Assembly (NCBI GenBank): GCA_937872925.1
Contig: CALMUT010000227.1
Location: forward strand, 1 to 64,000
Source of the DNA: an uncultured Myxococcales bacterium
GTDB lineage: Bacteria > Myxococcota_A > Polyangia > Polyangiales > Polyangiaceae
DNA: 64,000 bases
Direction of reading: 5' to 3'
Shown: piece by piece, positions 1 to 64,000 of the stretch
How the letters are laid out: every line of letters starts with the position of its first letter
How positions within the stretch are numbered: the stretch's first letter is position 1
Notes under the pieces: model-generated
What the model was told of the DNA's origin: nothing
What the model saw: the letters and a program-made list of their open reading frames with translations, nothing else
Databases searched by the model: none
Made by a program: the position numbers and the translations under genes

Positions 1-1
1 C

Positions 2-1414
2 CCCCCCCCGCCGGTGACGAGCGCCACCCGCGGCAGCGCCGGCCGCGCGACGCGGCCGTTGCGAGCCCTCCCCGGCCCGGAGGGCTTCCGCGGCGACACG
101 AAGGGCGGGCGCGGAGGCGACGTCTATCACGTGACCACCCTGGCCGATTCCGGCAAGGGCTCGCTGCGCGACGGCATCAGCTCTGCGACCGGTCCGCGCA
201 CGATCGTGTTCGAGGTAGGCGGCGAGATCAAACTCAAGTCGCGCCTGATCATCAATAAAAACAACCTCACCATCGCTGGGCAAACCGCACCCGGCGATGG
301 CATCACGATCCGCGATCGCAGCGTCGACATCGCTAAAGCCAACCACATAGTGATCCGCCACTTGCGCATGCGCCGGGGCGACATCGACATCCTCGCCAGT
401 GGCAAGCCCACGGGCTCCGTCGGGCTCGATACCGTGTCTATCGACGACTCCAAGAACGTGATCCTCGACCACGTTTCCGTATCGTGGAGTTGCGACGAGC
501 TCTTCGGGATCGTGCAAAACGAAAACGTCACCATTCAGTGGGCGCTGATGGCAGAGCCCCTGGGCGATCCAAAGCTGCACCCCTACGGCGACGAACACGC
601 CTACGGCCTGAACACGAGCGCCAATACCCTGAGCCTGCACCACTCGCTGCTCGTGAACTACGTCATGCGCGGCCCGCAGTTCGAGGCGAACGACGCCAGC
701 AACAGCCAGGGCTATCACGTGCAGATGGAAGCCGTGAACAACGTGTTCTTCGACTACGAACGCTCAGGCTCGCGCTACACCACGGGCATCGAGACGAACC
801 CGAGCGCCGCCAGCAACATCGACTTTTTCTTCCACTTTCGCAAAAACTACTACCTGAATCCGAACGCCTCACGCGCCGAGATCCATGCGGAGCTCAAGCA
901 CGGCGTGAGTAGCCGAGTGAAGGTGCACGTGGCCGGCAACATCGGACCGAATCGACCGACAGACACGGGCAACGAGTGGTCCATCGTCTGGACCAGCAAC
1001 GCCGACCCCAGCGACGTCATCGCCAACGCTGCGAGCAACGTGAAGGCGCAAATGGCCAACGGTCCGCTCTTTGCGCCGCCGGTACCCGTGACGGAGCAAG
1101 CGGCGAAAGATGCCTACTTCGCCATCCTCGAAAGAGCTGGCGCATGGAAGAAGCGCGACGCGGTGGACAAGCGCGTCGTGCAGAACGTCGTCGATCGCAA
1201 ATGGAGCAGCTACTTGCACTCGCAGTCCACGGTCGGCGGTTTTCCGGCATTGCAGTCGGGCACGCCGGCAGCCGACGTCGACCGTGACGGCATGGCCGAC
1301 AGCTGGGAGCTCGCCGAAGGACTCAACCCCGCCGACCCCAACGATCGCAACGGCGACGCCGACAAAGACGGCTACACCAACTTGGAAGAGTACCTGGCGG
1401 ACTTAGCCAAGTAG
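2..1414 (+). CDS. Pectate lyase (PL1-like, parallel beta-helix), 5'-truncated, with C-terminal DxDxDG tail
   Basis: Secreted polysaccharide lyase, expected to cleave pectate by beta-elimination. The frame is open to the window edge and begins with Pro codons, so the true start, with signal peptide and Pro-rich linker, lies upstream; the first in-window start codon is a GTG at 14. Family signatures in order: GGRGGDVYHVTTLADSGKGS near the N-terminus, GPRTIVFEVGGEI, then NLTIAGQTAPGDGITIRD, and later DHVSVSWSCDE, all typical of PL1-type lyases. The C-terminus has DVDRDGMADSWELAEGLNP followed by DADKDGYTNLEEYL, a calcium-binding thrombospondin-type-3-like tail common on such enzymes. What follows downstream is degenerate, so no operon partner is seen. 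Family assignment is solid; the exact substrate is inferred. Confidence 0.85.
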   Translation, partial: PPPPVTSATRGSAGRATRPLRALPGPEGFRGDTKGGRGGDVYHVTTLADSGKGSLRDGISSATGPRTIVFEVGGEIKLKSRLIINKNNLTIAGQTAPGDGITIRDRSVDIAKANHIVIRHLRMRRGDIDILASGKPTGSVGLDTVSIDDSKNVILDHVSVSWSCDELFGIVQNENVTIQWALMAEPLGDPKLHPYGDEHAYGLNTSANTLSLHHSLLVNYVMRGPQFEANDASNSQGYHVQMEAVNNVFFDYERSGSRYTTGIETNPSAASNIDFFFHFRKNYYLNPNASRAEIHAELKHGVSSRVKVHVAGNIGPNRPTDTGNEWSIVWTSNADPSDVIANAASNVKAQMANGPLFAPPVPVTEQAAKDAYFAILERAGAWKKRDAVDKRVVQNVVDRKWSSYLHSQSTVGGFPALQSGTPAADVDRDGMADSWELAEGLNPADPNDRNGDADKDGYTNLEEYLADLAK

Positions 1415-1510
1415 GTCGTTTCGGCAGTCCCATCTTTGCCCGAACGCGCACCCGACTCAAGCAGGCGCGCCATTCAAGACTACGAAGGTGCTTTTTTGGT
1501 GCGGGTCGGT

Positions 1511-1529
1511 GGACGCCAGGCTGGCGTCC
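1511..1529. repeat. Perfect 9-bp inverted repeat around a single base
   Basis: The sequence GGACGCCAGGCTGGCGTCC is a perfect dyad with its centre at 1520. It sits about 100 bases after the pectate lyase stop. There is no T-run on either side, so it is a poor intrinsic terminator; a protein-binding dyad or the scar of a rearrangement are alternatives. Confidence 0.5.
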
Positions 1530-1629
1530 GCCGCGGACACACGAGAGCGGACGGGCCAACATACTGCGGGCGTTCTTCGGTGTGTTCCACACTGCCGTTT
1601 CAGCGAGCTAGTCGCCGGCTAGGCCATAG

Positions 1630-1809
1630 GCGACCACTCCTCTATTCATCGACCCCGCTGCAAACACGCTGCAGTACTTTGACTCGCTCAAGGCGCCGCT
1701 CAATCTCTACGGTGCCAAACAATGCTGCAAGCCGGTCGGCGGAAGTTGCACAACCGCCACCGACATCGATTGCTGCAGCGGGACATGCAGCGGCAACCAG
1801 TGCACTTAG
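1630..1809 (+). pseudogene. 3' remnant of a Cys-rich (knottin-like) secreted protein gene
   Basis: The frame opens after a TAG at 1627-1629 and ends at TAG 1807-1809 with no ATG, GTG or TTG start inside. Its end reads QCCKPVGGSC, then a Thr/Asp spacer, then CCSGTCSGNQCT: six-plus cysteines in a CC..C..CC..C..C spacing like the small disulfide-rich modules often appended to myxobacterial secreted proteins. The preceding residues (DPAANTLQYFDSLKAPLNLY) also look protein-like. I read it as the tail of a decayed gene. A true short gene with a non-standard start, or a frameshift joining it to an upstream frame, is possible but less likely. Confidence 0.5.
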
Positions 1810-2009
1810 CTCGGTTGCTCGGCGTTGCAGCGTTGGCATGCAAACGCGCCGCAGCAACTCGAGATTAGTGCACCAGCGCCGCCCTGCGACCCGACCCCAA
1901 AAACAAAAAGCAGAAGCAGGGCGACCAACCCGCGAGCCGCCGAGTTGCGCGATGTGCGAAGCCTGCACGCCGAAACTTAGAGCGACGCTACGCATTGACG
2001 CAGGACGCA

Positions 2010-2720
2010 ATGCGCTCCATGCCCACAGGTATGGAAAAGCCTGTGTGTGTGGTGATCGGGATCGGCCCCAAAAACGGCGCGGCTTTCGCGCGGCGATTCA
2101 CCGAGGCGGGGTACCGGGTCGCGATGCTGTCCCGCAGCACGGAGCTGTCTGGCAAACTCGAAGCTGAGCTCGCCGGTTCGAAAGCCATCGTCTGCGACGT
2201 GACGGACGCGACGGCGATCGCGCGCGCGTTCGCCCAGGTCCGCACGGAGCTCGGGGACCCAGAGGTGTTGATCTACAACGCTGGGTCCGGCGTCTTCAAG
2301 AGCGTCGACGAAGTCAGTGCGGAAGAATTCGAACGCAGCTGGCGCATCAATACCATGGGCGCACTGCTCGCCTCGCAAGAGGTGCTGCCTGCCATGCGCA
2401 AAGCGAAACAGGGCAACATCGTGTTCGTGGGCGCAACCGCATCTCTGCGCGGAAAACCCAAGACGTCTGCGTTTGCATCGGCCAAGGCCGCACAACGCAG
2501 CCTCGCGCAGTCCATGGCGCGGCAGTTCGCACCGGAGGGGATCCATGTATCGCTGATGATCATCGACGGCGGCATCGGGGATTCGGAAATGCCCCTGGAC
2601 AAGACCACGGACAAGCTGCATCCGGCGCACATCGCGGACGCGGCCTGGTACCTGACCCGGCAGCCCGCGTCGGCCCGTTCCTTCGAGATCGACCTCCGAC
2701 CGCAGAGCGAGAGCTGGTAA
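2010..2720 (+). CDS. Short-chain dehydrogenase/reductase-like protein with Phe in place of the catalytic Tyr
   Basis: Rossmann-fold SDR of 236 aa. I chose the ATG at 2010 because AGGA lies a few bases upstream; a TTG at 1995 and ATGs at 2019 and 2031 are alternatives. Visible elements: nucleotide-binding GIGPKNG (residues 17-23, an unusual GxGPxxG), NAGSG near 90-94, N114 in RINTMG, S145 in ATAS, and FASAK at 155-159 where classical SDRs have YxxxK. Ser, Asn and Lys of the tetrad are kept but the proton-donating Tyr is Phe. A subgroup of bacterial SDRs shares this Phe variant, so the protein is probably folded and functional, but normal ketoreductase chemistry is doubtful. It stands alone between degenerate DNA and a small gene; substrate unknown. 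Confidence 0.8.
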   Translation: MRSMPTGMEKPVCVVIGIGPKNGAAFARRFTEAGYRVAMLSRSTELSGKLEAELAGSKAIVCDVTDATAIARAFAQVRTELGDPEVLIYNAGSGVFKSVDEVSAEEFERSWRINTMGALLASQEVLPAMRKAKQGNIVFVGATASLRGKPKTSAFASAKAAQRSLAQSMARQFAPEGIHVSLMIIDGGIGDSEMPLDKTTDKLHPAHIADAAWYLTRQPASARSFEIDLRPQSESW

Positions 2721-2912
2721 CCAGCCGGCTAGCCAGGCGCGCCTAGAAAGGCCGAGAAGCCGCCCTGGGTCGCGTATTTGTGCTCTAGGCGCCCATCGCT
2801 GGACGCCACTGGGTCGCCGAGCCTAGTTCGCCGCGTCACGGCGCTCCCATCTAAAGCTCGGGACGGGAAGGCTCCTCAAGGTTCTGCCGCCCCGGCCGTT
2901 CACTGGATCGAG

Positions 2913-3143
2913 ATGATTCCCATTTCGGGCCTGCCGCTGTACGGATTGACGCAATTTCGCGAGTTGCGGGAGCAGAAGTCCGTGGCGCCCGTGCCGCCGG
3001 TCAACCCGGTAGAGCGCAAGGACCCCCACGCCCATGGCTTCGAGCGGGAGTCACAGCCCGCGGCACACGTCAGCATCAGCCCCGAGGCGCGGGCGCTGGC
3101 GGAGCTCGCCCAACAGCGCGCCGTCGAAGCCGACGAGGGCTAG
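2913..3143 (+). CDS. Small hypothetical protein (76 aa)
   Basis: Not recognised. I place the start at ATG 2913 (GGA about five bases upstream), giving MIPISGLPLYGLTQFRELRE at the N-terminus, a Pro/Val-rich middle (VAPVPPVNPVERKDP) and a polar, probably helical end containing SISPEARALAELAQQRAVEA. There is no signal peptide or membrane segment. The frame is also open further upstream to 2778, but that part is Arg/Ser-rich and looks non-coding. Nothing in the neighbourhood suggests a role. Moderate confidence that it is a real gene. Confidence 0.45.
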   Translation: MIPISGLPLYGLTQFRELREQKSVAPVPPVNPVERKDPHAHGFERESQPAAHVSISPEARALAELAQQRAVEADEG

Positions 3144-3277
3144 CGGGGGTCGTTCAACTTCTCGATGGCCCGAGCAGTACGAAGCCACCCTGCTCAGCGT
3201 GGCCACACACTAGTGCCAAGCGGGAGGCCTTGCTCGCGCGTCCGCCCTTGCGGACCGTATCTTCGTCGTCTTAACGC

Positions 3278-3309
3278 AAAAACGCGGCGCTCCGTGGGGA
3301 ACGCCGCGC
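3278..3309 (-). terminator. Rho-independent terminator of the zinc-ribbon gene
   Basis: Read on the minus strand, a 7-bp GC stem (CGCGGCG with CGCCGCG, plus-strand arms at 3283-3289 and 3302-3308) is followed directly by five T residues (plus-strand A-run 3278-3282). It lies about 40 bases beyond the stop at 3348 of the minus-strand gene, a normal position for an intrinsic terminator. Confidence 0.7.
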
Positions 3310-3347
3310 TGTTGCAGCTGAGTCGCGCCTCTGCGCGGTTTTCCTGA

Positions 3348-4463
3348 TCAGTACTGTTGCTGACCGCCGCCGGCTGCCTGCCAGATCTCGTTGAGGTCGT
3401 TGGTCAGGAAGAAGGGCCAGAGGAGGAAGTACATGATCGGGTGCTGGACGCTTGGGTTCGGCACGCCGGCCATGTGCTTGGCTTCCAGCACCTTCTCGGG
3501 CAGACCCCAGATTTGGATCAAGTTGAGGATGGGAATGAAGAACATGATCGGGTTGAGGTCATCCTTCTGCCGGAAGGCCTTCAACTCGCTGACCTGCGTG
3601 AAGAGCAAGTAGAGCAGGTACACAAAGCAGATCATTCCGATCACGAGGTTCATGATCGCGTTGCGGGTCTGACCGATGGGGCCGTGTGCACCCGGCGCGC
3701 CGCCACCGAATCCGCCGCCCTGAGGCGCCATGGGCGCGCCACCGGGAACGGGGCCGGCCATGGCCATGCCGGGACCGGGGGCCGGCCCACCGGGAGGAGG
3801 ACCGACGAAGCAGCGGGGCGCGGGGCCGCGGGGAGGAGGACCGCCGAAGCCGCCGGGACCACCGGGTCCCCCAGGCGGGGGACCGCCGGGGCCACCAGGC
3901 GGAGGACTGCCGGGACCACCAGGCGGAGGACCGCCGAAGCCGCCTGGATCGCCGGGAGGTGGCCCACCAGGAGGAGGGCCGCCGAAGCCGCCGGGCGCGG
4001 GGCCGCCGGGAGGAGGACCGCCGAAGGCGCCAGGATCCCCAGGGGGGGGACCACCCGGGGGTGGACCTCCGGGGGGAGGTCCGCCAGGTCCGCCGGGCGG
4101 GGGCCCGCCAGGCGGGGGTGCGCCGGGGAATCCGCCCGGTCCCGCGGCTACGGTGCCGCCCAGAGGATCTGCGGGTCCGCCGGGAATTGCTGCGGGCGCG
4201 GCCGGGGGCGCGGGGGGAGCCGGCGGAGCCGGGGCTGCACCCGGCGAGGGTGGGGCGACGCCAAGCATCGTGCCCTTGAGTGAGGGTTTCGGCGCCGCGG
4301 GCGGCGCGGACGCCGGGCGCGGGGGCGCCGCAGGCGGGGCGTTGACCATGAGCATGGTGCCCTTGAATTTAGGCGCCGCAGCACCCTTCAAGTTGAAACC
4401 GCACTTCGTGCAGGTCGTCGCCGCTTCATCGTTTTGAGTGCCACAGTTCGGGCAAAACACCAT
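3348..4463 (-). CDS. Zinc-ribbon, Gly/Pro-repeat membrane protein with DUF4234-like C-terminus
   Basis: A 371-aa protein of three parts. N-terminal zinc ribbon with C4, C7, C18 and C21 (CPNC...CTKCG). A linker carrying two copies of KGTML (residues 34-38 and 63-67) followed by about 150 residues of GGPPPGGP-type repeats. A C-terminal hydrophobic domain beginning GQTRNAIMNLVIGM, with several membrane segments and charged turns (SELKAFRQKDDLNP), resembling DUF4234. The start ATG at 4463 has a good GGGAGG ribosome site. The Gly/Pro tract is probably extended and flexible. The Thr residues of the KGTML repeats could be phosphorylation or docking sites, but that is speculation. It is monocistronic, with its own terminator, and divergent from the nuo operon. 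Function unknown. Confidence 0.8.
   Translation of the reverse strand: MVFCPNCGTQNDEAATTCTKCGFNLKGAAAPKFKGTMLMVNAPPAAPPRPASAPPAAPKPSLKGTMLGVAPPSPGAAPAPPAPPAPPAAPAAIPGGPADPLGGTVAAGPGGFPGAPPPGGPPPGGPGGPPPGGPPPGGPPPGDPGAFGGPPPGGPAPGGFGGPPPGGPPPGDPGGFGGPPPGGPGSPPPGGPGGPPPGGPGGPGGFGGPPPRGPAPRCFVGPPPGGPAPGPGMAMAGPVPGGAPMAPQGGGFGGGAPGAHGPIGQTRNAIMNLVIGMICFVYLLYLLFTQVSELKAFRQKDDLNPIMFFIPILNLIQIWGLPEKVLEAKHMAGVPNPSVQHPIMYFLLWPFFLTNDLNEIWQAAGGGQQQY
3770..4120. repeat. Low-complexity GGPPPGGP-encoding tandem tract
   Basis: Degenerate tandem repeats of CCxGGxGGxGGxCC-type units inside the zinc-ribbon gene, encoding Gly-Gly-Pro-Pro-Pro blocks with occasional Phe-Gly. The repeat length is irregular and the tract reads open in several frames on both strands, which explains long spurious frames here. 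Such tracts are prone to length change between strains. Confidence 0.75.
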
Positions 4464-4582
4464 ACACCTCCCGGTCCTCGCCGCAGCCGCCGGCGAGCGG
4501 CCGCAGACTACACGTGCTTCGCTCGATTTCTCAAGTCAATCGAGGGGGTGCCGGGTGCGATTGTCCCCCCCTGTGAGCGGTC

Positions 4583-4612
4583 TTGACACCCGAAAGGCGC
4601 GATCACTACGGT
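4583..4612 (+). promoter_or_regulatory. Sigma70-like promoter of the nuo operon
   Basis: A perfect -35 hexamer TTGACA (4583-4588), an 18-base spacer and a -10-like TACGGT (4607-4612), in the gap between the divergent zinc-ribbon gene and nuoE. It would give a leader of roughly 70 bases. The -35 match is strong and the -10 weak; it is placed by eye. Confidence 0.45.
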
Positions 4613-4690
4613 GCGCTCGCCCGGGAGCGGGCTTTTGGCAGGCACTCGGCCGTGGATCGGACGAGACGCCGCCCTACAGGACGGACGAAA

Positions 4691-5173
4691 ATGGCGTTTA
4701 CCCTCTCTGTGGAGCAGGAGCGAGAGCTCGAAGCGATCCTTTCCCGCTACCCGAATAAGCAGGCCGCGTGCATCCCTGCGCTGCATCTCTGCCAAGCGGC
4801 CAACGAAAACTGGGTCAGCCCAGAGGTCATCACCTTCGTGGCGGATCGGCTTGGGCTGTCCACGGCGCATGTTCAGGGCGTGGTCACCTTCTATACGCTG
4901 TTCAATCGCGAACGGCCCGGCACGCATCAAGTGTGGGTGTGTCGCACGCTTTCCTGTGCCTTGCGCGGCAGCGACCAGATCCTTGGACACTGCAAGAAGC
5001 GTCTGAAGGTCAAAGAAGGTGGCACGACCAAAGATGGCAAGGTCACCTTGCGCACTGCTGAGTGCCTCGCGTCGTGCGGCACTGCCCCGATGATGCAGGT
5101 CGACAAGACTTACTACGAGAATCTCACCCTCGAAGAGGTGGACAAGATTCTCGATCAGCTCGTCGCTGACTGA
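4691..5173 (+). CDS. nuoE: NADH-quinone oxidoreductase subunit E
   Basis: The 24-kDa subunit of the NADH-oxidising arm of respiratory complex I; binds the N1a [2Fe-2S] cluster. 160 aa, the usual size. The four thioredoxin-fold ligands are visible: C84 and C89 in VCRTLSC, C125 and C129 in ECLASC. The ATG at 4691 is preceded by AGGACGGAC; the frame stays open upstream, but those residues do not resemble NuoE. First gene of the cluster, 20 bases before nuoF, behind the candidate promoter at 4583. Confidence 0.95.
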   Translation: MAFTLSVEQERELEAILSRYPNKQAACIPALHLCQAANENWVSPEVITFVADRLGLSTAHVQGVVTFYTLFNRERPGTHQVWVCRTLSCALRGSDQILGHCKKRLKVKEGGTTKDGKVTLRTAECLASCGTAPMMQVDKTYYENLTLEEVDKILDQLVAD

Positions 5174-5193
5174 AGCGAAAGAGCCGAGGAACC

Positions 5194-6540
5194 ATGCTGA
5201 AGCGAACGTCCTATCTTTCCCACTCCTACGACAACCCCGAGGGACACACCCTCGCCGTGTACGAACAGAAGGGCGGCTACCAAAGCGCGAAGAAGGCGCT
5301 GGGTATCAGCCGCGAAGCCGTCGTTGAAGAGGTCAAAAAGGCCCACATTCGCGGGCGTGGCGGTGCCGGTTTCGACTGCGGCGTGAAGTGGGGCTTCATG
5401 CCCAAAGACAGCGCCAAGCCTGCGTACCTCGTGGTCAATGCCGACGAGGGCGAACCCGGTACTTTCAAGGATCGCACCATCATGGAGCGCAATCCCCACG
5501 CGCTCGTCGAGGGCTGCATTATCGGCTGCTTCGGCGTCGGAGCGCACGTTGCCTACATCTACGTTCGGGACGAGCTGCATCTATCCAAGCAGCGGCTGTG
5601 GGAGGCCATCGAAGAGGCGCGCAAAAAGGGTTACCTTGGCGCAAAGCCCTTCGGCCGCGACTATCCGGTGGAAGTTTACGTGCACACTGGCGCGGGCGCT
5701 TACATCTGCGGCGAAGAGACCGCGCTGCTGAATTCCCTCGAGGGCAAGCGCGGCGAGCCGCGTCTGAAACCACCGTTCCCCGCACAGTTCGGCGCCTTCG
5801 GTTGCCCCTCCACGGTGAACAACGTCGAGACCATTGCGGTGGTGCCCACCATCTTCCAAGTCGGGGGAGAGCCTTTCAGTCGCGTCTCGGCGCTGCACGA
5901 CTTCAATGACGGTGGCGCTCGCTTGTTTGGCGTGAGCGGACACGTCAAGAACCCGGGCGTATACGAGTGCGCCGTGGGTCTGACCCTCCGCGAGTTGATC
6001 TTCGATCTCGGCGGCGGGCTGAGCACCGGCACGGAGATCCTTGGCGTTATTCCTGGTGGTTCTAGCTGTCCGGTGCACCGCCCGGACGAGATCATCGACG
6101 TGCCTGGCGACCCGCGCTTCGAGCCTTATAACGGCAAGAGCATCCTGGACCTGCCCCTGGGCGTGGACACCTATCGCGCCGTTGGCGGCATGCTGGGCAC
6201 TTGTTGCGCCATCGTGCTCTCGGACGAAGCCGATCCAGTGCTTGCGTTCCACAACCTGATGCGCTTCTACCGTCACGAGTCTTGCGGACAATGCACGCCC
6301 TGTCGCGAAGGCTGCGGTTGGATGGAGCGCATCGCGAACAAGATCGTGGAAGGCACCGCTACTATGGCGGAGCTCGATGAGATCAGCGAGATCGCATCCA
6401 ACATCACCGGCAACACCATTTGCGCGTTTGGGGACGGAGCTGCGCAGCCAGCGCTCTCCTTCGTGCGCAAGTACCGGAAGCATTTCGAGGACTACATCCT
6501 GACTGGTGGCAAAAGTCAGACGAAGAGGCTGGTCGCATGA
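5194..6540 (+). CDS. nuoF: NADH-quinone oxidoreductase subunit F (NADH- and FMN-binding)
   Basis: The 51-kDa flavoprotein subunit that takes a hydride from NADH to FMN and passes electrons through cluster N3. 448 aa. Motifs in order: FMN loop IRGRGGAGFDCGVKW, NADEGEPGTFKDR, the Gly-rich segment YICGEETALLNSLEG, and the [4Fe-4S] ligands in ESCGQCTPCREG near the C-terminus. A GAGG ribosome site precedes the ATG. Its stop overlaps the start of nuoJ (ATGA), so translation is probably coupled. In many bacteria nuoG follows nuoF; here the operon jumps straight to the membrane subunit nuoJ. Confidence 0.97.
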   Translation: MLKRTSYLSHSYDNPEGHTLAVYEQKGGYQSAKKALGISREAVVEEVKKAHIRGRGGAGFDCGVKWGFMPKDSAKPAYLVVNADEGEPGTFKDRTIMERNPHALVEGCIIGCFGVGAHVAYIYVRDELHLSKQRLWEAIEEARKKGYLGAKPFGRDYPVEVYVHTGAGAYICGEETALLNSLEGKRGEPRLKPPFPAQFGAFGCPSTVNNVETIAVVPTIFQVGGEPFSRVSALHDFNDGGARLFGVSGHVKNPGVYECAVGLTLRELIFDLGGGLSTGTEILGVIPGGSSCPVHRPDEIIDVPGDPRFEPYNGKSILDLPLGVDTYRAVGGMLGTCCAIVLSDEADPVLAFHNLMRFYRHESCGQCTPCREGCGWMERIANKIVEGTATMAELDEISEIASNITGNTICAFGDGAAQPALSFVRKYRKHFEDYILTGGKSQTKRLVA

Positions 6541-7154
6541 GTGCCGGAAGCATCTTGTTTGCAGTCGCCGCACTGCTCTGCATCGTTGGCGCCTTGGCAA
6601 CCGTGCTCTCCAAGAACCCCATTCGCGGCGCGATCGGGCTCTTGACTACGATTGTCGGCATTGCGCTGCTCTTCCTGAAACTCGCCGCGGAGTTCTTGGC
6701 GGCCATCCAGCTCATCGTTTACGCAGGCGCAGTTGTTGTTCTGTTCGTCTTCGTGATCATGCTGCTGGGGCCGGACGCGGGCAGCAAAGAAACGCCACCG
6801 GGCAAAGCACGCTTTTCGAGGTGGTTTTCCGCATTCGGGCTGGTGGCTCTGAGCGGCACCGCGCTTTACTTGCTCTCTCGGGGGCAGCAAACCCTCACTC
6901 CGCTGCCTGCAGTGACGCCGGACCACGGTTCCACCGAAGCCGTTGGCGGCCTCCTGTTCAATCACGCCATTGTGCCTTTCGAGCTGGCAACCGCGCTGCT
7001 CATCGTCGCCGTGGTCGGCGCCATCGCGGTGGCACGCACCAAACCCCGCCGGCGCCGCGCAGTTCCAGAAGGCCACGAAGGGCGTCGTCTCTTTGGTGGC
7101 CCGCTGCACCCTCGAGACGCCGAGCGTCCCCTAGTCAAGGAGCCTGCAGAATGA
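6537..7154 (+). CDS. nuoJ: NADH-quinone oxidoreductase subunit J
   Basis: Membrane subunit of complex I that sits between NuoK and the core arm. 205 aa with five hydrophobic segments. The typical KNPIRGAIGLL, FLAAIQLIVYAGAVVVLFVFVIML (pi-bulge helix region) and FELATALLIVAVVGAI are recognisable. The start is the ATG of an ATGA overlap with nuoF; the C-terminal 35 residues are Arg-rich and cytoplasmic. Its own stop overlaps nuoK in the same way. Confidence 0.93.
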   Translation: MSAGSILFAVAALLCIVGALATVLSKNPIRGAIGLLTTIVGIALLFLKLAAEFLAAIQLIVYAGAVVVLFVFVIMLLGPDAGSKETPPGKARFSRWFSAFGLVALSGTALYLLSRGQQTLTPLPAVTPDHGSTEAVGGLLFNHAIVPFELATALLIVAVVGAIAVARTKPRRRRAVPEGHEGRRLFGGPLHPRDAERPLVKEPAE

Positions 7155-7468
7155 ACGCCTTGGGCGGCTTCGTGGAGCACTACGTGCTCCTCGCTTCGGT
7201 ACTCTTCACCATTGGCGCCGTGGGTTTCGTGGCTCGCCGGAATGCCTTGGTCCAGCTCATGAGCATCGAGCTGATGCTCAACGCCGTGAACCTGCTGTTG
7301 GTCGCTTACAACCGCGCCCACGGCGAGGTGATGACCGGGCAGCTGTTCGCATTCTTCATCATCGCCGTTGCTGCCGCAGAAGCGGCAGTGGGCCTCGCCA
7401 TCTTACTTGCCTTCTACCGCCTCAATGCTTCCGTCCACAGCGACGAAGCGGACGCGCTCAAGCACTGA
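7151..7468 (+). CDS. nuoK: NADH-quinone oxidoreductase subunit K
   Basis: Small antiporter-like (MrpC-type) membrane subunit of complex I, 105 aa with three transmembrane helices. The two conserved membrane glutamates are present, in MSIELMLNAVNLLLVAY and in AVAAAEAAVGLAILL, which are part of the proton path. Coupled to nuoJ by an ATGA overlap and followed after 10 bases by nuoL. Confidence 0.95.
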   Translation: MNALGGFVEHYVLLASVLFTIGAVGFVARRNALVQLMSIELMLNAVNLLLVAYNRAHGEVMTGQLFAFFIIAVAAAEAAVGLAILLAFYRLNASVHSDEADALKH

Positions 7469-7478
7469 GGAAATCGTC

Positions 7479-10148
7479 ATGGACGCGCTCGCAAAAGCAT
7501 TCCCGCCCGGGGACTTCTCACTCCTTGCCGTCATCGTCTGCCTGCCGCTAATCGGCGCATTCGTAAACGGAGTCTTTGGCAAACGGCTGGGCAAAGAAGC
7601 CGTGCGGCTGATGGCCCTGTCCGCTGTCGGGATCTCGTTTCTCGCCAGTATCGTCGCGTTCCTGCTGTTGAAGCAGGCCCAAACCGGCAGCGACGCGGTG
7701 CGCTTCAGTTGGACGGCGTACGAGTGGTTGCGCGTCAGCGGGCGCCACGACATCGGTTCGATCCCGATTCAGGTCGCGTTTTCCCTCGACGCCCTCAACG
7801 CCACCATGGCGTTGGTCGTCACCGGCGTCGGCTTCTTGATCCACTTGTACTCCACCAAGTACATGGACACAGATCCGAGCTTCCATCGTTTCTTCGCCTA
7901 CTTGAACCTGTTCATCTTCTCGATGCTGGTGCTGATCCTGGGCGACAGTCTGCCGGTGCTGTTCGTGGGCTGGGAGGGCGTGGGCTTGTGCAGCTACCTC
8001 TTGATCGGCTTCTGGTTCGACGACGAAAAGAACGCGGCGGCGGGCAAGAAGGCGTTCATCGTCAACCGCATCGGTGACTTCGGGTTGCTGGTCGCGATGG
8101 CGCTCTTGGCCTACCACGTGGGCGCGCTGGACTGGGTTGGCATCGAGGGCGGCCGCCAGAACCTGCTCAATCCCGTCAAGCTCTGGCCCATTGGCAACGC
8201 CGTGCCGCTGTCCAACGTGCTGCCGGCGGGTGCGGCCGAGTGGCTCAACACGCCACGCTACGCCACGGGCGCGAGTCTCGTCGGGTTCGCGCTGTTTTTG
8301 GGTTGTGCCGGCAAGAGCGCACAAATCCCGCTCTACGTCTGGCTGCCGGACGCCATGGCCGGCCCAACGCCCGTCAGCGCGCTGATCCACGCGGCCACGA
8401 TGGTCACTGCTGGCGTGTACCTAGTCTGCCGCATGAGCGCCGTATTTGTGCTCAGTCCGGCCGTCATGTTCACGATGGCAACGGTTGGCGCGCTCACGGC
8501 GCTGCTGGCTGCCAGCATCGCGTTCGTCCAGAACGACATCAAGAAGGTGCTGGCGTATTCGACGGTCAGCCAGCTGGGCTACATGTTCTTGGGCGTGGGC
8601 GTGGGCGCGTTTTCTGCCGGCTTCTTCCACGTCCTGACGCACGCATTCTTCAAGGCCTGCCTCTTCCTCGGCGCCGGCAGCGTGATCTACCAGATGCACA
8701 AGCGCATCCACGACACGGATGCGTCCCAGGACATGCGCAACATGGGCGGCATGCGCAAGTACATGCCCTACACCTTTGCGACCTTCGCGGCGGCTTGGGT
8801 CGCGATTATCGGCTTCCCGGGCACCAGCGGGTTCTTCTCGAAAGACGAAATCCTGCTGAAGGCCTACACCAACAGCATTCCCTCTCCGATTGAAGGAGGA
8901 AAGATCACCCAGCTCACCCGTCAGGGCGAGCAGACGATCATGGAGCTATTCCAGTGGCCGACCTGGGGCAGCAAGTTCCTCTTCGCCCTTGGCATCCTGG
9001 GCGCTGTAATGACGGCCTTTTATATGTCGCGTCTGGTATTTGGGATTTTCTGGGGCGACTTCAAGGGCTGGACCATCAAGAAGAAGTGGAAAGAGCCCGC
9101 CCACGACGATCACCACCACCACGCCTACGACCCAACCGAGAAGCTGGAGGGGCCCACTCCTCAGGAGAGCCCCTGGGAGATGACACTGCCCTTGGTCGTG
9201 CTGGGCGCACTCAGCATCGGCGCCGGCTTTCTCAACGCCCACGTGTTGCACATCCATCCCCTCGACAACTGGCTGCTGCCCGTCTTCGATTCCGCGGCGA
9301 AGAACGTGACGGTCGCTGAAGGGGGCACGGCCTTCGTGCTCGCTTGCGGTGTCAGCGCGTTCGCTATCGGTACGGGTGGGGCCTACTACGTGTACATGGT
9401 GGAAAAGGGGCGCCCCGCGCGCAGCTTTGTCGAGCAATTCCCGCGCCTGCACCAGTGGGCCTACAACAAGTGGTACGTCGACGAAGCCTACAACGAGGCC
9501 GTCGTGGAATCCGTGGTATCCCTTGCGGACACCGCGAATCAGGCCGACAAGTACGTTGTCGACGGCATCGTCGCGAAGCTGACGGCCTTCGTAGTGCAAC
9601 TAGCGGGCTCGGGGCTGCGCTTGTTGCAAACCGGCCGCGTGCAGGCCTACGCGGCGATGATGGTCGTCGGCGTGGGTGGGCTGGGTTGGTTCCTATTCTC
9701 GCCCCACGCCAACGCAAAGACTGTCGGCGATGCGAGTGCTGGCAACTACGAAGTCGTGGCCGCGCCAGGTTTCGGATACGCCTACCGCTGGGACGCGGAT
9801 GGGGACGGAAACTGGGACACGGAGAACTTCGGTGAACAGATGCGCGTCAACCTTGCCGTGGAACGCGGGGAAACGAAGACCGTGCGGCTGCAAATCAAGA
9901 ACGCCTTCGGGCGTATCGCCGAGCGCAGCGTGCCAGTCACGCGGCCCAAGGCGGATCTCAGTCCGGGCGGAGTCACGACGATTCAGGTCGAACAAGACCC
10001 CGACGGAACGGTGCGCGGCGTCGTGCCGGGATTGAACGCGCCCCCGCGACCCCGCCGTGACAACGCTCCGACTCCCGCGCGGCCCACGTTCCGGCCAGTG
10101 CAGCCGCCGCTACCACCCGGGCAGCCCGGTGCCGGAGGTCCACAATGA
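7479..10148 (+). CDS. nuoL: NADH-quinone oxidoreductase subunit L with an extra C-terminal PKD-like/Pro-rich extension
   Basis: Distal proton-pumping subunit of complex I. 889 aa, against roughly 610-700 for most NuoL. The core has the expected charged residues in membrane helices: Glu in FVGWEGVGLCSYLLIGFW, Lys in GKSAQIPLYVWLPDAM, His in ALIHAATMVTAGVY, Lys in HAFFKACLFLGAG. A His-rich loop (DDHHHHAYDP) lies near residue 545. After the last membrane helix (about residue 735) come some 150 extra residues: an Asp-rich loop DADGDGNWD near 771-780 in a beta-rich stretch ending IKNAFGRIAERSVPVTRP, which looks like a PKD/Ig-type fold, then a Pro/Arg-rich tail. The ATG at 7479 has GAGGAAA upstream; the stop overlaps nuoM (ATGA). 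Core assignment certain; the nature of the extension is inferred. Confidence 0.96.
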   Translation: MDALAKAFPPGDFSLLAVIVCLPLIGAFVNGVFGKRLGKEAVRLMALSAVGISFLASIVAFLLLKQAQTGSDAVRFSWTAYEWLRVSGRHDIGSIPIQVAFSLDALNATMALVVTGVGFLIHLYSTKYMDTDPSFHRFFAYLNLFIFSMLVLILGDSLPVLFVGWEGVGLCSYLLIGFWFDDEKNAAAGKKAFIVNRIGDFGLLVAMALLAYHVGALDWVGIEGGRQNLLNPVKLWPIGNAVPLSNVLPAGAAEWLNTPRYATGASLVGFALFLGCAGKSAQIPLYVWLPDAMAGPTPVSALIHAATMVTAGVYLVCRMSAVFVLSPAVMFTMATVGALTALLAASIAFVQNDIKKVLAYSTVSQLGYMFLGVGVGAFSAGFFHVLTHAFFKACLFLGAGSVIYQMHKRIHDTDASQDMRNMGGMRKYMPYTFATFAAAWVAIIGFPGTSGFFSKDEILLKAYTNSIPSPIEGGKITQLTRQGEQTIMELFQWPTWGSKFLFALGILGAVMTAFYMSRLVFGIFWGDFKGWTIKKKWKEPAHDDHHHHAYDPTEKLEGPTPQESPWEMTLPLVVLGALSIGAGFLNAHVLHIHPLDNWLLPVFDSAAKNVTVAEGGTAFVLACGVSAFAIGTGGAYYVYMVEKGRPARSFVEQFPRLHQWAYNKWYVDEAYNEAVVESVVSLADTANQADKYVVDGIVAKLTAFVVQLAGSGLRLLQTGRVQAYAAMMVVGVGGLGWFLFSPHANAKTVGDASAGNYEVVAAPGFGYAYRWDADGDGNWDTENFGEQMRVNLAVERGETKTVRLQIKNAFGRIAERSVPVTRPKADLSPGGVTTIQVEQDPDGTVRGVVPGLNAPPRPRRDNAPTPARPTFRPVQPPLPPGQPGAGGPQ

Positions 10149-12019
10149 GCCCCGCAGCCAAAGGCATTTTCGAACTGCTGCCCTATTTGGCGGTATTCGC
10201 CATCGGCGCGTTGATCCCCCGGCGACAAGGCATGCTGGAACGCATCGCCTTCGGAGTGGTGGGCGTGCTTTCCCTCGCACTCATCTCGGGCCTCTGGCCG
10301 GATGCGGCGGCCGCAGGAGCAGACGGCGCAGCAGCAACGCCCCCGGAAGAGTGGCCGCACCTGCTGAATGTGATCGTTTTCGTGCCCGTGCTGGGCGCCC
10401 TCGCGATTCTGTTCTTGCCGCGGCAGACCCCGAATCTATTGCGACGCTTCACCCTGGGGATCCTGGCCGTGGACTTCGTTGCCTCGCTGCTGCTCTTGCG
10501 AGTGCCGATGACCCGGGGCTGGCATTTCCAGTACGTGAGCGATTGGCTGCCCAGCTTTGGCATCCGCTACCACGTCGCTTTGGACGGCGTGAGCCTGTGG
10601 ATGGTGCTGCTGGCGACCCTGACGACGCCCATTGCGGCGTACGTTTCCTTCGGATCGATCAAGAAGCGCACCAAGGAGTTGTGCTTTTCGCTGCTCCTGC
10701 TGCACGGCGCGATGCTCGGCGCCTTCGTCTCCCTGGATCTGTTCCTGTTCTATGTGTTCTGGGAGTTGATGCTGGTCCCGATGATCATCTTGATCGGCGT
10801 GTGGGGCGGCGTCGAAAAGATCAAAGCGGCGTACAAATTCTTCCTCTACACCATGGCTGGCAGTGTGCTGATGCTCGCCGCCATTCTGTACATGGTCTGG
10901 GCGCACAAGTCCGTGGCGGGCTTCGTCACCTTCGACTACCTGGCACTCTCGAACCTGGTCTTGCCGCGCACCGCGGCTTGGCTGTGTTTCGGTGCATTTG
11001 CCTTGGCCTTCGTGATCAAGGTGCCGATGTTCCCGCTGCACACTTGGCTGCCTGATGCTCACGTACAAGCGCCGACGGGTGGTTCCATCATTTTGGCCGC
11101 GGTGCTGCTCAAGCTCGGCACCTACGGCTACATCCGCTTTTGCATGGGCATGTTCGGCGGACCTTCTTGGAACGCGGCAGCGAACTTGGCTGGCATCGCC
11201 GTCGGTGGCGGCATCCTCTACGGCGCCCTCGTCGCTTGGCGTCAGGACGATATCAAACGCCTAGTGGCGTACTCGTCCGTGGCTCACATGGGTTTCGTGA
11301 TGCTGGGTTTGTTTAGTGGCACCAAGACCGGCATCGAAGGCGCCATCTTGCAGATGGTCAACCATGGCATCTCAACCGGCGCACTCTTCCTCTTGGTGGG
11401 GGTCATCTACGATCGCCGGCACACCCGTGAGGTGCGGGAGTTCGGGGGCATTGCCAAGGTGATGCCCGTGTACGCGGCGCTCTTCGTGATCGTGACCATG
11501 TCCAGCATCGGTGTGCCGGGCACCAACGGCTTCGTCGGTGAGTTCATGGTGATCATGGGCACCTATGTGTCGCTGCCCCTGGGCTCGCACGGAGGGCTAC
11601 AAGCCGTGCTGGCCGCTTTCGGCGTGATCCTCGCGGCGGTGTATATGCTCAGTGTCGTGCAGCGCGTGTTCTTCGGCCCGCTCACGAATCCCAAGAACAA
11701 GGGCCTCAAAGATCTGAACGTGCGGGAGTCCGTGGCGCTAGCCCCGCTGATCGCGCTGATCTTCGTGATTGGCCTGTTCCCGTCGCTCTTCCTGGAGCGC
11801 AGTCGTGACGCGGTTGGCGTCGTGATTGAGCGCTACACCGAGGGTCGAAAGGCATTCCAAGATATGGACCCGAGCGCAACCAAACCGCGGCTCATGCCTC
11901 GCAGAGGCGGCGTGCTGGAGACGGGCTACCCGGAACCGCCGAAGCCGAAAGACGCAGTGGCAGATGCGCCCACAGCACCTGATCCCAAAACGGCCCTCAA
12001 CGCGGAGGTGCAGCCGTGA
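10145..12019 (+). CDS. nuoM: NADH-quinone oxidoreductase subunit M
   Basis: Antiporter-like proton-pumping subunit. 624 aa, longer than the usual 500 or so because of extra N-terminal hydrophobic segments before FVPVLGALAILFLPR and a hydrophilic Pro/Ala-rich C-terminal tail of about 60 residues. Key residues: Glu in FYVFWELMLVPMII, Lys in FVIKVPMFPLHTWLPDAH, and the DDIKRLVAYSSVAHMG and GTNGFVGEF blocks. The start is within an ATGA overlap with nuoL, the stop within a GTGA overlap with nuoN. Confidence 0.97.
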   Translation: MSPAAKGIFELLPYLAVFAIGALIPRRQGMLERIAFGVVGVLSLALISGLWPDAAAAGADGAAATPPEEWPHLLNVIVFVPVLGALAILFLPRQTPNLLRRFTLGILAVDFVASLLLLRVPMTRGWHFQYVSDWLPSFGIRYHVALDGVSLWMVLLATLTTPIAAYVSFGSIKKRTKELCFSLLLLHGAMLGAFVSLDLFLFYVFWELMLVPMIILIGVWGGVEKIKAAYKFFLYTMAGSVLMLAAILYMVWAHKSVAGFVTFDYLALSNLVLPRTAAWLCFGAFALAFVIKVPMFPLHTWLPDAHVQAPTGGSIILAAVLLKLGTYGYIRFCMGMFGGPSWNAAANLAGIAVGGGILYGALVAWRQDDIKRLVAYSSVAHMGFVMLGLFSGTKTGIEGAILQMVNHGISTGALFLLVGVIYDRRHTREVREFGGIAKVMPVYAALFVIVTMSSIGVPGTNGFVGEFMVIMGTYVSLPLGSHGGLQAVLAAFGVILAAVYMLSVVQRVFFGPLTNPKNKGLKDLNVRESVALAPLIALIFVIGLFPSLFLERSRDAVGVVIERYTEGRKAFQDMDPSATKPRLMPRRGGVLETGYPEPPKPKDAVADAPTAPDPKTALNAEVQP

Positions 12020-13563
12020 GCATCGACATTCTTTTCGGTCTCTCGCCCTTGCTCTCCGTCGCCTTGGGCGCCTTGCTGCTGATGCTGGCGGAGGCCTTCG
12101 GCAAACCCCAAAACGATGAGGGTTACAGCCCTGACGGTGTGATCATCGATGCCGGCGCCGGGCGCGCCGGGGAGCTGGGCATGATCGCCGCGGTCATCCT
12201 TTTCGCGGGCGCTGCTTTCAGCATCGGCGTGTGGTCCGCCGGCCCGGAAAACCTGGTGGGGCTCGACACGCTGCGGCCCTATTTGATCATCGATCGATTC
12301 TCGGTCTTCTTCTGTTTCACGCTGTGTCTTGGTGGCGCGTTGGCGGCGTTGCTTGCCGGCGGCTATCTCACCGAGCACAAGATCGATCGCGGCGAGTTCT
12401 TTCCCCTGGTGCTCTTCGCCACGGTCGGCGCGATGGCGTTGGCGGCATCCGGCGAGTTGCTCACGCTTTTCGTGGCCCTCGAGACGATGTCCCTGGGGGT
12501 GTATGCCATGGTGGGGTTGCGCAAAAGCGCCCGGGCCAGCGAAGCCGCTCTCAAGTACTTCTTGCTCGGCAGTTTTGCCGCAGCGCTGATGCTCTTTGGT
12601 GCCGCGCTGCTCTACGGTGCCACTGGCCACACGGATCTGGTGGGCATCGGCGAGGCCATCAAGACCTCCGGCCGTGCGGGCTCCTCAGTGAGCGCTGCGC
12701 CCATCTTGGTTGCGTTAGTGCTCACGCTCGCGGGACTCGCCTTCAAAGTGAGCGCCGTCCCGTTCCACATGTGGACGCCGGACGCATACGAGGGCGCGCC
12801 GCCCCCCGCCACGAGCTTCATGGCGGTTGCGGTCAAGGCCGCTGCCTTTGCCGTCCTGATTCGGGTGCTGCTTGTGGCTTTCGGCGACGAGCGGCTGATG
12901 AGCTGGGCGAGCGGTTGGCCTCCGGCGCTGGCCCTGATGGCCGTGCTCAGCATGACGGTCGCAAACGTGATCGCTGGCCGCCAGAGCTCGGTCAAGCGCA
13001 TGCTCGCCTACTCGTCTATCGCCCATGCGGGTTACGCCCTGGTGGGCGTTGTCGCCACGATGCGGAGCGACATGGGAGAGGCCAGCGTGCTGTTCTATCT
13101 CCTGACCTATACGGTTTCGACGGCGGGTGCCTTCGGCGCACTCATTCTGTGTGGCAGTCGCGGCAAAGAAGCGGTCAGCTACGATGACCTTGCCGGCCTT
13201 GCTCGCCGCCATCCGGCTGCGGCACTGGCCTTCTCCCTGTTCTTGCTGTCGCTGGCGGGATTGCCGCCCACGGCTGGCTTTTTCGGCAAGCTGTACATCT
13301 TCCAGGCGGCGATGGACTCCGAGCTGTACGCCCTTGCGGTCATCGGCCTACTCAACAGCCTGCTGGGTGCCTACTACTACCTGCGCGTGATGGTCTTCAT
13401 GTACATGCGCGAGCCGGCTCCGGGCGCGCCCATCGCCGAGCCGATGCGTTCTGGGTACGTCACTTCGGCGCTGGTTCTGGCGGCGGTGCTCGTCTTGGCC
13501 CTCGGTGTGCTGCCTGGCGCTTGGCTCGAAATGGTCGGCGCCGCTAGCGTACTGCGCAGCTAA
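12016..13563 (+). CDS. nuoN: NADH-quinone oxidoreductase subunit N
   Basis: Third antiporter-like proton-pumping subunit of complex I, 515 aa with 13-14 hydrophobic segments. Diagnostic stretches: Glu in FVALETMSLGVYAMVG, Lys in GLAFKVSAVPFHMWTPDAY, KRMLAYSSIAHAGYALVG, and Lys in PPTAGFFGKLYIF. GTG start in a 4-base overlap with nuoM. Last gene of this cluster; a strong stem-loop follows at 13643. Confidence 0.97.
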   Translation: MSIDILFGLSPLLSVALGALLLMLAEAFGKPQNDEGYSPDGVIIDAGAGRAGELGMIAAVILFAGAAFSIGVWSAGPENLVGLDTLRPYLIIDRFSVFFCFTLCLGGALAALLAGGYLTEHKIDRGEFFPLVLFATVGAMALAASGELLTLFVALETMSLGVYAMVGLRKSARASEAALKYFLLGSFAAALMLFGAALLYGATGHTDLVGIGEAIKTSGRAGSSVSAAPILVALVLTLAGLAFKVSAVPFHMWTPDAYEGAPPPATSFMAVAVKAAAFAVLIRVLLVAFGDERLMSWASGWPPALALMAVLSMTVANVIAGRQSSVKRMLAYSSIAHAGYALVGVVATMRSDMGEASVLFYLLTYTVSTAGAFGALILCGSRGKEAVSYDDLAGLARRHPAAALAFSLFLLSLAGLPPTAGFFGKLYIFQAAMDSELYALAVIGLLNSLLGAYYYLRVMVFMYMREPAPGAPIAEPMRSGYVTSALVLAAVLVLALGVLPGAWLEMVGAASVLRS

Positions 13564-13642
13564 GCGCTCTCGGCGCGCCGCTGGCCAGTGCCCCGGTGCA
13601 CGAGAAACATTGCACATGAGGGCAGCAGTGCACAAAAAGAAA

Positions 13643-13677
13643 ACGGGCACGCCCAGGGGGGCGCGCCCGTTCTTTAT
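13643..13677. terminator. Bidirectional intrinsic terminator between nuoN and the convergent lipoprotein gene
   Basis: An 11-bp stem with one A-C mismatch pairs 13643-13653 with 13660-13670 around a 6-base loop. On the plus strand it is followed by TCTTTATT, and on the minus strand by a T-rich run (plus-strand AAAAAGAAAA just upstream). It can therefore stop transcripts from both nuoN and the gene at 13689-14246. Confidence 0.8.
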
Positions 13678-13688
13678 TCGAGGCTAGC

Positions 13689-14246
13689 CTATCGACCTAG
13701 GTCGAACTTCAGCTGCTGCTTGCCACTTCCGATGATGATCGGGTTGTAGGAAAGCTTCAAGCCCGTCGCGTTCTTCGGCACCTCAAAGGTGATCCAGCCC
13801 TTAGCCTTTTCTCCCTTGCCGACTCGAACGCTCTTGAGGTCCGGGGTGCAGCCACCGAAGGTGCTCGTGTACGAGTATCCCTCGCTGTCGGTGATCTTGG
13901 CGTAGAACGGGTTGACCGCGACGTCCTTGTCAGCCGTGCCTTCAATAGTCGTCTCGATCCCGAGCTTGATGTTCCCCTTCTTCGCGCGGAAGTAGTACTT
14001 GACCTTGCACTCCTTCACGTTGTCGATGACCATTGCGTAGTCAGGCGCGGTGGCCTTCTCTCCAACGTTCCAGACCTTGTTGCTCTCGACCGGTGTGGTC
14101 GGAGTGGTCGTGCCCGTGTTGAGGGGTGTGGTCTCGGCCGTGGTGGGAGCCGGGGGTGGTGGTGCCTTCTTTTTGCAGGCCAGTAGCGAGCCGATCACCA
14201 GCACTGCGCAGCCGAAGGAGGTCCATGAAGTCGAACGAATGTGCAT
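13689..14246 (-). CDS. Lipoprotein with DUF4352/telokin-like domain
   Basis: 185 aa. I chose the ATG at 14246, which gives a clean lipoprotein signal: hydrophobic core then SLLAC with C24 as the lipidated residue, followed by KKK and a Pro/Thr-rich linker. The remaining 110 or so residues form a beta-rich Ig-like domain (YAMVIDNVKECKVKYYF ... GWITFEVPKNATGLKLSYNP) with the order typical of DUF4352, a domain found in many surface lipoproteins. No enzymatic residues are evident. The longer in-frame extension upstream lacks a signal sequence and overlaps the divergent promoter region. Confidence 0.75.
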   Translation of the reverse strand: MHIRSTSWTSFGCAVLVIGSLLACKKKAPPPPAPTTAETTPLNTGTTTPTTPVESNKVWNVGEKATAPDYAMVIDNVKECKVKYYFRAKKGNIKLGIETTIEGTADKDVAVNPFYAKITDSEGYSYTSTFGGCTPDLKSVRVGKGEKAKGWITFEVPKNATGLKLSYNPIIIGSGKQQLKFDLGR

Positions 14247-14349
14247 CAGCGGCACCCTTTCCTGATCTCGTCGTTTTGGAAGAACCGCGCCGACCTTACC
14301 CGAAAACGGGCTCAGTTTTGAAGCGGAGAGGGCCAAAGCGGCCCGAGGA

Positions 14350-14378
14350 TTGCTCCCTTTGAGTTCGGGCCGTAATAC
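14350..14378 (+). promoter_or_regulatory. Candidate sigma70-like promoter for the lipoprotein gene at 14427
   Basis: TTGCTC (14350-14355), a 17-base spacer, and TAATAC (14373-14378), about 48 bases before the ATG at 14427. Good spacing and a good -10; the -35 matches only in its first half. It lies in the 180-base gap between two divergent lipoprotein genes. Confidence 0.4.
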
Positions 14379-14426
14379 GGGCTTCCCCCGCCAGGTCTTC
14401 CCGGCTAGGATCATTTGGGTAAACGC

Positions 14427-15359
14427 ATGAAATTACAGGAGTTTATTGGAAGCGCCGGGCTTCGGCGGCGACGCCGCTTGGCTCAGGCGGGGGTCATCGG
14501 GGTTTGCTGCTTTGCCACCGCAGTTGGCTGCTCGAAGCAGAAATCGGCTTCCGGGGGCAGCGCGTCCGCCTCGGCTAGCGCTTCGGCCTCCGGGCCGCCC
14601 ATGGTGCTGGCGGTGCCGGTGCACGCCGAAAAAGTGCGGAAGGCCGTGAACCCCAAGGGGCAGGCGGCGTACGCAGGCCCAACGGGCACGGTCGTGGGCG
14701 TGGTGCGGGTCAGCGGCCCCACCGCGCCGAGTCGCGACGACCTGTTGAGCAAGATCCCGGAGCAGTGCGCCGGGGCCAAGGGGTTTTACGCGCCGGCGTT
14801 CCGGGAAGGTCCCGGGCGCGCCCTGGCGGACGTGCTGGTCACCGTGTCCGGCTACAGCGGATACGTTCCGGCCAAGGAGGAAGTCAAAGCCACCACCATC
14901 AAAGACTGCGCATACGCGGCGCGAACCTACGCGGTCATGTTCGGTCAAAAGATGGAAGTGAAGAACATCGGGGGGCGGCCGCAGATGCCGAAGCTTCTTG
15001 GCGCCACGAGCAGTGCCGTGATGGTCGCTGTGCCCGCAGGGGACGCCGTGCCGCTCCTGCCGGATCATCCGGGACGGTTCACGTTGGTCGACGAAATGTA
15101 CGGCGGCGTGCAAGCGGACGTCTTTGTGCTGCAGTACCCGACCTTTGCGGTGACTGGCACAGACGGGCGCTTCGAAATCCGCGGTGTTCCAACGGGAGAA
15201 CTCAAGCTCAACGCGCTCTTGCCCACAACCATGTCCGTCAAGAGCCAGAGCGTGACCGTGCAAGCGGGAAAGAGCGTCGAGGCGGAAATCACGTTGGAAT
15301 ATGTTCCGCTCGCGCCAGCCCCGTCGTCGTCCGCTCCCGTTCCTCCGCAAATTCCCTAG
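14427..15359 (+). CDS. Lipoprotein with carboxypeptidase-regulatory-like domain
   Basis: 310 aa. The N-terminus is Arg-rich (LRRRRR) before a hydrophobic stretch ending AVGC (C35), so a lipoprotein is likely. A Ser/Ala repeat linker (about 50-60) follows. TGTVVGVVRVSG and the C-terminal TGTDGRFEIRGVPTGELKL with VTVQAGKSVEAEITLEY match carboxypeptidase-regulatory-like beta-sandwich modules used in surface or periplasmic proteins. The tail is Pro/Ser-rich. A TTG at 14415 with a better-placed AGGA is an alternative start. It sits alone, divergent from the DUF4352 lipoprotein and convergent with the TPR lipoprotein. Role unknown. Confidence 0.7.
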   Translation: MKLQEFIGSAGLRRRRRLAQAGVIGVCCFATAVGCSKQKSASGGSASASASASASGPPMVLAVPVHAEKVRKAVNPKGQAAYAGPTGTVVGVVRVSGPTAPSRDDLLSKIPEQCAGAKGFYAPAFREGPGRALADVLVTVSGYSGYVPAKEEVKATTIKDCAYAARTYAVMFGQKMEVKNIGGRPQMPKLLGATSSAVMVAVPAGDAVPLLPDHPGRFTLVDEMYGGVQADVFVLQYPTFAVTGTDGRFEIRGVPTGELKLNALLPTTMSVKSQSVTVQAGKSVEAEITLEYVPLAPAPSSSAPVPPQIP

Positions 15360-15455
15360 TCGTGGGCTTTGATTTGGATGGGTCGTTCTGACTCGCCGCA
15401 ATCCCCGGCTGTCTCGACGCTCTCGCGCCCGCTTCCGAGTGTTCCAGCAGCGATC

Positions 15456-16592
15456 TCAGAAACGCAGGCGGCGTTTGGGCGTCGGGCCCTGCGCGGGGCG
15501 AAGGGTGATGCCGCCTCGCCGCAGCCGCTCGTCGATGCTGCGCTCGAGGGCGTCCCGTGCTTGCGGCAATGCCGGAGCAGCGGCGATCCAAGCGCGCGCG
15601 GCCTCGTCGCCGGTTCGGCGCCGGAGCATTTCGGCCATGAGCCGAACGCTCAAGGGCCCCACGGGCACGGCCGCGCCCTCCAAGGGCGGCTCCGGCAGGC
15701 TGTCACCGCTGAGATCTGCAGCGACCCAGAGTGCGACGCGGGCGTCACCGTTCGCTGGATCTGCAGCCAAGACGTGCAGGGCCTGGGTCAGTGCGACTTT
15801 GGTGGCTCCGAGGGCGGCCGCACGGCTCGCGAGCACACCGGGAGTGACCCGGCAGCGATTCGCGAGGTCCCGGGCGTGGCCGAGTTTGCCCGCGACAAGG
15901 GCGCCGTCCAGCTCGCGCAGAGTTGCGTCGTCACAGCTGGGCTGCCCGCCGCCGCCGCGCGCCATGGCCGCACGCGATGCGCGTGCCCGGTCGCTTGCGT
16001 GTTTCGTCCAAGCGGAATCACTCAGCTGATCGGAGAGGCGTGCGACCCGTTGCCATGCGCTCGGCGAACCGTGCTCGAGCGCCAGAGCGATTGCCCAGTC
16101 GAGCGCCTCTCGGTTCTTGCCCGCGGCCGTCAGCGTGCTGAGCAGCGTTTCTAGCGCGGCTGGATGTTTTGGATCCAGCGTGACGGCCTTGCGCGCGTGC
16201 TCCAGCGCCCCACGGATGTTGCCTTCCGTACGTGCACACTCTGCCTTGGCGACGAAGAGCGGGCCGTACTCAGGATCGAGTTGCTGTGCCCGCGCGAGCG
16301 CGTCGGACGCCCCAGTTCGCCCCGCTAGGTGACAGCGCACCGCGCCCAATCGAGACCACAGTTCCGGGCTGCTGGGGTCACTTTCCACTGCAAGCAAGTA
16401 CTCGCGTTCAGCTTCGGAGTACTTTTCGGCGAGTTCGAACAACATGCCGCGCGTGTATGCAGCGTAGGCATCGGTTCCGATGGCGCGCCCTTGGATCTCT
16501 TGGCCATCCACCACGCGCACCACAGAGCCGCTACCCAGGCCGCACCCGGCGCAGAGCGCGGCACAGAGCCCCGCCGCGCCGTACCACTTCAT
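15456..16592 (-). CDS. TPR-repeat lipoprotein at the end of the mevalonate/hisC operon
   Basis: 378 aa. Starts at the ATG of an ATGA overlap with hisC, giving MKWYGAAGLCAALCAGCGLG, a short exported N-terminus with a probable lipid-modified Cys near residue 17. At least four tetratricopeptide-like units follow (for example AAYTRGMLFELAEKYSEAER, then SPELWSRLGAVRCHLAG, EYGPLFVAKAECARTEGN, HPAALETLLSTLTAAGKN). The second half is helical and Ala-rich with an Arg-rich C-terminus. Likely a periplasm-facing scaffold. The tight coupling suggests co-expression with the isoprenoid genes, but no functional link is visible. Confidence 0.7.
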   Translation of the reverse strand: MKWYGAAGLCAALCAGCGLGSGSVVRVVDGQEIQGRAIGTDAYAAYTRGMLFELAEKYSEAEREYLLAVESDPSSPELWSRLGAVRCHLAGRTGASDALARAQQLDPEYGPLFVAKAECARTEGNIRGALEHARKAVTLDPKHPAALETLLSTLTAAGKNREALDWAIALALEHGSPSAWQRVARLSDQLSDSAWTKHASDRARASRAAMARGGGGQPSCDDATLRELDGALVAGKLGHARDLANRCRVTPGVLASRAAALGATKVALTQALHVLAADPANGDARVALWVAADLSGDSLPEPPLEGAAVPVGPLSVRLMAEMLRRRTGDEAARAWIAAAPALPQARDALERSIDERLRRGGITLRPAQGPTPKRRLRF

Positions 16593-17683
16593 TTTGCGCT
16601 GACCTCGCCCAGGGCCGCGAGCAGCGCATCGTTCTGCTCCGCGGTCCCAATGGTGACACGCAGGTGCTTGGTCAGGCGGCCGCCGCGCCCATGAAAGCTG
16701 CGCACCAGTACACCTCGGGTCTTGAGCGCGTTGAAAACGTCGACGGCTTCCCCGGGGGTCTTCAGCCACAAGAAATTGGCGTGGCTGTCCGCGGCGTGGA
16801 ACCCGGGAAGCGCGTTCATCGCAGCTTGCACACGGGATCGCTCGTTTTGCACTGCACGCACTCCGACGAGCACTTCGTCCCAGTAGTCGGTCAGCACTCG
16901 AGTCGCCAGTAGCTGGGAGGGTGCTGGCATGTTGTAGGGCTGTCGCACTTTGTCCAACTCGGCGATCAGCTCGGACCGTCCCAGCAGCCAACCCACCCGA
17001 AGCCCCGCGAAACCGACTTTGCTGAGCGTACGCATGATCACGACGTTGTCGTGGCGCCGGTACAGCGCCAGCGCGTCCTTCGCGGCATAGGGCACGTAGG
17101 CCTCATCGATCACGACCACGGAGTCTTTCGCTGCTTCGATGAGCGTTTCAAGGCGCTCTGGGCCAGCCAGGGTCCCGGTTGGGTTGTTGGGGGACGCGAT
17201 GAATACGATGTTGGGCGGCGCCATCTCCAGCGCGCGCAGCATGGATTCCGTGGGCAAGTCCCAAGCTTCGTCCAGGGGCACTTCCATCACCCGCAGCCCT
17301 CGCACGCGCGCGCTAATGCGATACATGACGAAGCTGGGCGTTGTGGTCAGAATCGTCGCCGCGCCGGATTTGTCGCGGGGCCGACGCAGCGCCGTCAGCA
17401 GCATGGCCACAACCTCGTCGCTGCCGACGCCAACCAGGACTTCTTCGGCTGACGCACCCATCTTGGCAGCGATTGCCGTGCGCAACTCCCGGGACAGTGC
17501 GTCCGGGTAGCGCTCGAAAGCGGAATCTGAGAGGCAGCTAGCCAGGCCAGCGCGCAGGCGTTCGGAATTGAGGGGGGGCGCTTCGTTGGCGTCGAGCCGG
17601 ACGGCGAACGTGCCCTGATGCGGGACGTAGCTGGAGAGCTCGGAGAGTTCCGGGGTCAGGAGCTGGGCCAGCGCTTGCCGCAT
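16589..17683 (-). CDS. hisC: Histidinol-phosphate aminotransferase-like PLP enzyme
   Basis: 364-aa fold-type I aminotransferase. PLP signature residues: ASPNNPTG, DEAYVPYA (Asp that pairs with the pyridine nitrogen), and RTLSKVGFAGLRVGW with the Schiff-base Lys. LDANEAPP at the N-terminus and RVTIGTAEQNDALLAAL at the C-terminus are HisC-like. In histidine synthesis it converts imidazole acetol phosphate to histidinol phosphate. No other his gene is nearby: it lies 19 bases behind HMG-CoA reductase and overlaps the TPR lipoprotein gene. A related aminotransferase with another substrate (HisC paralogs act on aromatic amino acids) cannot be excluded. Confidence 0.85.
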   Translation of the reverse strand: MRQALAQLLTPELSELSSYVPHQGTFAVRLDANEAPPLNSERLRAGLASCLSDSAFERYPDALSRELRTAIAAKMGASAEEVLVGVGSDEVVAMLLTALRRPRDKSGAATILTTTPSFVMYRISARVRGLRVMEVPLDEAWDLPTESMLRALEMAPPNIVFIASPNNPTGTLAGPERLETLIEAAKDSVVVIDEAYVPYAAKDALALYRRHDNVVIMRTLSKVGFAGLRVGWLLGRSELIAELDKVRQPYNMPAPSQLLATRVLTDYWDEVLVGVRAVQNERSRVQAAMNALPGFHAADSHANFLWLKTPGEAVDVFNALKTRGVLVRSFHGRGGRLTKHLRVTIGTAEQNDALLAALGEVSAK

Positions 17684-17702
17684 GGGGTGGAGGATACAGC
17701 GA

Positions 17703-19010
17703 TCAGCGACCGCGGATCGCGTCGAGTGCGGCTTTGGCGGCTTCCAAGCTAATTTGCCCGCTCTGAGTCATCTGACTCGCTGTACGTTCGACTTCGCTGC
17801 CCGTGGCTCCCGCTGCTGCAGCGACCGAACGCGCATGCAACGACATATGGCCGCGCTGGATCCCCTCGGTTGCCAGCGCGCGCAGCGCCGCCAGGTTGGA
17901 CGCAAGCCCGACGGAAGCGGCTATCTCGGAAAGCTCCGACGCGCGTTCGATGCCCATGATTTCCAGGCTCAGGCGCGCGACGGGGTGCACGCGGAGCGTT
18001 CCGCCGACAGTGCCCAGGGCCAAAGGCATCTCGAGTTCGCCGGTCAAATCATCCCCGTCCCGCCTCCATACCGCCAGCGGCCCGTAGCGACCCGTTCGAG
18101 CCGCGTAGGAATGCGCTCCAGCTTCGACGGCTCGCCAGTCGTTACCCGTTGCCATCACCACGGCGTCCACACCGTTCATGATGCCCTTGTTGTGAGTGGC
18201 CGCGCGGTACGGATCTAGTTCCGCAAATTTGGATGCTTCCACCACGGCGTCCACCACGGCGCGCCCGTCGGCGTCGCCGTTTTCCCGCACCACAAGGTCC
18301 GGAGCGTGCACGCGGCAGGTGACGCGCACGCGGCGCTTGTCACACAGATTGGTCAAGATGCGCAGCCCTAGCCGCCCACCGCTGAGCTCCCGGGCGCGCG
18401 GGCCCACGGCTTCGGCAACGGAATTGACAAGGTTAGCGCCCATCGCATCTTTACAGTCCACGTGCACGTGCAGCACGAGTTGGCCCTGTCCCAGATTGCG
18501 CACCTCGATCCCGCGCGGACCACCACCGCGTTCGAGTAGCCCCGGCACGGCGTTCGCCGCCAGCGAAAGTAGCTCCGTGGACGCCTGTTCCAATCGGGCG
18601 ATCCCCTGCGGCACGTCGGGCACTGACGAAAGCTGAACCTGGGTGGTCATCCAGGTGTCGATCATTTCTGCTGAGAATCCACCGGCAGCGCGCACCATCT
18701 TGGCGGCGTTGGATGCCGCTGCGATCACACTTGGCTCTTCCACCACCATGGGGACGAGGCGATCGACTCCGTTGACGCGTACATTCAGCGCCACGCCGAA
18801 AGGGAGTCCGTACAGCCCCAGCACGTTTTCGACGACCTTGTCAGCAGTGGTCGCGTCCAGACCACCCGTATCGAGTGCTTCGGTCAGTCGCTCTAGCGTG
18901 ACGTTGGCCCGTCGGGCAATGAGCTGACGCCGGCTGCTCACGTCGAGCTTGTAGAAGTTGGGGATGCGGGAACCTTGTTCCTCGTCCGGGTCGAAGTCGC
19001 TTTCGCTCAT
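17703..19010 (-). CDS. mvaA: Hydroxymethylglutaryl-CoA reductase, class II-like
   Basis: Reduces HMG-CoA to mevalonate, the committed step of the mevalonate pathway. 435 aa, soluble, with no membrane anchor, as in bacterial class II enzymes. Catalytic blocks: ENVLGLYGLPFGVALN and VEEPSVIAAASNAAK (Glu), DCKDAMGANLVNSV (Asp and NAD(P)-domain entry), HNKGIMNGVDAVV (Lys), GTVGGTLRVHPVA, and EGIQRGHMSLHAR with the catalytic His near the C-terminus. The start lies in an ATGA overlap with the phosphomevalonate kinase gene. Confidence 0.95.
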   Translation of the reverse strand: MSESDFDPDEEQGSRIPNFYKLDVSSRRQLIARRANVTLERLTEALDTGGLDATTADKVVENVLGLYGLPFGVALNVRVNGVDRLVPMVVEEPSVIAAASNAAKMVRAAGGFSAEMIDTWMTTQVQLSSVPDVPQGIARLEQASTELLSLAANAVPGLLERGGGPRGIEVRNLGQGQLVLHVHVDCKDAMGANLVNSVAEAVGPRARELSGGRLGLRILTNLCDKRRVRVTCRVHAPDLVVRENGDADGRAVVDAVVEASKFAELDPYRAATHNKGIMNGVDAVVMATGNDWRAVEAGAHSYAARTGRYGPLAVWRRDGDDLTGELEMPLALGTVGGTLRVHPVARLSLEIMGIERASELSEIAASVGLASNLAALRALATEGIQRGHMSLHARSVAAAAGATGSEVERTASQMTQSGQISLEAAKAALDAIRGR

Positions 19011-19939
19011 GGTGCTGATAGATTGGGGTCGCAGTCGGACCCAGTGATCGCATGGACGCCGCGCGCTTCCAGGCGCAGGGCAAGGGGGCGATAGCCGAAG
19101 TTGTCGCGCAGCTCAACCAATGCGGGGCTGGGCGGGCTGTTTCCTACGTACAGCACGCTGTCCCCGCCTCCCGCGCCAGATGCAAGCGTGGTGCCTCCCT
19201 GCGACCGCGATGCGTCGCGCAGCGCCAGCACCGATGGCGTGATGATCGGCACGCCCGCCGCCTGCCCGAGTGAGTGTAGGGCGTCCACCTGCGCGTCCAG
19301 GGCAGCGACCAAACCCGCGCCGTTGCCCGCGGCCAGCGTGGCCACCGCTTGGTGGGCAGCGGCGGTTTGGGCGCCCATCAATTCCTCGAAGGCTGCGGCA
19401 TCCGTTTCCGCCAGGGCCCTCACGCTGCGCACCATGTCTGGGGTGCTGGAAGAGTCACCCGAAAACCATGCCTCGATGCAGAGGGTGCTGGGCAGAGACC
19501 CATGCTCGATGGCAAGCGCATGCCCTTGCAGGTGCGCGATCAACGTGCCGCCGTACGCCGCTGCCGCGACGTCAATGCCGCTGCCGCCGCCTTGGGCGCT
19601 CCGGTGGGCGAGGCGCGCCCTCTCGAAGACCTGAGCTGCCAGGGCCGCATCCGTGAGCGCGGCGTCACGGTCCAAGGCAAGGGCCGCCAGGGACGCCACA
19701 AGGATGGCCGCACTCGAACCCAGTCCGAGCTTCCGATCGCCGTCTCGAAGTGCACTGGCGTCGAAGGCCGGCGCCGGCACGTCCCCCAAAGCCGCACGGA
19801 CCTCGGGCGTGATGAACGCCGCGGGTGCTTCACTGTCCGCGACCACATAGCGATCCACCGCGGTGACCACGGCGGGGGCACCAAAGAGCACTGCATACGC
19901 GCCCGAGAGTACTAGCTTGCCGGGCGCTGCGGCCTTCAT
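19007..19939 (-). CDS. mvaK2: Phosphomevalonate kinase (GHMP family)
   Basis: 310-aa GHMP kinase expected to convert 5-phosphomevalonate to 5-diphosphomevalonate. N-terminal APGKLVLSGAYAVLFGAPAV is the substrate-binding start of the phosphomevalonate kinase group (usually SGEYAVL; Glu is Ala here). KLGLGSSAAILVASLAAL is the ATP P-loop of GHMP kinases, and ASGAGGGDSVLY the C-terminal motif 3. GSGIDVAAAAYGG is also present. Order and 4-base overlaps with mvaD and mvaA support the assignment; the sequence alone would also allow another GHMP kinase. Confidence 0.87.
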   Translation of the reverse strand: MKAAAPGKLVLSGAYAVLFGAPAVVTAVDRYVVADSEAPAAFITPEVRAALGDVPAPAFDASALRDGDRKLGLGSSAAILVASLAALALDRDAALTDAALAAQVFERARLAHRSAQGGGSGIDVAAAAYGGTLIAHLQGHALAIEHGSLPSTLCIEAWFSGDSSSTPDMVRSVRALAETDAAAFEELMGAQTAAAHQAVATLAAGNGAGLVAALDAQVDALHSLGQAAGVPIITPSVLALRDASRSQGGTTLASGAGGGDSVLYVGNSPPSPALVELRDNFGYRPLALRLEARGVHAITGSDCDPNLSAP

Positions 19940-20943
19940 GGGCTGCTGGTTCCCCTCAACAAACGTCGACCTTCGGCCGCATCCAGCAGCGAAGCGTCGC
20001 TGCCCGGCGACGCCGCAATGACACGGGTCACCCCAGGGACGTGCTTCAGCTCGGCGGTAAACTCTTCGGCATCGGCGCTGTTGCAGAGCAATTTGACGTG
20101 TGGGCCGGCATCCATGGTCGCGTAGAGCGCCCCGCCTGCGGCCCGAAGCGAGCGGACCCGCTCGAGTACCGCAAGGGTTGCCGGTCGGAAGTACAACAGC
20201 GCGGGGCGAGCCGACAGCATGCAGGCATGCATCATGAGGGCGCTTTGCTCGGCCGCGACGCCCACGGCGTCTAGATCCCGTGCCAACAGCGCCGTTCGGA
20301 TTTCCTCGAACAGCACGCGAGAGTGCGTGAGCCAGGCCTCATAGTACGGACTCGTATGCGCGGTGTGTTGCATGCCCTGCGTGGAGCCGGTGCCCTTGGG
20401 GCCGGGATCGGTCACGGCGACGAGCATCTTCACGTCGAGGTGGTCCGCTCCTGCCACACGCTCGGCGCTGGCCGCGCCCGCTTCGAGCATGGCCCAGCCC
20501 CCGAAAACCGAGCGCGCTGCGGACGCGCTGGCTGCGCGCGCGAAGGCGCTGACTTCTTCCGGAGCTAGGGCCAGTCCGGCCGCGTGGGACGCCGCTAGGG
20601 CCAGCGCCGCAAAGCCAGACGCACTCGACGCCAAGCCTGAGGCCGTCGGGAAGTTGTTGCGGCTGTCAACTCGGGCGAAGTCGCCGCGTCCTGACCGCGC
20701 GCGGATGGCATCGAGCAAAGCGACGACCCGGCGCGCTTCGGCGTCGGTTGCCGCGCGCCCGTCGAGCCGGACAGCGTGGGCCGTCAGCTTCGCGTCGAAG
20801 GCGACGTGGGTGACCGTATTGAGCCCAGCCAGGGTCAGCGACAAGCTGGGCACCGCCGTGAGGTTTTGCTCGACGTTGGATTTGCCCCAGTATTTGGCCA
20901 GCGCGATGTTCGCGGAAGCCTGTGCGAATGCTTCGTCCGTCAT
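19936..20943 (-). CDS. mvaD: Diphosphomevalonate decarboxylase
   Basis: Catalyses ATP-dependent decarboxylation of diphosphomevalonate to isopentenyl diphosphate. 335 aa. Signature regions: ANIALAKYWGKSN, VPSLSLTL, NNFPTASGLASSASGFAAL (ATP loop), SASAARSVFGGWAMLE, and TMDAGPHVKLLC with the Asp near the active site. 4-base overlaps on both sides tie it to mvk and the phosphomevalonate kinase. Confidence 0.95.
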   Translation of the reverse strand: MTDEAFAQASANIALAKYWGKSNVEQNLTAVPSLSLTLAGLNTVTHVAFDAKLTAHAVRLDGRAATDAEARRVVALLDAIRARSGRGDFARVDSRNNFPTASGLASSASGFAALALAASHAAGLALAPEEVSAFARAASASAARSVFGGWAMLEAGAASAERVAGADHLDVKMLVAVTDPGPKGTGSTQGMQHTAHTSPYYEAWLTHSRVLFEEIRTALLARDLDAVGVAAEQSALMMHACMLSARPALLYFRPATLAVLERVRSLRAAGGALYATMDAGPHVKLLCNSADAEEFTAELKHVPGVTRVIAASPGSDASLLDAAEGRRLLRGTSSP

Positions 20944-21830
20944 GCTGAGGGTCCCGGCACCTGAGCTTCGAACCCAGGTATCTTTTGCGCCTTCCAGGCC
21001 GCGATCACGGCCGCGGCGCTGTCCTGCACTAGGGCGATCACGGCGCCGCCGCCGCCCGCGCCGGTCAGCTTTGCACCGAGCGCGCCGGCGTCCCGGGCGA
21101 TGCCGCAGGCCACTTCAATCTCCTCGCTCGAAACGTGAAGCCCGGCGAGCAGCATTTGGTTGAGGTCCATCAGCTTGCCGAGCCCTTCGGTGTCTCCGGC
21201 TTCCAGGCAGAGCTTGGCGTTTTTGGCGAGGGCTTCGATGCCGTCGAGCGCCTTTTGCACGACGTTGGGCCGTCGCTCTTTGAGCGCCCGGACGGACGCG
21301 ACCATCTTCTTGGTGCTGGCTGGGGGACCGGCGATCCCGACGGCAAGCACCAGCGGCGCGCCGAGGGGGATCAGTGCCGGCGGCTCGCCGCGCACATACC
21401 AAATGCATCCAGCGCTGGCGGCGGCCGCGGTGTCGATGCCCGAGGGCGTTCCGTGGAAGACCTCTTCAAAGGCTCCCGCGGCGGTCAGGACCCGCGCGTC
21501 GCGGTCCCGTTCGTCGCCTAGGGCGTCGAGCACCGCGCGCGCCGTGGCGACGGCGATAGCCGCAGAAGCTCCGAGCCCTGAGCCCGCGACTAGCGCAAGA
21601 TCCACCTGCGTCGAACAGGGCGGGGCGCCGAGGCTTTGCAACAATCTTTGGTAGGCAACGCAGATCTCCGCGTCTGCTTCGAAGTTGCGGTCGCCGACGC
21701 GGATCTCCGGCCGTTCTGAGCGCTGAGCATGGGCGCTCGCCCCCTTGCTGATCCCTGCTGCGATCGCGGGCACGCCATAGACGACGGCGTGCTCACCGCA
21801 CAAGATCACCTTACCGCTGGCGTGTGCCAT
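20940..21830 (-). CDS. mvk: Mevalonate kinase
   Basis: Phosphorylates mevalonate at O5. 296-aa GHMP kinase. Motifs: ASGKVILCGEHAVVYGVPAI (the HAVVYG is specific for mevalonate kinase), GSGLGASAAIAVATARA (ATP loop), EEVFHGTPSGIDTAAAAS with the catalytic Asp, and GAKLTGAGGGGAVIAL. The ATG at 21830 has GGGAG upstream. It follows the polyprenyl synthetase by 36 bases and overlaps mvaD. Confidence 0.95.
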   Translation of the reverse strand: MAHASGKVILCGEHAVVYGVPAIAAGISKGASAHAQRSERPEIRVGDRNFEADAEICVAYQRLLQSLGAPPCSTQVDLALVAGSGLGASAAIAVATARAVLDALGDERDRDARVLTAAGAFEEVFHGTPSGIDTAAAASAGCIWYVRGEPPALIPLGAPLVLAVGIAGPPASTKKMVASVRALKERRPNVVQKALDGIEALAKNAKLCLEAGDTEGLGKLMDLNQMLLAGLHVSSEEIEVACGIARDAGALGAKLTGAGGGGAVIALVQDSAAAVIAAWKAQKIPGFEAQVPGPSA

Positions 21831-21866
21831 GTCCTGGCTCCCAAGGGTGTGTCACGGTGCTTCCCG

Positions 21867-22988
21867 TCAGGATACCCGCGTGGTCATTGCTCGTACGCCG
21901 CCTTCGAGAAGAGCGCGGGCGTCGGGGCGCAGCTTCCCGGCGCGCAATGCCGCCATCGCTTCCCGGACGAGTTCCTCGATGCGACGTTCCACGATATCCC
22001 TGGCGCCAGAGCGTTCTAGCACCTCAATCGCGCGGCCGAGCTCTGCACGTTTCGCCTTTTGGTTGCCCACCACGCTCTTGAGCAGGCGGTGGTCTTTGCC
22101 CCGGGCTTTCTTGAGCGCCACGGTCAAGAGCGCAGTCCTTTTTCCGCTCTTCAGGTCGCTGCCGTAAGGTTTGCCCGTTTGCGCGGTGTCGCCGAAAATC
22201 CCCAGCAGATCATCACGCAACTGGAATGCGACTCCCGCGGGAATCGAAAAGCGGTCCAGGGTCGTCAACAGTCCCGTGCCCCCCCCCGCGAGCAAAGCGC
22301 CAAGGCGTAGCGGACCGCGCACGGTGTAGCTGGCGGTCTTGAGCTCGTAGACCTTTTCCGGGTTGGGGGCTCGAGCAACGATGTCGAGCTGCTGTCCGTA
22401 GATGGCCGCGTTCTGCATCTCCGCGAAACATGCCAGGGCCCTGGCCATTCGTGCCGGCTTAGCCTCGACTTTGGACAGCGCTTCTTGAGCGTAGCTGGAC
22501 GCGAGGTCGCCGGCTAGGATCCCGGCGCGCTCGCCGAGGCGCCGCGAGTGCAGTCGCTCTCCCAGCCAAGCGTGAACAGCGGGACCACCACGGCGCACGG
22601 TGTCGTCGTCCATCCAGTCGTCGTGAATCAAGAAGTAGGCGTGAAGCAGTTCCAGTGCCACGCCGGCGTCCAGGGCGGCATCGATCGGCGCGGAGGGGCT
22701 GGCGGCGCGGTAGCCCGCGATCAGGAGTGCGGGCCGAGTCCGTTTGCCGCCGCGGGCGCACAGGTCACGGATCGACCGCACCAATTCGACGACGTCCTGA
22801 CCGTGCACCTTGGTGCGATCGATCTTGGCGTCCAGAAACCCCATCAAGCGCGCGTCGATGTCTCGGCGGAAGGCGCTGGAGAGGGCGACAAACGCGTTCT
22901 TGGCGATGGCCTTCGCCTTGGGACGCGGGGGCAACGACGGCGGCTTCTTGCGCCGCTTTTTCTTGGAAGTCCGCGTCTTCGCAGGCAT
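21867..22988 (-). CDS. Polyprenyl (geranylgeranyl/farnesyl-type) diphosphate synthase
   Basis: All-trans prenyl chain elongating enzyme. From ATG 22988 it is 373 aa with a Lys/Arg-rich N-terminal extension of about 35 residues not usual in the family. GGKRTRPALLIAGY is the IPP-binding region. The first Asp-rich motif is HDDWMDDD (DDxxD) and the second QLRDDLLGIFGD (DDxxGxxxD), with GKPYGSDLKSGKRTALL after it. Product length cannot be read safely; bulky Tyr/Phe residues just before the first Asp motif (LLHAYFLIHDD) suggest C15-C20. First gene of the mevalonate operon, directly behind a strong promoter. Confidence 0.92.
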   Translation of the reverse strand: MPAKTRTSKKKRRKKPPSLPPRPKAKAIAKNAFVALSSAFRRDIDARLMGFLDAKIDRTKVHGQDVVELVRSIRDLCARGGKRTRPALLIAGYRAASPSAPIDAALDAGVALELLHAYFLIHDDWMDDDTVRRGGPAVHAWLGERLHSRRLGERAGILAGDLASSYAQEALSKVEAKPARMARALACFAEMQNAAIYGQQLDIVARAPNPEKVYELKTASYTVRGPLRLGALLAGGGTGLLTTLDRFSIPAGVAFQLRDDLLGIFGDTAQTGKPYGSDLKSGKRTALLTVALKKARGKDHRLLKSVVGNQKAKRAELGRAIEVLERSGARDIVERRIEELVREAMAALRAGKLRPDARALLEGGVRAMTTRVS

Positions 22989-22998
22989 TTTCCCGGCG

Positions 22999-23027
22999 AT
23001 CGTAGGGCGCAGCCTCGGGGGTGTCAA
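22999..23027 (-). promoter_or_regulatory. Consensus-like promoter of the mevalonate operon
   Basis: On the minus strand: TTGACA (plus coordinates 23022-23027), a 17-base spacer, TACGAT (22999-23004). This is the best promoter match in the window. It ends only about ten bases before the ATG at 22988, so the transcript would be leaderless or nearly so, or translation starts further downstream. Confidence 0.55.
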
Positions 23028-23069
23028 CCGACCGCTAGGCGCTCTATGACCAAGCGAAAGGACGCGCAT

Positions 23070-24131
23070 GTGAGCAAGATCGGGCAGCGAAAAGACGACC
23101 ACTTGGACCTAGCGGCTAACGGGGACGTGGCCTTCAAACGCGTCGGCACCCTGCTTGAGCAAGTGGGGTTGGTGCATGACGCCCTGCCGGAGCTGCGCTT
23201 CGACGACATCGATACTTCGCTGCAGGTGCTGGGCAAGCGCCTGGCCGCGCCGATTCTCATCGCGGGCATGACTGGAGGGACAGCGCGCGCGGGTCGCATC
23301 AATCGCGAGCTGGCGCAAGTGGCCGCGCGTCGGGGGTACGCGTTCGGACTGGGGAGCCAACGTGCGATGCAAAAAGATCCTGATGCCGTCTCGACCTACG
23401 CCGTACGGGATGTGGCTCCGGATCTATTGCTTTTCGGAAACTTGGGGATCGTTCAGGCGTCGCAGGGTGGTGGCCCGGCAGTGCAGTCGTTGGTTGATGC
23501 CGTGGGCGCCGATGCCATGTGCCTGCACATCAACCCGGCGATGGAGCTTGTGCAGTCTGAAGGCGACCGCGATTTTCGTGGCTGCCTAGAGGCGTTTCGC
23601 CGCATCGCGGCCGAGCTGAAGGTCCCGGTGATCGCGAAGGAAACCGGCTCAGGGCTCTCGCCCAGCGTTGCGCGGCGGCTCTTCGATCACGGCGTGCGAC
23701 ACGTCGACGTTTCCGGCGCCGGCGGCACGTCTTGGGTCGCCGTGGAGCGGCAGCGCGCCACCGACGAGCGTCGCGGACTCGGAGATACCTTTTGGGAGTG
23801 GGGGATCCCGACTGCGGCCAGTGTGCTCTGCGTCGCTCCCTGCGGTTTCGAGACGGTCTTCGCCACCGGCGGGCTCAAAACGGGTTTGGACGTTGCACGC
23901 GCGCTCGTCGTCGGCGCCTCGGTTGGGGGGATCGCACGTCCGGTGCTGCAGGCCTTTGAATCCGGCGGCGCGGACTCCGCTGACGCGTTCTTGCAGCAGG
24001 TGGAGACCGAACTGCGCATGGCCATGCTGCTGGTGGGCGCCAAAGACCTCGACGCGCTGCGGGCGGCACCGCGCATGCTCGGTCGGGAGCTTGCCGCGTG
24101 GCAGGCCTTCGCCTCAAGGTCGGGCGAGTAG
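23070..24131 (+). CDS. fni: Type 2 isopentenyl-diphosphate delta-isomerase (FMN-dependent)
   Basis: Interconverts IPP and DMAPP using reduced FMN. I prefer the GTG at 23070, with AAAGGA upstream, giving VSKIGQRKDDHLDL at the N-terminus and 353 aa, the normal size; an ATG at 23046 in the same frame is the alternative. Signatures: RKDDHL, APILIAGMTGGT, AFGLGSQRAMQ, LLFGNLGIVQ, CLHINPAMELVQSEGDRDF, IAKETGSGLS, DVSGAGGTSWVAVE, FATGGLKTGLDVARAL. Divergent from the mevalonate operon across about 80 bases. Its last 18 bases overlap the 3' end of the convergent thioredoxin-like gene. Confidence 0.93.
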   Translation: MSKIGQRKDDHLDLAANGDVAFKRVGTLLEQVGLVHDALPELRFDDIDTSLQVLGKRLAAPILIAGMTGGTARAGRINRELAQVAARRGYAFGLGSQRAMQKDPDAVSTYAVRDVAPDLLLFGNLGIVQASQGGGPAVQSLVDAVGADAMCLHINPAMELVQSEGDRDFRGCLEAFRRIAAELKVPVIAKETGSGLSPSVARRLFDHGVRHVDVSGAGGTSWVAVERQRATDERRGLGDTFWEWGIPTAASVLCVAPCGFETVFATGGLKTGLDVARALVVGASVGGIARPVLQAFESGGADSADAFLQQVETELRMAMLLVGAKDLDALRAAPRMLGRELAAWQAFASRSGE

Positions 24132-24626
24132 CGCCTCAAGCCGTGGAGTCATTTCCGCGACGGCGCCTGCTCCCTTGATGCTGCCTTCCATGCGGGCGGT
24201 CTCGGAACAGCGACCGCGTTCGACTCGGGCCAGAAGCGGGATCATTCGCGACAGACAGCCCGCTGCAGCCAGGCGTTCTTCGTCCTGATCCCGATCGAGC
24301 TCCAGCAGACGGAGCTTGGGAAAACGCGCGTCGAGGTCACCGCGCTTCACCGCGGTCTTGAAGTGCTGGCAGGGCTCGCACCAGGGCGCTCCCACGTAGA
24401 CCAACAAGGTGCGACCCTCCGCCCGCGCCCGTTGTTGCTCCGCCTCCAGCAGTTGCGTCAAGTCGCCTTCGGGCGGCACCATTTTTAGCTCGATGGCCGG
24501 ATCCTTCGTCGCGGGCGCTGTGGCGCGCGCTTTCGGCGGATCGTCCTCGCACCCCGTTAGCCACCCGAGCGCGAGAAGTGGCGCAAGCACCACGCCTACG
24601 CGCCTGGGGTTTCGCCGACAAAGCAT
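24114..24626 (-). CDS. Thioredoxin-like lipoprotein
   Basis: 170 aa from ATG 24626. Lipoprotein signal with LTGC (C26), a charged linker, then a thioredoxin-fold core: LLVYVGAPWCEPCQHFKTAV with the redox pair C83/C86, and LRLLELDRDQDEERLAAAG. The cis-Pro region is probably SRMIPLL. Likely a membrane-anchored periplasmic thiol oxidoreductase of the DsbD-gamma/TlpA kind; partner unknown. No convincing ribosome site. Convergent with and overlapping fni by 18 bases. Confidence 0.8.
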   Translation of the reverse strand: MLCRRNPRRVGVVLAPLLALGWLTGCEDDPPKARATAPATKDPAIELKMVPPEGDLTQLLEAEQQRARAEGRTLLVYVGAPWCEPCQHFKTAVKRGDLDARFPKLRLLELDRDQDEERLAAAGCLSRMIPLLARVERGRCSETARMEGSIKGAGAVAEMTPRLEALLARP

Positions 24627-24678
24627 ATTCGTGACATTAGCGCTTTTTTCCCGGCATGTTTGGTCTACCTTCTCCGGA

Positions 24679-25725
24679 ATGTGGACTCGCAGGGTGCTGG
24701 TCGCCCTGATCGCCGTCGGCCTTCCGGCCTGCGCGCGCGCGTGTGGGAAGCGCTCCGATGCCCAGGACGCGGGCGCGGCGGAGCGCCACGCCTCGGGCAT
24801 TGAGATGCTCGCAGAGGGCAAGGAGCCTCGCCTCAAGTTGGAGGTCGGCCGCTGGGCGGGGCTGGCGTACGGGCTGACTCTGACCGGAGAGGTGAGCCTC
24901 GGTGTTGTCGGTCGGCCGGCGGTCAAATCCCCGACCTCGGTCACGGGCTTCGAGTTCGAGGTGCTGCGTGGGACTGCGAACCCCATCGTCAAGAAGCTGG
25001 GCGGCCGAGAACGGCGCTTCGTCGAGGAGCGGGGGGTCGTCCAGACCGCGCGGGCAGAGAGCACCGAAATCCCGCCCGCCGCGCTGCTTTCGATGAACCA
25101 GGCGCTGGCGACGCTCAAAGGGCTGTCCACGCGGCAGCTGATCGGCGAAGACGGCGAGATCGCCGAGGTGACCACCGAGGCCCTTGAGGGCAAGGAGCTC
25201 AGCAAGGAGGTGAAGGAGGTACTCGACCGCTCCTTTGACGCCCAACGCCGATTCCCCTTTAGGCTCCCGCCCAAGGCCGTCGGTGTCGGCGGTAAGTGGC
25301 GCTTTCGCGAATCCGTCGAACTTTCCGGGGTGACCATGTGGCAAATCTGCGAAATGAGCGTGACGCAGATCCAGGGCGATCGCGTGACCATCAGTCTGCG
25401 GGTGCGCCACGAAGCGCCCAAACAGGAGGTCCCACACCCGCTCTTTCCCGAGCGGCGGGCGGACGTGGAGCAGTACCGCGGTGACGGCACGGGGCATATC
25501 ACCATCGATCGCATGACTGCCGTGGTCACCGAAGGAAAGCTGTCCACCACGGGAAGCCTGAAGCTCTCTTGGTATGAAGACGACACTCTGAAATCCGCGA
25601 CGTTCCTCGCCGCCACGCGCACCGAGATCAGCGGCCGCATCGGTCGCATGCCCGAAGCCGGCGTCGGCGACGCGGCAGTGCCGGATGCCGGCGCCGAAGC
25701 GACACCAGGCTCGGACCCTCCGTGA
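24679..25725 (+). CDS. Exported/lipoprotein of unknown function (DUF6263-like)
   Basis: 348 aa from ATG 24679. The signal region ends LPAC (C18), so it may be lipidated. The mature part is beta-rich with one acidic helical segment (EALEGKELSKEVKEVLDRSF). KAVGVGGKWRFRESVELSGV followed by TQIQGDRVTISLRV and TEGKLSTTGSLKLSWYEDDT resembles the DUF6263 family of secreted proteins with no assigned activity. The C-terminus is Ala/Asp/Pro-rich. Its stop overlaps the GTG of the next gene, so it is probably co-translated with the membrane SpeE-like protein. Confidence 0.6.
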   Translation: MWTRRVLVALIAVGLPACARACGKRSDAQDAGAAERHASGIEMLAEGKEPRLKLEVGRWAGLAYGLTLTGEVSLGVVGRPAVKSPTSVTGFEFEVLRGTANPIVKKLGGRERRFVEERGVVQTARAESTEIPPAALLSMNQALATLKGLSTRQLIGEDGEIAEVTTEALEGKELSKEVKEVLDRSFDAQRRFPFRLPPKAVGVGGKWRFRESVELSGVTMWQICEMSVTQIQGDRVTISLRVRHEAPKQEVPHPLFPERRADVEQYRGDGTGHITIDRMTAVVTEGKLSTTGSLKLSWYEDDTLKSATFLAATRTEISGRIGRMPEAGVGDAAVPDAGAEATPGSDPP

Positions 25726-28139
25726 ACATGCTAGAGCCAGCCGCGCCCCCGAGTCGCACGCTTTCGATCGGTCTCGCGCTGATCTCCGGCGCTTTGATCG
25801 CGAGCGAGCTCACGCTCACACGCCTCCTATCGGTGGTGCTTTGGTACCATTTTGCCTTCTTTGCCATCAGTGTCGCGCTCTTTGGCCTCGGGCTTGCGGC
25901 GCTGACGGTGCATTACTTCGACCACAAGTGGCAGGACGTGCCGCGGGTGCTTGCACTCGGTTCCGGTGGCACGGCAGTCGCGCTAGTTTGCGTGGATCTC
26001 GCGTTCATCAACGTGACGCCGGATTGGTTCGGCGGCGCCATGGGCGTGTTCACAACGCTGACGCTCAAGTTGCTGCTGCTGTTTGCATTGGCAGCGGTGC
26101 CGTTCTTTTGTGGCGGTCTCGTCGTGTCCTTGGCGCTCACGCGACACGCGGCGCACGCTTCGCGTCTCTACTTTTGGGATCTGCTGGGGGCTGGCCTGGG
26201 TGCCGTCGCCACCTTGCTGCTTGCGGAGTGGCTTCCGGCTCCACAGCTATTGTGCCTCTTTGCCGGGATCGCGTGCCTTGCGGGTCTGTGTTTCCTCGTG
26301 GACGTTCACCGTCGCACCCTGGCCGCGACCCTTGGCGCTTTGGCCGTCGGGATTGCCGCGTTGACGATTCTGGGAGACGGCGTGCTCAGCTTGCGCGTCG
26401 CCAAGGGCATCGACGTGCGTCGCGCGCAGCCGGAGCTGATGCGCTGGAACGCGTTTTCGCTCGTGAGCGTGTTGCCTTCGGCCGACTTCAAGGGCTGGGG
26501 TCTGTCGCCGCAGTATCGCGGCTCGATCCCGCCGCAAAAGACCTTGATCATCGACATGAATGCGATGACCCCGCTGTTGGCCTTCGACGGTGATTTCAAG
26601 AAGGTCGACTACGTAACCCATGATCTCTCCGCCTTTGTTTACCGGGTGCGCCCGGGCCTGGACAGCGCATGCGTGATTGGCGCGGGGGGTGGCAAGGACG
26701 TGCTTGCCGCGTTGTCTAGCGGCACCCAACACGTCACCGCGGTGGAAGTGAATCCGATCATCGCCACGGAAATCATGCGCGGCAGCCATCGCGCCATGGT
26801 GGGCGATCTATACGGACGCGATGACGTCAGCATGGTGGTGGAAGACGGGCGTTCCTTTGTCAGGCGCAGCGCGGATAAGTTCAATGTCGTCCACCTGTCC
26901 ATGGTGGACACCAGTGCTGCCAGCGCGGCCGGGGCGTACGCCCTCAGCGAAAATGCGCTCTACACTCGCGATGCCTTCGCGGACTTTTTCCGTGCCCTCG
27001 CTCCCAAGGGCGTGCTGAGCGTCTCGAGCGTCAGCCTGCCGGATCTGTGGGTCGGCACACGACTCGCGACGATTGCGCGTTCCGCGCTCGGAGGCGGTTC
27101 CGTCGCTGAGCGCGTGGTCGTCGTGGAAACCCCATGGCTCGGCGTTCGCGAAGCGCGCCTCTACAACTTCTTGGTCGCGCCGGACGGTTTTGACGCCGCC
27201 ACCCTCCAAGCGGTGCACGCGGAGTCGCAGCGTCTTGGTTTTACCCTGGTCCACGCCCCCGGAACACCGCCGCAAAGCCCGCTCTTTGAACACGGACTGA
27301 TCCGCCGCGTACTGACCGAAGCGGATGACCAGGCACTGCAGCAGTTTCTAGGCACTCTCCCCCTGGACACGACCGCAACCAGCGACAACCGACCGTTCTT
27401 CTTTTACCAAAACCGGTTGAAGGACCTGCCCATCGCCTTGGTGGCGCCCACGCCCCTGCACCTATTTGGCAACGGGCTGATCCTGCTCGCGAAGGTGTTC
27501 CTACTTTCGGTGCTGTTCGCGCTCCTACTCATCGTGCTGCCGCTGCTTCTGGGAGGGAAGGCGCGCGGCGACTCAGCACCCGGGGCCGTGGCGGATTTGG
27601 CATTCGCCGGCTGTCTGGGAGTGGGCTTTTTGCTGGTGGAGCTGGGACTACTGCATCGGATCAGCCCCTATCTCGGCGAGCCGACGTTGTCCCTGAGCGT
27701 CGTGATCGTTGCCGTGCTGCTTGGGGGCGCCATCGGCAGTCGCAGCTTGGCCGCGAAGCCCGCCGCTACCGTGCGTCGCTCGATGTTGGTGCTGGTCTGC
27801 GCCGTGTGCCTCGCGGCGCTGCTGCTGCCCGGATTGATGGACGCCACGCGCGGCTGGTCGCCCCAGGGGCGCGGCGCATTGGCGGCTGTCGTGGTGTTTT
27901 GCATTGGTGTGTTGCTTGGGGTGCCCATGCCCGCCGCGCTGCGCGCCCTGTCCGCCCGGGCGCCACGGCGCACTGCCTGGTTCTGGGCAGTCAACGGCGG
28001 GACCAGTGTGCTCGGGACCGTGCTGTCCACGCTCTTGGCGCTTCACTTTGGCGCGACGGCCACGGTGCTCGCCGGCGCGGCGGTGTACCTCCTGGCACTC
28101 GGCCTGGCCCCGCGGGTGCTCCGAGGCGCGCCGGCATAG
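25722..28139 (+). CDS. Multi-TM protein with embedded SpeE-like SAM-binding domain (copy A)
   Basis: 805 aa: about six N-terminal membrane helices, a soluble domain (roughly residues 215-560), then about seven more helices. The soluble part has a Rossmann methyltransferase/spermidine-synthase fold: CVIGAGGGKDVLAAL (motif I), TAVEVNPIIA (ribose-binding acidic residue), VVEDGRSFVRR. Where SpeE has its catalytic DSxDP loop, this protein has MVDTSAASAAGAYALSENAL, so classical aminopropyl transfer is unlikely. GTG at 25722 in a GTGA overlap with the preceding gene; an ATG at 25728 is also possible. Paralogous to 35837-38335. Known relatives are annotated only as fused transporter/spermidine-synthase proteins. 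Confidence 0.8.
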   Translation: MNMLEPAAPPSRTLSIGLALISGALIASELTLTRLLSVVLWYHFAFFAISVALFGLGLAALTVHYFDHKWQDVPRVLALGSGGTAVALVCVDLAFINVTPDWFGGAMGVFTTLTLKLLLLFALAAVPFFCGGLVVSLALTRHAAHASRLYFWDLLGAGLGAVATLLLAEWLPAPQLLCLFAGIACLAGLCFLVDVHRRTLAATLGALAVGIAALTILGDGVLSLRVAKGIDVRRAQPELMRWNAFSLVSVLPSADFKGWGLSPQYRGSIPPQKTLIIDMNAMTPLLAFDGDFKKVDYVTHDLSAFVYRVRPGLDSACVIGAGGGKDVLAALSSGTQHVTAVEVNPIIATEIMRGSHRAMVGDLYGRDDVSMVVEDGRSFVRRSADKFNVVHLSMVDTSAASAAGAYALSENALYTRDAFADFFRALAPKGVLSVSSVSLPDLWVGTRLATIARSALGGGSVAERVVVVETPWLGVREARLYNFLVAPDGFDAATLQAVHAESQRLGFTLVHAPGTPPQSPLFEHGLIRRVLTEADDQALQQFLGTLPLDTTATSDNRPFFFYQNRLKDLPIALVAPTPLHLFGNGLILLAKVFLLSVLFALLLIVLPLLLGGKARGDSAPGAVADLAFAGCLGVGFLLVELGLLHRISPYLGEPTLSLSVVIVAVLLGGAIGSRSLAAKPAATVRRSMLVLVCAVCLAALLLPGLMDATRGWSPQGRGALAAVVVFCIGVLLGVPMPAALRALSARAPRRTAWFWAVNGGTSVLGTVLSTLLALHFGATATVLAGAAVYLLALGLAPRVLRGAPA

Positions 28140-28150
28140 CCGCCGGGTGC

Positions 28151-29932
28151 TTAAGGGCGCGGCCGCACGGGCGCCAGGCCCTCGATCGTCACTTCGCCGC
28201 CGACTTCGGGCAGCGAGATCGGCTTGAGGCGACCTCCGTCGAGTGCCAGGAGCATGAGCGCGGGATCGTCCAGGGCGCGCGCGAAATCGACCCGGATGCG
28301 TTTCACGCCGAACTCGGTGCGATCGAGCACCTGCACCCGCGCATCCCCGGTCTCGACGGGTGTTGTCGGAAAGGGCGTCTCTAAGCCGCGGAACAACCGT
28401 GACGCCGGATCCGTCAGCATGCCGCGCTCCCCGGCGACGAGCTCGATCGCGCGCGCGCCCACGCGCCGGACCCGGATCGGCTCGGGGCAGATGGTCAGCA
28501 CCGCATAGTTGGGCCGCTGCGACTGGGCGCGCATCCAAGGCAAGTAGATGGCCGTCGGCTGCGCGGCGTTGAGTAGGACCCAACTGCTGGCGTCGGCGCG
28601 CAGCTCTGCGCTGTCGACCAGCTCGGCGATGCGCGTATGTTGCTCCGTCCACGCCGCAGAGGCGGTGCGCGTGTGCATGGCTGCCAGGGGCAAGTGCCAC
28701 AACAATAGCGCCGCGCCGAAGGCGAGCGCGCCGGATCGGACCAGCCGCTGGCGCCGCGGCGCGAACAACAAACTTGAAGCAACGGTCGCCAAAAGGCCCG
28801 CTCCCGCGACGCTCGGGACGACCAGCAGCCGCGACGACGGCAGGGTCGCAACCAAGGGCAACAAACTGGCCAGCAGCCCAACCCCCAGCGCGATGCTGAC
28901 TCGCCGTGCGTCGGGCTGTCCCCGCAGCGCGAGGGCCGCGAGCAAGAAAAACAGCGCGCAGAGCAGCACCACGATCAAGAGGGAAGGCCCGAAGCTGAGC
29001 ACCAGTGCGCCGTGCACCAATTCGCTGGGCAGCAAGAACAACTCGCTGGCCAGTAGCGCCGGCAACCGCAGAATGATTGCCAGCAGGTACTTGAGCGGTG
29101 AGGAGATCGGATCCACGTACACACTCGAGCCGTAGGCGCCATAGCCGAGCAGCTTATGCAACGCGAAGTACAGCAGCGCCGGACCGAACCATGGCGCCAG
29201 GCTCCGCAGACGGGCACGCCAGTTCTTGCCCCGGACAAGCAACTCGCAGCCGAGGGCGAGGCCGGCGATGGACAGCGCGTATTCTCCCGAGAGCAGCGCC
29301 AAGCCGAATACCAGCGGCACGGCGATGGCTGTGGCCGTTGTGCGCTTTTCCTGATGGCGTAGGTGCAGGAGCAGCGCGACGAGTCCCAGGGTGGCGCTGA
29401 TCAGAGCGGTGCGGTTTGCCAGCCACCCTGCCGGCCAGACATGGGCTGGATCGACGGCCAGGATCAACGTTGCCAAGAGTGCCGCGCGCTTTTCGAGCAG
29501 GCGTTGGAAAAGCAGGTGCGCGACGCCCACGAAGCCGAAGAGCCACAACAGCGAATGCAGGTGCCGGGCCCAAGGTGAGAGCTTCAGCGGGACCACGTCC
29601 CGCCATAGCGTCAGACTCGACAGCGGGCGCAGCGCGCTGAGACGCAGATCCGGATGCGACCACCAAGGCAGCACACCGCGGCGCATCAGCGGCTCCATAT
29701 CTTCGGTGCCGCGAGAAAAGGCGTACAGGTCCCAGGGTGCACGCGCCACGGGGTAGTTCCCCTCGAGCATCGCGACTTGCAAATGGTCGTCCGCAACGAG
29801 TCCCGAATGCAGCGTCGGCGCGTGCAGGGCCGCCGTCGCGACGACTGCGACCACGAAAATGGCGAGGGGCAACCAGCCGGCATGCCCCCAGCCCGGACGA
29901 TCCGACGTCTGAGACACGAAGGCCGGCAGCAT
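28151..29932 (-). CDS. GT-C/TMTC-like integral membrane protein (copy A)
   Basis: 593 aa, about 11-12 membrane helices and a periplasmic beta-rich C-terminal domain. The first loop has LVADDHLQV, the acidic motif placed where GT-C glycosyltransferases keep their catalytic Asp. RPLSSLT, HLHSLLWLFGF and AHVWPAGWLANRTALISATL match the pattern of TMTC/PMT-type O-mannosyltransferase-like proteins, without the TPR tail. Probable role: transfer of a sugar from a polyprenyl-phosphate donor (inferred). It is convergent with the SpeE-like copy A, 12 bases away, and divergent from the next membrane gene. Clearly paralogous to 34123-35835. Confidence 0.72.
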   Translation of the reverse strand: MLPAFVSQTSDRPGWGHAGWLPLAIFVVAVVATAALHAPTLHSGLVADDHLQVAMLEGNYPVARAPWDLYAFSRGTEDMEPLMRRGVLPWWSHPDLRLSALRPLSSLTLWRDVVPLKLSPWARHLHSLLWLFGFVGVAHLLFQRLLEKRAALLATLILAVDPAHVWPAGWLANRTALISATLGLVALLLHLRHQEKRTTATAIAVPLVFGLALLSGEYALSIAGLALGCELLVRGKNWRARLRSLAPWFGPALLYFALHKLLGYGAYGSSVYVDPISSPLKYLLAIILRLPALLASELFLLPSELVHGALVLSFGPSLLIVVLLCALFFLLAALALRGQPDARRVSIALGVGLLASLLPLVATLPSSRLLVVPSVAGAGLLATVASSLLFAPRRQRLVRSGALAFGAALLLWHLPLAAMHTRTASAAWTEQHTRIAELVDSAELRADASSWVLLNAAQPTAIYLPWMRAQSQRPNYAVLTICPEPIRVRRVGARAIELVAGERGMLTDPASRLFRGLETPFPTTPVETGDARVQVLDRTEFGVKRIRVDFARALDDPALMLLALDGGRLKPISLPEVGGEVTIEGLAPVRPRP

Positions 29933-29969
29933 CGTCGATTTTTCACGGGGCGCAAGGTATACGGCAGCA

Positions 29970-31889
29970 GTGGCGGAAAGCGCCGACGCTTCTAGTCGAG
30001 ACGACTCCACGCCGGGCAGGGCGTTCTTCCTCTCTTTGGCGGCGCTAGTCTGCGCGCACCTCGCGTTGCTGTTGCACTTCGCGCCGCTGCGCGTGCTGCT
30101 CGGGCGAGAGCCCGTGTCCACCGTGGACTACGCGCTGCACGTCTACCAGGTGGATCGCGCGCGTATCGCCTTCGCCGAGCACGGCGCCTTGTGGTCCTAC
30201 GATCCTTTCGTGCTTGCCGGGCAACCTGCAGGCGTCGTCGAGGATTTGACCAGCAAGGGCACGGAGCTGTTCGTGATCGGGCTCTCCGCCTTGGGCGTGC
30301 CCTGGGGCCTCGCCTTCAACCTGTTCATTCTGTTGGTGCACCTCGCCATGCCACTTTCGGCGTGGCTGGTTGGCGCGCTGCTGCGCCTGACCCGCTGGCA
30401 GACGCTGGTATTGCACGGCCTGTGGGTCTGGCTCTGGTTCTTCGACTCCTTCATGCATTGGTCTTGGTGGATCGGCATGATCACGTGGTCCTTCGCCAGC
30501 TACGCCATCGTCGTCTTCGTCGCGCTCCTCTGGCGCGCGCTTAGCGATCAAAAGCTGCGGCACCTTGCTTGGCTCTGCGTGCTCACTCCGGTGCTTGCGA
30601 TTGTGCATCCCTTTGCCGGCATCACGCTGCTGCCGGTGTGTCTGGCGCTGGTCGTCGTGCACGCACGGCAGTTGCACTGGCGGTCGATGCTGTGGCTCGG
30701 TGCGGCCGTCGCATTGGGCGCGGCAACCGCGCTGGTGTGGGCGCCCGTGACGTCGCGCTTTGGGCACTACGTCGGTGACGTGGACACGTTCTTCAACGCG
30801 ACGCTCTCGTTCATTGTCTACGACAGCTTTGATTTGCTCAAGGACGGCCGACAAACCGGCGGCCCCATGCGTACGGCGGTGCGCACGCTCTGCTTCATTG
30901 CGGCAGCCATCGGGTTGCTGCGCTGGAAGCGCCAGAAAGATCCACGCTTCTTCCCCCTGGCGTGGCTCGTTGGCGCGTGCTTGGTGCTCGCCTACGGCTC
31001 TGCGTACTTCTGGCTCGGTCGCCAGACGCAGCCCTATCGGCACATCGGGCCGGGTATGTACGCCGCGGCGGTCCCCGCGGCGGTGCTTTTGTGGCAAGTG
31101 CTGTCGCCCCGGGCGGTGCGTGGGTATCCACCCGGCGCCCAGTTGGCGCTGCTTTTTGTGTCGCTCTTGGCCATCCCGCGCCTGGTCCGCACCGTGCTGC
31201 ACTACGTGCCGGAGCTCTTGCCGACCCAGGTAGAGCGCAGCAACTTCGATCTGCTCAGTTCGCCATTGGTCGGCTTGAACGAGCCCAAACCCGTGACCAT
31301 GCGCCACCACGGCGGTCTTCCCGAACAAGAGGCCGTTCGGGACTTTCTACGCGCAGCGCATCAGGGGCGCGGCCGAGTGGTGACGAACGATTGGGTGCTG
31401 GGCGAATACCTAGTCGTCGCCGCGAATGTGCCAGTGCTCGGCGGGATCACCGAACGCAACGTGCCGCACGTGGACGCGCACCTATTCCGTCGGGAAAAGG
31501 AAGGCAACATTGGGCAGCAAGCGCTGAGGGACTATTTCCGCGACTACGCAGTGGGCTTCGTGATCCTCGGAGGCGATCATGGCCCCGTGGACGCGCGGCG
31601 GGACTTGCTTGAGCCTGTCAAGAACGTCATGGGCTACCGGGTCTATCGTACCCGAGAGGAGCCTAGCTACTTCGCTCAGGGCGCGGGCCGCGTGCGCGAA
31701 CAGCGAGTCAACCACATCTTCCTGCAAGACGTCACCGGGCCTAGCGTCGTGTTGCGTTTCCATTTCATGGAGAGCCTTGCCTGTCGCCCGGACTGCAAGA
31801 TCGAACGCGCGGAAATCCCTGGCGATCGCGTCGGTTTCATCCGCGTCGACCGCCCCCCGACAAGCTTCGAAATCTACAACGCATATTAG
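29970..31889 (+). CDS. Large integral membrane protein, GT-C/PTPS-related-like
   Basis: 639 aa from GTG 29970, about 11 hydrophobic segments followed by a soluble C-terminal domain of roughly 220 residues (VTMRHHGGLPEQEAVRDFL, then VVTNDWVLGEYLVVAANVP). The first loop has STVDYALHVYQVDRA and DPFVLAGQPAGVVEDL, the acidic/His pattern of bacterial membrane proteins related to GT-C enzymes or to the 6-pyruvoyl-tetrahydropterin-synthase-related membrane family. Only 37 bases separate its start from the divergent neighbour. Substrate unknown. Confidence 0.65.
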   Translation: MAESADASSRDDSTPGRAFFLSLAALVCAHLALLLHFAPLRVLLGREPVSTVDYALHVYQVDRARIAFAEHGALWSYDPFVLAGQPAGVVEDLTSKGTELFVIGLSALGVPWGLAFNLFILLVHLAMPLSAWLVGALLRLTRWQTLVLHGLWVWLWFFDSFMHWSWWIGMITWSFASYAIVVFVALLWRALSDQKLRHLAWLCVLTPVLAIVHPFAGITLLPVCLALVVVHARQLHWRSMLWLGAAVALGAATALVWAPVTSRFGHYVGDVDTFFNATLSFIVYDSFDLLKDGRQTGGPMRTAVRTLCFIAAAIGLLRWKRQKDPRFFPLAWLVGACLVLAYGSAYFWLGRQTQPYRHIGPGMYAAAVPAAVLLWQVLSPRAVRGYPPGAQLALLFVSLLAIPRLVRTVLHYVPELLPTQVERSNFDLLSSPLVGLNEPKPVTMRHHGGLPEQEAVRDFLRAAHQGRGRVVTNDWVLGEYLVVAANVPVLGGITERNVPHVDAHLFRREKEGNIGQQALRDYFRDYAVGFVILGGDHGPVDARRDLLEPVKNVMGYRVYRTREEPSYFAQGAGRVREQRVNHIFLQDVTGPSVVLRFHFMESLACRPDCKIERAEIPGDRVGFIRVDRPPTSFEIYNAY

Positions 31890-31954
31890 CGGAGGGTCAG
31901 GCGAGATTGGGTTGGGTCGGGTCCCAGGGCGATGCGGGTGCACGCTTCCCGCGC

Positions 31955-33088
31955 TCACACCCGCTTGGCGACCTCGAGTAGCCCGCCGCGGTAGCCCAGG
32001 CGCAGGAGCGTTTGCGTCATGCGTAGCTTGTCTGCGCCAGATCCCACGATGCGGTCCATGCCAAACTGCAGCAGTCGACGCGCGGCGGCCGGGGCGGCGA
32101 CGCATCGAGTGAGCTCGACGCGGTAGCGGAGTGCCGCGGCGAGCGTCAGTCCGCCACGGTCGACTGCGCCCGCTGCGTGCCGGCCGGCCAACATGCCCGA
32201 CGCCAGGGCGTGCCAGATCCCTTCGCCCGTGAAGGGATCCACCAAGCAGGCTGCGTCGCCGGCGCACAGCAGGCCCGCCCCGGACGGCGGCAGGCGCAGG
32301 CGCGCGATGGGCAGGGGCCAAGTGCGGGCCGGCCCCACCTGCTCCGCCCGAGAGAAGCGCTCGGGATGCGCATCTAGGAAGGTCTGCAGCAATGCCTTTA
32401 GGTGCACGCTGCCTTGGCCGTATGTGTCCGCGCGTTGGTACACGCCGACATTGCTGACGCCGGCAACTGCCGGAAACGACCAGGCGTAACCTGCCGGAAG
32501 AAAACGCTCGAAATAGTGCTCACTGGTTTCGTCGGCTCCGCTTGGGTCGACGTGTTTCAAGTACGCAGTGCGGGCGACCGCGAGGGCCTTTGCTTTGGGA
32601 GCACGATGCCCAAGGGCGGGCCAGGCCACAGAGCCCGGGCCATCGGCCGCAATCGCGACCCGCGCGCGCAGCTGGCCAGCGCTGGTATCTACTTCGCATG
32701 CGTGCTCGCTCGCGCGCACGGCCTTGACGGAGACACCTTCGCGGACCACCGCAGCCGACTGGCACAGCGCGTCTTTCAGGGCGTCGTCCAAGACCTGACG
32801 CGGGACGATCAAGCCGGACTCAGGGTAGTCCCGCGAAATCGTGGCGCCGCTTGGCAAGATGGCTCGAGCGGTGGTCACCCGGGCATGGGGGCCCGCCAAG
32901 ATGGCGTCGAGCGCGCCCAGCTGTCGGTACAATTCGACGCCGCGATTCGAGATGGCGTCGCCGCAAGTCTTGTCGCGGGGAAAGCGCGCCCGGTCGAGCA
33001 CCACCACCGACACGCCCGCACGTGCCGCCGCAATCCCTGCTGCCGCGCCGGCAGGTCCGGCTCCGATGACCAAGACGTCTGTATCCAT
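31955..33088 (-). CDS. Geranylgeranyl-reductase-family FAD-dependent oxidoreductase
   Basis: 377 aa. The N-terminal FAD dinucleotide fold is VLVIGAGPAGAAAG (residues 5-18). RARFPRDKTCGDAISNRG is the PxxKxCGD segment characteristic of geranylgeranyl reductases. A second FAD motif, CAGDAACLVDPFTGEGI, and AIAADGPGS are also visible. Members saturate isoprenoid double bonds in archaeal lipids, chlorophyll side chains or quinones, but the family also includes halogenase-like and other monooxygenase-type enzymes. The adjacent UbiA gene and nearby mevalonate operon favour a prenyl substrate; this is inference. Confidence 0.83.
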   Translation of the reverse strand: MDTDVLVIGAGPAGAAAGIAAARAGVSVVVLDRARFPRDKTCGDAISNRGVELYRQLGALDAILAGPHARVTTARAILPSGATISRDYPESGLIVPRQVLDDALKDALCQSAAVVREGVSVKAVRASEHACEVDTSAGQLRARVAIAADGPGSVAWPALGHRAPKAKALAVARTAYLKHVDPSGADETSEHYFERFLPAGYAWSFPAVAGVSNVGVYQRADTYGQGSVHLKALLQTFLDAHPERFSRAEQVGPARTWPLPIARLRLPPSGAGLLCAGDAACLVDPFTGEGIWHALASGMLAGRHAAGAVDRGGLTLAAALRYRVELTRCVAAPAAARRLLQFGMDRIVGSGADKLRMTQTLLRLGYRGGLLEVAKRV

Positions 33089-33101
33089 GCGAGTCGTGTG
33101 T

Positions 33102-33118
33102 ACCGCCGCTTTGGCGGT
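33102..33118. other. Small stem-loop in a divergent intergenic region
   Basis: ACCGCC and GGCGGT form a 6-bp stem around GCTTT, in the 247 bases between the divergent reductase and UbiA genes, close to the reductase start. There is no T-run, so it is not a convincing terminator. Nothing else was recognised in this gap, which must carry the promoters of both genes. Confidence 0.3.
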
Positions 33119-33335
33119 CGGTTATGACCTGAAGCCGCACGGATGACAAAGCCTCAGCGCTTTATTGCAGCTGTTCAGTCCTGGCCGCCGCCGGCTCTGC
33201 CACAGCCACTCGCTTCCGGCCTGGCTTCCGAGCGAGGCTGCCGTTTATCGTTGAAAACCGCGGCCCATCCCGAAATGATGGCAGCGTGAGAGTCGCACCC
33301 GCGGGTCAGCGTGGCTGGAGCTGTGCGGTGCAGCG

Positions 33336-34151
33336 ATGTTAGCGGGCGCCCGCATCCTGTGGCAGGGGTTGGTCTACCGCCTGCAGCGCTTGGAAATGGC
33401 GAATCTTTTCGCGGCGGCGTCCCTGGTTGTGGCGCTGCGGCTGCCGCTGGGCGAAGCGGCTCTGCGCGTTTTGTTCGCGTTTCTGCTGAACGTGCTCGCG
33501 TACACCACCAACGACTACTACGACGCTGAGCGCGACCTGTCCGAAGGCCGAGCGCCGGAAAAGACGCGCTACTTGATCGAACATCGCCGCGAGGCCATCG
33601 GCGCGCAGTGGTTCTTGGTGCTTTGCTTGGTGGGGCTCGCCCTGGCTGTCGACAAGGCCATGCTGCTGTCCGCCGTGCTCGGCGCGGGCACGTGTTGGGC
33701 CTATTCGGCGTCCTTCAAGGGGCGCCCGCTGCTCGACGTGCTGTCCATGACCATTTGGGGCGCTGCCATGCCCTTGGCCGCCGTTCCCCTCTCCAGCCAT
33801 GCCGGACTCGTGCTTTTGGGCCAGTTGGCTCTGTTCTCGACTTGCTTCGAGCTGCTGCAAGTGCTCCGAGACCACGACACCGACGCTGCCGCGGGCACTC
33901 GCACGACGGCGGTGCTTTTGGGTGCGGACGGGACCGAGCGCATGTTTCGCGGAGCAGCGGTGCTCGCCGCGATCTACGGCATGCTCTTCGTGCACAGCAC
34001 GTTCGCGTTCTTGCTCCTGCTGGGCGCCACCATTCCCGTGCGCAAGGATCCGGAGAAGGGCTGGAACTGGGTGCGGTTGGTATTCGGCCTGGCTTGGCTT
34101 GCGTTCACGTTCACGCTGTGGCTCACCGGGCGGACAGCGGGTCTAGTGTGA
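33336..34151 (+). CDS. UbiA-family membrane prenyltransferase
   Basis: 271 aa, about eight membrane helices. Both Asp-rich prenyl-diphosphate/Mg sites are present: NDYYDAERD (residues 59-67) and RDHDTDAAAGTRTTA (starting at 178). WAYSASFKGRPLLDVL is the usual loop between. The family attaches isoprenyl chains to aromatic rings (quinones), protohaem or glycerol phosphate (archaeal digeranylgeranylglyceryl phosphate synthase); the acceptor cannot be told from sequence. Its neighbour is a geranylgeranyl-reductase-like enzyme. The last 29 bases overlap the convergent GT-C gene. Confidence 0.85.
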   Translation: MLAGARILWQGLVYRLQRLEMANLFAAASLVVALRLPLGEAALRVLFAFLLNVLAYTTNDYYDAERDLSEGRAPEKTRYLIEHRREAIGAQWFLVLCLVGLALAVDKAMLLSAVLGAGTCWAYSASFKGRPLLDVLSMTIWGAAMPLAAVPLSSHAGLVLLGQLALFSTCFELLQVLRDHDTDAAAGTRTTAVLLGADGTERMFRGAAVLAAIYGMLFVHSTFAFLLLLGATIPVRKDPEKGWNWVRLVFGLAWLAFTFTLWLTGRTAGLV

Positions 34152-35835
34152 CGCTGTCGCCGACGGGCGGCGGCGCGAAGGGGACGTAGCGTCCCGCCTC
34201 AAAGCGCACAAAAGCCCAACGCGGATCCTCAAGGGGCGCCAGGAATCGGAATAAGACGCGAGTGGGGGCCCCGCGCGCGTCCACGGCTTCGATCTCGACG
34301 CCCGCTACGCCCGTGAACCATCTCTGTCCGGGCGATGTGGGGTGCTCTGCGTCGCGGTACAGGCGGTTGAAGGGCCGGTCCAGGAAACTACCCTTGAGTT
34401 CGACCCGAAGCGCGTTGGGATCGACTCGCGTCAGGCGTAGTTCGCCCAAGCTGCCTGCGAGGCACAAGATCGGTGCGGCTGGAGCGGGGCGCGTCCAGCG
34501 TGTTTCGCGGAGCAGCTTGCAGAAATAGAAGTCTGGCGCGTTGACCACGACCAGGCGTTGTTTCTCCGAGGGTACCTGGGCGTAGGCGCTGTCGCTGGCT
34601 CGGGTCACGGCCGTGTCCAGCGCTGCCATCTCCAAGGATCGCTTCGGAAAATGCAGCGGCGCCCACAGCGAGTGCACGCACACAAGAAAGCCAGCAGCGA
34701 TACGACTTGCCGCGCTAGGTTGCCGAGTTGCGGTCACTAGCACCAGCGCGCCGAGGGCGAGGGCACCGATGCCGGGCAAGAACAGCAAGCGGTCGCTCGG
34801 GAAGGTGGCCGCGGCAGGCACCACCGACAGCACACAGCCCAGCGCCAATGCGACCGCGCGTCGGCTTGGGAACGTGAGGGCGCACAGGACACCCAGCACA
34901 AGGACGCCGCCAAGGGCGAGCAGCAGCACGAGTGTCGGATCTGCGTTGTGCCATACGTCGGCTGCGGGCAACCCCAGCACACCGAGCAGCAGCACGCTGA
35001 CCCGCTCGGGCAGCACGGCAAGGAACCCAACAGGCGAGACGAACGGGTCGATGTACAGCGCGCTGCCCCGAGCGCCGTGGCCGAGCACGCGAAACGCGGA
35101 AAGCCAGGCCACGGTGACCAGCGCGTGAGGCGCGAGGGCACGAAAGGCGCCACGACGGTCATCCAGGCACAAGGCGAAGGCGAGCAGGTAGCCCCAGATA
35201 GCAAACGCCGACTCGCTGGCGAGCAGCGCAGCGAGCAGCAGCAGCGGAGAGCAGAGCTGCGCAAAGCGCCGGCCCTGAATGCGACCGGTGTGATGCAACG
35301 CGATGCAGGTAGCGGCCAGCGCGGTTCCAATCAACACGTGGCGGTTGGAGATCCAACCTGCAGCAAGGCCGTGGGCGTCATCCATGGCCCACCACAGCGT
35401 GGCGATGCCCGCAGCCCAGGCGGGTCGGAGCCACTGTCGCAGCACGACACCGACAGCAACCACGCACAACAGGTACCAGATCAGACTGTGCAGGTGCGCC
35501 ACGCTAGGCGTGTGTGGAAACAGCCGGTAGTCGAAATGGTGGGTGAGGGAGGTGAGGGGGCGCCAAAAGGAAATCTGGAAGTCCTCGGGCGTGATCCACG
35601 GCAGCGAGCCCACGTGCTGGGCGACGCGAACACCTCCGCGGACATCTTGCGCGTCGAAGAGATTGAGCTTGGCGAAGTCGAAGGGCTTCTGTACGGCGGC
35701 GCGAAACAGGAAGTCTTCCGTGGCGAGTCCGGACCACAGGCTCGGTAGGCAAAGCAGGGCAGCGACGCCAGCTGCTAGCCACAGCACGCCCGTCGAACTC
35801 GCGAGCCGTTTTAGCTTCGCGCGTGGGTTGGCCAC
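34123..35835 (-). CDS. GT-C/TMTC-like integral membrane protein (copy B)
   Basis: 570 aa, about 11 membrane helices plus a C-terminal soluble domain. It shares with 28151-29932 the series RPLTSLT, AHLHSLIW, AAGWISNRHVLIG, GSALYIDPFVSP and PSDRLLFLP in the same order, so the two are paralogs. The first-loop acidic motif is LATEDFLFR instead of ADDH. It starts two bases after the stop of the SpeE-like copy B, so the two are one operon. Presumed glycosyltransferase-like; donor and acceptor unknown. Confidence 0.7.
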   Translation of the reverse strand: MANPRAKLKRLASSTGVLWLAAGVAALLCLPSLWSGLATEDFLFRAAVQKPFDFAKLNLFDAQDVRGGVRVAQHVGSLPWITPEDFQISFWRPLTSLTHHFDYRLFPHTPSVAHLHSLIWYLLCVVAVGVVLRQWLRPAWAAGIATLWWAMDDAHGLAAGWISNRHVLIGTALAATCIALHHTGRIQGRRFAQLCSPLLLLAALLASESAFAIWGYLLAFALCLDDRRGAFRALAPHALVTVAWLSAFRVLGHGARGSALYIDPFVSPVGFLAVLPERVSVLLLGVLGLPAADVWHNADPTLVLLLALGGVLVLGVLCALTFPSRRAVALALGCVLSVVPAAATFPSDRLLFLPGIGALALGALVLVTATRQPSAASRIAAGFLVCVHSLWAPLHFPKRSLEMAALDTAVTRASDSAYAQVPSEKQRLVVVNAPDFYFCKLLRETRWTRPAPAAPILCLAGSLGELRLTRVDPNALRVELKGSFLDRPFNRLYRDAEHPTSPGQRWFTGVAGVEIEAVDARGAPTRVLFRFLAPLEDPRWAFVRFEAGRYVPFAPPPVGDSVTLDPLSAR

Positions 35836-35836
35836 G

Positions 35837-38335
35837 CTACTTCTCCGCGCGGCTGCTGAGGACCGCGGCGCACGGCAACAGGATCAGATAGAAGCCCGCT
35901 GCAATGTAAAGCAAGACCGTCAAACCCGTGCCCAAGGCGAGGGCCACTGCGCCGCCGCTGGCGACCACACTGCCCACTCCGTTCATTCCCCAGAACCACG
36001 GGGTCTGCGCATCCAAGTCTGGGCGAGTGAGCCGGAGTCCGACAGGAAACGCCACCCCGAGACACGCACCGAGCAGCGCGGAAACGCCCACGGCGAAGCT
36101 CACCCGCGCGGCGGTGGACGCGGCCACGAACTGTCCCGAAAGGCTTGGCCAGCCGAGGGCAAGCGCCGCGAGCAAGAGGGCGATGCCCGCGGGGAATACG
36201 TACACCCAGGGGCGTCGGTCCAGGGGCAGGCGGTCGGATGCCAGGGAGCCGAGACCCGCGGCCGCCACCAAGCTGGACAGCACGACCATCAAGCTGAAGC
36301 TCGGGTGCCCCAGCACCAGGGACAGCTTCATGAGCAAGGCGATCTCCGCGAGCATGAAGCCGACGCCGATGGACGAGAAATAGACGAGCGCCGCGATGAG
36401 TCTCTTGCGGCTTTGGATCTTGGCCGCGCGTTTGCGTCGCGCCAGGGGGAGCACCACGGCCAGCACGACAAGGATGAAGGAGGTCAGCAGAGATGCGGCG
36501 AGGGCTTGGGTCGCGACTAAGTTGCCTTCAATGCTGCCTTGAGTGTCTTCAGTGGGCGGACTGAGCACCGCGCCGAGGCGTACGACATTGAAGAAGAACG
36601 GCCGCTCGTCGGTGCTCGGACGAAAGTCGAGTTTGGGTTCCAATGCGCGCCGGTCCAGCTCTTCACGCGAGGTGGCGCTGAGCAGCCCTTCGATGCGGGG
36701 CACCAGAGCGGCGTGCCCGGGGACCACGACGGGCAAGAAGCCCTTTTCCTGGGCAAGCTGGCCAAGGGCCGCCAGGTCTTGGGCTGTCAGCGGGTCCCGG
36801 CCCACGATCAGGTTGGCCACGGGGCCGGCGGCCAGTACGGCCATATGATCCCTCGGGTGCTCCACGCCGCGACTGAGCAACGCGGCGTGCACCACGGACG
36901 TTAGTCGGGCGGTTTCTACGCTGGCCCAACGACTGATCGACAGCAGTCCGCCAGGTTTCAAGCGATCCAGAAACAGCTGGATGGCCTCGACGGTGTACAA
37001 GCCGTTTTCGCTCAGGGCATGGGCGCCGGCGCCCGTCGCGGCCCAGGTGTCGATCAGGGACGCTTGAATCAAATCATAGTGATCGCTGTTGCGTGTCAGG
37101 TAGCTGCGCGCCTCGTCGTGTACCAGCGTGACTTCCTTGCGTCCTCGGATCCCAGTCTCAGCGCCGAGGGGCCCGTCCAGGATCTCCAAGAGCCGACCGT
37201 TGAGCTCGATACCGACGATGCGCGTATGGCCTGCGAGCAGCGCAGCCTGGACGTCTCGAGATCCACCGACGCCGATGATGGCAACCTCGCCGCCTTTGCG
37301 CAGTTGGTGGGCGGCGTGGGTCACGTCACATTCCAAGAAACGCAACGCTTCTAGGTTGTTGCCCACCAAGTAGATGGGAGTCGCGGCGTGACCATCGATC
37401 TCCATGCCTTGTTGCAAGATCGTCGGCGGCTTGCAGCGACCGCCCGCGCCCCACATCGCCGCGGGCAGCATGGCGCGCCGCAGGAGTTGGACTCGCGAAT
37501 GACTGTTCCACAGTTCGAGCTCGATATGATCCCGAGACTCCGCACGCCCTTTGATCCAAAGCGGGCGCAGTCCGCGGTCGGTGGCGCCGTTTCCCACGGC
37601 GAAGAGCCCCAACATCGCCGCGGCGATGAGTGCGCGGCGTCTTGCATTTGTGTCCCTGGCGGCGTGTGCAAAGAGCGCGGCGCCGAGAGCGGCGACGCCA
37701 CCGACGAAGATGCAGGCGCTGGTGCCGTCCAAAAAGCCGAGCAGAGCCACGACTAGCGGGGCTCCCAGCGCGGCGCCAACCAAGTCCGCGGCGTAGACGC
37801 GACCGGGGGGAAATCGCGTGCGAGTCAGCGCCGCCGCGACGATACGTCCCGCGAAAAAGAACGGCAGCGCGATTGCCGCGGCGAACGCAAGGAATGCCAC
37901 CAGGGTGGTGAGCAAGAGCTCCACTCGGAGCGGGATCACGAGCAACAACATCGCGGAGGCAGCGATGCTGACGGCGAAGCGCACGCCGTCTTGAGCCAGG
38001 GAGTGCCCCAGCTCTTCCGGCGCCCAGCGCTGCGGGCGTAGGTATACGTCCACGGCGCCGGCGGTGAGTCCAAACAGCCCCATGCCGATGACCAAAAAGC
38101 CCAGGGAATACCAGGTCAAGACCGACAGCACGCGAGTGTCTAAGACCTCTAGTGCGAGCATTGCGCCGGTAGTGATGGCAAGCGCGAGCAGAAAGCTCGC
38201 CTGATTCAGCGGAGCGTGGGCTGGCGCTGCGTCGGCGTCGCGCGGCGGATCTGCGTCGCTAGCTTTCACGATGGGCTGCCGGAGCGCTGCAAGGAACTCT
38301 GGGGCGAACGCGCTACTTGCTGCCCTCGGTTCCAT
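35837..38335 (-). CDS. Multi-TM protein with embedded SpeE-like SAM-binding domain (copy B)
   Basis: 832 aa with the same plan as 25722-28139: an N-terminal helix bundle after a 40-residue cytoplasmic head, a central Rossmann domain, a C-terminal helix bundle. Domain motifs: VAIIGVGGSRDVQAAL, VGIELNGRLLEIL, VHDEARSYLTR, then SLIDTWAATGAGAHALSENG in place of the SpeE catalytic loop. The final helices (PWFWGMNGVGSVVASGGAVAL) match the copy A end (AWFWAVNGGTSVLGTVLS). The start at 38335 overlaps the previous gene by 23 bases and has GGAAG immediately upstream, so the exact start is uncertain. Confidence 0.8.
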   Translation of the reverse strand: MEPRAASSAFAPEFLAALRQPIVKASDADPPRDADAAPAHAPLNQASFLLALAITTGAMLALEVLDTRVLSVLTWYSLGFLVIGMGLFGLTAGAVDVYLRPQRWAPEELGHSLAQDGVRFAVSIAASAMLLLVIPLRVELLLTTLVAFLAFAAAIALPFFFAGRIVAAALTRTRFPPGRVYAADLVGAALGAPLVVALLGFLDGTSACIFVGGVAALGAALFAHAARDTNARRRALIAAAMLGLFAVGNGATDRGLRPLWIKGRAESRDHIELELWNSHSRVQLLRRAMLPAAMWGAGGRCKPPTILQQGMEIDGHAATPIYLVGNNLEALRFLECDVTHAAHQLRKGGEVAIIGVGGSRDVQAALLAGHTRIVGIELNGRLLEILDGPLGAETGIRGRKEVTLVHDEARSYLTRNSDHYDLIQASLIDTWAATGAGAHALSENGLYTVEAIQLFLDRLKPGGLLSISRWASVETARLTSVVHAALLSRGVEHPRDHMAVLAAGPVANLIVGRDPLTAQDLAALGQLAQEKGFLPVVVPGHAALVPRIEGLLSATSREELDRRALEPKLDFRPSTDERPFFFNVVRLGAVLSPPTEDTQGSIEGNLVATQALAASLLTSFILVVLAVVLPLARRKRAAKIQSRKRLIAALVYFSSIGVGFMLAEIALLMKLSLVLGHPSFSLMVVLSSLVAAAGLGSLASDRLPLDRRPWVYVFPAGIALLLAALALGWPSLSGQFVAASTAARVSFAVGVSALLGACLGVAFPVGLRLTRPDLDAQTPWFWGMNGVGSVVASGGAVALALGTGLTVLLYIAAGFYLILLPCAAVLSSRAEK

Positions 38336-38636
38336 CTTCCGATGGCGGCGGGGGATGCGAATGCGAAACCGACGACTGCCTGCTCTGATAGGCGCGGTTG
38401 GACGCCTCTTGATAGAGCTCTTTGACCCTCGGCGCGTCGGGGTGCTGTCGCATGATCTGTATCAAACGTTGCATGGCCGGCCCGGGTGGGAGCGTCCCGT
38501 CGTAGAGGCCTAGCTTCGCCCGCAGCACTTTGCCCTCCACCAAATCTTGAGGAACGCTGGTCAGGGCGGAGCGGGCGCCATCGAAGTCGCCGGCTTCTAT
38601 CAACTGGTCCACTTGGTCGAGATCGCTGGTGGTCAC
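38313..38636 (-). CDS. Small TPR-like protein (107 aa)
   Basis: GTG start at 38636 with AGGGAAAGAG upstream. LDQVDQLIEAGDFDGARSAL and AKLGLYDGTLPPGPAMQRLI read as short helical-hairpin repeats of TPR character; the C-terminus is Ser/His/Pro-rich and unstructured. No signal peptide. Leads the minus-strand operon with the SpeE-like and GT-C-like genes and may be an accessory subunit. Function unknown. Confidence 0.55.
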   Translation of the reverse strand: MTTSDLDQVDQLIEAGDFDGARSALTSVPQDLVEGKVLRAKLGLYDGTLPPGPAMQRLIQIMRQHPDAPRVKELYQEASNRAYQSRQSSVSHSHPPPPSEDGTEGSK

Positions 38637-38860
38637 GGGCTGTGCTCGCTCTTTCCCTACGCTTCTTTGTGGTCCACAGGGTACGAGGCTTTGTTTCCGT
38701 GGCGAAGACCCGGATCCACGTGGTAGACGTAAGTATCTGTAATTACTCGAATATTGAAGCGAGCGGCAACGCGGATTTCACCCCTCAGGGTGGCGCTTCA
38801 ATGGGTTCGGGGTGGGGCGGGAGCATGCTACCGTCCGGATCTCGACCTTGGATAGCAACG

Positions 38861-39706
38861 ATGTCTTCTGATCGATCCCGCGGCGGCCAGAGTGATTCCC
38901 CGCCCAGGGACTTGCAGCGCGAGCGCGAGCAGTTCCTGCAGAATTTCACCAAGGGTGGTCGGCTCAGTGAGGAGTTCGTCGCGGAGCTGGAGCGGGTGCG
39001 CACGCGGCTGGAAGAGCTCGAGGCTGAAAACGCGAAGCTGCGCGCCCAAGTCGAAACGGATCTGGCAGTGCGCGAGCTGCTCGACAAGATCCAACACCTG
39101 GAATCCGAGAAGAGCGAGTTGCTGTCCCGTACCCACAAAGCCGAAGCCGTATCCACTGAGTTCTCAGAGCGCTTCGAAGAAGTGGAGTCGGAGTTCGCGA
39201 ACCTTGCGAACTTGTTCGTCGCGAGCAACCAGCTCCACGCGAGCTTGTCGCCGCGCGGCGTCATGCGCCGCATCAAAGAGGTGCTGGCGCAACTGGTCGG
39301 TGCTGAGCGCTATTGCGTGTACCTTGCGGATCGGGACCAAGAGCAGCTGGTGCCCGTCGCCTCCGAAGGACTACGTGCCGACGAGCTCGTCAACCAACCC
39401 CTGGCGGAGGGGCCCCTGGGCAAGGTCTTTTCCTCAGGCGAAGCCGGTGTGGACGAGACGGATCCCAGCCGAGGCGTCATCGAGCGGCCGGCCGCCGTGG
39501 TGCCCCTTTCCGTGGACGAACAGGTGGTTGGGTTGATCGCGATTTTTTCCACTCTGGCTCAGAAGACCAAGTTCGATACCATCGACTTCGAACTCTTCAA
39601 GTTGCTCGGGCAACATGCCGCTTCCGCCCTAGTCAGCGCCAGCTTGTATTCCCAAGCCGAGCGCAAGATGCCGGGCCTGGAGGCGTTTCTAGATCTCAGT
39701 GTGTGA
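38861..39706 (+). CDS. Coiled-coil plus GAF-domain protein
   Basis: 281 aa from ATG 38861. Residues about 15-110 form a long charged coiled coil (ELERVRTRLEELEAENAKL, then VRELLDKIQHLESEKSELL). The rest is a GAF domain (SPRGVMRRIKEVLAQLVGAE, then EGPLGKVFSSGEAGV, then FKLLGQHAASALVSASLY). No kinase or cyclase output is attached. Six bases after it comes a stand-alone receiver, so it probably senses a signal or scaffolds a two-component or chemosensory complex. The frame is open further upstream but that part is not protein-like. The 224-base gap before it, shared with the divergent small TPR gene, contains an AT-rich patch (about 38730-38760) suitable for promoters. Confidence 0.7.
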   Translation: MSSDRSRGGQSDSPPRDLQREREQFLQNFTKGGRLSEEFVAELERVRTRLEELEAENAKLRAQVETDLAVRELLDKIQHLESEKSELLSRTHKAEAVSTEFSERFEEVESEFANLANLFVASNQLHASLSPRGVMRRIKEVLAQLVGAERYCVYLADRDQEQLVPVASEGLRADELVNQPLAEGPLGKVFSSGEAGVDETDPSRGVIERPAAVVPLSVDEQVVGLIAIFSTLAQKTKFDTIDFELFKLLGQHAASALVSASLYSQAERKMPGLEAFLDLSV

Positions 39707-39712
39707 GCTGCC

Positions 39713-40090
39713 ATGGCCGAATACTCCTGCTTGATTGTCGAAGACTCGCCGATGATGCGCCAGCTGTTGGTGTTCGCGCTGGCGCGAGTCAAGAACCTGC
39801 GCGTAACCGAAGCCGACGACGGCGTGGACGGCCTGCGTAAGCTGGCCAGTGCGCGCTACGACATCATTGTGACGGACATCAACATGCCCATCATGGATGG
39901 TTTGAAGCTGGTCAAACGGGTTCGTAGCGATCCGGTTCACAAAGACACCCCGATCGTGATCATCACGACCGAGGGCTCCCAAGAAGACCGCCAGCGCGCG
40001 TTGCAGCTGGGCGCCAACGCCTACATCACCAAGCCGATCCAGGCTCCTCAGGTGATTGCCACGGTCAAAGAGTTGCTCAAGATCGAGTAG
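39713..40090 (+). CDS. CheY-like single-domain response regulator
   Basis: 125-aa receiver domain with nothing attached. Acidic pocket E10-D11, phospho-acceptor D55 in VTDINMPIMDG, switch Thr in IITTEGS, and Lys107 in ITKPI are all present, so it should be phosphorylatable. RRs of this build act by protein-protein contact (as CheY at the flagellar switch or in gliding/chemosensory systems). Co-directional with the coiled-coil/GAF gene, six bases apart. Confidence 0.88.
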   Translation: MAEYSCLIVEDSPMMRQLLVFALARVKNLRVTEADDGVDGLRKLASARYDIIVTDINMPIMDGLKLVKRVRSDPVHKDTPIVIITTEGSQEDRQRALQLGANAYITKPIQAPQVIATVKELLKIE

Positions 40091-40097
40091 CGTCAGC

Positions 40098-42122
40098 TCA
40101 CTTCACTTCGCAGATGTTGAAGTAGGTCTTGCCCGGCTCGCAGCCCGACAGCTGCGAGTAATCGCATTTGCCCTGGTCGCAGAAGTTCTCGACTTTGCCC
40201 GTGCGCAAAAAGACATCCATTTGCTGCTCCGCTGCCTCCAGATCTCTGACTTTCCCGTGGGGATCGTCGCAGTGGGACTGGGGTTTGTTGCATTGCGGGT
40301 CCGCAGGCAGGCCGAAGGCGTATTCGACGTAGGCGGAGCCGGAGAACGGCGCTGCCTTTTTCGGCAGTCCCCAGATGTCGCGTCCGCCCGTTTCCAGGTG
40401 GGTCGCCCCGACGGCGCGCGCCATGAGGTGTGCGCCCAAGTTCGTGACTTGGTGATCGCCCACCGCTGCGCGCATCAGCACCGAATGCGACTGGGTTCCC
40501 GGCAACGGGTCGCTTTCGATGTAGGGAGTGTATCCGTTTGGTTCGACACGGTCCCACAGGGATTGTACGAGCGCTAGCAAGAGCTGTTGATCCCGTGCGT
40601 CGGGAAACGACACCGTCATGAAGAAGAAGAAGGGCAGAAAGTCCACGCTGCGGTTGAGCAAGAAGCTGTAGGGCTGGCCCATCACTCCGAGCACGCCACG
40701 TTCCACGTCCGGCGAGACGGACATATAGACGCCGCCGAAGATGCCGCCCTGGCTGATGCCATGGTAGTAACGCTCGTTGGGCTCGAGGTACTTGCCGTAG
40801 GTGGCATCCTTGGCGAATCCACCACGCATCATCTTCATCAGCATCAGGTAGTTCAGAGCGCCCTGGTGCAGGCGCTCGTACATGGCAGTGATACGGTGGA
40901 AATCCCCGGTGCCGAGCACGTCGATGATGAAGTTCGGATCGCCCGTGGACATGCCCACGAGGTTGGTCGCAAAGAACGCGTAGCCGTATTTATTCATGAA
41001 GCGGGCGAAGTGCCCGGAGCGGATCTGCTCTTTGGAACCGTTCAGGCCATGCCCATAGAGCAGCAAGGAGACGGGCTCCGTCAGGGCCTTTTTGGGAATG
41101 ATCAGCTCGAAGGGCACCTGGTACCACGGCGTTTTTGCGTTTGGTTCGGGCATTCCGTCGGCGCCCATAGAGAGTCGCGCGCCGGGTTTGTCCGCGCTCA
41201 TATACTGCGGCACGCGCATGGTGCCCTCGATGCGAAACGCAATTTCGTTTGGCTCGAAATCCGTGTGGACCTTGTCGATGGTGTAGCTGGGACCGTCGGG
41301 TCCGACGAGCTTGGTGGCCTCGTCGCGCATATGCAGCAACCAGCCCGTCGTGTCCTCGCGGCTTGAAGTGGTGAAGTCCCAGGCCAAGCGCAGGCTCTGC
41401 CGGGGCACCCCCACTGCATCCAAGCGCTCGAAGATGTCTTCGTACAACCCGCGCCGCGGCGCGATGGATGGGTCCGAAGACTCACGTCGGTCGCGCAGCG
41501 CGCGAAACCCTTCGCTGGGCTGAACAAGGCCTTCTGCCGTAGACAGCTCACCGATGCCGACGATGTAGCGGCGTGCGTCGGCCAGGCGAACGGCCGGGCG
41601 TAGGATCAGCGTGCGGGTGTCGTCGTCCGGTCGGGAGAGATCGATTTCCGCGAAGTGCGCCACGCGCTCTCCGGTCACCGTATCGAGAATCACGGTCTTC
41701 GAGTCCGGCTCGAGGGACGCCGCCGGATCCGTTTCCGGTACGAGCCCGTCAGCCGTGACGCCAGGCAAGTGCACGAGGATCGGGCTCCCTGGGGAAAAGC
41801 CGTCGCGGGTGTTGACGGGCTCCGCAAGGACCTCCTTCTCGCTCACGGGTTGGGGCAGTGATGCGTCTGCGATCGCCAGACGCAGCCCGGTCGTCGAGCT
41901 CTCGTCTGGGCGCGTGAAGACGTTGGACGGGTAGGGGTGCAGGCAGTAGGCCGGTGCGATCGGGTCGCATTCCAGAGTCGGCCAAGTGAGCGTGTCCGGG
42001 ATGGGAGCGACGAAGGACTGTTCCGCTTCGCCGTCGCCGCAGCCACTGGCGGTCAGTGTGAGAATGAGCAGGCCCAGCGTGCGAGCCGCGCCAGGGAGCA
42101 AGCGGCGGGGTGTCTTGTGCAT
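40098..42122 (-). CDS. Large lipoprotein with alpha/beta-hydrolase-like core
   Basis: 674 aa from ATG 42122. Lipoprotein signal ending TASGC (C28). The first 300 residues are beta-rich and Pro/Asp-rich. LLLYGHGLNGSKEQI resembles an oxyanion-hole strand-turn, and YYHGISQGGIFGGVYM contains a G-x-S-x-G nucleophile elbow, as in serine esterases. A possible acid/His partner is GDHQVTNLGAHLMA. The C-terminus has paired cysteines (DPQCNKPQSHC, CDQGKCDYSQLSGC). Surface or periplasmic esterase/lipase-like is my best guess; other hydrolase-fold activities are possible. Divergent from trpF. Confidence 0.6.
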   Translation of the reverse strand: MHKTPRRLLPGAARTLGLLILTLTASGCGDGEAEQSFVAPIPDTLTWPTLECDPIAPAYCLHPYPSNVFTRPDESSTTGLRLAIADASLPQPVSEKEVLAEPVNTRDGFSPGSPILVHLPGVTADGLVPETDPAASLEPDSKTVILDTVTGERVAHFAEIDLSRPDDDTRTLILRPAVRLADARRYIVGIGELSTAEGLVQPSEGFRALRDRRESSDPSIAPRRGLYEDIFERLDAVGVPRQSLRLAWDFTTSSREDTTGWLLHMRDEATKLVGPDGPSYTIDKVHTDFEPNEIAFRIEGTMRVPQYMSADKPGARLSMGADGMPEPNAKTPWYQVPFELIIPKKALTEPVSLLLYGHGLNGSKEQIRSGHFARFMNKYGYAFFATNLVGMSTGDPNFIIDVLGTGDFHRITAMYERLHQGALNYLMLMKMMRGGFAKDATYGKYLEPNERYYHGISQGGIFGGVYMSVSPDVERGVLGVMGQPYSFLLNRSVDFLPFFFFMTVSFPDARDQQLLLALVQSLWDRVEPNGYTPYIESDPLPGTQSHSVLMRAAVGDHQVTNLGAHLMARAVGATHLETGGRDIWGLPKKAAPFSGSAYVEYAFGLPADPQCNKPQSHCDDPHGKVRDLEAAEQQMDVFLRTGKVENFCDQGKCDYSQLSGCEPGKTYFNICEVK

Positions 42123-42222
42123 ACTTGTGTCGCCTGATGCGCGACCCTGCGCCGCATCCTGCGGCAAGCGTGGACCGCGCTTGTCGCGAGGTAGTATGCC
42201 AGAGTAGACAGGTTCGGCCAGC

Positions 42223-42843
42223 GTGACTTTCTGGATCAAGATCTGCGGCGTGCGCAACCGCGACGACGTGAGCGCCGTCCGTGAAGCCGGCGCTGATGCG
42301 ATCGGCATGAATTTGGTCGAGGGCTCGCCGCGATTTCTGACCGAGCCAGAATTGCAGACCGTTTTCGATGCGGCGCAAGGCTTGGAGCGCGTGGCCGTGG
42401 TCGCGGATCCCACGCCCGCGGCTCTGACTGCACTCCTGCAGCGTTTTCCCTTCGAGCGTGTGCAGCTGCATGGCTTCGAGTCCCCGGAGCTGTTTCAGAA
42501 GCTGGACGCTCGGTGCTTCAAGGCGGTGCGGGTGGGTAGTCGCCAAGACGCCAACGCCGCCTTGGGGTTCGGGGGCGAGTGGATTCTCGTAGACGCCCGG
42601 GTGGAGGGCGTGCTGGGTGGCAGCGGCGTGGTGGTCGAAACGGACTGGGTGGTCGATTTGGCGAGCCAGCGCAAGATCGTACTGGCCGGGGGGCTGACGC
42701 CGGATAATGTTGCCCAGCGCATCCGCGCATTGCAGCCTCACGGCGTCGATGTCGCCAGCGGAGTGGAAGTGAGTCCGGGAGTGAAAGACCCAAAAAAGAT
42801 CGAGCGCTTCGTGCGCCAAGCCCGCTCGGCGGCCGCCCCATGA
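42223..42843 (+). CDS. trpF: Phosphoribosylanthranilate isomerase
   Basis: TIM-barrel enzyme of tryptophan synthesis (PRA to CdRP). 206 aa from GTG 42223. WIKICGVRNRDDV has the catalytic Cys, ILVDARV the catalytic Asp, and VLAGGLTPDNV plus VDVASGVEVSPGVKDP the phosphate-binding ends of the last strands. The start lacks an obvious ribosome site. The stop overlaps the next gene (ATGA). trpC, trpD and trpE are not in the window. Confidence 0.95.
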   Translation: MTFWIKICGVRNRDDVSAVREAGADAIGMNLVEGSPRFLTEPELQTVFDAAQGLERVAVVADPTPAALTALLQRFPFERVQLHGFESPELFQKLDARCFKAVRVGSRQDANAALGFGGEWILVDARVEGVLGGSGVVVETDWVVDLASQRKIVLAGGLTPDNVAQRIRALQPHGVDVASGVEVSPGVKDPKKIERFVRQARSAAAP

Positions 42844-43394
42844 AACGCTCGTGCTGTGCCCTTGTCCTGGGCTGCGCCTCTTGCAGTTCGCCAAGCGTGA
42901 TAGGCGCGCAGATCCTCGGCGCCGGGCAGGCGCAGCCGGGCCGAGTGATCGAAGAGCGCGTGGCCAAGGCCTGCGCAGACGGCGCGCAAGGGACCCTCTC
43001 GGTGCTGCGTCGGGTGACCCTCGTGCAGCGAGAGGACGGGAAACGGATATTGATCGCGCGTCGAGGCGACGACGACGCGCTGGCGATTGACAACCAGCAT
43101 ACGGTCGGGGCCGAGGTCGCGTATCAGGCCACCACGGCCACGGCCGGCGGCCGGCGCATCTTGCACGACTACCGTGTGCCCACGTCCGGCGGACGCTGGC
43201 ACTTCGTCGTGACCGACATCTTCACCGAACGAGAGACGCCCCAGGGCTTTGTTGCGTCCCCGGGTCGGCCATCCATCGCTTGTTGGCTCGATCCCGTAGC
43301 CGAAGCCGCGTCAGCTCCCGTCGCGGCGCAGCCGTCACCTCCGGCGGCGCCTGCTGACGCTGGCGCGCCGACGGGCGAAACGGGGGCGCCGTGA
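42840..43394 (+). CDS. Putative lipoprotein encoded inside the trp operon
   Basis: 184 aa. [17 protein letters not shown] looks like a short lipoprotein signal with several Cys. The middle is a mixed alpha/beta stretch ([20 protein letters not shown], then [20 protein letters not shown]) with no known motif; the end is Pro/Ala-rich. It overlaps trpF by four bases and trpB by four bases, so it is translated as part of the operon. Not recognised; no obvious role in tryptophan synthesis. Confidence 0.6.
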
Positions 43395-44572
43395 AAGGCT
43401 ACTACGGGCAGTTCGGTGGGAGATTCGTGGCGGAGACGTTGGTGCCCGCCCTCGAAGAACTCGAAGCAGCCGTTGACCGCGTGGTGCTCAGTGAAGAGTT
43501 CCAAGCAGAATGGCGCGCGCTGCTTAGCCACTACGTGGGGCGACCCACGCCGCTGACCGAAGCCAAGCGTTTGTGCGTTGCGCTATCGGGGCACGTGGCT
43601 ACGCTGGCTCTCAAGCGGGAAGATCTGTGTCACACCGGCGCTCACAAGATCAACAACGCGCTGGGCCAAGTGCTTCTCGCCAAGCGCCTCGGCAAGACCC
43701 GCATCATCGCCGAGACGGGCGCGGGGCAGCACGGTGTTGCAACGGCGACGGCCTCCGCCGTGCTGGATCTTCCTTGCGAAGTCTATATGGGCGAAGAAGA
43801 CGTGCGCCGGCAAGCACCCAATGTCCTGCGCATGCAAATGCTCGGAGCGCGGGTCGTGCCGGTGAAGAGCGGTTCGCGCACGCTCAAAGACGCCATGAAC
43901 GAAGCGTTGCGGGACTGGGTCACAAATGTGCATACCACGCACTATTGCGTCGGCTCCGCCGCAGGCCCCCATCCCTATCCGGCTTTGGTAGCGGAGTTGC
44001 AGCGCGTGATTGGAGACGAGGCCCGAGGGCAGTGGTCCGAACGCTTCGGGGGCTTGCCGGACGCGGTGGTCGCCTGCGTCGGAGGCGGTTCCAATGCGAT
44101 CGGCATCTTTCGCGCGTTCATGGACGATGACGTGCGCCTCTACGGCGTCGAAGCCGCGGGCAGCGGGCTCTCCACGGATCGCCACGCGGCGACCCTGACC
44201 CTGGGCCGGGTCGGCGTGCTGCATGGCTCCAAGACGCTGGTCCTTTCCGACGACGACGGCCAAATCCAAGAAGCGCACTCCATCAGTGCCGGGCTCGACT
44301 ATCCCGGCGTGGGTCCCGAGCACGCCGCCCTCAAGGCCAGCGGTCGCGCGCAGTACCTCGCCGTTGCGGACGACGCCGCGCTCGCCGCGGCGCACCAGGT
44401 CGCGCGTTGCGAGGGCATCGTTATCGCGCTCGAGACCGCACATGCTTTTGCCGCGCTGCCGGAAATCGCGGCCCAAGAATCCGCGCGACTCGGGCGGCCC
44501 GCCAACGTCTTGGTCTGTCTGTCCGGGCGCGGCGACAAAGATCTCGAGGCGCTGACGGCGGTGATGCCATGA
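43391..44572 (+). CDS. trpB: Tryptophan synthase beta subunit
   Basis: PLP enzyme joining indole and serine. 393 aa, GTG start in a GTGA overlap. [19 protein letters not shown] contains the PLP Lys (K86), [13 protein letters not shown] the catalytic Glu loop, [14 protein letters not shown] the phosphate cradle, CLSGRGDKD the Ser that meets the pyridine nitrogen. It is the TrpB1 type, matching the adjacent trpA. Confidence 0.97.
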
Positions 44573-45378
44573 GCGTTGTCCGCATCGAGCAGTGCTTTGC
44601 GGCTTGCAAAGCCGAGGGTCGTCCCGCCCTGATCGCCTACCTGACGATTGGCGATCCCAGCGTGGAGGATTCGCTGGCTTGCGCCCGAGCGGCCCTTTCG
44701 GCTGGCGCGGACATCTTGGAGTTGGGGGTGCCGTTTTCGGATCCGTCGGCGGACGGGCCTACGATCGCGGAAGCAAGCCAACGTGCCATCGCCGGTGGCG
44801 GCAGCCTGCGCGCGGCCCTCGCCCTCGCCACGGAGCTGCGCAAAGACTCCGACGCGCCTTTGGTGCTGTTCACCTACGTCAATCCGGTGATCGCCTTCGG
44901 CGAAGCGCAGCTGCCCGCCGCGGCTGCCGCGGCGGGCATCGACGCATTGCTGCTCGTGGATTTGCCGCCAGAAGAAGGTGCGGAACTGCGTCAAGGTTGT
45001 CGCGACCGAGAGCTGGCGGTGATTCCGCTGCTCGCTCCCACCACCCCGCCGGAGCGCGCTGCGATCTTGCTGCGTGACGCCCGGGGCTTCGCCTACTACG
45101 TGTCGGTCACGGGCGTCACGGGCACGGGTAGCGCGCCTCTGGCGCAAGCCGCCAGCGCCGCCAATGCGCTCTCCCAGGCGCACTCACTGCCCGTTGTCGT
45201 CGGCTTCGGCGTGGATTCTGCGACGAAGGCCGAGGCCCTGGCCCGGGCCGGCGTCGGCGGGGTCGTCGTCGGCAGCGCCATCGTCCGTCAGATCGCCTCC
45301 GCAACGACGCGCGCAGAGCGCGTCGACGGGGTCCGAAACCTTGTCGCGCAGCTTCGTGCGGCGCTGCAAGCCCGCTAG
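44569..45378 (+). CDS. trpA: Tryptophan synthase alpha subunit
   Basis: Cleaves indole-3-glycerol phosphate to indole, which is channelled to TrpB. 269-aa TIM barrel. Catalytic Glu and Asp in [18 protein letters not shown], phosphate loop in [12 protein letters not shown] and [19 protein letters not shown] overlap with trpB; last gene of the operon, 10 bases from the convergent terC stop. Confidence 0.96.
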
Positions 45379-45388
45379 TGCCCTGGCA

Positions 45389-46342
45389 CTATTCAGAGAT
45401 GCGCACCGGCGCAACTGCAGGCTTCGGCGCGCGCAGTAGAGATGCGACCACCGCGGTGGTCAAGATACCCAAGATCACGCCCAGAGACACACCGATGGGG
45501 ATCTTGTAGACGCCAAGCATCAGCATTTTCGCGCCGACGAAGACCAAGACTGCAGACAACCCCACTTTGAGATAGACGAACTTGGTCACGACGCTGGCGA
45601 GCACGAAGTAAAGCGAGCGCAAGCCCAGGATGGCAAAGATATTCGATGTAAACACGATGAATGGGTCTTTGGTGATGGCAAAGACGGCAGGGATCGAGTC
45701 GACCGCAAAGATGACGTCCGAGACCTCCACGGCGACCAGGGCGAGTAGCAGCGGGGTTGCGAGTCGCTTGCCGTTCTCGACGACCACAAAGCGCTCACCA
45801 CGCAGCGACGGCGTCACCGGGATCAGGCGGCGGAACAGGCGTACGACTGGGTTCTTTTCCGGGTTCGGCGTCTCGTCGCGCTGCAGCAAGAGTTTGATTC
45901 CGGTGATGGCCAGAATGCCGCCGAACACATAGATCGCCCAGTGGAAGCGCTGCAGAAACGCGCCGCCAATGACAATGAAGAGTGCACGCATCAAGAGCGC
46001 CCCGAGCACGCCCCAAAAAAGGACCCGATGTTGGTAGATGGCCGGGATGCCGAAGGTCGTGAAGATCACGATGAATACGAAGATGTTGTCGACGGAAAGC
46101 GCCTTTTCGACCACGTAGCCCGTGGCGAACTCCATCGCGCGCTCCGTGCCGAATAAGGCGTAGACGCCAACGCCGAAGGCAGCGGCAAAGGCCACCCAGA
46201 CGAGGCTCCAGACCGCGGCCTCTTTGAAGCCCACTTCGTGGGAGTTGCGATGAAACACCCCCAGGTCGAAGGCAAGCATGACCACGACGAACAGCACGAA
46301 TCCTGCCCAGAGCAGCGGACTGCCCACGGTTTCAAAGCTCAC
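45389..46342 (-). CDS. TerC/Alx family integral membrane protein
   Basis: 317 aa from GTG 46342, which has AAGGGG five bases upstream; a longer frame to 46435 lacks such a site. Eight to nine helices. Family signatures: VEKALSVDNIFVFIVIF, EVSDVIFAVDSIPAVFAIT and NIFAILGLRSLYFVLA, with the conserved acidic residues inside membrane helices. Members are linked to Mn export or metal/tellurite resistance (Alx, TerC). Divergent from an NhaR-type regulator, which may control it (inference from position). Confidence 0.88.
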   Translation of the reverse strand: MSFETVGSPLLWAGFVLFVVVMLAFDLGVFHRNSHEVGFKEAAVWSLVWVAFAAAFGVGVYALFGTERAMEFATGYVVEKALSVDNIFVFIVIFTTFGIPAIYQHRVLFWGVLGALLMRALFIVIGGAFLQRFHWAIYVFGGILAITGIKLLLQRDETPNPEKNPVVRLFRRLIPVTPSLRGERFVVVENGKRLATPLLLALVAVEVSDVIFAVDSIPAVFAITKDPFIVFTSNIFAILGLRSLYFVLASVVTKFVYLKVGLSAVLVFVGAKMLMLGVYKIPIGVSLGVILGILTTAVVASLLRAPKPAVAPVRISE

Positions 46343-46428
46343 GCTGGCCCCTTGGCAAGACGGATCGACATCAACGGTTCTCCTGGTCCCAGTTGGGGAC
46401 TCGGGTACTTTGGGGCCGGGCCTAACTG

Positions 46429-46474
46429 TCGACAATTACATAATTTAGTAGATAACTGTTGGTATTCCCAACAG
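46429..46474 (+). promoter_or_regulatory. AT-rich divergent control region with LysR-type dyad upstream of the nhaR-like gene
   Basis: A -35-like TCGACA (46429-46434) and weak TAACTG (46453-46458) at 18-base spacing are followed by a perfect inverted repeat CTGTTGG-TATTC-CCAACAG (46456-46474), ten bases before the regulator start. Within it TTGGTATTCCCAA fits the T-N11-A dyad of LysR-type regulators. The patch is strikingly AT-rich against its surroundings. Autoregulation and control of divergent terC are plausible. Confidence 0.5.
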
Positions 46475-46483
46475 AATGGCTGG

Positions 46484-47395
46484 ATGGAATGGGTGAACTA
46501 CCACCACTTGCTGTACTTCTGGATGGTCGCGCGGGAAGGCGGCTTGGTCCCAGCCGCGCAACAGCTCAAGCTCTCGCACTCCACCCTCAGCACCCAGATC
46601 AAAAGCCTGGAGCAAAGCCTGGGGCAAGAGCTGTTCACCAAGGTCGGCCGCAAGCTGGCGTTGACCGAGGCCGGTCACGTTGCCTATCGCTACGCTGACG
46701 AGATATTTAGCCTCGGCCGTGAAATGGTCGACACGGTAAAAGGTCGCGCGCGAGGCCAACCGTTGCGTTTGCATGTGGGCATCGCCGATGTCGTGCCCAA
46801 GTTGATCGTGCGGCGCCTACTTGAACCCGCCCTGAAGTTGGCTGAGCCAGTGCGACTGATCTGTCGCGAAGACGATCATGACAGGCTCGTCGCCGAACTA
46901 GACTTGCATACGCTGCACCTCGTCATATCTGACGCGCCCGTGTCGCCGGGCAATCGGGTCCGCGCCCATAGCCACTTGCTGGGTGAATCGGGCGTCAGCT
47001 TCTTCGGCACACCGCCCCTGGTACGGGCGCACCGGCGCAAGTTTCCTGATTCCTTGAACGACGCTCCGCTGCTGTTGCCCATGGAAAACCTGACGCTCCG
47101 ACGATCCCTCAACCGCTGGTTCGAAAGTCGCTGCATCACACCACAGGTGGTGGCGGAGTTCGAAGACAGCGCACTGCTGAAAGTTTTTGGAGCTGCGGGG
47201 CGAGGCCTATTCCCGGCGCCGACTGCTGTGGCCACGGAAGTCATGGCCCAATACGGCGTCAAACCCTTGGGGGCCGCAGACGGCGTTCGCGAGCGCTTTT
47301 ACGCCATTTCCGCGGAACGACGTGTGAGTCACCCTGCTGTCTTGGCGATTCTGGACGGTGCGCGCACGGAGCTGTTTTCCGAGCAGGGGCCCTAG
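46484..47395 (+). CDS. NhaR-like LysR-family transcriptional regulator
   Basis: 303 aa. MEWVNYHHLLYFWMVAREGG and LVPAAQQLKLSHSTLSTQIK form the winged HTH, with the NYHHLLYFW opening and overall length typical of the NhaR branch. The effector domain follows (LRLHVGIADVVPKLIVRRLL, then LVISDAPVSPGNRVRAH). E. coli NhaR activates a Na+/H+ antiporter gene; here the divergent neighbour is terC, so the target may differ. The dyad just upstream is its likely binding site. Confidence 0.88.
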   Translation: MEWVNYHHLLYFWMVAREGGLVPAAQQLKLSHSTLSTQIKSLEQSLGQELFTKVGRKLALTEAGHVAYRYADEIFSLGREMVDTVKGRARGQPLRLHVGIADVVPKLIVRRLLEPALKLAEPVRLICREDDHDRLVAELDLHTLHLVISDAPVSPGNRVRAHSHLLGESGVSFFGTPPLVRAHRRKFPDSLNDAPLLLPMENLTLRRSLNRWFESRCITPQVVAEFEDSALLKVFGAAGRGLFPAPTAVATEVMAQYGVKPLGAADGVRERFYAISAERRVSHPAVLAILDGARTELFSEQGP

Positions 47396-47444
47396 GGGAT
47401 CCCGCGGGCCTGCGCGCCGTGGTTGCTCGAGCGCACCTGGCGCC

Positions 47445-47984
47445 CTAGCGCGGTCTTACGAGTTCCGCGAGTTCGAATAGGTGGGGGTCGGCGGCGCCGA
47501 GTTTTCGCACGGCGTCGGCGAGTTCCAGCACGTACTGTTGGTTGTCGCCGCTCGGTCCGCTGGCACTCAGCACCTGGCGCGCGATGTCTTGAAGGGGAGC
47601 TGGGCCCAAGAAATTGTCGTTGTCGGGCGTTGCTACGTAAACCAAGCCCGAGTCCGTCAGGGGCGCATCGTCGCGTCCGTACAGCGGAAGCCGAAGCCGG
47701 GTGTAGCCGCCCTGTTCGCGATGCTCAAGGGTCGCCAGCACTTGCTCTCGATGCTCCGGAGCGACCGCATAGGCCATGCCCCAACAGCGCGCGCCCGCTT
47801 CGTCGATCAACGTCACGACGCGTCCCGGCGCGCCGGGCACACCGCGATGGTCGGTGGATCCCTGCCAGAAGCGCCGCACGTAGCCGAGCACACAGGCTGG
47901 TTCGCGACGCGCGAAGGGGAACGCCGGCCGCCACACCAGCGAGCCGTAGCCGAAGATCCAGGTTTCTTTCGTCGAGGCCGCCAC
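47445..47984 (-). CDS. ChaC-like gamma-glutamylcyclotransferase
   Basis: 179 aa from GTG 47984. IFGYGSLVWRPAFPF is the substrate loop of the family, RRFWQGSTDHRGVPGAPGRVV is diagnostic of the ChaC (glutathione-specific) branch, and the Glu in LATLEHREQGGYTR is the expected catalytic acid. It would release 5-oxoproline and Cys-Gly from glutathione. No ribosome site is obvious. Stand-alone, 50 bases upstream of the next minus-strand gene. Confidence 0.9.
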   Translation of the reverse strand: MAASTKETWIFGYGSLVWRPAFPFARREPACVLGYVRRFWQGSTDHRGVPGAPGRVVTLIDEAGARCWGMAYAVAPEHREQVLATLEHREQGGYTRLRLPLYGRDDAPLTDSGLVYVATPDNDNFLGPAPLQDIARQVLSASGPSGDNQQYVLELADAVRKLGAADPHLFELAELVRPR

Positions 47985-48034
47985 GCCAGGGAGAATAGCG
48001 CGAGTCCGAGGACCGCATGGCAGGGACGCCGGGG

Positions 48035-49117
48035 TCAGGGGGCTTGGGCGGAAAGCTCTGTCAAGGCTTTGGCCACCAAGGTTCGCAGTTCCGGATCTTT
48101 CAACTCGGCCAGGCCTTTCAGATCCCGCACCTTGCCCAGGCGCTCTGCCACGCGCATGCCCAGGTAGTAACCCATGCGCGGCGGAATGTCGCTGCGGCCA
48201 CCGCTGCCGCGGAAGTAGTCGCGGTAGGTGACTTCGTCAGACGAATCGAGTTGCGCCAGGAACTCTCGCGCTAGCTGAGCTTCCTTTGCCATTCCGAAGC
48301 GCATCATCTCGTCGCTCAAGGTCAGTTGCTTAGCGCTGGCGTTCGGGTTGAGCTTCTTTGCGACGAAGACGGCCAGTCCTTCGAACCACAGCGGCTGGTA
48401 CAGCTTGGGCGCGGCGGATTCGTCGAGGGCGAGCTTTTCAAAGTGATACACGTGGAACAATTCGTGATGGAAGAGAGGCTCGAGGTTGGCGTCGTCGGCG
48501 TAAAGCTTGGCGATCTTGTCGACGCCGAACATCAGTGCCATCTGCCCATCGACGTTGCGGATGGCTCCGTCGAAGGCGTCGAGGGAGACCGAGAAGATGA
48601 CCCGGCCGTTCCACTTGAAATCGGGAAAGTGCGCCGCAAACGTCTGCTGATAGCGGCCCAGATCTGCAGTGATGGACGCCGACACCCGCTGCATCACCGG
48701 GATGTGCGCTGGAAGTTCCTTCAAGAAGGCGTCGATCCGCGCCGGCAAGTCGACGGGCTTGGTTGGGTCTCGGGAAATGACGTTGTCGCCAAAGAAGCTG
48801 GGGTGCTTCGCGATCACCAATTCGCGAAACAGCTTGGCTTGCTTCTGCGGCGGCTCGGCTTTCGCCTGCTGCCAGAAGTCCCAGAACGCGGGCATGGCGT
48901 TTTCGATGCGGTACCCCGGCGCAGCCTTCGCCGCCGCGTCGGGCGCGGTCACTGCGGCCGCCGGCGCTTGCTGGACGCCAGGCGCCGCTGCCGGCGGCTT
49001 CCCTGGCCCGCTGGCATTGCCGCAAGCCCCCACCCAAAACACCAGCAACCCGGCCCCGCCCCGCGCCCACGTCCCGCGCCGCCCCTCGCGAAAGGCCGAT
49101 GACGTCCGCACCGCCAC
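48035..49117 (-). CDS. Lipoprotein zinc metallopeptidase-like protein (HExxH)
   Basis: 360 aa from GTG 49117 (a GTG at 49111 is equally possible). Signal with VGAC as lipobox, Ala/Pro-rich linker, then a helical catalytic domain with FHHELFHVYHFEKLAL: an HExxH zinc site followed by LYQPLWFEGLAVFVAKKL, whose EGLA has the Glu that serves as third ligand in gluzincins. This resembles the DUF2268-type predicted proteases. The frame is open upstream only because of the low-complexity GERG tract. Probably acts in the periplasm; substrate unknown. Confidence 0.72.
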   Translation of the reverse strand: MAVRTSSAFREGRRGTWARGGAGLLVFWVGACGNASGPGKPPAAAPGVQQAPAAAVTAPDAAAKAAPGYRIENAMPAFWDFWQQAKAEPPQKQAKLFRELVIAKHPSFFGDNVISRDPTKPVDLPARIDAFLKELPAHIPVMQRVSASITADLGRYQQTFAAHFPDFKWNGRVIFSVSLDAFDGAIRNVDGQMALMFGVDKIAKLYADDANLEPLFHHELFHVYHFEKLALDESAAPKLYQPLWFEGLAVFVAKKLNPNASAKQLTLSDEMMRFGMAKEAQLAREFLAQLDSSDEVTYRDYFRGSGGRSDIPPRMGYYLGMRVAERLGKVRDLKGLAELKDPELRTLVAKALTELSAQAP

Positions 49118-49136
49118 ATCCCCCCAAAAACCCCCG

Positions 49137-49222
49137 ATCTCGCCCCCGCGCTCGCCCCCGTTCCCGCTCCCGCGCTCACTCCCGCGCTCGCGCTCGCCCC
49201 CGTTCCCGCGCTCGCCCACGAA
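49137..49222. repeat. Low-complexity C/G tract with repeated CGCTCGCCCCCGTTCCCGC units
   Basis: Short imperfect repeats of CCCGCGCTCGC and CGCTCGCCCCCGTTCCCGC, the latter appearing essentially twice, fill the gap between the metallopeptidase gene and hppA. Translated on the minus strand it would give Gly/Glu/Arg-only sequence, so I treat it as non-coding. It sits exactly where a terminator or promoter would be expected. Confidence 0.6.
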
Positions 49223-49224
49223 CC

Positions 49225-51720
49225 TCATTCCGCCGCGGCCGGTTCCGGCGTCGCCTTCTTCGCCGCGGGTGCCGCCGGTCCTGCGGAGTGGATGCGCATG
49301 GCATAGAAGCTGCGCCAGACGAAGACCAACGTCAGCACGAAGAAGACGCCGGCCAGGGCACTACTGACGCCGCTACTCAGTTGTAGCGCGAGTTCAACGG
49401 CCAGCAGACCGAAGAGGGTGGTGAACTTGATCACCGGGTTCATCGCCACGCTGCTGGTATCCTTGAAGGGATCGCCCACGGTGTCGCCCACGATCACGGC
49501 ATCGTGCAGCGCTGAGCCCTTTTCTTTTAGTTCCACCTCCACGATCTTCTTCGCGTTGTCCCAGGCGCCACCTGCGTTGGCCATGAACAGGGCTTGAAAC
49601 AATCCGAAGAGCGCGATGCTGATCAGGTAGCCGATGAAGAAGAAGGGTTCGGCGCAGGCGAAAGCCAGGGTACCGAAGAAGATGGCTAGGAAGATGTTGA
49701 ACATGCCCTTTTGGGCGTAGGTCGTGCAGATCTCCACGACCTTCTTGCTGTCCGCCAGGTTGGCTTTGAGCACTTCGCTGTCGAGCCGGATGTTCTTTTT
49801 GATGAATTCGACGGCGCGATAGGCCCCGGTAGTGACGGCTTGGGTCGAGGCTCCGGTGAACCAATAGATCATCGCGCCGCCAGCAATCAGCCCCAGGAAG
49901 AACGGTGGGTGCAAAACGGACAGTTTGGCCAGGTCTGCTTTGAGTCCGTCCGTCAGCACGACGATGATACTGAAGATCATGGTCGTAGCGCCGACCACGG
50001 CGGTGCCGATGAGTACGGGCTTGGCAGTGGCCTTGAAGGTGTTGCCGGCGCCGTCGTTCTCTTCGAGCATGTGTTTGGCACGGGCCCAGGAAACGTCGAT
50101 TCCAAAGTCCCGCTTGAGCTCGGCGTCGATGTCTTCGATGCTCTCGATCATCGACAGCTCGTAGACGCTTTGGGCGTTGTCGGTGACGGGACCGTAGCTG
50201 TCCACGGCGATGGTGACCGGCCCCATGCCCAGGAAACCGAAGGCCACCAGACCGAAGGCAAAGACGGCCGGGGCGATCATCAGTTCGCCCAGGCCTTCGT
50301 TGGATACGAAGTAGCTGGCGCCCGTCAACGCGATCAGCACCATGCCTAGCCAGAACGCGCTGAAGTTGCCGGCGGTGAGCCCGGACAAGATGTTGAGAGA
50401 AGCGCCGCCTTCACGCGAGGAAGTCACGACCTCGTCGACGTGTTTGCTCTCCGTCGAGGTGAAGATCTTGACCACTTCCGGGATCACCGCGCCTGCCAGG
50501 GTGCCGCAACTGATGATGATGCTGAGCTTCCACCATAGGCTTGGGTCACCACCCAGATTGGGGATCAGCACGTAGGAAACCAGGAAGGTCAGAGCGATGC
50601 TGACGATCGACGTCAGCCACACCAGCGTGGTCAAGGGGGTTTCGAAGTTGGTCTTGCCGTCTTTCCCGAAGCTGCCTTTCTGGAAGAACTCATTGGCCAG
50701 GTAGCTGGCGCCACTGGCTAGGATCATCACGATGCGCATGGCGAAGATCCAGACCAAGAGTTGCACCTGGAGTAGCTCTTGAGGCACCGCCAGAATGATG
50801 AACGTGATCAGCGCAACGCCGGTGACGCCGTAGGTTTCGAAGCCGTCTGCGGACGGGCCGACGCTGTCGCCAGCGTTGTCGCCGGTGCAATCTGCGATGA
50901 CGCCCGGGTTCCGGACGTCGTCCTCTTTGATCTTGAAGACGATCTTCATCAAATCGCTGCCGATGTCGGCGATCTTTGTGAAGATGCCGCCGGCGATGCG
51001 TAGGGCAGAAGCGGCGAGCGACTCGCCGATGGCAAAACCGATGAAGCAGGGGCCGGCGTAGTCACGGGGAATGAACAGCAAGATGCAGAGCATGATCAGC
51101 AGCTCCACGCTGATCAGTGCCATGCCGATGCTCATGCCGGCTTTGAGGGGAATGGCGTAGAGGGGGTATGGCTTTCCTGCCAGGCTGGCAAAGGCCGTCC
51201 GGGAGTTCGCGAAGGTGTTGATGCGGATGCCGTACCAGGCCACGCCGTAGCTTCCGGCCACCCCGATCAGCGAGAACGCCAGAATGATCAGGACCTTCGC
51301 CGGCCCCATGTCTTGGAGGACCCCGAAGTAGATCACGATGATGGCCCCAATGAAGCCTTCCAGCAGCAGAATGAACTTTCCCTGGGTGACCAAGTAGGTC
51401 TTGCAGGTCTCGTAGATCAGCTCGCTGATCTCGCGCATCGACTTGTGCACGGGTAGGTTCTTCACCTGCAGCAGCGTGACGTAGCCGAACAAGAGTCCGA
51501 GGACGCATACGCCGAGTCCCATCATCAAGAGCGCCTTGCCGCTCATGCCGAGCATCTGCACGGCGCTCAAGTCCGGGAGGATCAGGTTGGCTTCACCGCC
51601 GCCATGCTGGCCGCCCGGCCCGCTAGCAGAGGCGGCGCGTGTGAAGAGCAGCGCACACAGCGTGCCGAGGCTGAAGACGAGGGTTTGACGCAAGCGACGA
51701 AGATTGCCTGGGTGGGACAT
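49225..51720 (-). CDS. hppA: Membrane-bound ion-translocating pyrophosphatase
   Basis: Couples pyrophosphate hydrolysis to H+ (or Na+) pumping. 831 aa from ATG 51720, which has an excellent GGGAGGA ribosome site and is followed by a signal-like segment (LVFSLGTLCALLFTRAASA). About 16 helices. Pyrophosphate-site blocks: RIAGGIFTKIADIGSDLM, EDDVRNPGVIADCTGDNAGD, DGFETYGVTG, and near the end NAGGAWDNAKK plus VGDTVGDPFKDT. The GNTFKATAKP segment has Lys at the position that marks K+-independent enzymes. The canonical DX7KXE motif is altered (DIGSDLMKIVF), as in a divergent subgroup. The reading frame is open upstream into the hybrid kinase. Confidence 0.93.
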   Translation of the reverse strand: MSHPGNLRRLRQTLVFSLGTLCALLFTRAASASGPGGQHGGGEANLILPDLSAVQMLGMSGKALLMMGLGVCVLGLLFGYVTLLQVKNLPVHKSMREISELIYETCKTYLVTQGKFILLLEGFIGAIIVIYFGVLQDMGPAKVLIILAFSLIGVAGSYGVAWYGIRINTFANSRTAFASLAGKPYPLYAIPLKAGMSIGMALISVELLIMLCILLFIPRDYAGPCFIGFAIGESLAASALRIAGGIFTKIADIGSDLMKIVFKIKEDDVRNPGVIADCTGDNAGDSVGPSADGFETYGVTGVALITFIILAVPQELLQVQLLVWIFAMRIVMILASGASYLANEFFQKGSFGKDGKTNFETPLTTLVWLTSIVSIALTFLVSYVLIPNLGGDPSLWWKLSIIISCGTLAGAVIPEVVKIFTSTESKHVDEVVTSSREGGASLNILSGLTAGNFSAFWLGMVLIALTGASYFVSNEGLGELMIAPAVFAFGLVAFGFLGMGPVTIAVDSYGPVTDNAQSVYELSMIESIEDIDAELKRDFGIDVSWARAKHMLEENDGAGNTFKATAKPVLIGTAVVGATTMIFSIIVVLTDGLKADLAKLSVLHPPFFLGLIAGGAMIYWFTGASTQAVTTGAYRAVEFIKKNIRLDSEVLKANLADSKKVVEICTTYAQKGMFNIFLAIFFGTLAFACAEPFFFIGYLISIALFGLFQALFMANAGGAWDNAKKIVEVELKEKGSALHDAVIVGDTVGDPFKDTSSVAMNPVIKFTTLFGLLAVELALQLSSGVSSALAGVFFVLTLVFVWRSFYAMRIHSAGPAAPAAKKATPEPAAAE

Positions 51721-53403
51721 AGCGTGAGTTCCTCCCGCTGCATCGACCCAGGACGCCCGGCCATCGTGGCCTGCCCGGGTGCGTTGCAGCGTCCGGCGCG
51801 GGTGTAGCAAAGCTGCACGCCGCTGCCAACGCGCCGCGCGCGGCCCTCCGCGCGCAAGATGCAATGCGCCGACTTGCTCGGCGGGCTTTGCCAGCTGTGA
51901 AATGAACTCCCGGGCCTGTGTGGGCGTAAACGGCTTCTTGAGGATCGGTCGGGCCAGGTTGTCGAGCTTGTCTTGCACCGACGCGGCGAAGACGCCCCCG
52001 GTGATGAAGCCGAGGCAGGCGGATTGGGACTTGGAGATTTCTGCCAGCATGCTGGCGAAATCCGGGCCAGTGATGTTGGGCATCATCACGTCGCAGAGAA
52101 TGGCGTCGAAGCGCGCTCCGTCACGGATGCGCTGCAACGCTTCGGTTGGATCCCGCAACATGGTGACCTCGCCGCGCCCCTCGAGCACCCGCTCCATGAC
52201 GGCGAAGATCGCTGGTTCGTCGTCGACGATCAGCACTCGTTCGCCGGGCGCAGTTTCTGTGGGGGCCGTGGGCTGCGGCGCGGCTTTGGCGGCGCGTAGG
52301 GGAAGCCGCACGCGCATGGTCGTGCCTTCATTGACAACGCTGTCCACCGCAATGGATCCCCCCATGGATTCCACTAGGCGGTGCGCGATCGCAAGGCCCA
52401 AGCCCATGCCCTGGCCCACGGCTTTGGTTGTGAAGAACGGGTCGAATATATGTGCCGTCACCTCTGCGGGCATGCCGGGACCCGTGTCGCGCACCTCGAT
52501 GCTGACGAATTCCCCGTCGCAGGTCACAGAGATCGAAACCTCGTTGTCGTCCGCGTATCCCGGTTCGATGGCGTGCACCGCGTTGAGCACGAGATTGAGG
52601 AAGACCTGTCCCAGCCGATGCTCGTTGGCGGTGATCTCTGGCACTTCTTCGTAGTGCTCAACGAGTTGGCAGCGGTAGCGTAGTTCCGTCTTGGCGATCC
52701 GCAGTGTGTTTTCGACCAGCGCGCGTACATCCACGGGGCCTTCTGCGTCCAGGCGGCTGCGGGAAAAGACCTGCAAGTCCTGCGCGACTCGGCGCACCCG
52801 TTCCGTGCTGTCGCGAACGTCAACCAGGGCCTCTGCGACGCTTTTTACGGTTTTCGCGTCGGCGCCGTCTTCGGCGCGCGCGAGGCGTTCGATGGCGTAC
52901 TCCACGTTGGCGAGGACGGAGGCGAGGGGATTGTTGATTTCGTGCGCGACCCCGGCGGCGAGGGTTCCGACCGTGAGCAAGCGTTCGCTCAGCGCGAGGC
53001 GTTCGCGTGCTTCGGCAAGCTCGAGCTTGGCCTGGCGTCCTGCGATTTGCGCGCGCAGCGTCGCGAGCAAGACTTCGGGGATGACGGGCTTGGAGATGTA
53101 GGCGTCCGCGCCCAGTTCCAATGCCTTGACGTGGTGTTTTACGTCTTCGCCGGTTGCCGTCGAGCAGTGCACCACGGGCAGATCGCGGGTGGTGGTTTGG
53201 CTTTTGAGGATGCGACAGAGCTGAAAGCCATCTAGATCCGGCAAGTCCACATCCAAAACGACCGCCAGACACTCTGCCGACGCAGCGCTGAGGGCTTCTT
53301 CGCCGCTGGTGGCGCCGACCACCTGGTAGCCAGCGTCCGAGAGAAGCTGGGCGGTGAGCCCGCGTCCTGCTTCGTTGTCTCCGACGACCAAGATCGCGCT
53401 CAT
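49225..53403 (-). CDS. Hybrid histidine kinase (REC-HisKA-HATPase-REC) open in frame into HppA
   Basis: From ATG 53403 the frame encodes 561 residues before the HppA methionine with no stop codon, giving a possible 1392-residue fusion. Domains: receiver (1-120; D51 in LDVDLPDLDG, K105), coiled linker, HisKA with GVAHEINNPLASVL (H154), HATPase with NLVLNAVHAI, VRDTGPGMP and GQGMGLGLAIAH, then a second receiver (VLIVDDEPAI, CDVMMPNITG, KKPFTP). About 50 residues after the second receiver are Arg/Ala-rich with relaxed codon third positions and look non-coding. Either the kinase lost its stop, a frameshift hides it, or a real fusion exists. No transmembrane segment in the kinase part. Confidence 0.75.
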   Translation of the reverse strand: MSAILVVGDNEAGRGLTAQLLSDAGYQVVGATSGEEALSAASAECLAVVLDVDLPDLDGFQLCRILKSQTTTRDLPVVHCSTATGEDVKHHVKALELGADAYISKPVIPEVLLATLRAQIAGRQAKLELAEARERLALSERLLTVGTLAAGVAHEINNPLASVLANVEYAIERLARAEDGADAKTVKSVAEALVDVRDSTERVRRVAQDLQVFSRSRLDAEGPVDVRALVENTLRIAKTELRYRCQLVEHYEEVPEITANEHRLGQVFLNLVLNAVHAIEPGYADDNEVSISVTCDGEFVSIEVRDTGPGMPAEVTAHIFDPFFTTKAVGQGMGLGLAIAHRLVESMGGSIAVDSVVNEGTTMRVRLPLRAAKAAPQPTAPTETAPGERVLIVDDEPAIFAVMERVLEGRGEVTMLRDPTEALQRIRDGARFDAILCDVMMPNITGPDFASMLAEISKSQSACLGFITGGVFAASVQDKLDNLARPILKKPFTPTQAREFISQLAKPAEQVGALHLARGGPRAARWQRRAALLHPRRTLQRTRAGHDGRASWVDAAGGTHAMSHPGNLRRLRQTLVFSLGTLCALLFTRAASASGPGGQHGGGEANLILPDLSAVQMLGMSGKALLMMGLGVCVLGLLFGYVTLLQVKNLPVHKSMREISELIYETCKTYLVTQGKFILLLEGFIGAIIVIYFGVLQDMGPAKVLIILAFSLIGVAGSYGVAWYGIRINTFANSRTAFASLAGKPYPLYAIPLKAGMSIGMALISVELLIMLCILLFIPRDYAGPCFIGFAIGESLAASALRIAGGIFTKIADIGSDLMKIVFKIKEDDVRNPGVIADCTGDNAGDSVGPSADGFETYGVTGVALITFIILAVPQELLQVQLLVWIFAMRIVMILASGASYLANEFFQKGSFGKDGKTNFETPLTTLVWLTSIVSIALTFLVSYVLIPNLGGDPSLWWKLSIIISCGTLAGAVIPEVVKIFTSTESKHVDEVVTSSREGGASLNILSGLTAGNFSAFWLGMVLIALTGASYFVSNEGLGELMIAPAVFAFGLVAFGFLGMGPVTIAVDSYGPVTDNAQSVYELSMIESIEDIDAELKRDFGIDVSWARAKHMLEENDGAGNTFKATAKPVLIGTAVVGATTMIFSIIVVLTDGLKADLAKLSVLHPPFFLGLIAGGAMIYWFTGASTQAVTTGAYRAVEFIKKNIRLDSEVLKANLADSKKVVEICTTYAQKGMFNIFLAIFFGTLAFACAEPFFFIGYLISIALFGLFQALFMANAGGAWDNAKKIVEVELKEKGSALHDAVIVGDTVGDPFKDTSSVAMNPVIKFTTLFGLLAVELALQLSSGVSSALAGVFFVLTLVFVWRSFYAMRIHSAGPAAPAAKKATPEPAAAE

Positions 53404-53450
53404 GTGTCCTCAGCGTCGCAGACTACCCGGAGTTTGAAGTGGCCGATAGA

Positions 53451-54599
53451 TCAGACGCGCCGGCGCATGACGAAAAGCATACCGAGCCCAGCAAGCAGAA
53501 ATAGGGAGTTCGACGTGCGGCCCGTTCTGGCGGGCACGCGGCAGCTGCAGCCTCCGTCGTCTTGGGACAGCCGACGGCTCGTCTGCTTGCCGCCTCCGCC
53601 ACCGGTGGCTCCCGCTTCCGTGCCCGCCGTCGCGCCGCTGCCGGCATTGCCGTCCGGGCCTGCGTCCGTCGCGGGCGCTCCCCCGGCACCCGCCGCGCCG
53701 GCATCCGGGGGCGTGGTCCCACCAAAACAGTTGGACTTGTGGGTGGACCGCAGATTGCTGCAATCCGTCGGGGACGCGCACTTCGGTTCGGGCAGGGCAG
53801 GGGGCGAGCCGGAGCCACCAACGTCCGCGGGGTCGGGGTAGGCCAGCGCGACGCTTTCCCAGCGCGGTGGCGTGCCCGCCGGATACTCGACATTGCCGAA
53901 GACCTTCTCTTGGTACGGTGAGGCACCACCCACCTGAGGGTTCCAGACCCCGCGACTTGAGCTGTAGGTCGGATTGCTCGGGTTGTTGCTATAGGCCAAG
54001 CCGTTGTAGGCCCAAGTAGCTGTGTACCAATGCTCGATCGTGGTCGGCTGCCGATCCCCGACGCATTTGGTAGCCCGCCACTTGGCTGCGAAAATCTGCG
54101 CGCCCGTGGCCATGTTGTAGGTCGCCTCGGCAGCCACCCGCTTTTGATCGAAGGCCGGCGTTTCGCCCTTGTGCATGCCGCTGGTGACTTGGCCGACGCC
54201 GTAGCCGCAGTCGAAGGAGATGATCGTGCGCGAGGGGCCGCCGACTTGATCCGCCGGCGACGTCGGGACGCAGAACTGCGTCCAAGCGCTCTCACGTTGC
54301 GCGATGGCCTTGAGCAATTCGCAGGCGAACAGCGGCGGTGCATCGACCACCGGAGAAGGCAGGTCGCAGCCTTGTTTGATGTCGGAGATGCTCGGGCCCT
54401 GGTTGCCCCAAGCCGTTGGGCCCTTGGCGACCAGGTCAAAGATCTGTTGCCATTCCGCCACCGTCGGATTGGTCCCGTTTACGGCTTCCACACCGCAGTT
54501 GTGGCTATTGGCGCTGCTTGAGAGCGTGTAGCTCGGACAAGCGGCATGGGTGGCACTTGCGAACAAGAAGACGGCCGAGCACACGAGCAGTCGCTTCAC
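53451..54599 (-). CDS. Secreted lysozyme/transglycosylase-like protein with MYXO-CTERM anchor
   Basis: 382 aa. Sec signal (MKRLLVCSAVFLFASATHA). ELLKAIAQRESAWTQF places a Glu as in SLT-type muramidases, and FDCGYGVGQVTSGMH resembles their substrate-cleft GxxQ segment, so peptidoglycan cleavage is likely. Then a Gly/Ala/Thr/Asp-rich linker and a C-terminal tail CSCRVPARTGR plus hydrophobic helix plus RRR, the pattern of the MYXO-CTERM sorting signal of myxobacteria. A 338-aa overlapping frame in the same direction is Arg/Pro-rich and not real. ATGA overlap with the upstream lipoprotein gene. Confidence 0.78.
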   Translation of the reverse strand: MKRLLVCSAVFLFASATHAACPSYTLSSSANSHNCGVEAVNGTNPTVAEWQQIFDLVAKGPTAWGNQGPSISDIKQGCDLPSPVVDAPPLFACELLKAIAQRESAWTQFCVPTSPADQVGGPSRTIISFDCGYGVGQVTSGMHKGETPAFDQKRVAAEATYNMATGAQIFAAKWRATKCVGDRQPTTIEHWYTATWAYNGLAYSNNPSNPTYSSSRGVWNPQVGGASPYQEKVFGNVEYPAGTPPRWESVALAYPDPADVGGSGSPPALPEPKCASPTDCSNLRSTHKSNCFGGTTPPDAGAAGAGGAPATDAGPDGNAGSGATAGTEAGATGGGGGKQTSRRLSQDDGGCSCRVPARTGRTSNSLFLLAGLGMLFVMRRRV

Positions 54600-55708
54600 G
54601 GCACGACTCCGAGCACGCTGTGGCGCGCGCCGCTGGGCAACGCGAGGCGATGCACGCTGGCCGTCTTGCGGTCATAGGCGAAGGGCACCGACAACTGGCT
54701 CGGCACGTGATGTTCGAGCGCCACCCACTGCCCGCCTGCGGCCCGCACTTCGTCGAAGCCGTCGCCCAATGGGCGGTCGGGCCCGCTGCCAGTCGTGAGC
54801 GTGCCGCCGCGTCCGTCGTTGACGAGTACACCGCCGCCGGGCCACACCCCTGGTGTGACACGCATATCTATCGCACGTTCAAGCACATCGACTTGGCCGC
54901 TGCTCAGCGCAAGTCGCGCGACGTGCCAGCCTTTTTCGTCGAGGTTTGCGTAGACGAGGTGACCGCCGTCCGCATCCACCGAGAAGTCTCGCGCCATGGC
55001 GGGTAGCTCCGGCAGCACCGTGCGAAGCGCGCCGGTGTCAGCGTGTACCGCGACGATGTCGGCATGTTGGAACGAGACGCGGTAGAGCAAGACCTCGCGC
55101 CCGATGTGGCCGGCCAGATGCGTGATGTAACCGTTGAAAGTGTGCAGCGCCTTCTGATGCTGGCCAGCCGGGTCATAGAGGTCGACGCTCAAAGAGTCCG
55201 TGCGGAGTTGCCCGGCCTCAATCTGCTCGGGGCTCGGCGGCTCGCCGGCGACGCCCCGTTGCACCACCACGCTGCCGTCCGTCATCACGAGCGGTCGCGA
55301 AGCGTAGACCAATCCGTCAGCGAGCTTCTGGGGCTCGCTGCCTGTGCGCACGCGCCACAGCGACGAACGAAAGGAGCGATCCCGACCCGCTTCGGTTTCG
55401 GCCACCAAGTACGCAGCGTCCGTGGCCGTTGCAAAGGCCCCGCGCACTTCGCCGTCCGGCAGGTGTGACAGCGTGGCTGTCGGTGGAGCCGGGTCCGCTG
55501 CGCTGACGGGTTGCAGGCGCAGCGTGGACTGCGTCGCGCCGGGGACGGTGGAGACCACGGCAATGCGGGGGCCCGACGCCGCGGCCTTGGCGTGCTCTGC
55601 CGCGGCTGTGCTGAGCGTGGTGGGGCTCGTCGCAATGGGCGCAGGCTCGGGCTCGGCCGTGCCGCAGGACACGAGCAGGAGTGCGCAACTGACGTAGGGC
55701 AGCCGCAT
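54596..55708 (-). CDS. Lipoprotein with beta-propeller-like repeats
   Basis: 370 aa. Lipoprotein signal LLVSC (C15), Thr/Ala-rich linker, then repeating beta-strand units with the rhythm of a TolB/WD40-like propeller (for example FSVDADGGHLVYANLDEKGW followed by HVARLALSSGQVDVLE). No catalytic residues are seen. Its stop overlaps the start of the lysozyme-like gene, so the two are co-expressed and may act together at the cell surface. Confidence 0.65.
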   Translation of the reverse strand: MRLPYVSCALLLVSCGTAEPEPAPIATSPTTLSTAAAEHAKAAASGPRIAVVSTVPGATQSTLRLQPVSAADPAPPTATLSHLPDGEVRGAFATATDAAYLVAETEAGRDRSFRSSLWRVRTGSEPQKLADGLVYASRPLVMTDGSVVVQRGVAGEPPSPEQIEAGQLRTDSLSVDLYDPAGQHQKALHTFNGYITHLAGHIGREVLLYRVSFQHADIVAVHADTGALRTVLPELPAMARDFSVDADGGHLVYANLDEKGWHVARLALSSGQVDVLERAIDMRVTPGVWPGGGVLVNDGRGGTLTTGSGPDRPLGDGFDEVRAAGGQWVALEHHVPSQLSVPFAYDRKTASVHRLALPSGARHSVLGVVP

Positions 55709-55840
55709 GCTTCACAGAATACAAGAAGCGAGCTCCGTCGCCCATGTGCAATGCCTACCGGCTCGGAACACCGGCACAAGCGCGTCACAAGCGCGGTCGC
55801 CGTCCCGGGTTCCTCATCTCTGAGCGGAGGCGCTCACGGC

Positions 55841-56488
55841 TCACGGCGTCAGGGGCACGTTCAGTTCCACAATGGCTGTGCCCAAGGGCGAGCTCTCGAC
55901 GAAGACTGCCGTGGCGTAGCCACCCCCGGGCGCCTCGCCGACGCTGCCGACGCTGACGATGCGCACGTTGTCGATCTGGCGTTGGAAAAGCTCGTGGCTT
56001 CCGCCGCAGACGATGATGTCGGCGGGATCGTCTCCCAACAGCGCGTAGAATTCGTCGTCGGACATATCCGACGTGAAGCACTCGCTTGGATCCATGGGTG
56101 AGCCATGCACAAGCAATAGCTCGCTGCCGTCTTCCAGCGGCAGCCGCGCGGTCGAAGGCAGCTTGCCGATGCGTGCCACGATCAGATCCCCAAGCTCCTG
56201 GCGCACTCCGACCAAGCGCTGAATGCGCGCTTCGGCCTCCGGAGTGGTTGCTCGCAGCTTCTTGGGGTCGACTTCGAACAGCGCACGATCACCGATGCCC
56301 TGAACGCACACCGCCTTGTGCTCGAGCAGAGTGCGCCAGGTCTGTAGCGGCTCTGGTCCCGGGAACAGCATGTCGCCGCAGACCAACAATTGGTCGAAGC
56401 CGGTTTCCGCAGCGGCGGTCAGCACCGCTTTCAGAATGTCGTGATGCCCGTGGATGTCGGAGACGCAGAGGAAGCGCATACGATCCAT
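55841..56488 (-). CDS. Calcineurin-like metallophosphoesterase (YfcE/MJ0936 type)
   Basis: 215 aa. Metal ligands in order: DIHGH, VCGDML, an IGDRA at the usual GNxD/H position (Asn replaced by Asp), VHGSP, and CGGSHELF replacing the usual GHTH. So the fold is clear but two metal-site motifs deviate. Members hydrolyse phosphodiesters or phosphomonoesters. ATG 56488 or ATG 56479 may be the start. Divergent from glnE across 60 bases. Confidence 0.8.
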   Translation of the reverse strand: MDRMRFLCVSDIHGHHDILKAVLTAAAETGFDQLLVCGDMLFPGPEPLQTWRTLLEHKAVCVQGIGDRALFEVDPKKLRATTPEAEARIQRLVGVRQELGDLIVARIGKLPSTARLPLEDGSELLLVHGSPMDPSECFTSDMSDDEFYALLGDDPADIIVCGGSHELFQRQIDNVRIVSVGSVGEAPGGGYATAVFVESSPLGTAIVELNVPLTP

Positions 56489-56548
56489 ATCCTAGTGCGG
56501 TGTGTCAGAAGTACTAATCCAAATCAGACCGTCTGGCGGTAATGAACC

Positions 56549-59530
56549 GTGGCAGGGCGAAAGCACCGTTTGCGTCGAGGATTTGTTTGCGCCAACGCGG
56601 CTTTGTCCCTTGCGACCCGAAGAAGCCGCGGCCATCGTGCGACCGTGGACGCGGGCAGCCAGCTGGACGAGTTGTGCCGGGCGATTGATCCGGAGCGCGC
56701 CGCCGCGCTGCGGGGCGATTTGGGCACGCAGCCTCTCTTGCACCTGCTGGGGACGGCGTTTCCAGCGCTCACGCCGGTGACCGCCTGGCAGCGCGAATCC
56801 TTGAGCGACCTGCTGGAGCAGGGTTTTCGCGCGAATCGCACGCGCGCGGACTACATGGCGCGGCTGCTCGCCCAGGTCGGCACCTTCTCGGACCTCGACG
56901 CCCTGCGCGAAAACTTGCGGCGTGCAGTCTGGGCGGAGCGTGCGCGCATCGCCTTGCGGGAACTGTTGCCGGCGCAACTGGGCGGGGCGCCGTTCTTCGA
57001 TGCTGCCCGCGAGCTTTCCGAGCTGGCGGAGGTCAGCCTCGAAATCGCCCTCGCGGAGTCCGCCAATCACTTCGCGGGCCGCTTTGGTTACCCGCGCCGC
57101 GCGGACGGCAAGAACTCGAGCGTCGTAGCCATCGGCATGGGCAAGCTGGGAGGCTATGAACTCAACGCCGGATCGGACATCGACCTGTGCTTCGTCTACG
57201 ACACGGACGATGGCGGCAGCGAGCTGTCGCTGCATGAGCATTGGTCCCGGGTAGTTCGGCGAGCCGTGCAGACACTGGAGGAGCCGACAGCCGACGGAAT
57301 CGTCTGGCGTGTGGACCTGCGCCTTCGTCCCGAAGGTTCTCGGGGTCCGCTGGTGAACTCGCTGGCGGCTAGCGAGCGTTACTACGAGACGTGGGGCCGT
57401 TTGTGGGAGCGTTCCGCGTTCATTCGCTCCCGGGCAATCGCCGGGGATGCGGATTTGGGGGCGGAGTTCGAGCGCAGCATCATCACGCCCTTTGTGTATC
57501 GGCGTGCGGTGAACCCCAATGTGGCGACCTCCCTTGCGGAGTTGCTTGCGCAGTCTCGAGTCGAACTCTCGCAGCATCCCGAGCGGGACCTCAAGCTGGG
57601 CGTCGGCGGGATCCGCGAAGCTGAGTTCTTCGTTCAAGCTTTGCAGCTAGTCTGGGGTGGACGCGAAGTCAGCGTGCGCGTCCAAGGAACGCTCCAGGCG
57701 CTGTCGCGGCTGCGAAGTCGCGGTCTTGTCAGCGACCGAGAAGTAGGCGACCTGTCCAGCGCCTACGAGCTCTTGCGACGCGCCGAGCACGTCGTGCAAT
57801 GGGCCACCGGCGTCCAGACTCACGATCTGCCCGAGCATGACGCGGATCGGGAGCGACTTGCCCGCTGCCTCGGATACGGGGACGCCGACGCGTTTGCCAC
57901 GGAGTTGGCGGGGCGACAGGCGCGCGTGCACGAACTGTTTCAGTCCGTACTGCCCGAGGCGCCACGGCCGCCTGCCAAGCACCACGTATTTATCAGTCAC
58001 CTGGGGGACGCCCCGGAGCGAGTGGACGAAATCTCCGCGTCCCTGTTTGGCTCCAGTGAGGTCGGAGACCACCTGGTTGCCCTCGCGCAGCGCCCGGACG
58101 ACTTGCTTGGCGAAGTTTCCCGCGAGCGCCATCCGGAGCTTGCGGACAACTTGGTGGACGCCATCGCCGAGTGCCCGGATCCCGCGCTGGCCGCGCGCAC
58201 CCTGCGATCGTTCTTCGCGCGGTTTACCGCGCCGCGCGCCTACGTTGGCGCGCTGGCATCGGATCCCATCGCCCTGCGACGCCTGGTCACCGTGCTTGGG
58301 TCCAGCGCGTTTGTCGGCGACGCGGTGGTGAGTCGACCAGACTTGGCGGACGAGCTGCTCTTCGGAGGTGGCGCGCCCCCAGATGCCTCTGCGGTCGTGA
58401 CCCTCGAAGTCAGCGAGCTCAGTCGTACCCTGGCCGCGGACGCGGATCCCTTTGAAGCGCGGGACCGACTGATCCATGGACTGCGTCGCGCGAAGCGTCG
58501 GGTGATGGTCGAGGTGGCGGTGGCCGACCTCGCGGGAAGCCTCACCACGCGACAGGCGACCCGCACGCTCAGCCAGTTGGCGGATGAGAGTTTGTCCCAG
58601 GCCTTGCACTACGAGCTCGGCTCTGAAGCCGCGGGCCTTTCGGTCATTGCCGTGGGCAAGCTGGGCGGGTGTGAAATCGGCTACGGTTCGGATCTGGACG
58701 TGCTGTTCGTCTTCGAACCGAGCAAAGCCCCTGAAGGGCGCGACGCCCAGGAGTTCTTCGTGCGGGCGGCGCAGCGCATCATTCGGTTGATCTCTGAACC
58801 GCACCCCGCTGGACCGGGCTACGAACTCGACACCCGTCTGCGACCATCGGGGTCCCACGGCATGCTGGTCACTTCCGAGCAGTCCTTTGCCCGCTATCAC
58901 GGACTTGGCGAGCCCGGGGGGGCCAGGCCCGCCGTGCAAGCGTCGGGAGCGCCTTGGGAACGACAAGCTTTGATCCGCGCGCGCGCCTGCGCCGGAGACC
59001 GCGAGTTGGGGCGACGCATCGAGGCCCTTGCAGCCCGCGCCGCCTACGAAAGCGGCGCACCCGACGTAGTCGAAATGCACCGACTGCGCATGCGTATGCA
59101 GCGGGAGCTGGCCCAAGAACGCGTGGATCGCTTTGACCTGAAGTTGGGCCGCGGCGGTCTCCTAGACGTCGAATTCGTGGCCCAGTGGCTGCAAATGCGT
59201 CACGGGCAGGACACCCGTGTGCGGACGCCGGACACGCTGCTGGCCCTCGAAGCCCTCGCGTCTGCGGGATACCTGGAGCGTCGGCATTACGAAACCTTCC
59301 GCGAGGCATATGAGTTCCTTCGTCGACTAGAGCAGCGCATGCATGTGCTGCGCGGAACGTCGGCAACCAGCTTCGAGGCGCGTGGCGTCGGTCTGCGGGA
59401 GCTGGCACGGCGTATGGGCTTTGAAGGCAACGCCACGAGCTTGCCTCGGGAAGAACTCCTGCAGCGCTACGCGGACGTGTCCAATTCCGTGCGGCAGTCC
59501 TATTTGGAGGTGCTCGGCGTTTCCGAGTGA
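56549..59530 (+). CDS. glnE: Bifunctional glutamine synthetase adenylyltransferase/adenylyl-removing enzyme
   Basis: Controls glutamine synthetase by adding or removing AMP. About 960-993 aa, the usual size, with two nucleotidyltransferase domains: AIGMGKLGGYELNAGSDIDL with VDLRLRPEGSRG, and AVGKLGGCEIGYGSDLDVLF with LDTRLRPSGSHGML. The C-terminal helical LGRGGLLDVEFVAQWLQ is also typical. The start is uncertain: GTG 56549 gives an Arg-rich head that may be non-coding, GTG 56645 trims it. The stop overlaps the TamA-like gene. Confidence 0.94.
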   Translation: MAGRKHRLRRGFVCANAALSLATRRSRGHRATVDAGSQLDELCRAIDPERAAALRGDLGTQPLLHLLGTAFPALTPVTAWQRESLSDLLEQGFRANRTRADYMARLLAQVGTFSDLDALRENLRRAVWAERARIALRELLPAQLGGAPFFDAARELSELAEVSLEIALAESANHFAGRFGYPRRADGKNSSVVAIGMGKLGGYELNAGSDIDLCFVYDTDDGGSELSLHEHWSRVVRRAVQTLEEPTADGIVWRVDLRLRPEGSRGPLVNSLAASERYYETWGRLWERSAFIRSRAIAGDADLGAEFERSIITPFVYRRAVNPNVATSLAELLAQSRVELSQHPERDLKLGVGGIREAEFFVQALQLVWGGREVSVRVQGTLQALSRLRSRGLVSDREVGDLSSAYELLRRAEHVVQWATGVQTHDLPEHDADRERLARCLGYGDADAFATELAGRQARVHELFQSVLPEAPRPPAKHHVFISHLGDAPERVDEISASLFGSSEVGDHLVALAQRPDDLLGEVSRERHPELADNLVDAIAECPDPALAARTLRSFFARFTAPRAYVGALASDPIALRRLVTVLGSSAFVGDAVVSRPDLADELLFGGGAPPDASAVVTLEVSELSRTLAADADPFEARDRLIHGLRRAKRRVMVEVAVADLAGSLTTRQATRTLSQLADESLSQALHYELGSEAAGLSVIAVGKLGGCEIGYGSDLDVLFVFEPSKAPEGRDAQEFFVRAAQRIIRLISEPHPAGPGYELDTRLRPSGSHGMLVTSEQSFARYHGLGEPGGARPAVQASGAPWERQALIRARACAGDRELGRRIEALAARAAYESGAPDVVEMHRLRMRMQRELAQERVDRFDLKLGRGGLLDVEFVAQWLQMRHGQDTRVRTPDTLLALEALASAGYLERRHYETFREAYEFLRRLEQRMHVLRGTSATSFEARGVGLRELARRMGFEGNATSLPREELLQRYADVSNSVRQSYLEVLGVSE

Positions 59531-61578
59531 TGCCAATGAGGTCACGCCCGCATCAAGAACTCATCGCCCACCGAGGGACCCTGCTGTGGCGTCTGACCGC
59601 GGTGATCTGCGCGCTGCTGTTTGCCCTCGCGTGCCACCACGAGCGGCCCGAGCGTTTGCCGGGCGAGACTGACATTGACGTCAGTGCCGTGCACATCGAG
59701 TCCGCGGGGGGCGGAGCACTGGCGCTTCCGCACTCGGAGCTGTTCATGCTCCTTGGCCTGCGCCCCGGCAGCCTGCTGATCACCAAACGCACCTTCAACG
59801 AGTTTCGTCTGGCGGAAGATCGACGGCGGCTCGTCTCTTGGTGGCAAAGCTACGGCTACTTTGACGTGGAGGTGGCTGAGCCAAAGCTCGACTGGGCCAA
59901 AGACAAGAAGAGCGTGGCAGTGACTTGGAGGGTTGCCGAGGGCGCGCCCTACCACATCGGGTCGATCACGCTGAAGCATGTGCCGCAGGCGCATCAGGCT
60001 GAGCTGCGCCGACTGGTTCCGTTCAAAGTCGGAGACGGAGTCGACCTGGAGGAGTATCGCCTTGCACGCTTGACCCTGGCCGAGCATCTGCAACGGCAGG
60101 GCTACGGGCACGCCAAAGTCGTCAGCCGCACTTTCATCGACAAGAAGCAGAAGCTGCTGCACTGGTTCTACTATGCAGATCCCGGACCCCTCACCCGGAT
60201 CGGCGCTGTCGTGGTTGAAGGTGCACACCGCTTGCCGGAGCGAAGCGCCATCGAGCGCGCCGGACTCTCCGAGGGCGAGCCCTATAGCTTGGCGTTGAAA
60301 GAAAAGGCTGAGCTCGACTTGGTGGATTCGGGCAGCTACGCCTCGGCCGCCATCAAGCCCGACGCGGACGTCGATCGCGTGTTGCCCGGGGACAGGCCGG
60401 ACACCGGCGGGGATCTGAACGACCAGCAAGTCGATGCGGCTGGCAACCTCGTGCCGCGCAAGCTGCCGGAAACCGTCAACATGCGCCTGGTCGTGGTGGA
60501 GGCGCCCCGGACACAGCTCAGACTGCGCGCTGGCGCCGAAGCGGATCCGTCCCGGGGTGACACCTATGTCGGTGCGCGTCTGTGGCTCCGGGACCTTTTG
60601 GGTCCCTATCACCACGTAGTGCTCGATGGGCGTGTGGGATACGGCGTGAGCTGGAAGGACGAAGACGACGAATTGTCGGGTCCCTACGGCGAAGCCCTGG
60701 TGCGTTACATCAAGAGCGGACTGTTCGGACGCATCGGCGATTTTCGCCTCAGCGGCCGCTACCGCGACCTGCTCTACCCGGGCTTTCAGCTGCGGGAAGT
60801 GGCGACGGGGCCGGGGGTGCGCTCGACGCTCGCGCCGGGGGTGTTCCTAGAGCTCGACACTCTGTTCCGCTATGAAGACACGCGAGCCTTCGGCGGATTT
60901 GCTCCTGCGGTGCAAGGGGACTTTGATCTAACCACAGAAGCGAGCAAGTTGGCGGAGCTAGACGCGAGCTTCGTTTGGGACAAGCGCAACGATCCGATCG
61001 AGCCCAGCAGTGGCCACTTGGTTCAGCTCGCGGCCGCGTTTGCACCGGGCGGCGCATTGGGCACGGAGCGCTACCTGCGCCTCGACCCGGAACTGCGTGG
61101 CTTTGCCGCGTTGGGCGATAGTTGGTCACTCGGAGCGCGGGTGGGCGGCGCTTGGGTGCTTGCGGACGATGGCGCGGTCCCGACCAGTATTCGCGCTTTC
61201 GGCGGTGGCGCTTTCGGGCATCGCGGCTTCGGGCGCTTGCGGCTCTCTCCGGAAGCTACTTGCGCTGCCGGAGCGACGTGCACGACCGAGCTCGTGGGGG
61301 GCAAGAGCCTGCTTGAGTCGACCCTCGAGCTGCGCTTCCTGCCGTTTCGCAAGCCCTTCGGGCTTGCGGTCTTCGGCGACGTCGGCGGCGCTGGCAAAGA
61401 TGCAAACCCGCTTGAAGACGGCGTGGCCGCGGCCGTCGGTTTCGGGCCACGCCTACGACTCTGGTACCTGCCCATCAGTTTGGATTTCTCGGTTCGACTG
61501 CTCAATCGTGGACAAACTGAGGCTTTCGACGAACTCGACACGTACTTGGTATTCTTGCGTATCGGAGAGGCATTTTGA
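59530..61578 (+). CDS. TamA/BamA-like Omp85 outer-membrane protein
   Basis: 682 aa from ATG 59530 in a TGATG overlap with glnE (GTG 59527 also possible). The N-terminal hydrophobic segment ends FALAC, so it may be exported as a lipoprotein, unusual for Omp85. Two or three POTRA-like beta-alpha-alpha-beta-beta units follow (RRLVSWWQSYGYFDVEVAEP, then LTLAEHLQRQGYGHAKVVS), then a 16-strand barrel region with the lid-loop motif FGGGAFGHRGFGRLR and a terminal aromatic Phe. Its stop overlaps the TamB-like gene, the classical tamA-tamB arrangement for outer-membrane assembly or lipid transport. Confidence 0.85.
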   Translation: MPMRSRPHQELIAHRGTLLWRLTAVICALLFALACHHERPERLPGETDIDVSAVHIESAGGGALALPHSELFMLLGLRPGSLLITKRTFNEFRLAEDRRRLVSWWQSYGYFDVEVAEPKLDWAKDKKSVAVTWRVAEGAPYHIGSITLKHVPQAHQAELRRLVPFKVGDGVDLEEYRLARLTLAEHLQRQGYGHAKVVSRTFIDKKQKLLHWFYYADPGPLTRIGAVVVEGAHRLPERSAIERAGLSEGEPYSLALKEKAELDLVDSGSYASAAIKPDADVDRVLPGDRPDTGGDLNDQQVDAAGNLVPRKLPETVNMRLVVVEAPRTQLRLRAGAEADPSRGDTYVGARLWLRDLLGPYHHVVLDGRVGYGVSWKDEDDELSGPYGEALVRYIKSGLFGRIGDFRLSGRYRDLLYPGFQLREVATGPGVRSTLAPGVFLELDTLFRYEDTRAFGGFAPAVQGDFDLTTEASKLAELDASFVWDKRNDPIEPSSGHLVQLAAAFAPGGALGTERYLRLDPELRGFAALGDSWSLGARVGGAWVLADDGAVPTSIRAFGGGAFGHRGFGRLRLSPEATCAAGATCTTELVGGKSLLESTLELRFLPFRKPFGLAVFGDVGGAGKDANPLEDGVAAAVGFGPRLRLWYLPISLDFSVRLLNRGQTEAFDELDTYLVFLRIGEAF

Positions 61579-64000
61579 AAACCGACGACGGCGACTCGGT
61601 TCGGGAGGTATCCCGCGCTCGCCGTGTGGTGCGTTTCGCACTGCGGGGCGGGGTTGCGCTCGTCGCCGTGATCTTGGCGCTTCTCGGGCTGCTCCACACG
61701 GGGCCCGGGCAAAACCTCATTCGCACGCGGGTCGTGTCGGCGCTGAACGCGAAGATGCATGGCAGCGCGTCCCTGGACGAGCTGCAGGTGTCCCTGTTCT
61801 CTGGCGTGCGCCTGTCTGGGCTCACGTTGAGAGACGCCGCGGGGACCGAGGTCGTTCGAGTTGAAACACTATCCACAAAGCTGACGCTCTCCAAGTTGCT
61901 CAGTGGCGAGATCGCCGTGGAGCACCTGAGACTGCATGGCGTCCGACTTGCCCTCACCGAAGTTGAAGCTGGGGGAACCAATCTTGGTACGTTGTTCAAG
62001 AAGACGCCGCCCAAGCCGAAGACCACGTCTAGCAAGAAGAAGTCTCGGCGGATTTCGGTTGGGCAGATCGACGTTGCTGACGTGGGGCTCACTCTGGAAA
62101 AGCTCGACGGCTCCTCCCTCAACGTCAGCGGAGTCTCCCTTGCCGGTCACGCCACGGCAGTGCCAGACGACAAGACTGTCGCCCTGACCCTGGAGAAGAT
62201 CGCCTTCGGTCTTGAACGAAAGAATCAAGGCACGACGCTCTCGGTGGCGGACTTTCAGTCGGCGCTACAGATCGATATCGTACAGGGGTCGGGCACTGTC
62301 AGCGTGAAACGCACGGCTGCGAAGCTTGCCCTGACGCGAAAGGACAAGCCGGCGTTTTCGACGCCAGTGGCCTTCAACGGCGTCGATCTGGAGGTAGCCC
62401 CGGGCAGTCTTTCGGCGACTTTGGAAAAGCTTGGGGCAGGCCTGGCGCTGCTCGACTCGCTGAAGCTCAGCGGTAGCGCCGAGTCCGGTGCCCTGACCGG
62501 CGATCAGAGCGCGGTCGTCGCCGGTCTGAGCTTGCGGAAAGACAAGCTCAACGTGCTGCTGGGCAAGGAGTTGCTTGCCTCGGACCTTTCTCTCCAGGCC
62601 AAGGTGGGCGGGCCGCCTGCGGCGCTTTCCGTGGCCGTTGACGTGCAGTCTGCCGGTGGCACGCTGAAGCTATCCGGTAGCGTGGACGTGTCGAAAATCG
62701 AGCGGCCGAGCTACGATCTCACGCTCGAAGGCGACGAAATCGAAAGCGTCAAACTCGTCCACTCGAGCGCGCCTCCCATCACCGTGAAGAAGCTGTCGCT
62801 TCAGATCAAGGGCAGCGAGATCAAAAAAGAGCGCATCGACGCCGACGTCGAGCTGAGCGTCGAACGCTTGACGGTCAAAGGCATCATCATCGACGGCATC
62901 AAGCTGCGCGGTCGCTACGAGCGCGGCACCGTGAAGATCACGTCCCTGTCTATCGACGGCTTGGGGCAGAAATTACGCGCTGATGGCAGCTTCGTCATCG
63001 CCACCCGGGAGCTTTTGCTGAACCTGCGGCCTTCTGGAGACGTGGGCAGGGCGCTTGCGGCGCTCTCCGCGGCGGGGATCCAAATCAAGACCAAGATCCC
63101 ACCCGGCAAGATCGTGCTCCTGGAGGACGAGACGCATCTTCTGGTGTCAGGCAATCTGAATGAAAAGCTCGACGCCGAGGTGAAACAGGCCACGGTGCGC
63201 GCCTTCGGTGGCAGCATCCACGTCCGCGGCGCAGCCAACTTGAACAAGGGCGCGCCCGATGCCGAGGGCAAGCAGAAGTTTGCGTTGGCTGGGTTTTCCG
63301 GCGATGTGCGCTTGAACAATGTCGGCCTGGCGTCTTTGGCGCGCCTGCGGGGTAAGAACCTCCAGGGTTATGACGGTCGGATCAACGGCCGAGTCCAAGT
63401 CAGTGGCACCAAAGAAAGCCCGAAAGCAAAGCTGTCCCTCAGCGTGACGTCCAGACCCGACCGGGCCGGCACGCGCCGTGCTGCGCTGGTCACTCGCGTC
63501 GACGGAAAGATCGGTGCAAGGGGAGCGGAGGTGTCCGTCAAGGCGGTTCGTCGCGACGGGAGTGGCGCTGAGAGCGACGTGCTTTCCCTCGACGCCAATT
63601 TGCCCCTCGATGTGGCGCGCCGGCGCTTGCGGCAGCACGGCGCGCTCCGCGTCACACTGGACCTGCCACGACGCAACCTGTCGAGTCTACGCGACGTGCT
63701 GCCCGATTCGGTTGCGCTCAAGCTGATGAAGTACCCCGACGCAAATGTCGAAGCGCACGCCAAATTCGACGGCACGGCGGCGAAGCCGAGGGGCAGTTTC
63801 GCGTTGGATCTCGATACAGAGCTGCCCTTGCTCGCCGACGCCGGTGGACACCAGCGTCTGGCGCTCCACGGCAGCGTGACACCCACGCCGACGGGCTCCA
63901 AGGTCAAGGCCGAGCTTGGCGCGTGGCTCGACCATCGCAAAGCAAAGCTCGTGGACGGCGACATCGGGGCGGACCTGACTCGCTCCGCAAGCGGCACGGA
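61575..64000 (+). CDS. TamB/AsmA-like protein, 3'-truncated by the window
   Basis: At least 808 residues, open to the end of the window. I place the start at TTG 61575 (GGAGAGG just upstream, TTGA overlap with the TamA-like stop); no ATG is near. One N-terminal membrane helix (residues about 25-45: FALRGGVALVAVILALLGLL) then long beta-strand-rich repeats, with AsmA/TamB-type opening VSLFSGVRLSGLTLRDAAG and repeated LxLxGxxxL strands. A Lys-rich linker (KKTPPKPKTTSSKKK) near residue 140. Such proteins bridge the periplasm as hydrophobic grooves carrying phospholipids, partnered with TamA. The C-terminal DUF490/TamB domain would lie beyond the window. Confidence 0.8.
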   Translation, partial: MKTDDGDSVREVSRARRVVRFALRGGVALVAVILALLGLLHTGPGQNLIRTRVVSALNAKMHGSASLDELQVSLFSGVRLSGLTLRDAAGTEVVRVETLSTKLTLSKLLSGEIAVEHLRLHGVRLALTEVEAGGTNLGTLFKKTPPKPKTTSSKKKSRRISVGQIDVADVGLTLEKLDGSSLNVSGVSLAGHATAVPDDKTVALTLEKIAFGLERKNQGTTLSVADFQSALQIDIVQGSGTVSVKRTAAKLALTRKDKPAFSTPVAFNGVDLEVAPGSLSATLEKLGAGLALLDSLKLSGSAESGALTGDQSAVVAGLSLRKDKLNVLLGKELLASDLSLQAKVGGPPAALSVAVDVQSAGGTLKLSGSVDVSKIERPSYDLTLEGDEIESVKLVHSSAPPITVKKLSLQIKGSEIKKERIDADVELSVERLTVKGIIIDGIKLRGRYERGTVKITSLSIDGLGQKLRADGSFVIATRELLLNLRPSGDVGRALAALSAAGIQIKTKIPPGKIVLLEDETHLLVSGNLNEKLDAEVKQATVRAFGGSIHVRGAANLNKGAPDAEGKQKFALAGFSGDVRLNNVGLASLARLRGKNLQGYDGRINGRVQVSGTKESPKAKLSLSVTSRPDRAGTRRAALVTRVDGKIGARGAEVSVKAVRRDGSGAESDVLSLDANLPLDVARRRLRQHGALRVTLDLPRRNLSSLRDVLPDSVALKLMKYPDANVEAHAKFDGTAAKPRGSFALDLDTELPLLADAGGHQRLALHGSVTPTPTGSKVKAELGAWLDHRKAKLVDGDIGADLTRSASGT

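Follow-up and report, generated by a model that had tools for sequence, protein, structure and literature searches.

The nuoL gene and its extended reading frame

The stretch of DNA analyzed here (the window) comprises 64,000 nucleotides from an uncultured Myxococcales bacterium of the Polyangiaceae and holds the complex I genes nuoEFJKLMN. The remaining genes, nuoABCDGHI, are found on contig C103 of the same genome, so that a complete complex I gene set is present, with a single NuoD and one strong match to NuoH. The window nuoL gene (7479-10145, forward strand) encodes an NADH-quinone oxidoreductase subunit L of 889 amino acids with a C-terminal extension, in a single uninterrupted frame (7479-10148). 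Its product matches the Pfam families Proton_antipo_M (4.5e-74), Proton_antipo_N (5.8e-19) and Proton_antipo_C (3.4e-6), the first two above cut-off. As in other NuoL proteins, a long amphipathic helix, HL (residues 664-713; 9468-9617, forward strand), precedes the last transmembrane helix, TM16 (residues 722-740; 9642-9698, forward strand). HL was placed by a full-length AlphaFold model, in which pLDDT is low at the end of this helix, and by homology to E. coli NuoL HL (PMC3274701), and TM16 by the same model and by alignments.

Beyond TM16, the window NuoL has 149 additional residues (9699-10145) that form a β-rich module followed by a Pro-rich tail. In the full-length AlphaFold model the module spans residues 746-821, and most of the remainder is of low confidence. 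The module itself (~80 residues; 9714-9941, forward strand) is a predicted PKD-type β-sandwich whose six strands enclose the loop DADGDGNWD (residues 772-780; 9792-9818, forward strand), which resembles a DxDxDGxxD calcium loop. The tail (residues 824-889; 9948-10145, forward strand) contains 16 Pro in 66 residues, is predicted to be disordered and is not conserved. Thus, the extension, Asp-rich loop, β-rich segment and Pro-rich tail that the original prediction had proposed after the last NuoL helix are all present, at coordinates that agree to within one base.

An extension of this type could arise if a frameshift fused an unrelated downstream frame to NuoL. At 68% G+C, the chance of 149 stop-free codons is ~0.04 (about 4%), so the open frame is not proof by itself and the evidence for the extension is its comparative conservation. 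The start codon of nuoM (10145-12019, forward strand) overlaps the nuoL stop codon in an ATGA sequence (10145-10148), and an overlap of this type is also found in about half of the relatives. This recurring overlap, the continuous frame and the conservation of the module across the family rule out a frameshift fusion, an artefact that had been named as a possible refutation of the extension.

Other features of these complex I genes and of the window are also of note. NuoH (C103, 17808-19604; L179, 3806-5605, reverse strand) is ~598 amino acids long compared to the usual ~330, and has an insert of ~150-190 residues with about four hydrophobic helices between the motifs RVGPNR and LLHPAADGLK. 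Among the sampled genomes, this insert was matched only in G028 and G033, and other family members align from residue ~201. Elsewhere in the window, an open reading frame at 3348-4463 (reverse strand) combines a zinc-ribbon-like N-terminus with long Gly/Pro-rich repeats and membrane-like segments.

Identity of the C-terminal module

The window extension (9699-10145) has no Pfam match, even at E<=5, so the window protein itself falls below the cut-offs of the PKD families (PF00801/PF18911). Among tails from the same order, 9 of 28 match PKD weakly (best 9.7e-4). The tails of NuoL proteins from other orders of the class give far stronger matches, with a best member that reaches 4.4e-14 for PKD_4 (52.7 bits, cut-off 27) and 5.1e-11 for PKD (42.9 bits, cut-off 23.5); each of the two families is listed by 10 of 13 members at E<=1. 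A profile of the class tails also matches solved collagenases that bear PKD domains, with E values as low as 1e-13 (whole ColH), and hhalign links the window family to the class PKD tails with a probability of 96.4% (E 1.1e-9). The window copy is too diverged for Pfam, but profile-profile comparison connects it to PKD domains by way of its class relatives.

Structural predictions point in the same direction. An AlphaFold model of the domain (pLDDT 83.6) predicts a six-strand β-sandwich, and PKD domains occupy ranks 1, 2, 4 and 5 of its Foldseek matches, at modest E values (3e-3 to 1e-2) and with 6aem as the top match (probability 1.00). VIA-align of the module gave Z ~8, the same as for FN3/Ig folds, and so does not set PKD apart from these. 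Sequence matches in the PDB to EF-hand proteins and calmodulin centre on the short Asp loop, and kinship to these proteins was rejected. Based on the sequence intermediates and the predicted fold, the module is PKD-like, in agreement with the label it was first given. It shares with PKD domains such as those of Vibrio Epp, PrtV (PKD1) and Clostridium collagenase the β-sandwich and the motifs YxWDxDGDG and VxVxN/D-xxG, but PKD domains are usually part of secreted or surface proteins, whereas this copy is fused to a core subunit of complex I.

Distribution and origin of the domain

A search of relatives detected NuoL in 53 of 59 genomes. Within the Polyangiales, all 49 complete or scorable NuoL C-termini carry the module, with tails that extend at least 60 residues past TM16, so the absence from all close relatives that might have refuted the extension is not seen. 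In other orders of the Polyangia, 20 of 25 NuoL proteins are tailed, and the five that lack the module are different paralogues. By contrast, none of the 50 NuoL proteins from other Myxococcota classes has the module; 48 of these stop 0-8 residues past TM16, and the other two at 18 and 32. These comparisons indicate that the PKD-like domain of NuoL dates back to the ancestor of the Polyangia, or nearly so, and that the other sampled classes of Myxococcota lack it.

In a profile search of genome contigs, which used a 5-row alignment of the extension, the named matches are Polyangiaceae and Polyangia assemblies. Matches outside the class (Brevinematales, Herbidospora, Bipolaricaulota) were set aside, as no NuoL was found at those loci. 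No second copy of the extension was found in the window's own genome, where the only matches were weak and confined to the C-terminal half of the extension. In family f18 of the class, two NuoL tails of 86 and 61 residues (L098 and L100, respectively) have no recognizable PKD motif, and may contain a degenerate or replaced domain.

Paralogy provides additional information on how the domain was acquired. A second nuoJKLMN set is encoded on contig C229 of the window's own genome (L064, C229:1-9000), and its NuoL has 607 amino acids and ends at TM16; this membrane-arm set is separate from that of the window, although the genome yielded a single NuoD. Similarly, G059, G061 and G067 each contain one tailed and one tail-less NuoL. 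In a NuoL tree built on the core alignment, with the tail excluded, tailed proteins fall in two clades and the five tail-less copies of the class in other paralogue clades. The tail label requires 2 changes on this tree, and the AU test (p 0.47) does not reject the grouping of all tailed proteins in one clade. The simplest reading, which falls short of proof, is one gain in the ancestor of the Polyangia followed by vertical inheritance.

Constraint on the domain, its loop and its tail

In the window family, the core of the module reads PGxGYxYRWDxDGDGxxD...VxLEVKNAFG, and four extension columns are invariant among the NuoL proteins of the order (G24, G26, Y27 and N68, in extension numbering). 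Across nine pairs, domain dN/dS is 0.07-0.39, well below 1, indicating that the domain is kept by purifying selection. A neutral, tolerated fusion that has no important function would account for the higher rate of evolution of the domain, relative to the NuoL core, in almost all of the pairs and for the degenerate PKD motif of one family, but it is hard to reconcile with purifying selection, with the invariant core residues and with retention in every member of the order that was sampled, so we regard it as improbable.

Other parts of the extension are under less constraint. The Asp-rich loop and the Pro/Arg tail are both present as originally described, but the tail is not conserved and the loop is dispensable. 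Among relatives, the tail ranges from absent to long and is missing in many that keep the domain. Of 50 order-level tails, 28 have the DxDxDGxxD loop and 22 lack it, including whole subclades in which the domain is still present, so a conserved EF-hand-like Ca2+ site is not a feature of these proteins, and this rules out metal binding as the general function. The geometry of this loop, weak matches to EF-hand profiles and the presence of a calcium-bound collagenase PKD structure (4aqo) among the Foldseek matches would suit a Ca2+ sensor or a Ca2+-stiffened module that controls the pump; given the many tails that retain the domain without the motif, we consider this proposal improbable.

In several other families of the order (L049-L060, L062), the PKD-like domain is split by an insert of ~60-100 residues (LRxNGAxV...LxPGDxVxIG), which is possibly a second small β domain.

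Predicted position on complex I

In E. coli NuoL, HL follows the N-side (cytoplasmic) surface, with TMH16 as its anchor in the proximal membrane arm. When the last 24 residues are deleted, ~40% of the complex remains, in a fragile form that has negligible quinone reductase activity (PMC3274701), so the C-terminal end of NuoL matters for assembly. By homology with this protein, the NuoL C-terminus past TM16, and hence the PKD domain, is predicted to be periplasmic, and an Arg-containing stretch before TM16 in the window NuoL agrees with the positive-inside rule. With a linker of only ~5 residues between the end of TM16 (residue 740) and the first strand (residue 746), the domain is expected to lie directly against the proximal membrane arm on its periplasmic face, and we infer that it lies beneath this arm in the region of NuoN/J/K/A.

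This predicted position bears on the partners that can be considered. The original prediction included contact with a 'missing arm' encoded elsewhere, a proposal that we do not uphold: the genes for the peripheral arm are simply on contig C103, and this arm is cytoplasmic, on the opposite side of the membrane, so it cannot be the partner of a periplasmic domain. PKD domains also occur in cell-surface and carbohydrate-binding proteins, so the domain might tether complex I to the envelope, through peptidoglycan or another component, and thereby localize respiratory complexes. The long Pro-rich extension on some tails would suit such a tether, but the linker is short and many relatives that keep the domain have no Pro-rich tail, making this proposal unlikely. 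A short linker, and a Pro-rich tail that varies or is missing, fit a module that is held to the arm better than they fit a long tether.

NuoM also has a Pro-rich tail at its C-terminus, which measures ~50 residues in the window protein (11857-12016) and about 50-70 residues when L066-L070 and L080 are included, and the NuoM tails in the window's subclade have an RRGGxLETGYPEPP-like motif in common. This NuoM tail is probably periplasmic as well.

Possible functions of the domain

In the model we propose, the main NuoL of the ancestor of the Polyangia acquired a PKD-type, Ig-like domain at its C-terminus by fusion, most simply in a single event, and the domain was then kept by purifying selection. 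TM16, the anchor at the proximal end of HL, would span from the cytoplasmic to the periplasmic side, so that the domain would emerge in the periplasm. There it could act as a built-in accessory module that locks the TM16 anchor and adjoining subunits in place and stabilizes the arm or helps to assemble it, much like the work of supernumerary subunits elsewhere. Several observations count against this model. The faster evolution of the domain compared to the core fits a peripheral accessory equally well, and the f18 tails without a recognizable PKD motif suggest that the domain may be dispensable. In addition, neither a conserved surface patch nor a partner was identified, and most of the genomes used are draft or metagenome-assembled. 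The analysis establishes the presence and distribution of the domain, its PKD relationship, its predicted fold and the constraint on it. We infer the topology, position and clamping role, and judge a single ancestral fusion, periplasmic placement and a structural clamp on the arm, taken together, to have about an even chance of being correct.

The main rival to a structural clamp is a periplasmic docking platform for a respiratory partner, such as a cytochrome bc complex, an alternative complex III or a periplasmic electron carrier, within a supercomplex specific to the Polyangia. A common role of PKD domains in extracytoplasmic proteins is to mediate contacts. The periplasmic position predicted from the model and from E. 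coli NuoL (PMC3274701) is consistent with docking, and the inserts of ~60-100 residues that are specific to certain other families of the order would suit a surface that faces a partner, but no partner was found, and no conserved surface patch was identified beyond the PKD core residues. Docking is thus a possible but clearly less probable function than clamping. We hold with similar reserve the broader proposal that complex I itself acquired a periplasmic docking module in the Polyangia, as a class-specific interface that organizes the respiratory chain into supercomplexes or ties it to the envelope.

Relation to known complex I proteins and significance

The NuoL, ND5 and Nqo12 subunits of known complexes have in common with the window protein the Proton_antipo core, HL and the TM16 anchor, and the closest solved chains among the PDB matches listed are ordinary NuoL/ND5/NdhF proteins (e.g. 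E. coli, 613 aa; Thermus, 606 aa). The aligned tail-less relatives end at or just past TM16, whereas the window NuoL adds its 149 residues with a predicted folded domain. Lineage-specific additions are also known in E. coli complex I, where C-terminal extensions of NuoB, NuoI and NuoF and a loop of NuoG are all found on the peripheral arm (PMC8357420). Like these additions and like supernumerary subunits, the NuoL domain is lineage-specific accessory mass on a core subunit, but it differs from the E. coli additions in its location. In the open-access literature, no report was found of a PKD domain on NuoL; the one paper that mentions Myxococcota together with complex I and NuoL is unrelated. 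NuoL and PKD domains are each of a known kind, and what is new is that they are combined, that the combination is conserved throughout the class and that the domain has a predicted location on complex I.

The Polyangia are a class of soil and water bacteria, and in this class the domain represents an addition, specific to the lineage, to an enzyme that otherwise hardly varies, placed on the outermost of its conserved proton-pump subunits. As a clean marker, it also sets the main complex I of the Polyangia apart from the complex I of other Myxococcota and from tail-less paralogues. As a domain retained across the class, it offers a natural handle on the role of the TM16/HL anchor and on possible periplasmic partners of bacterial complex I.
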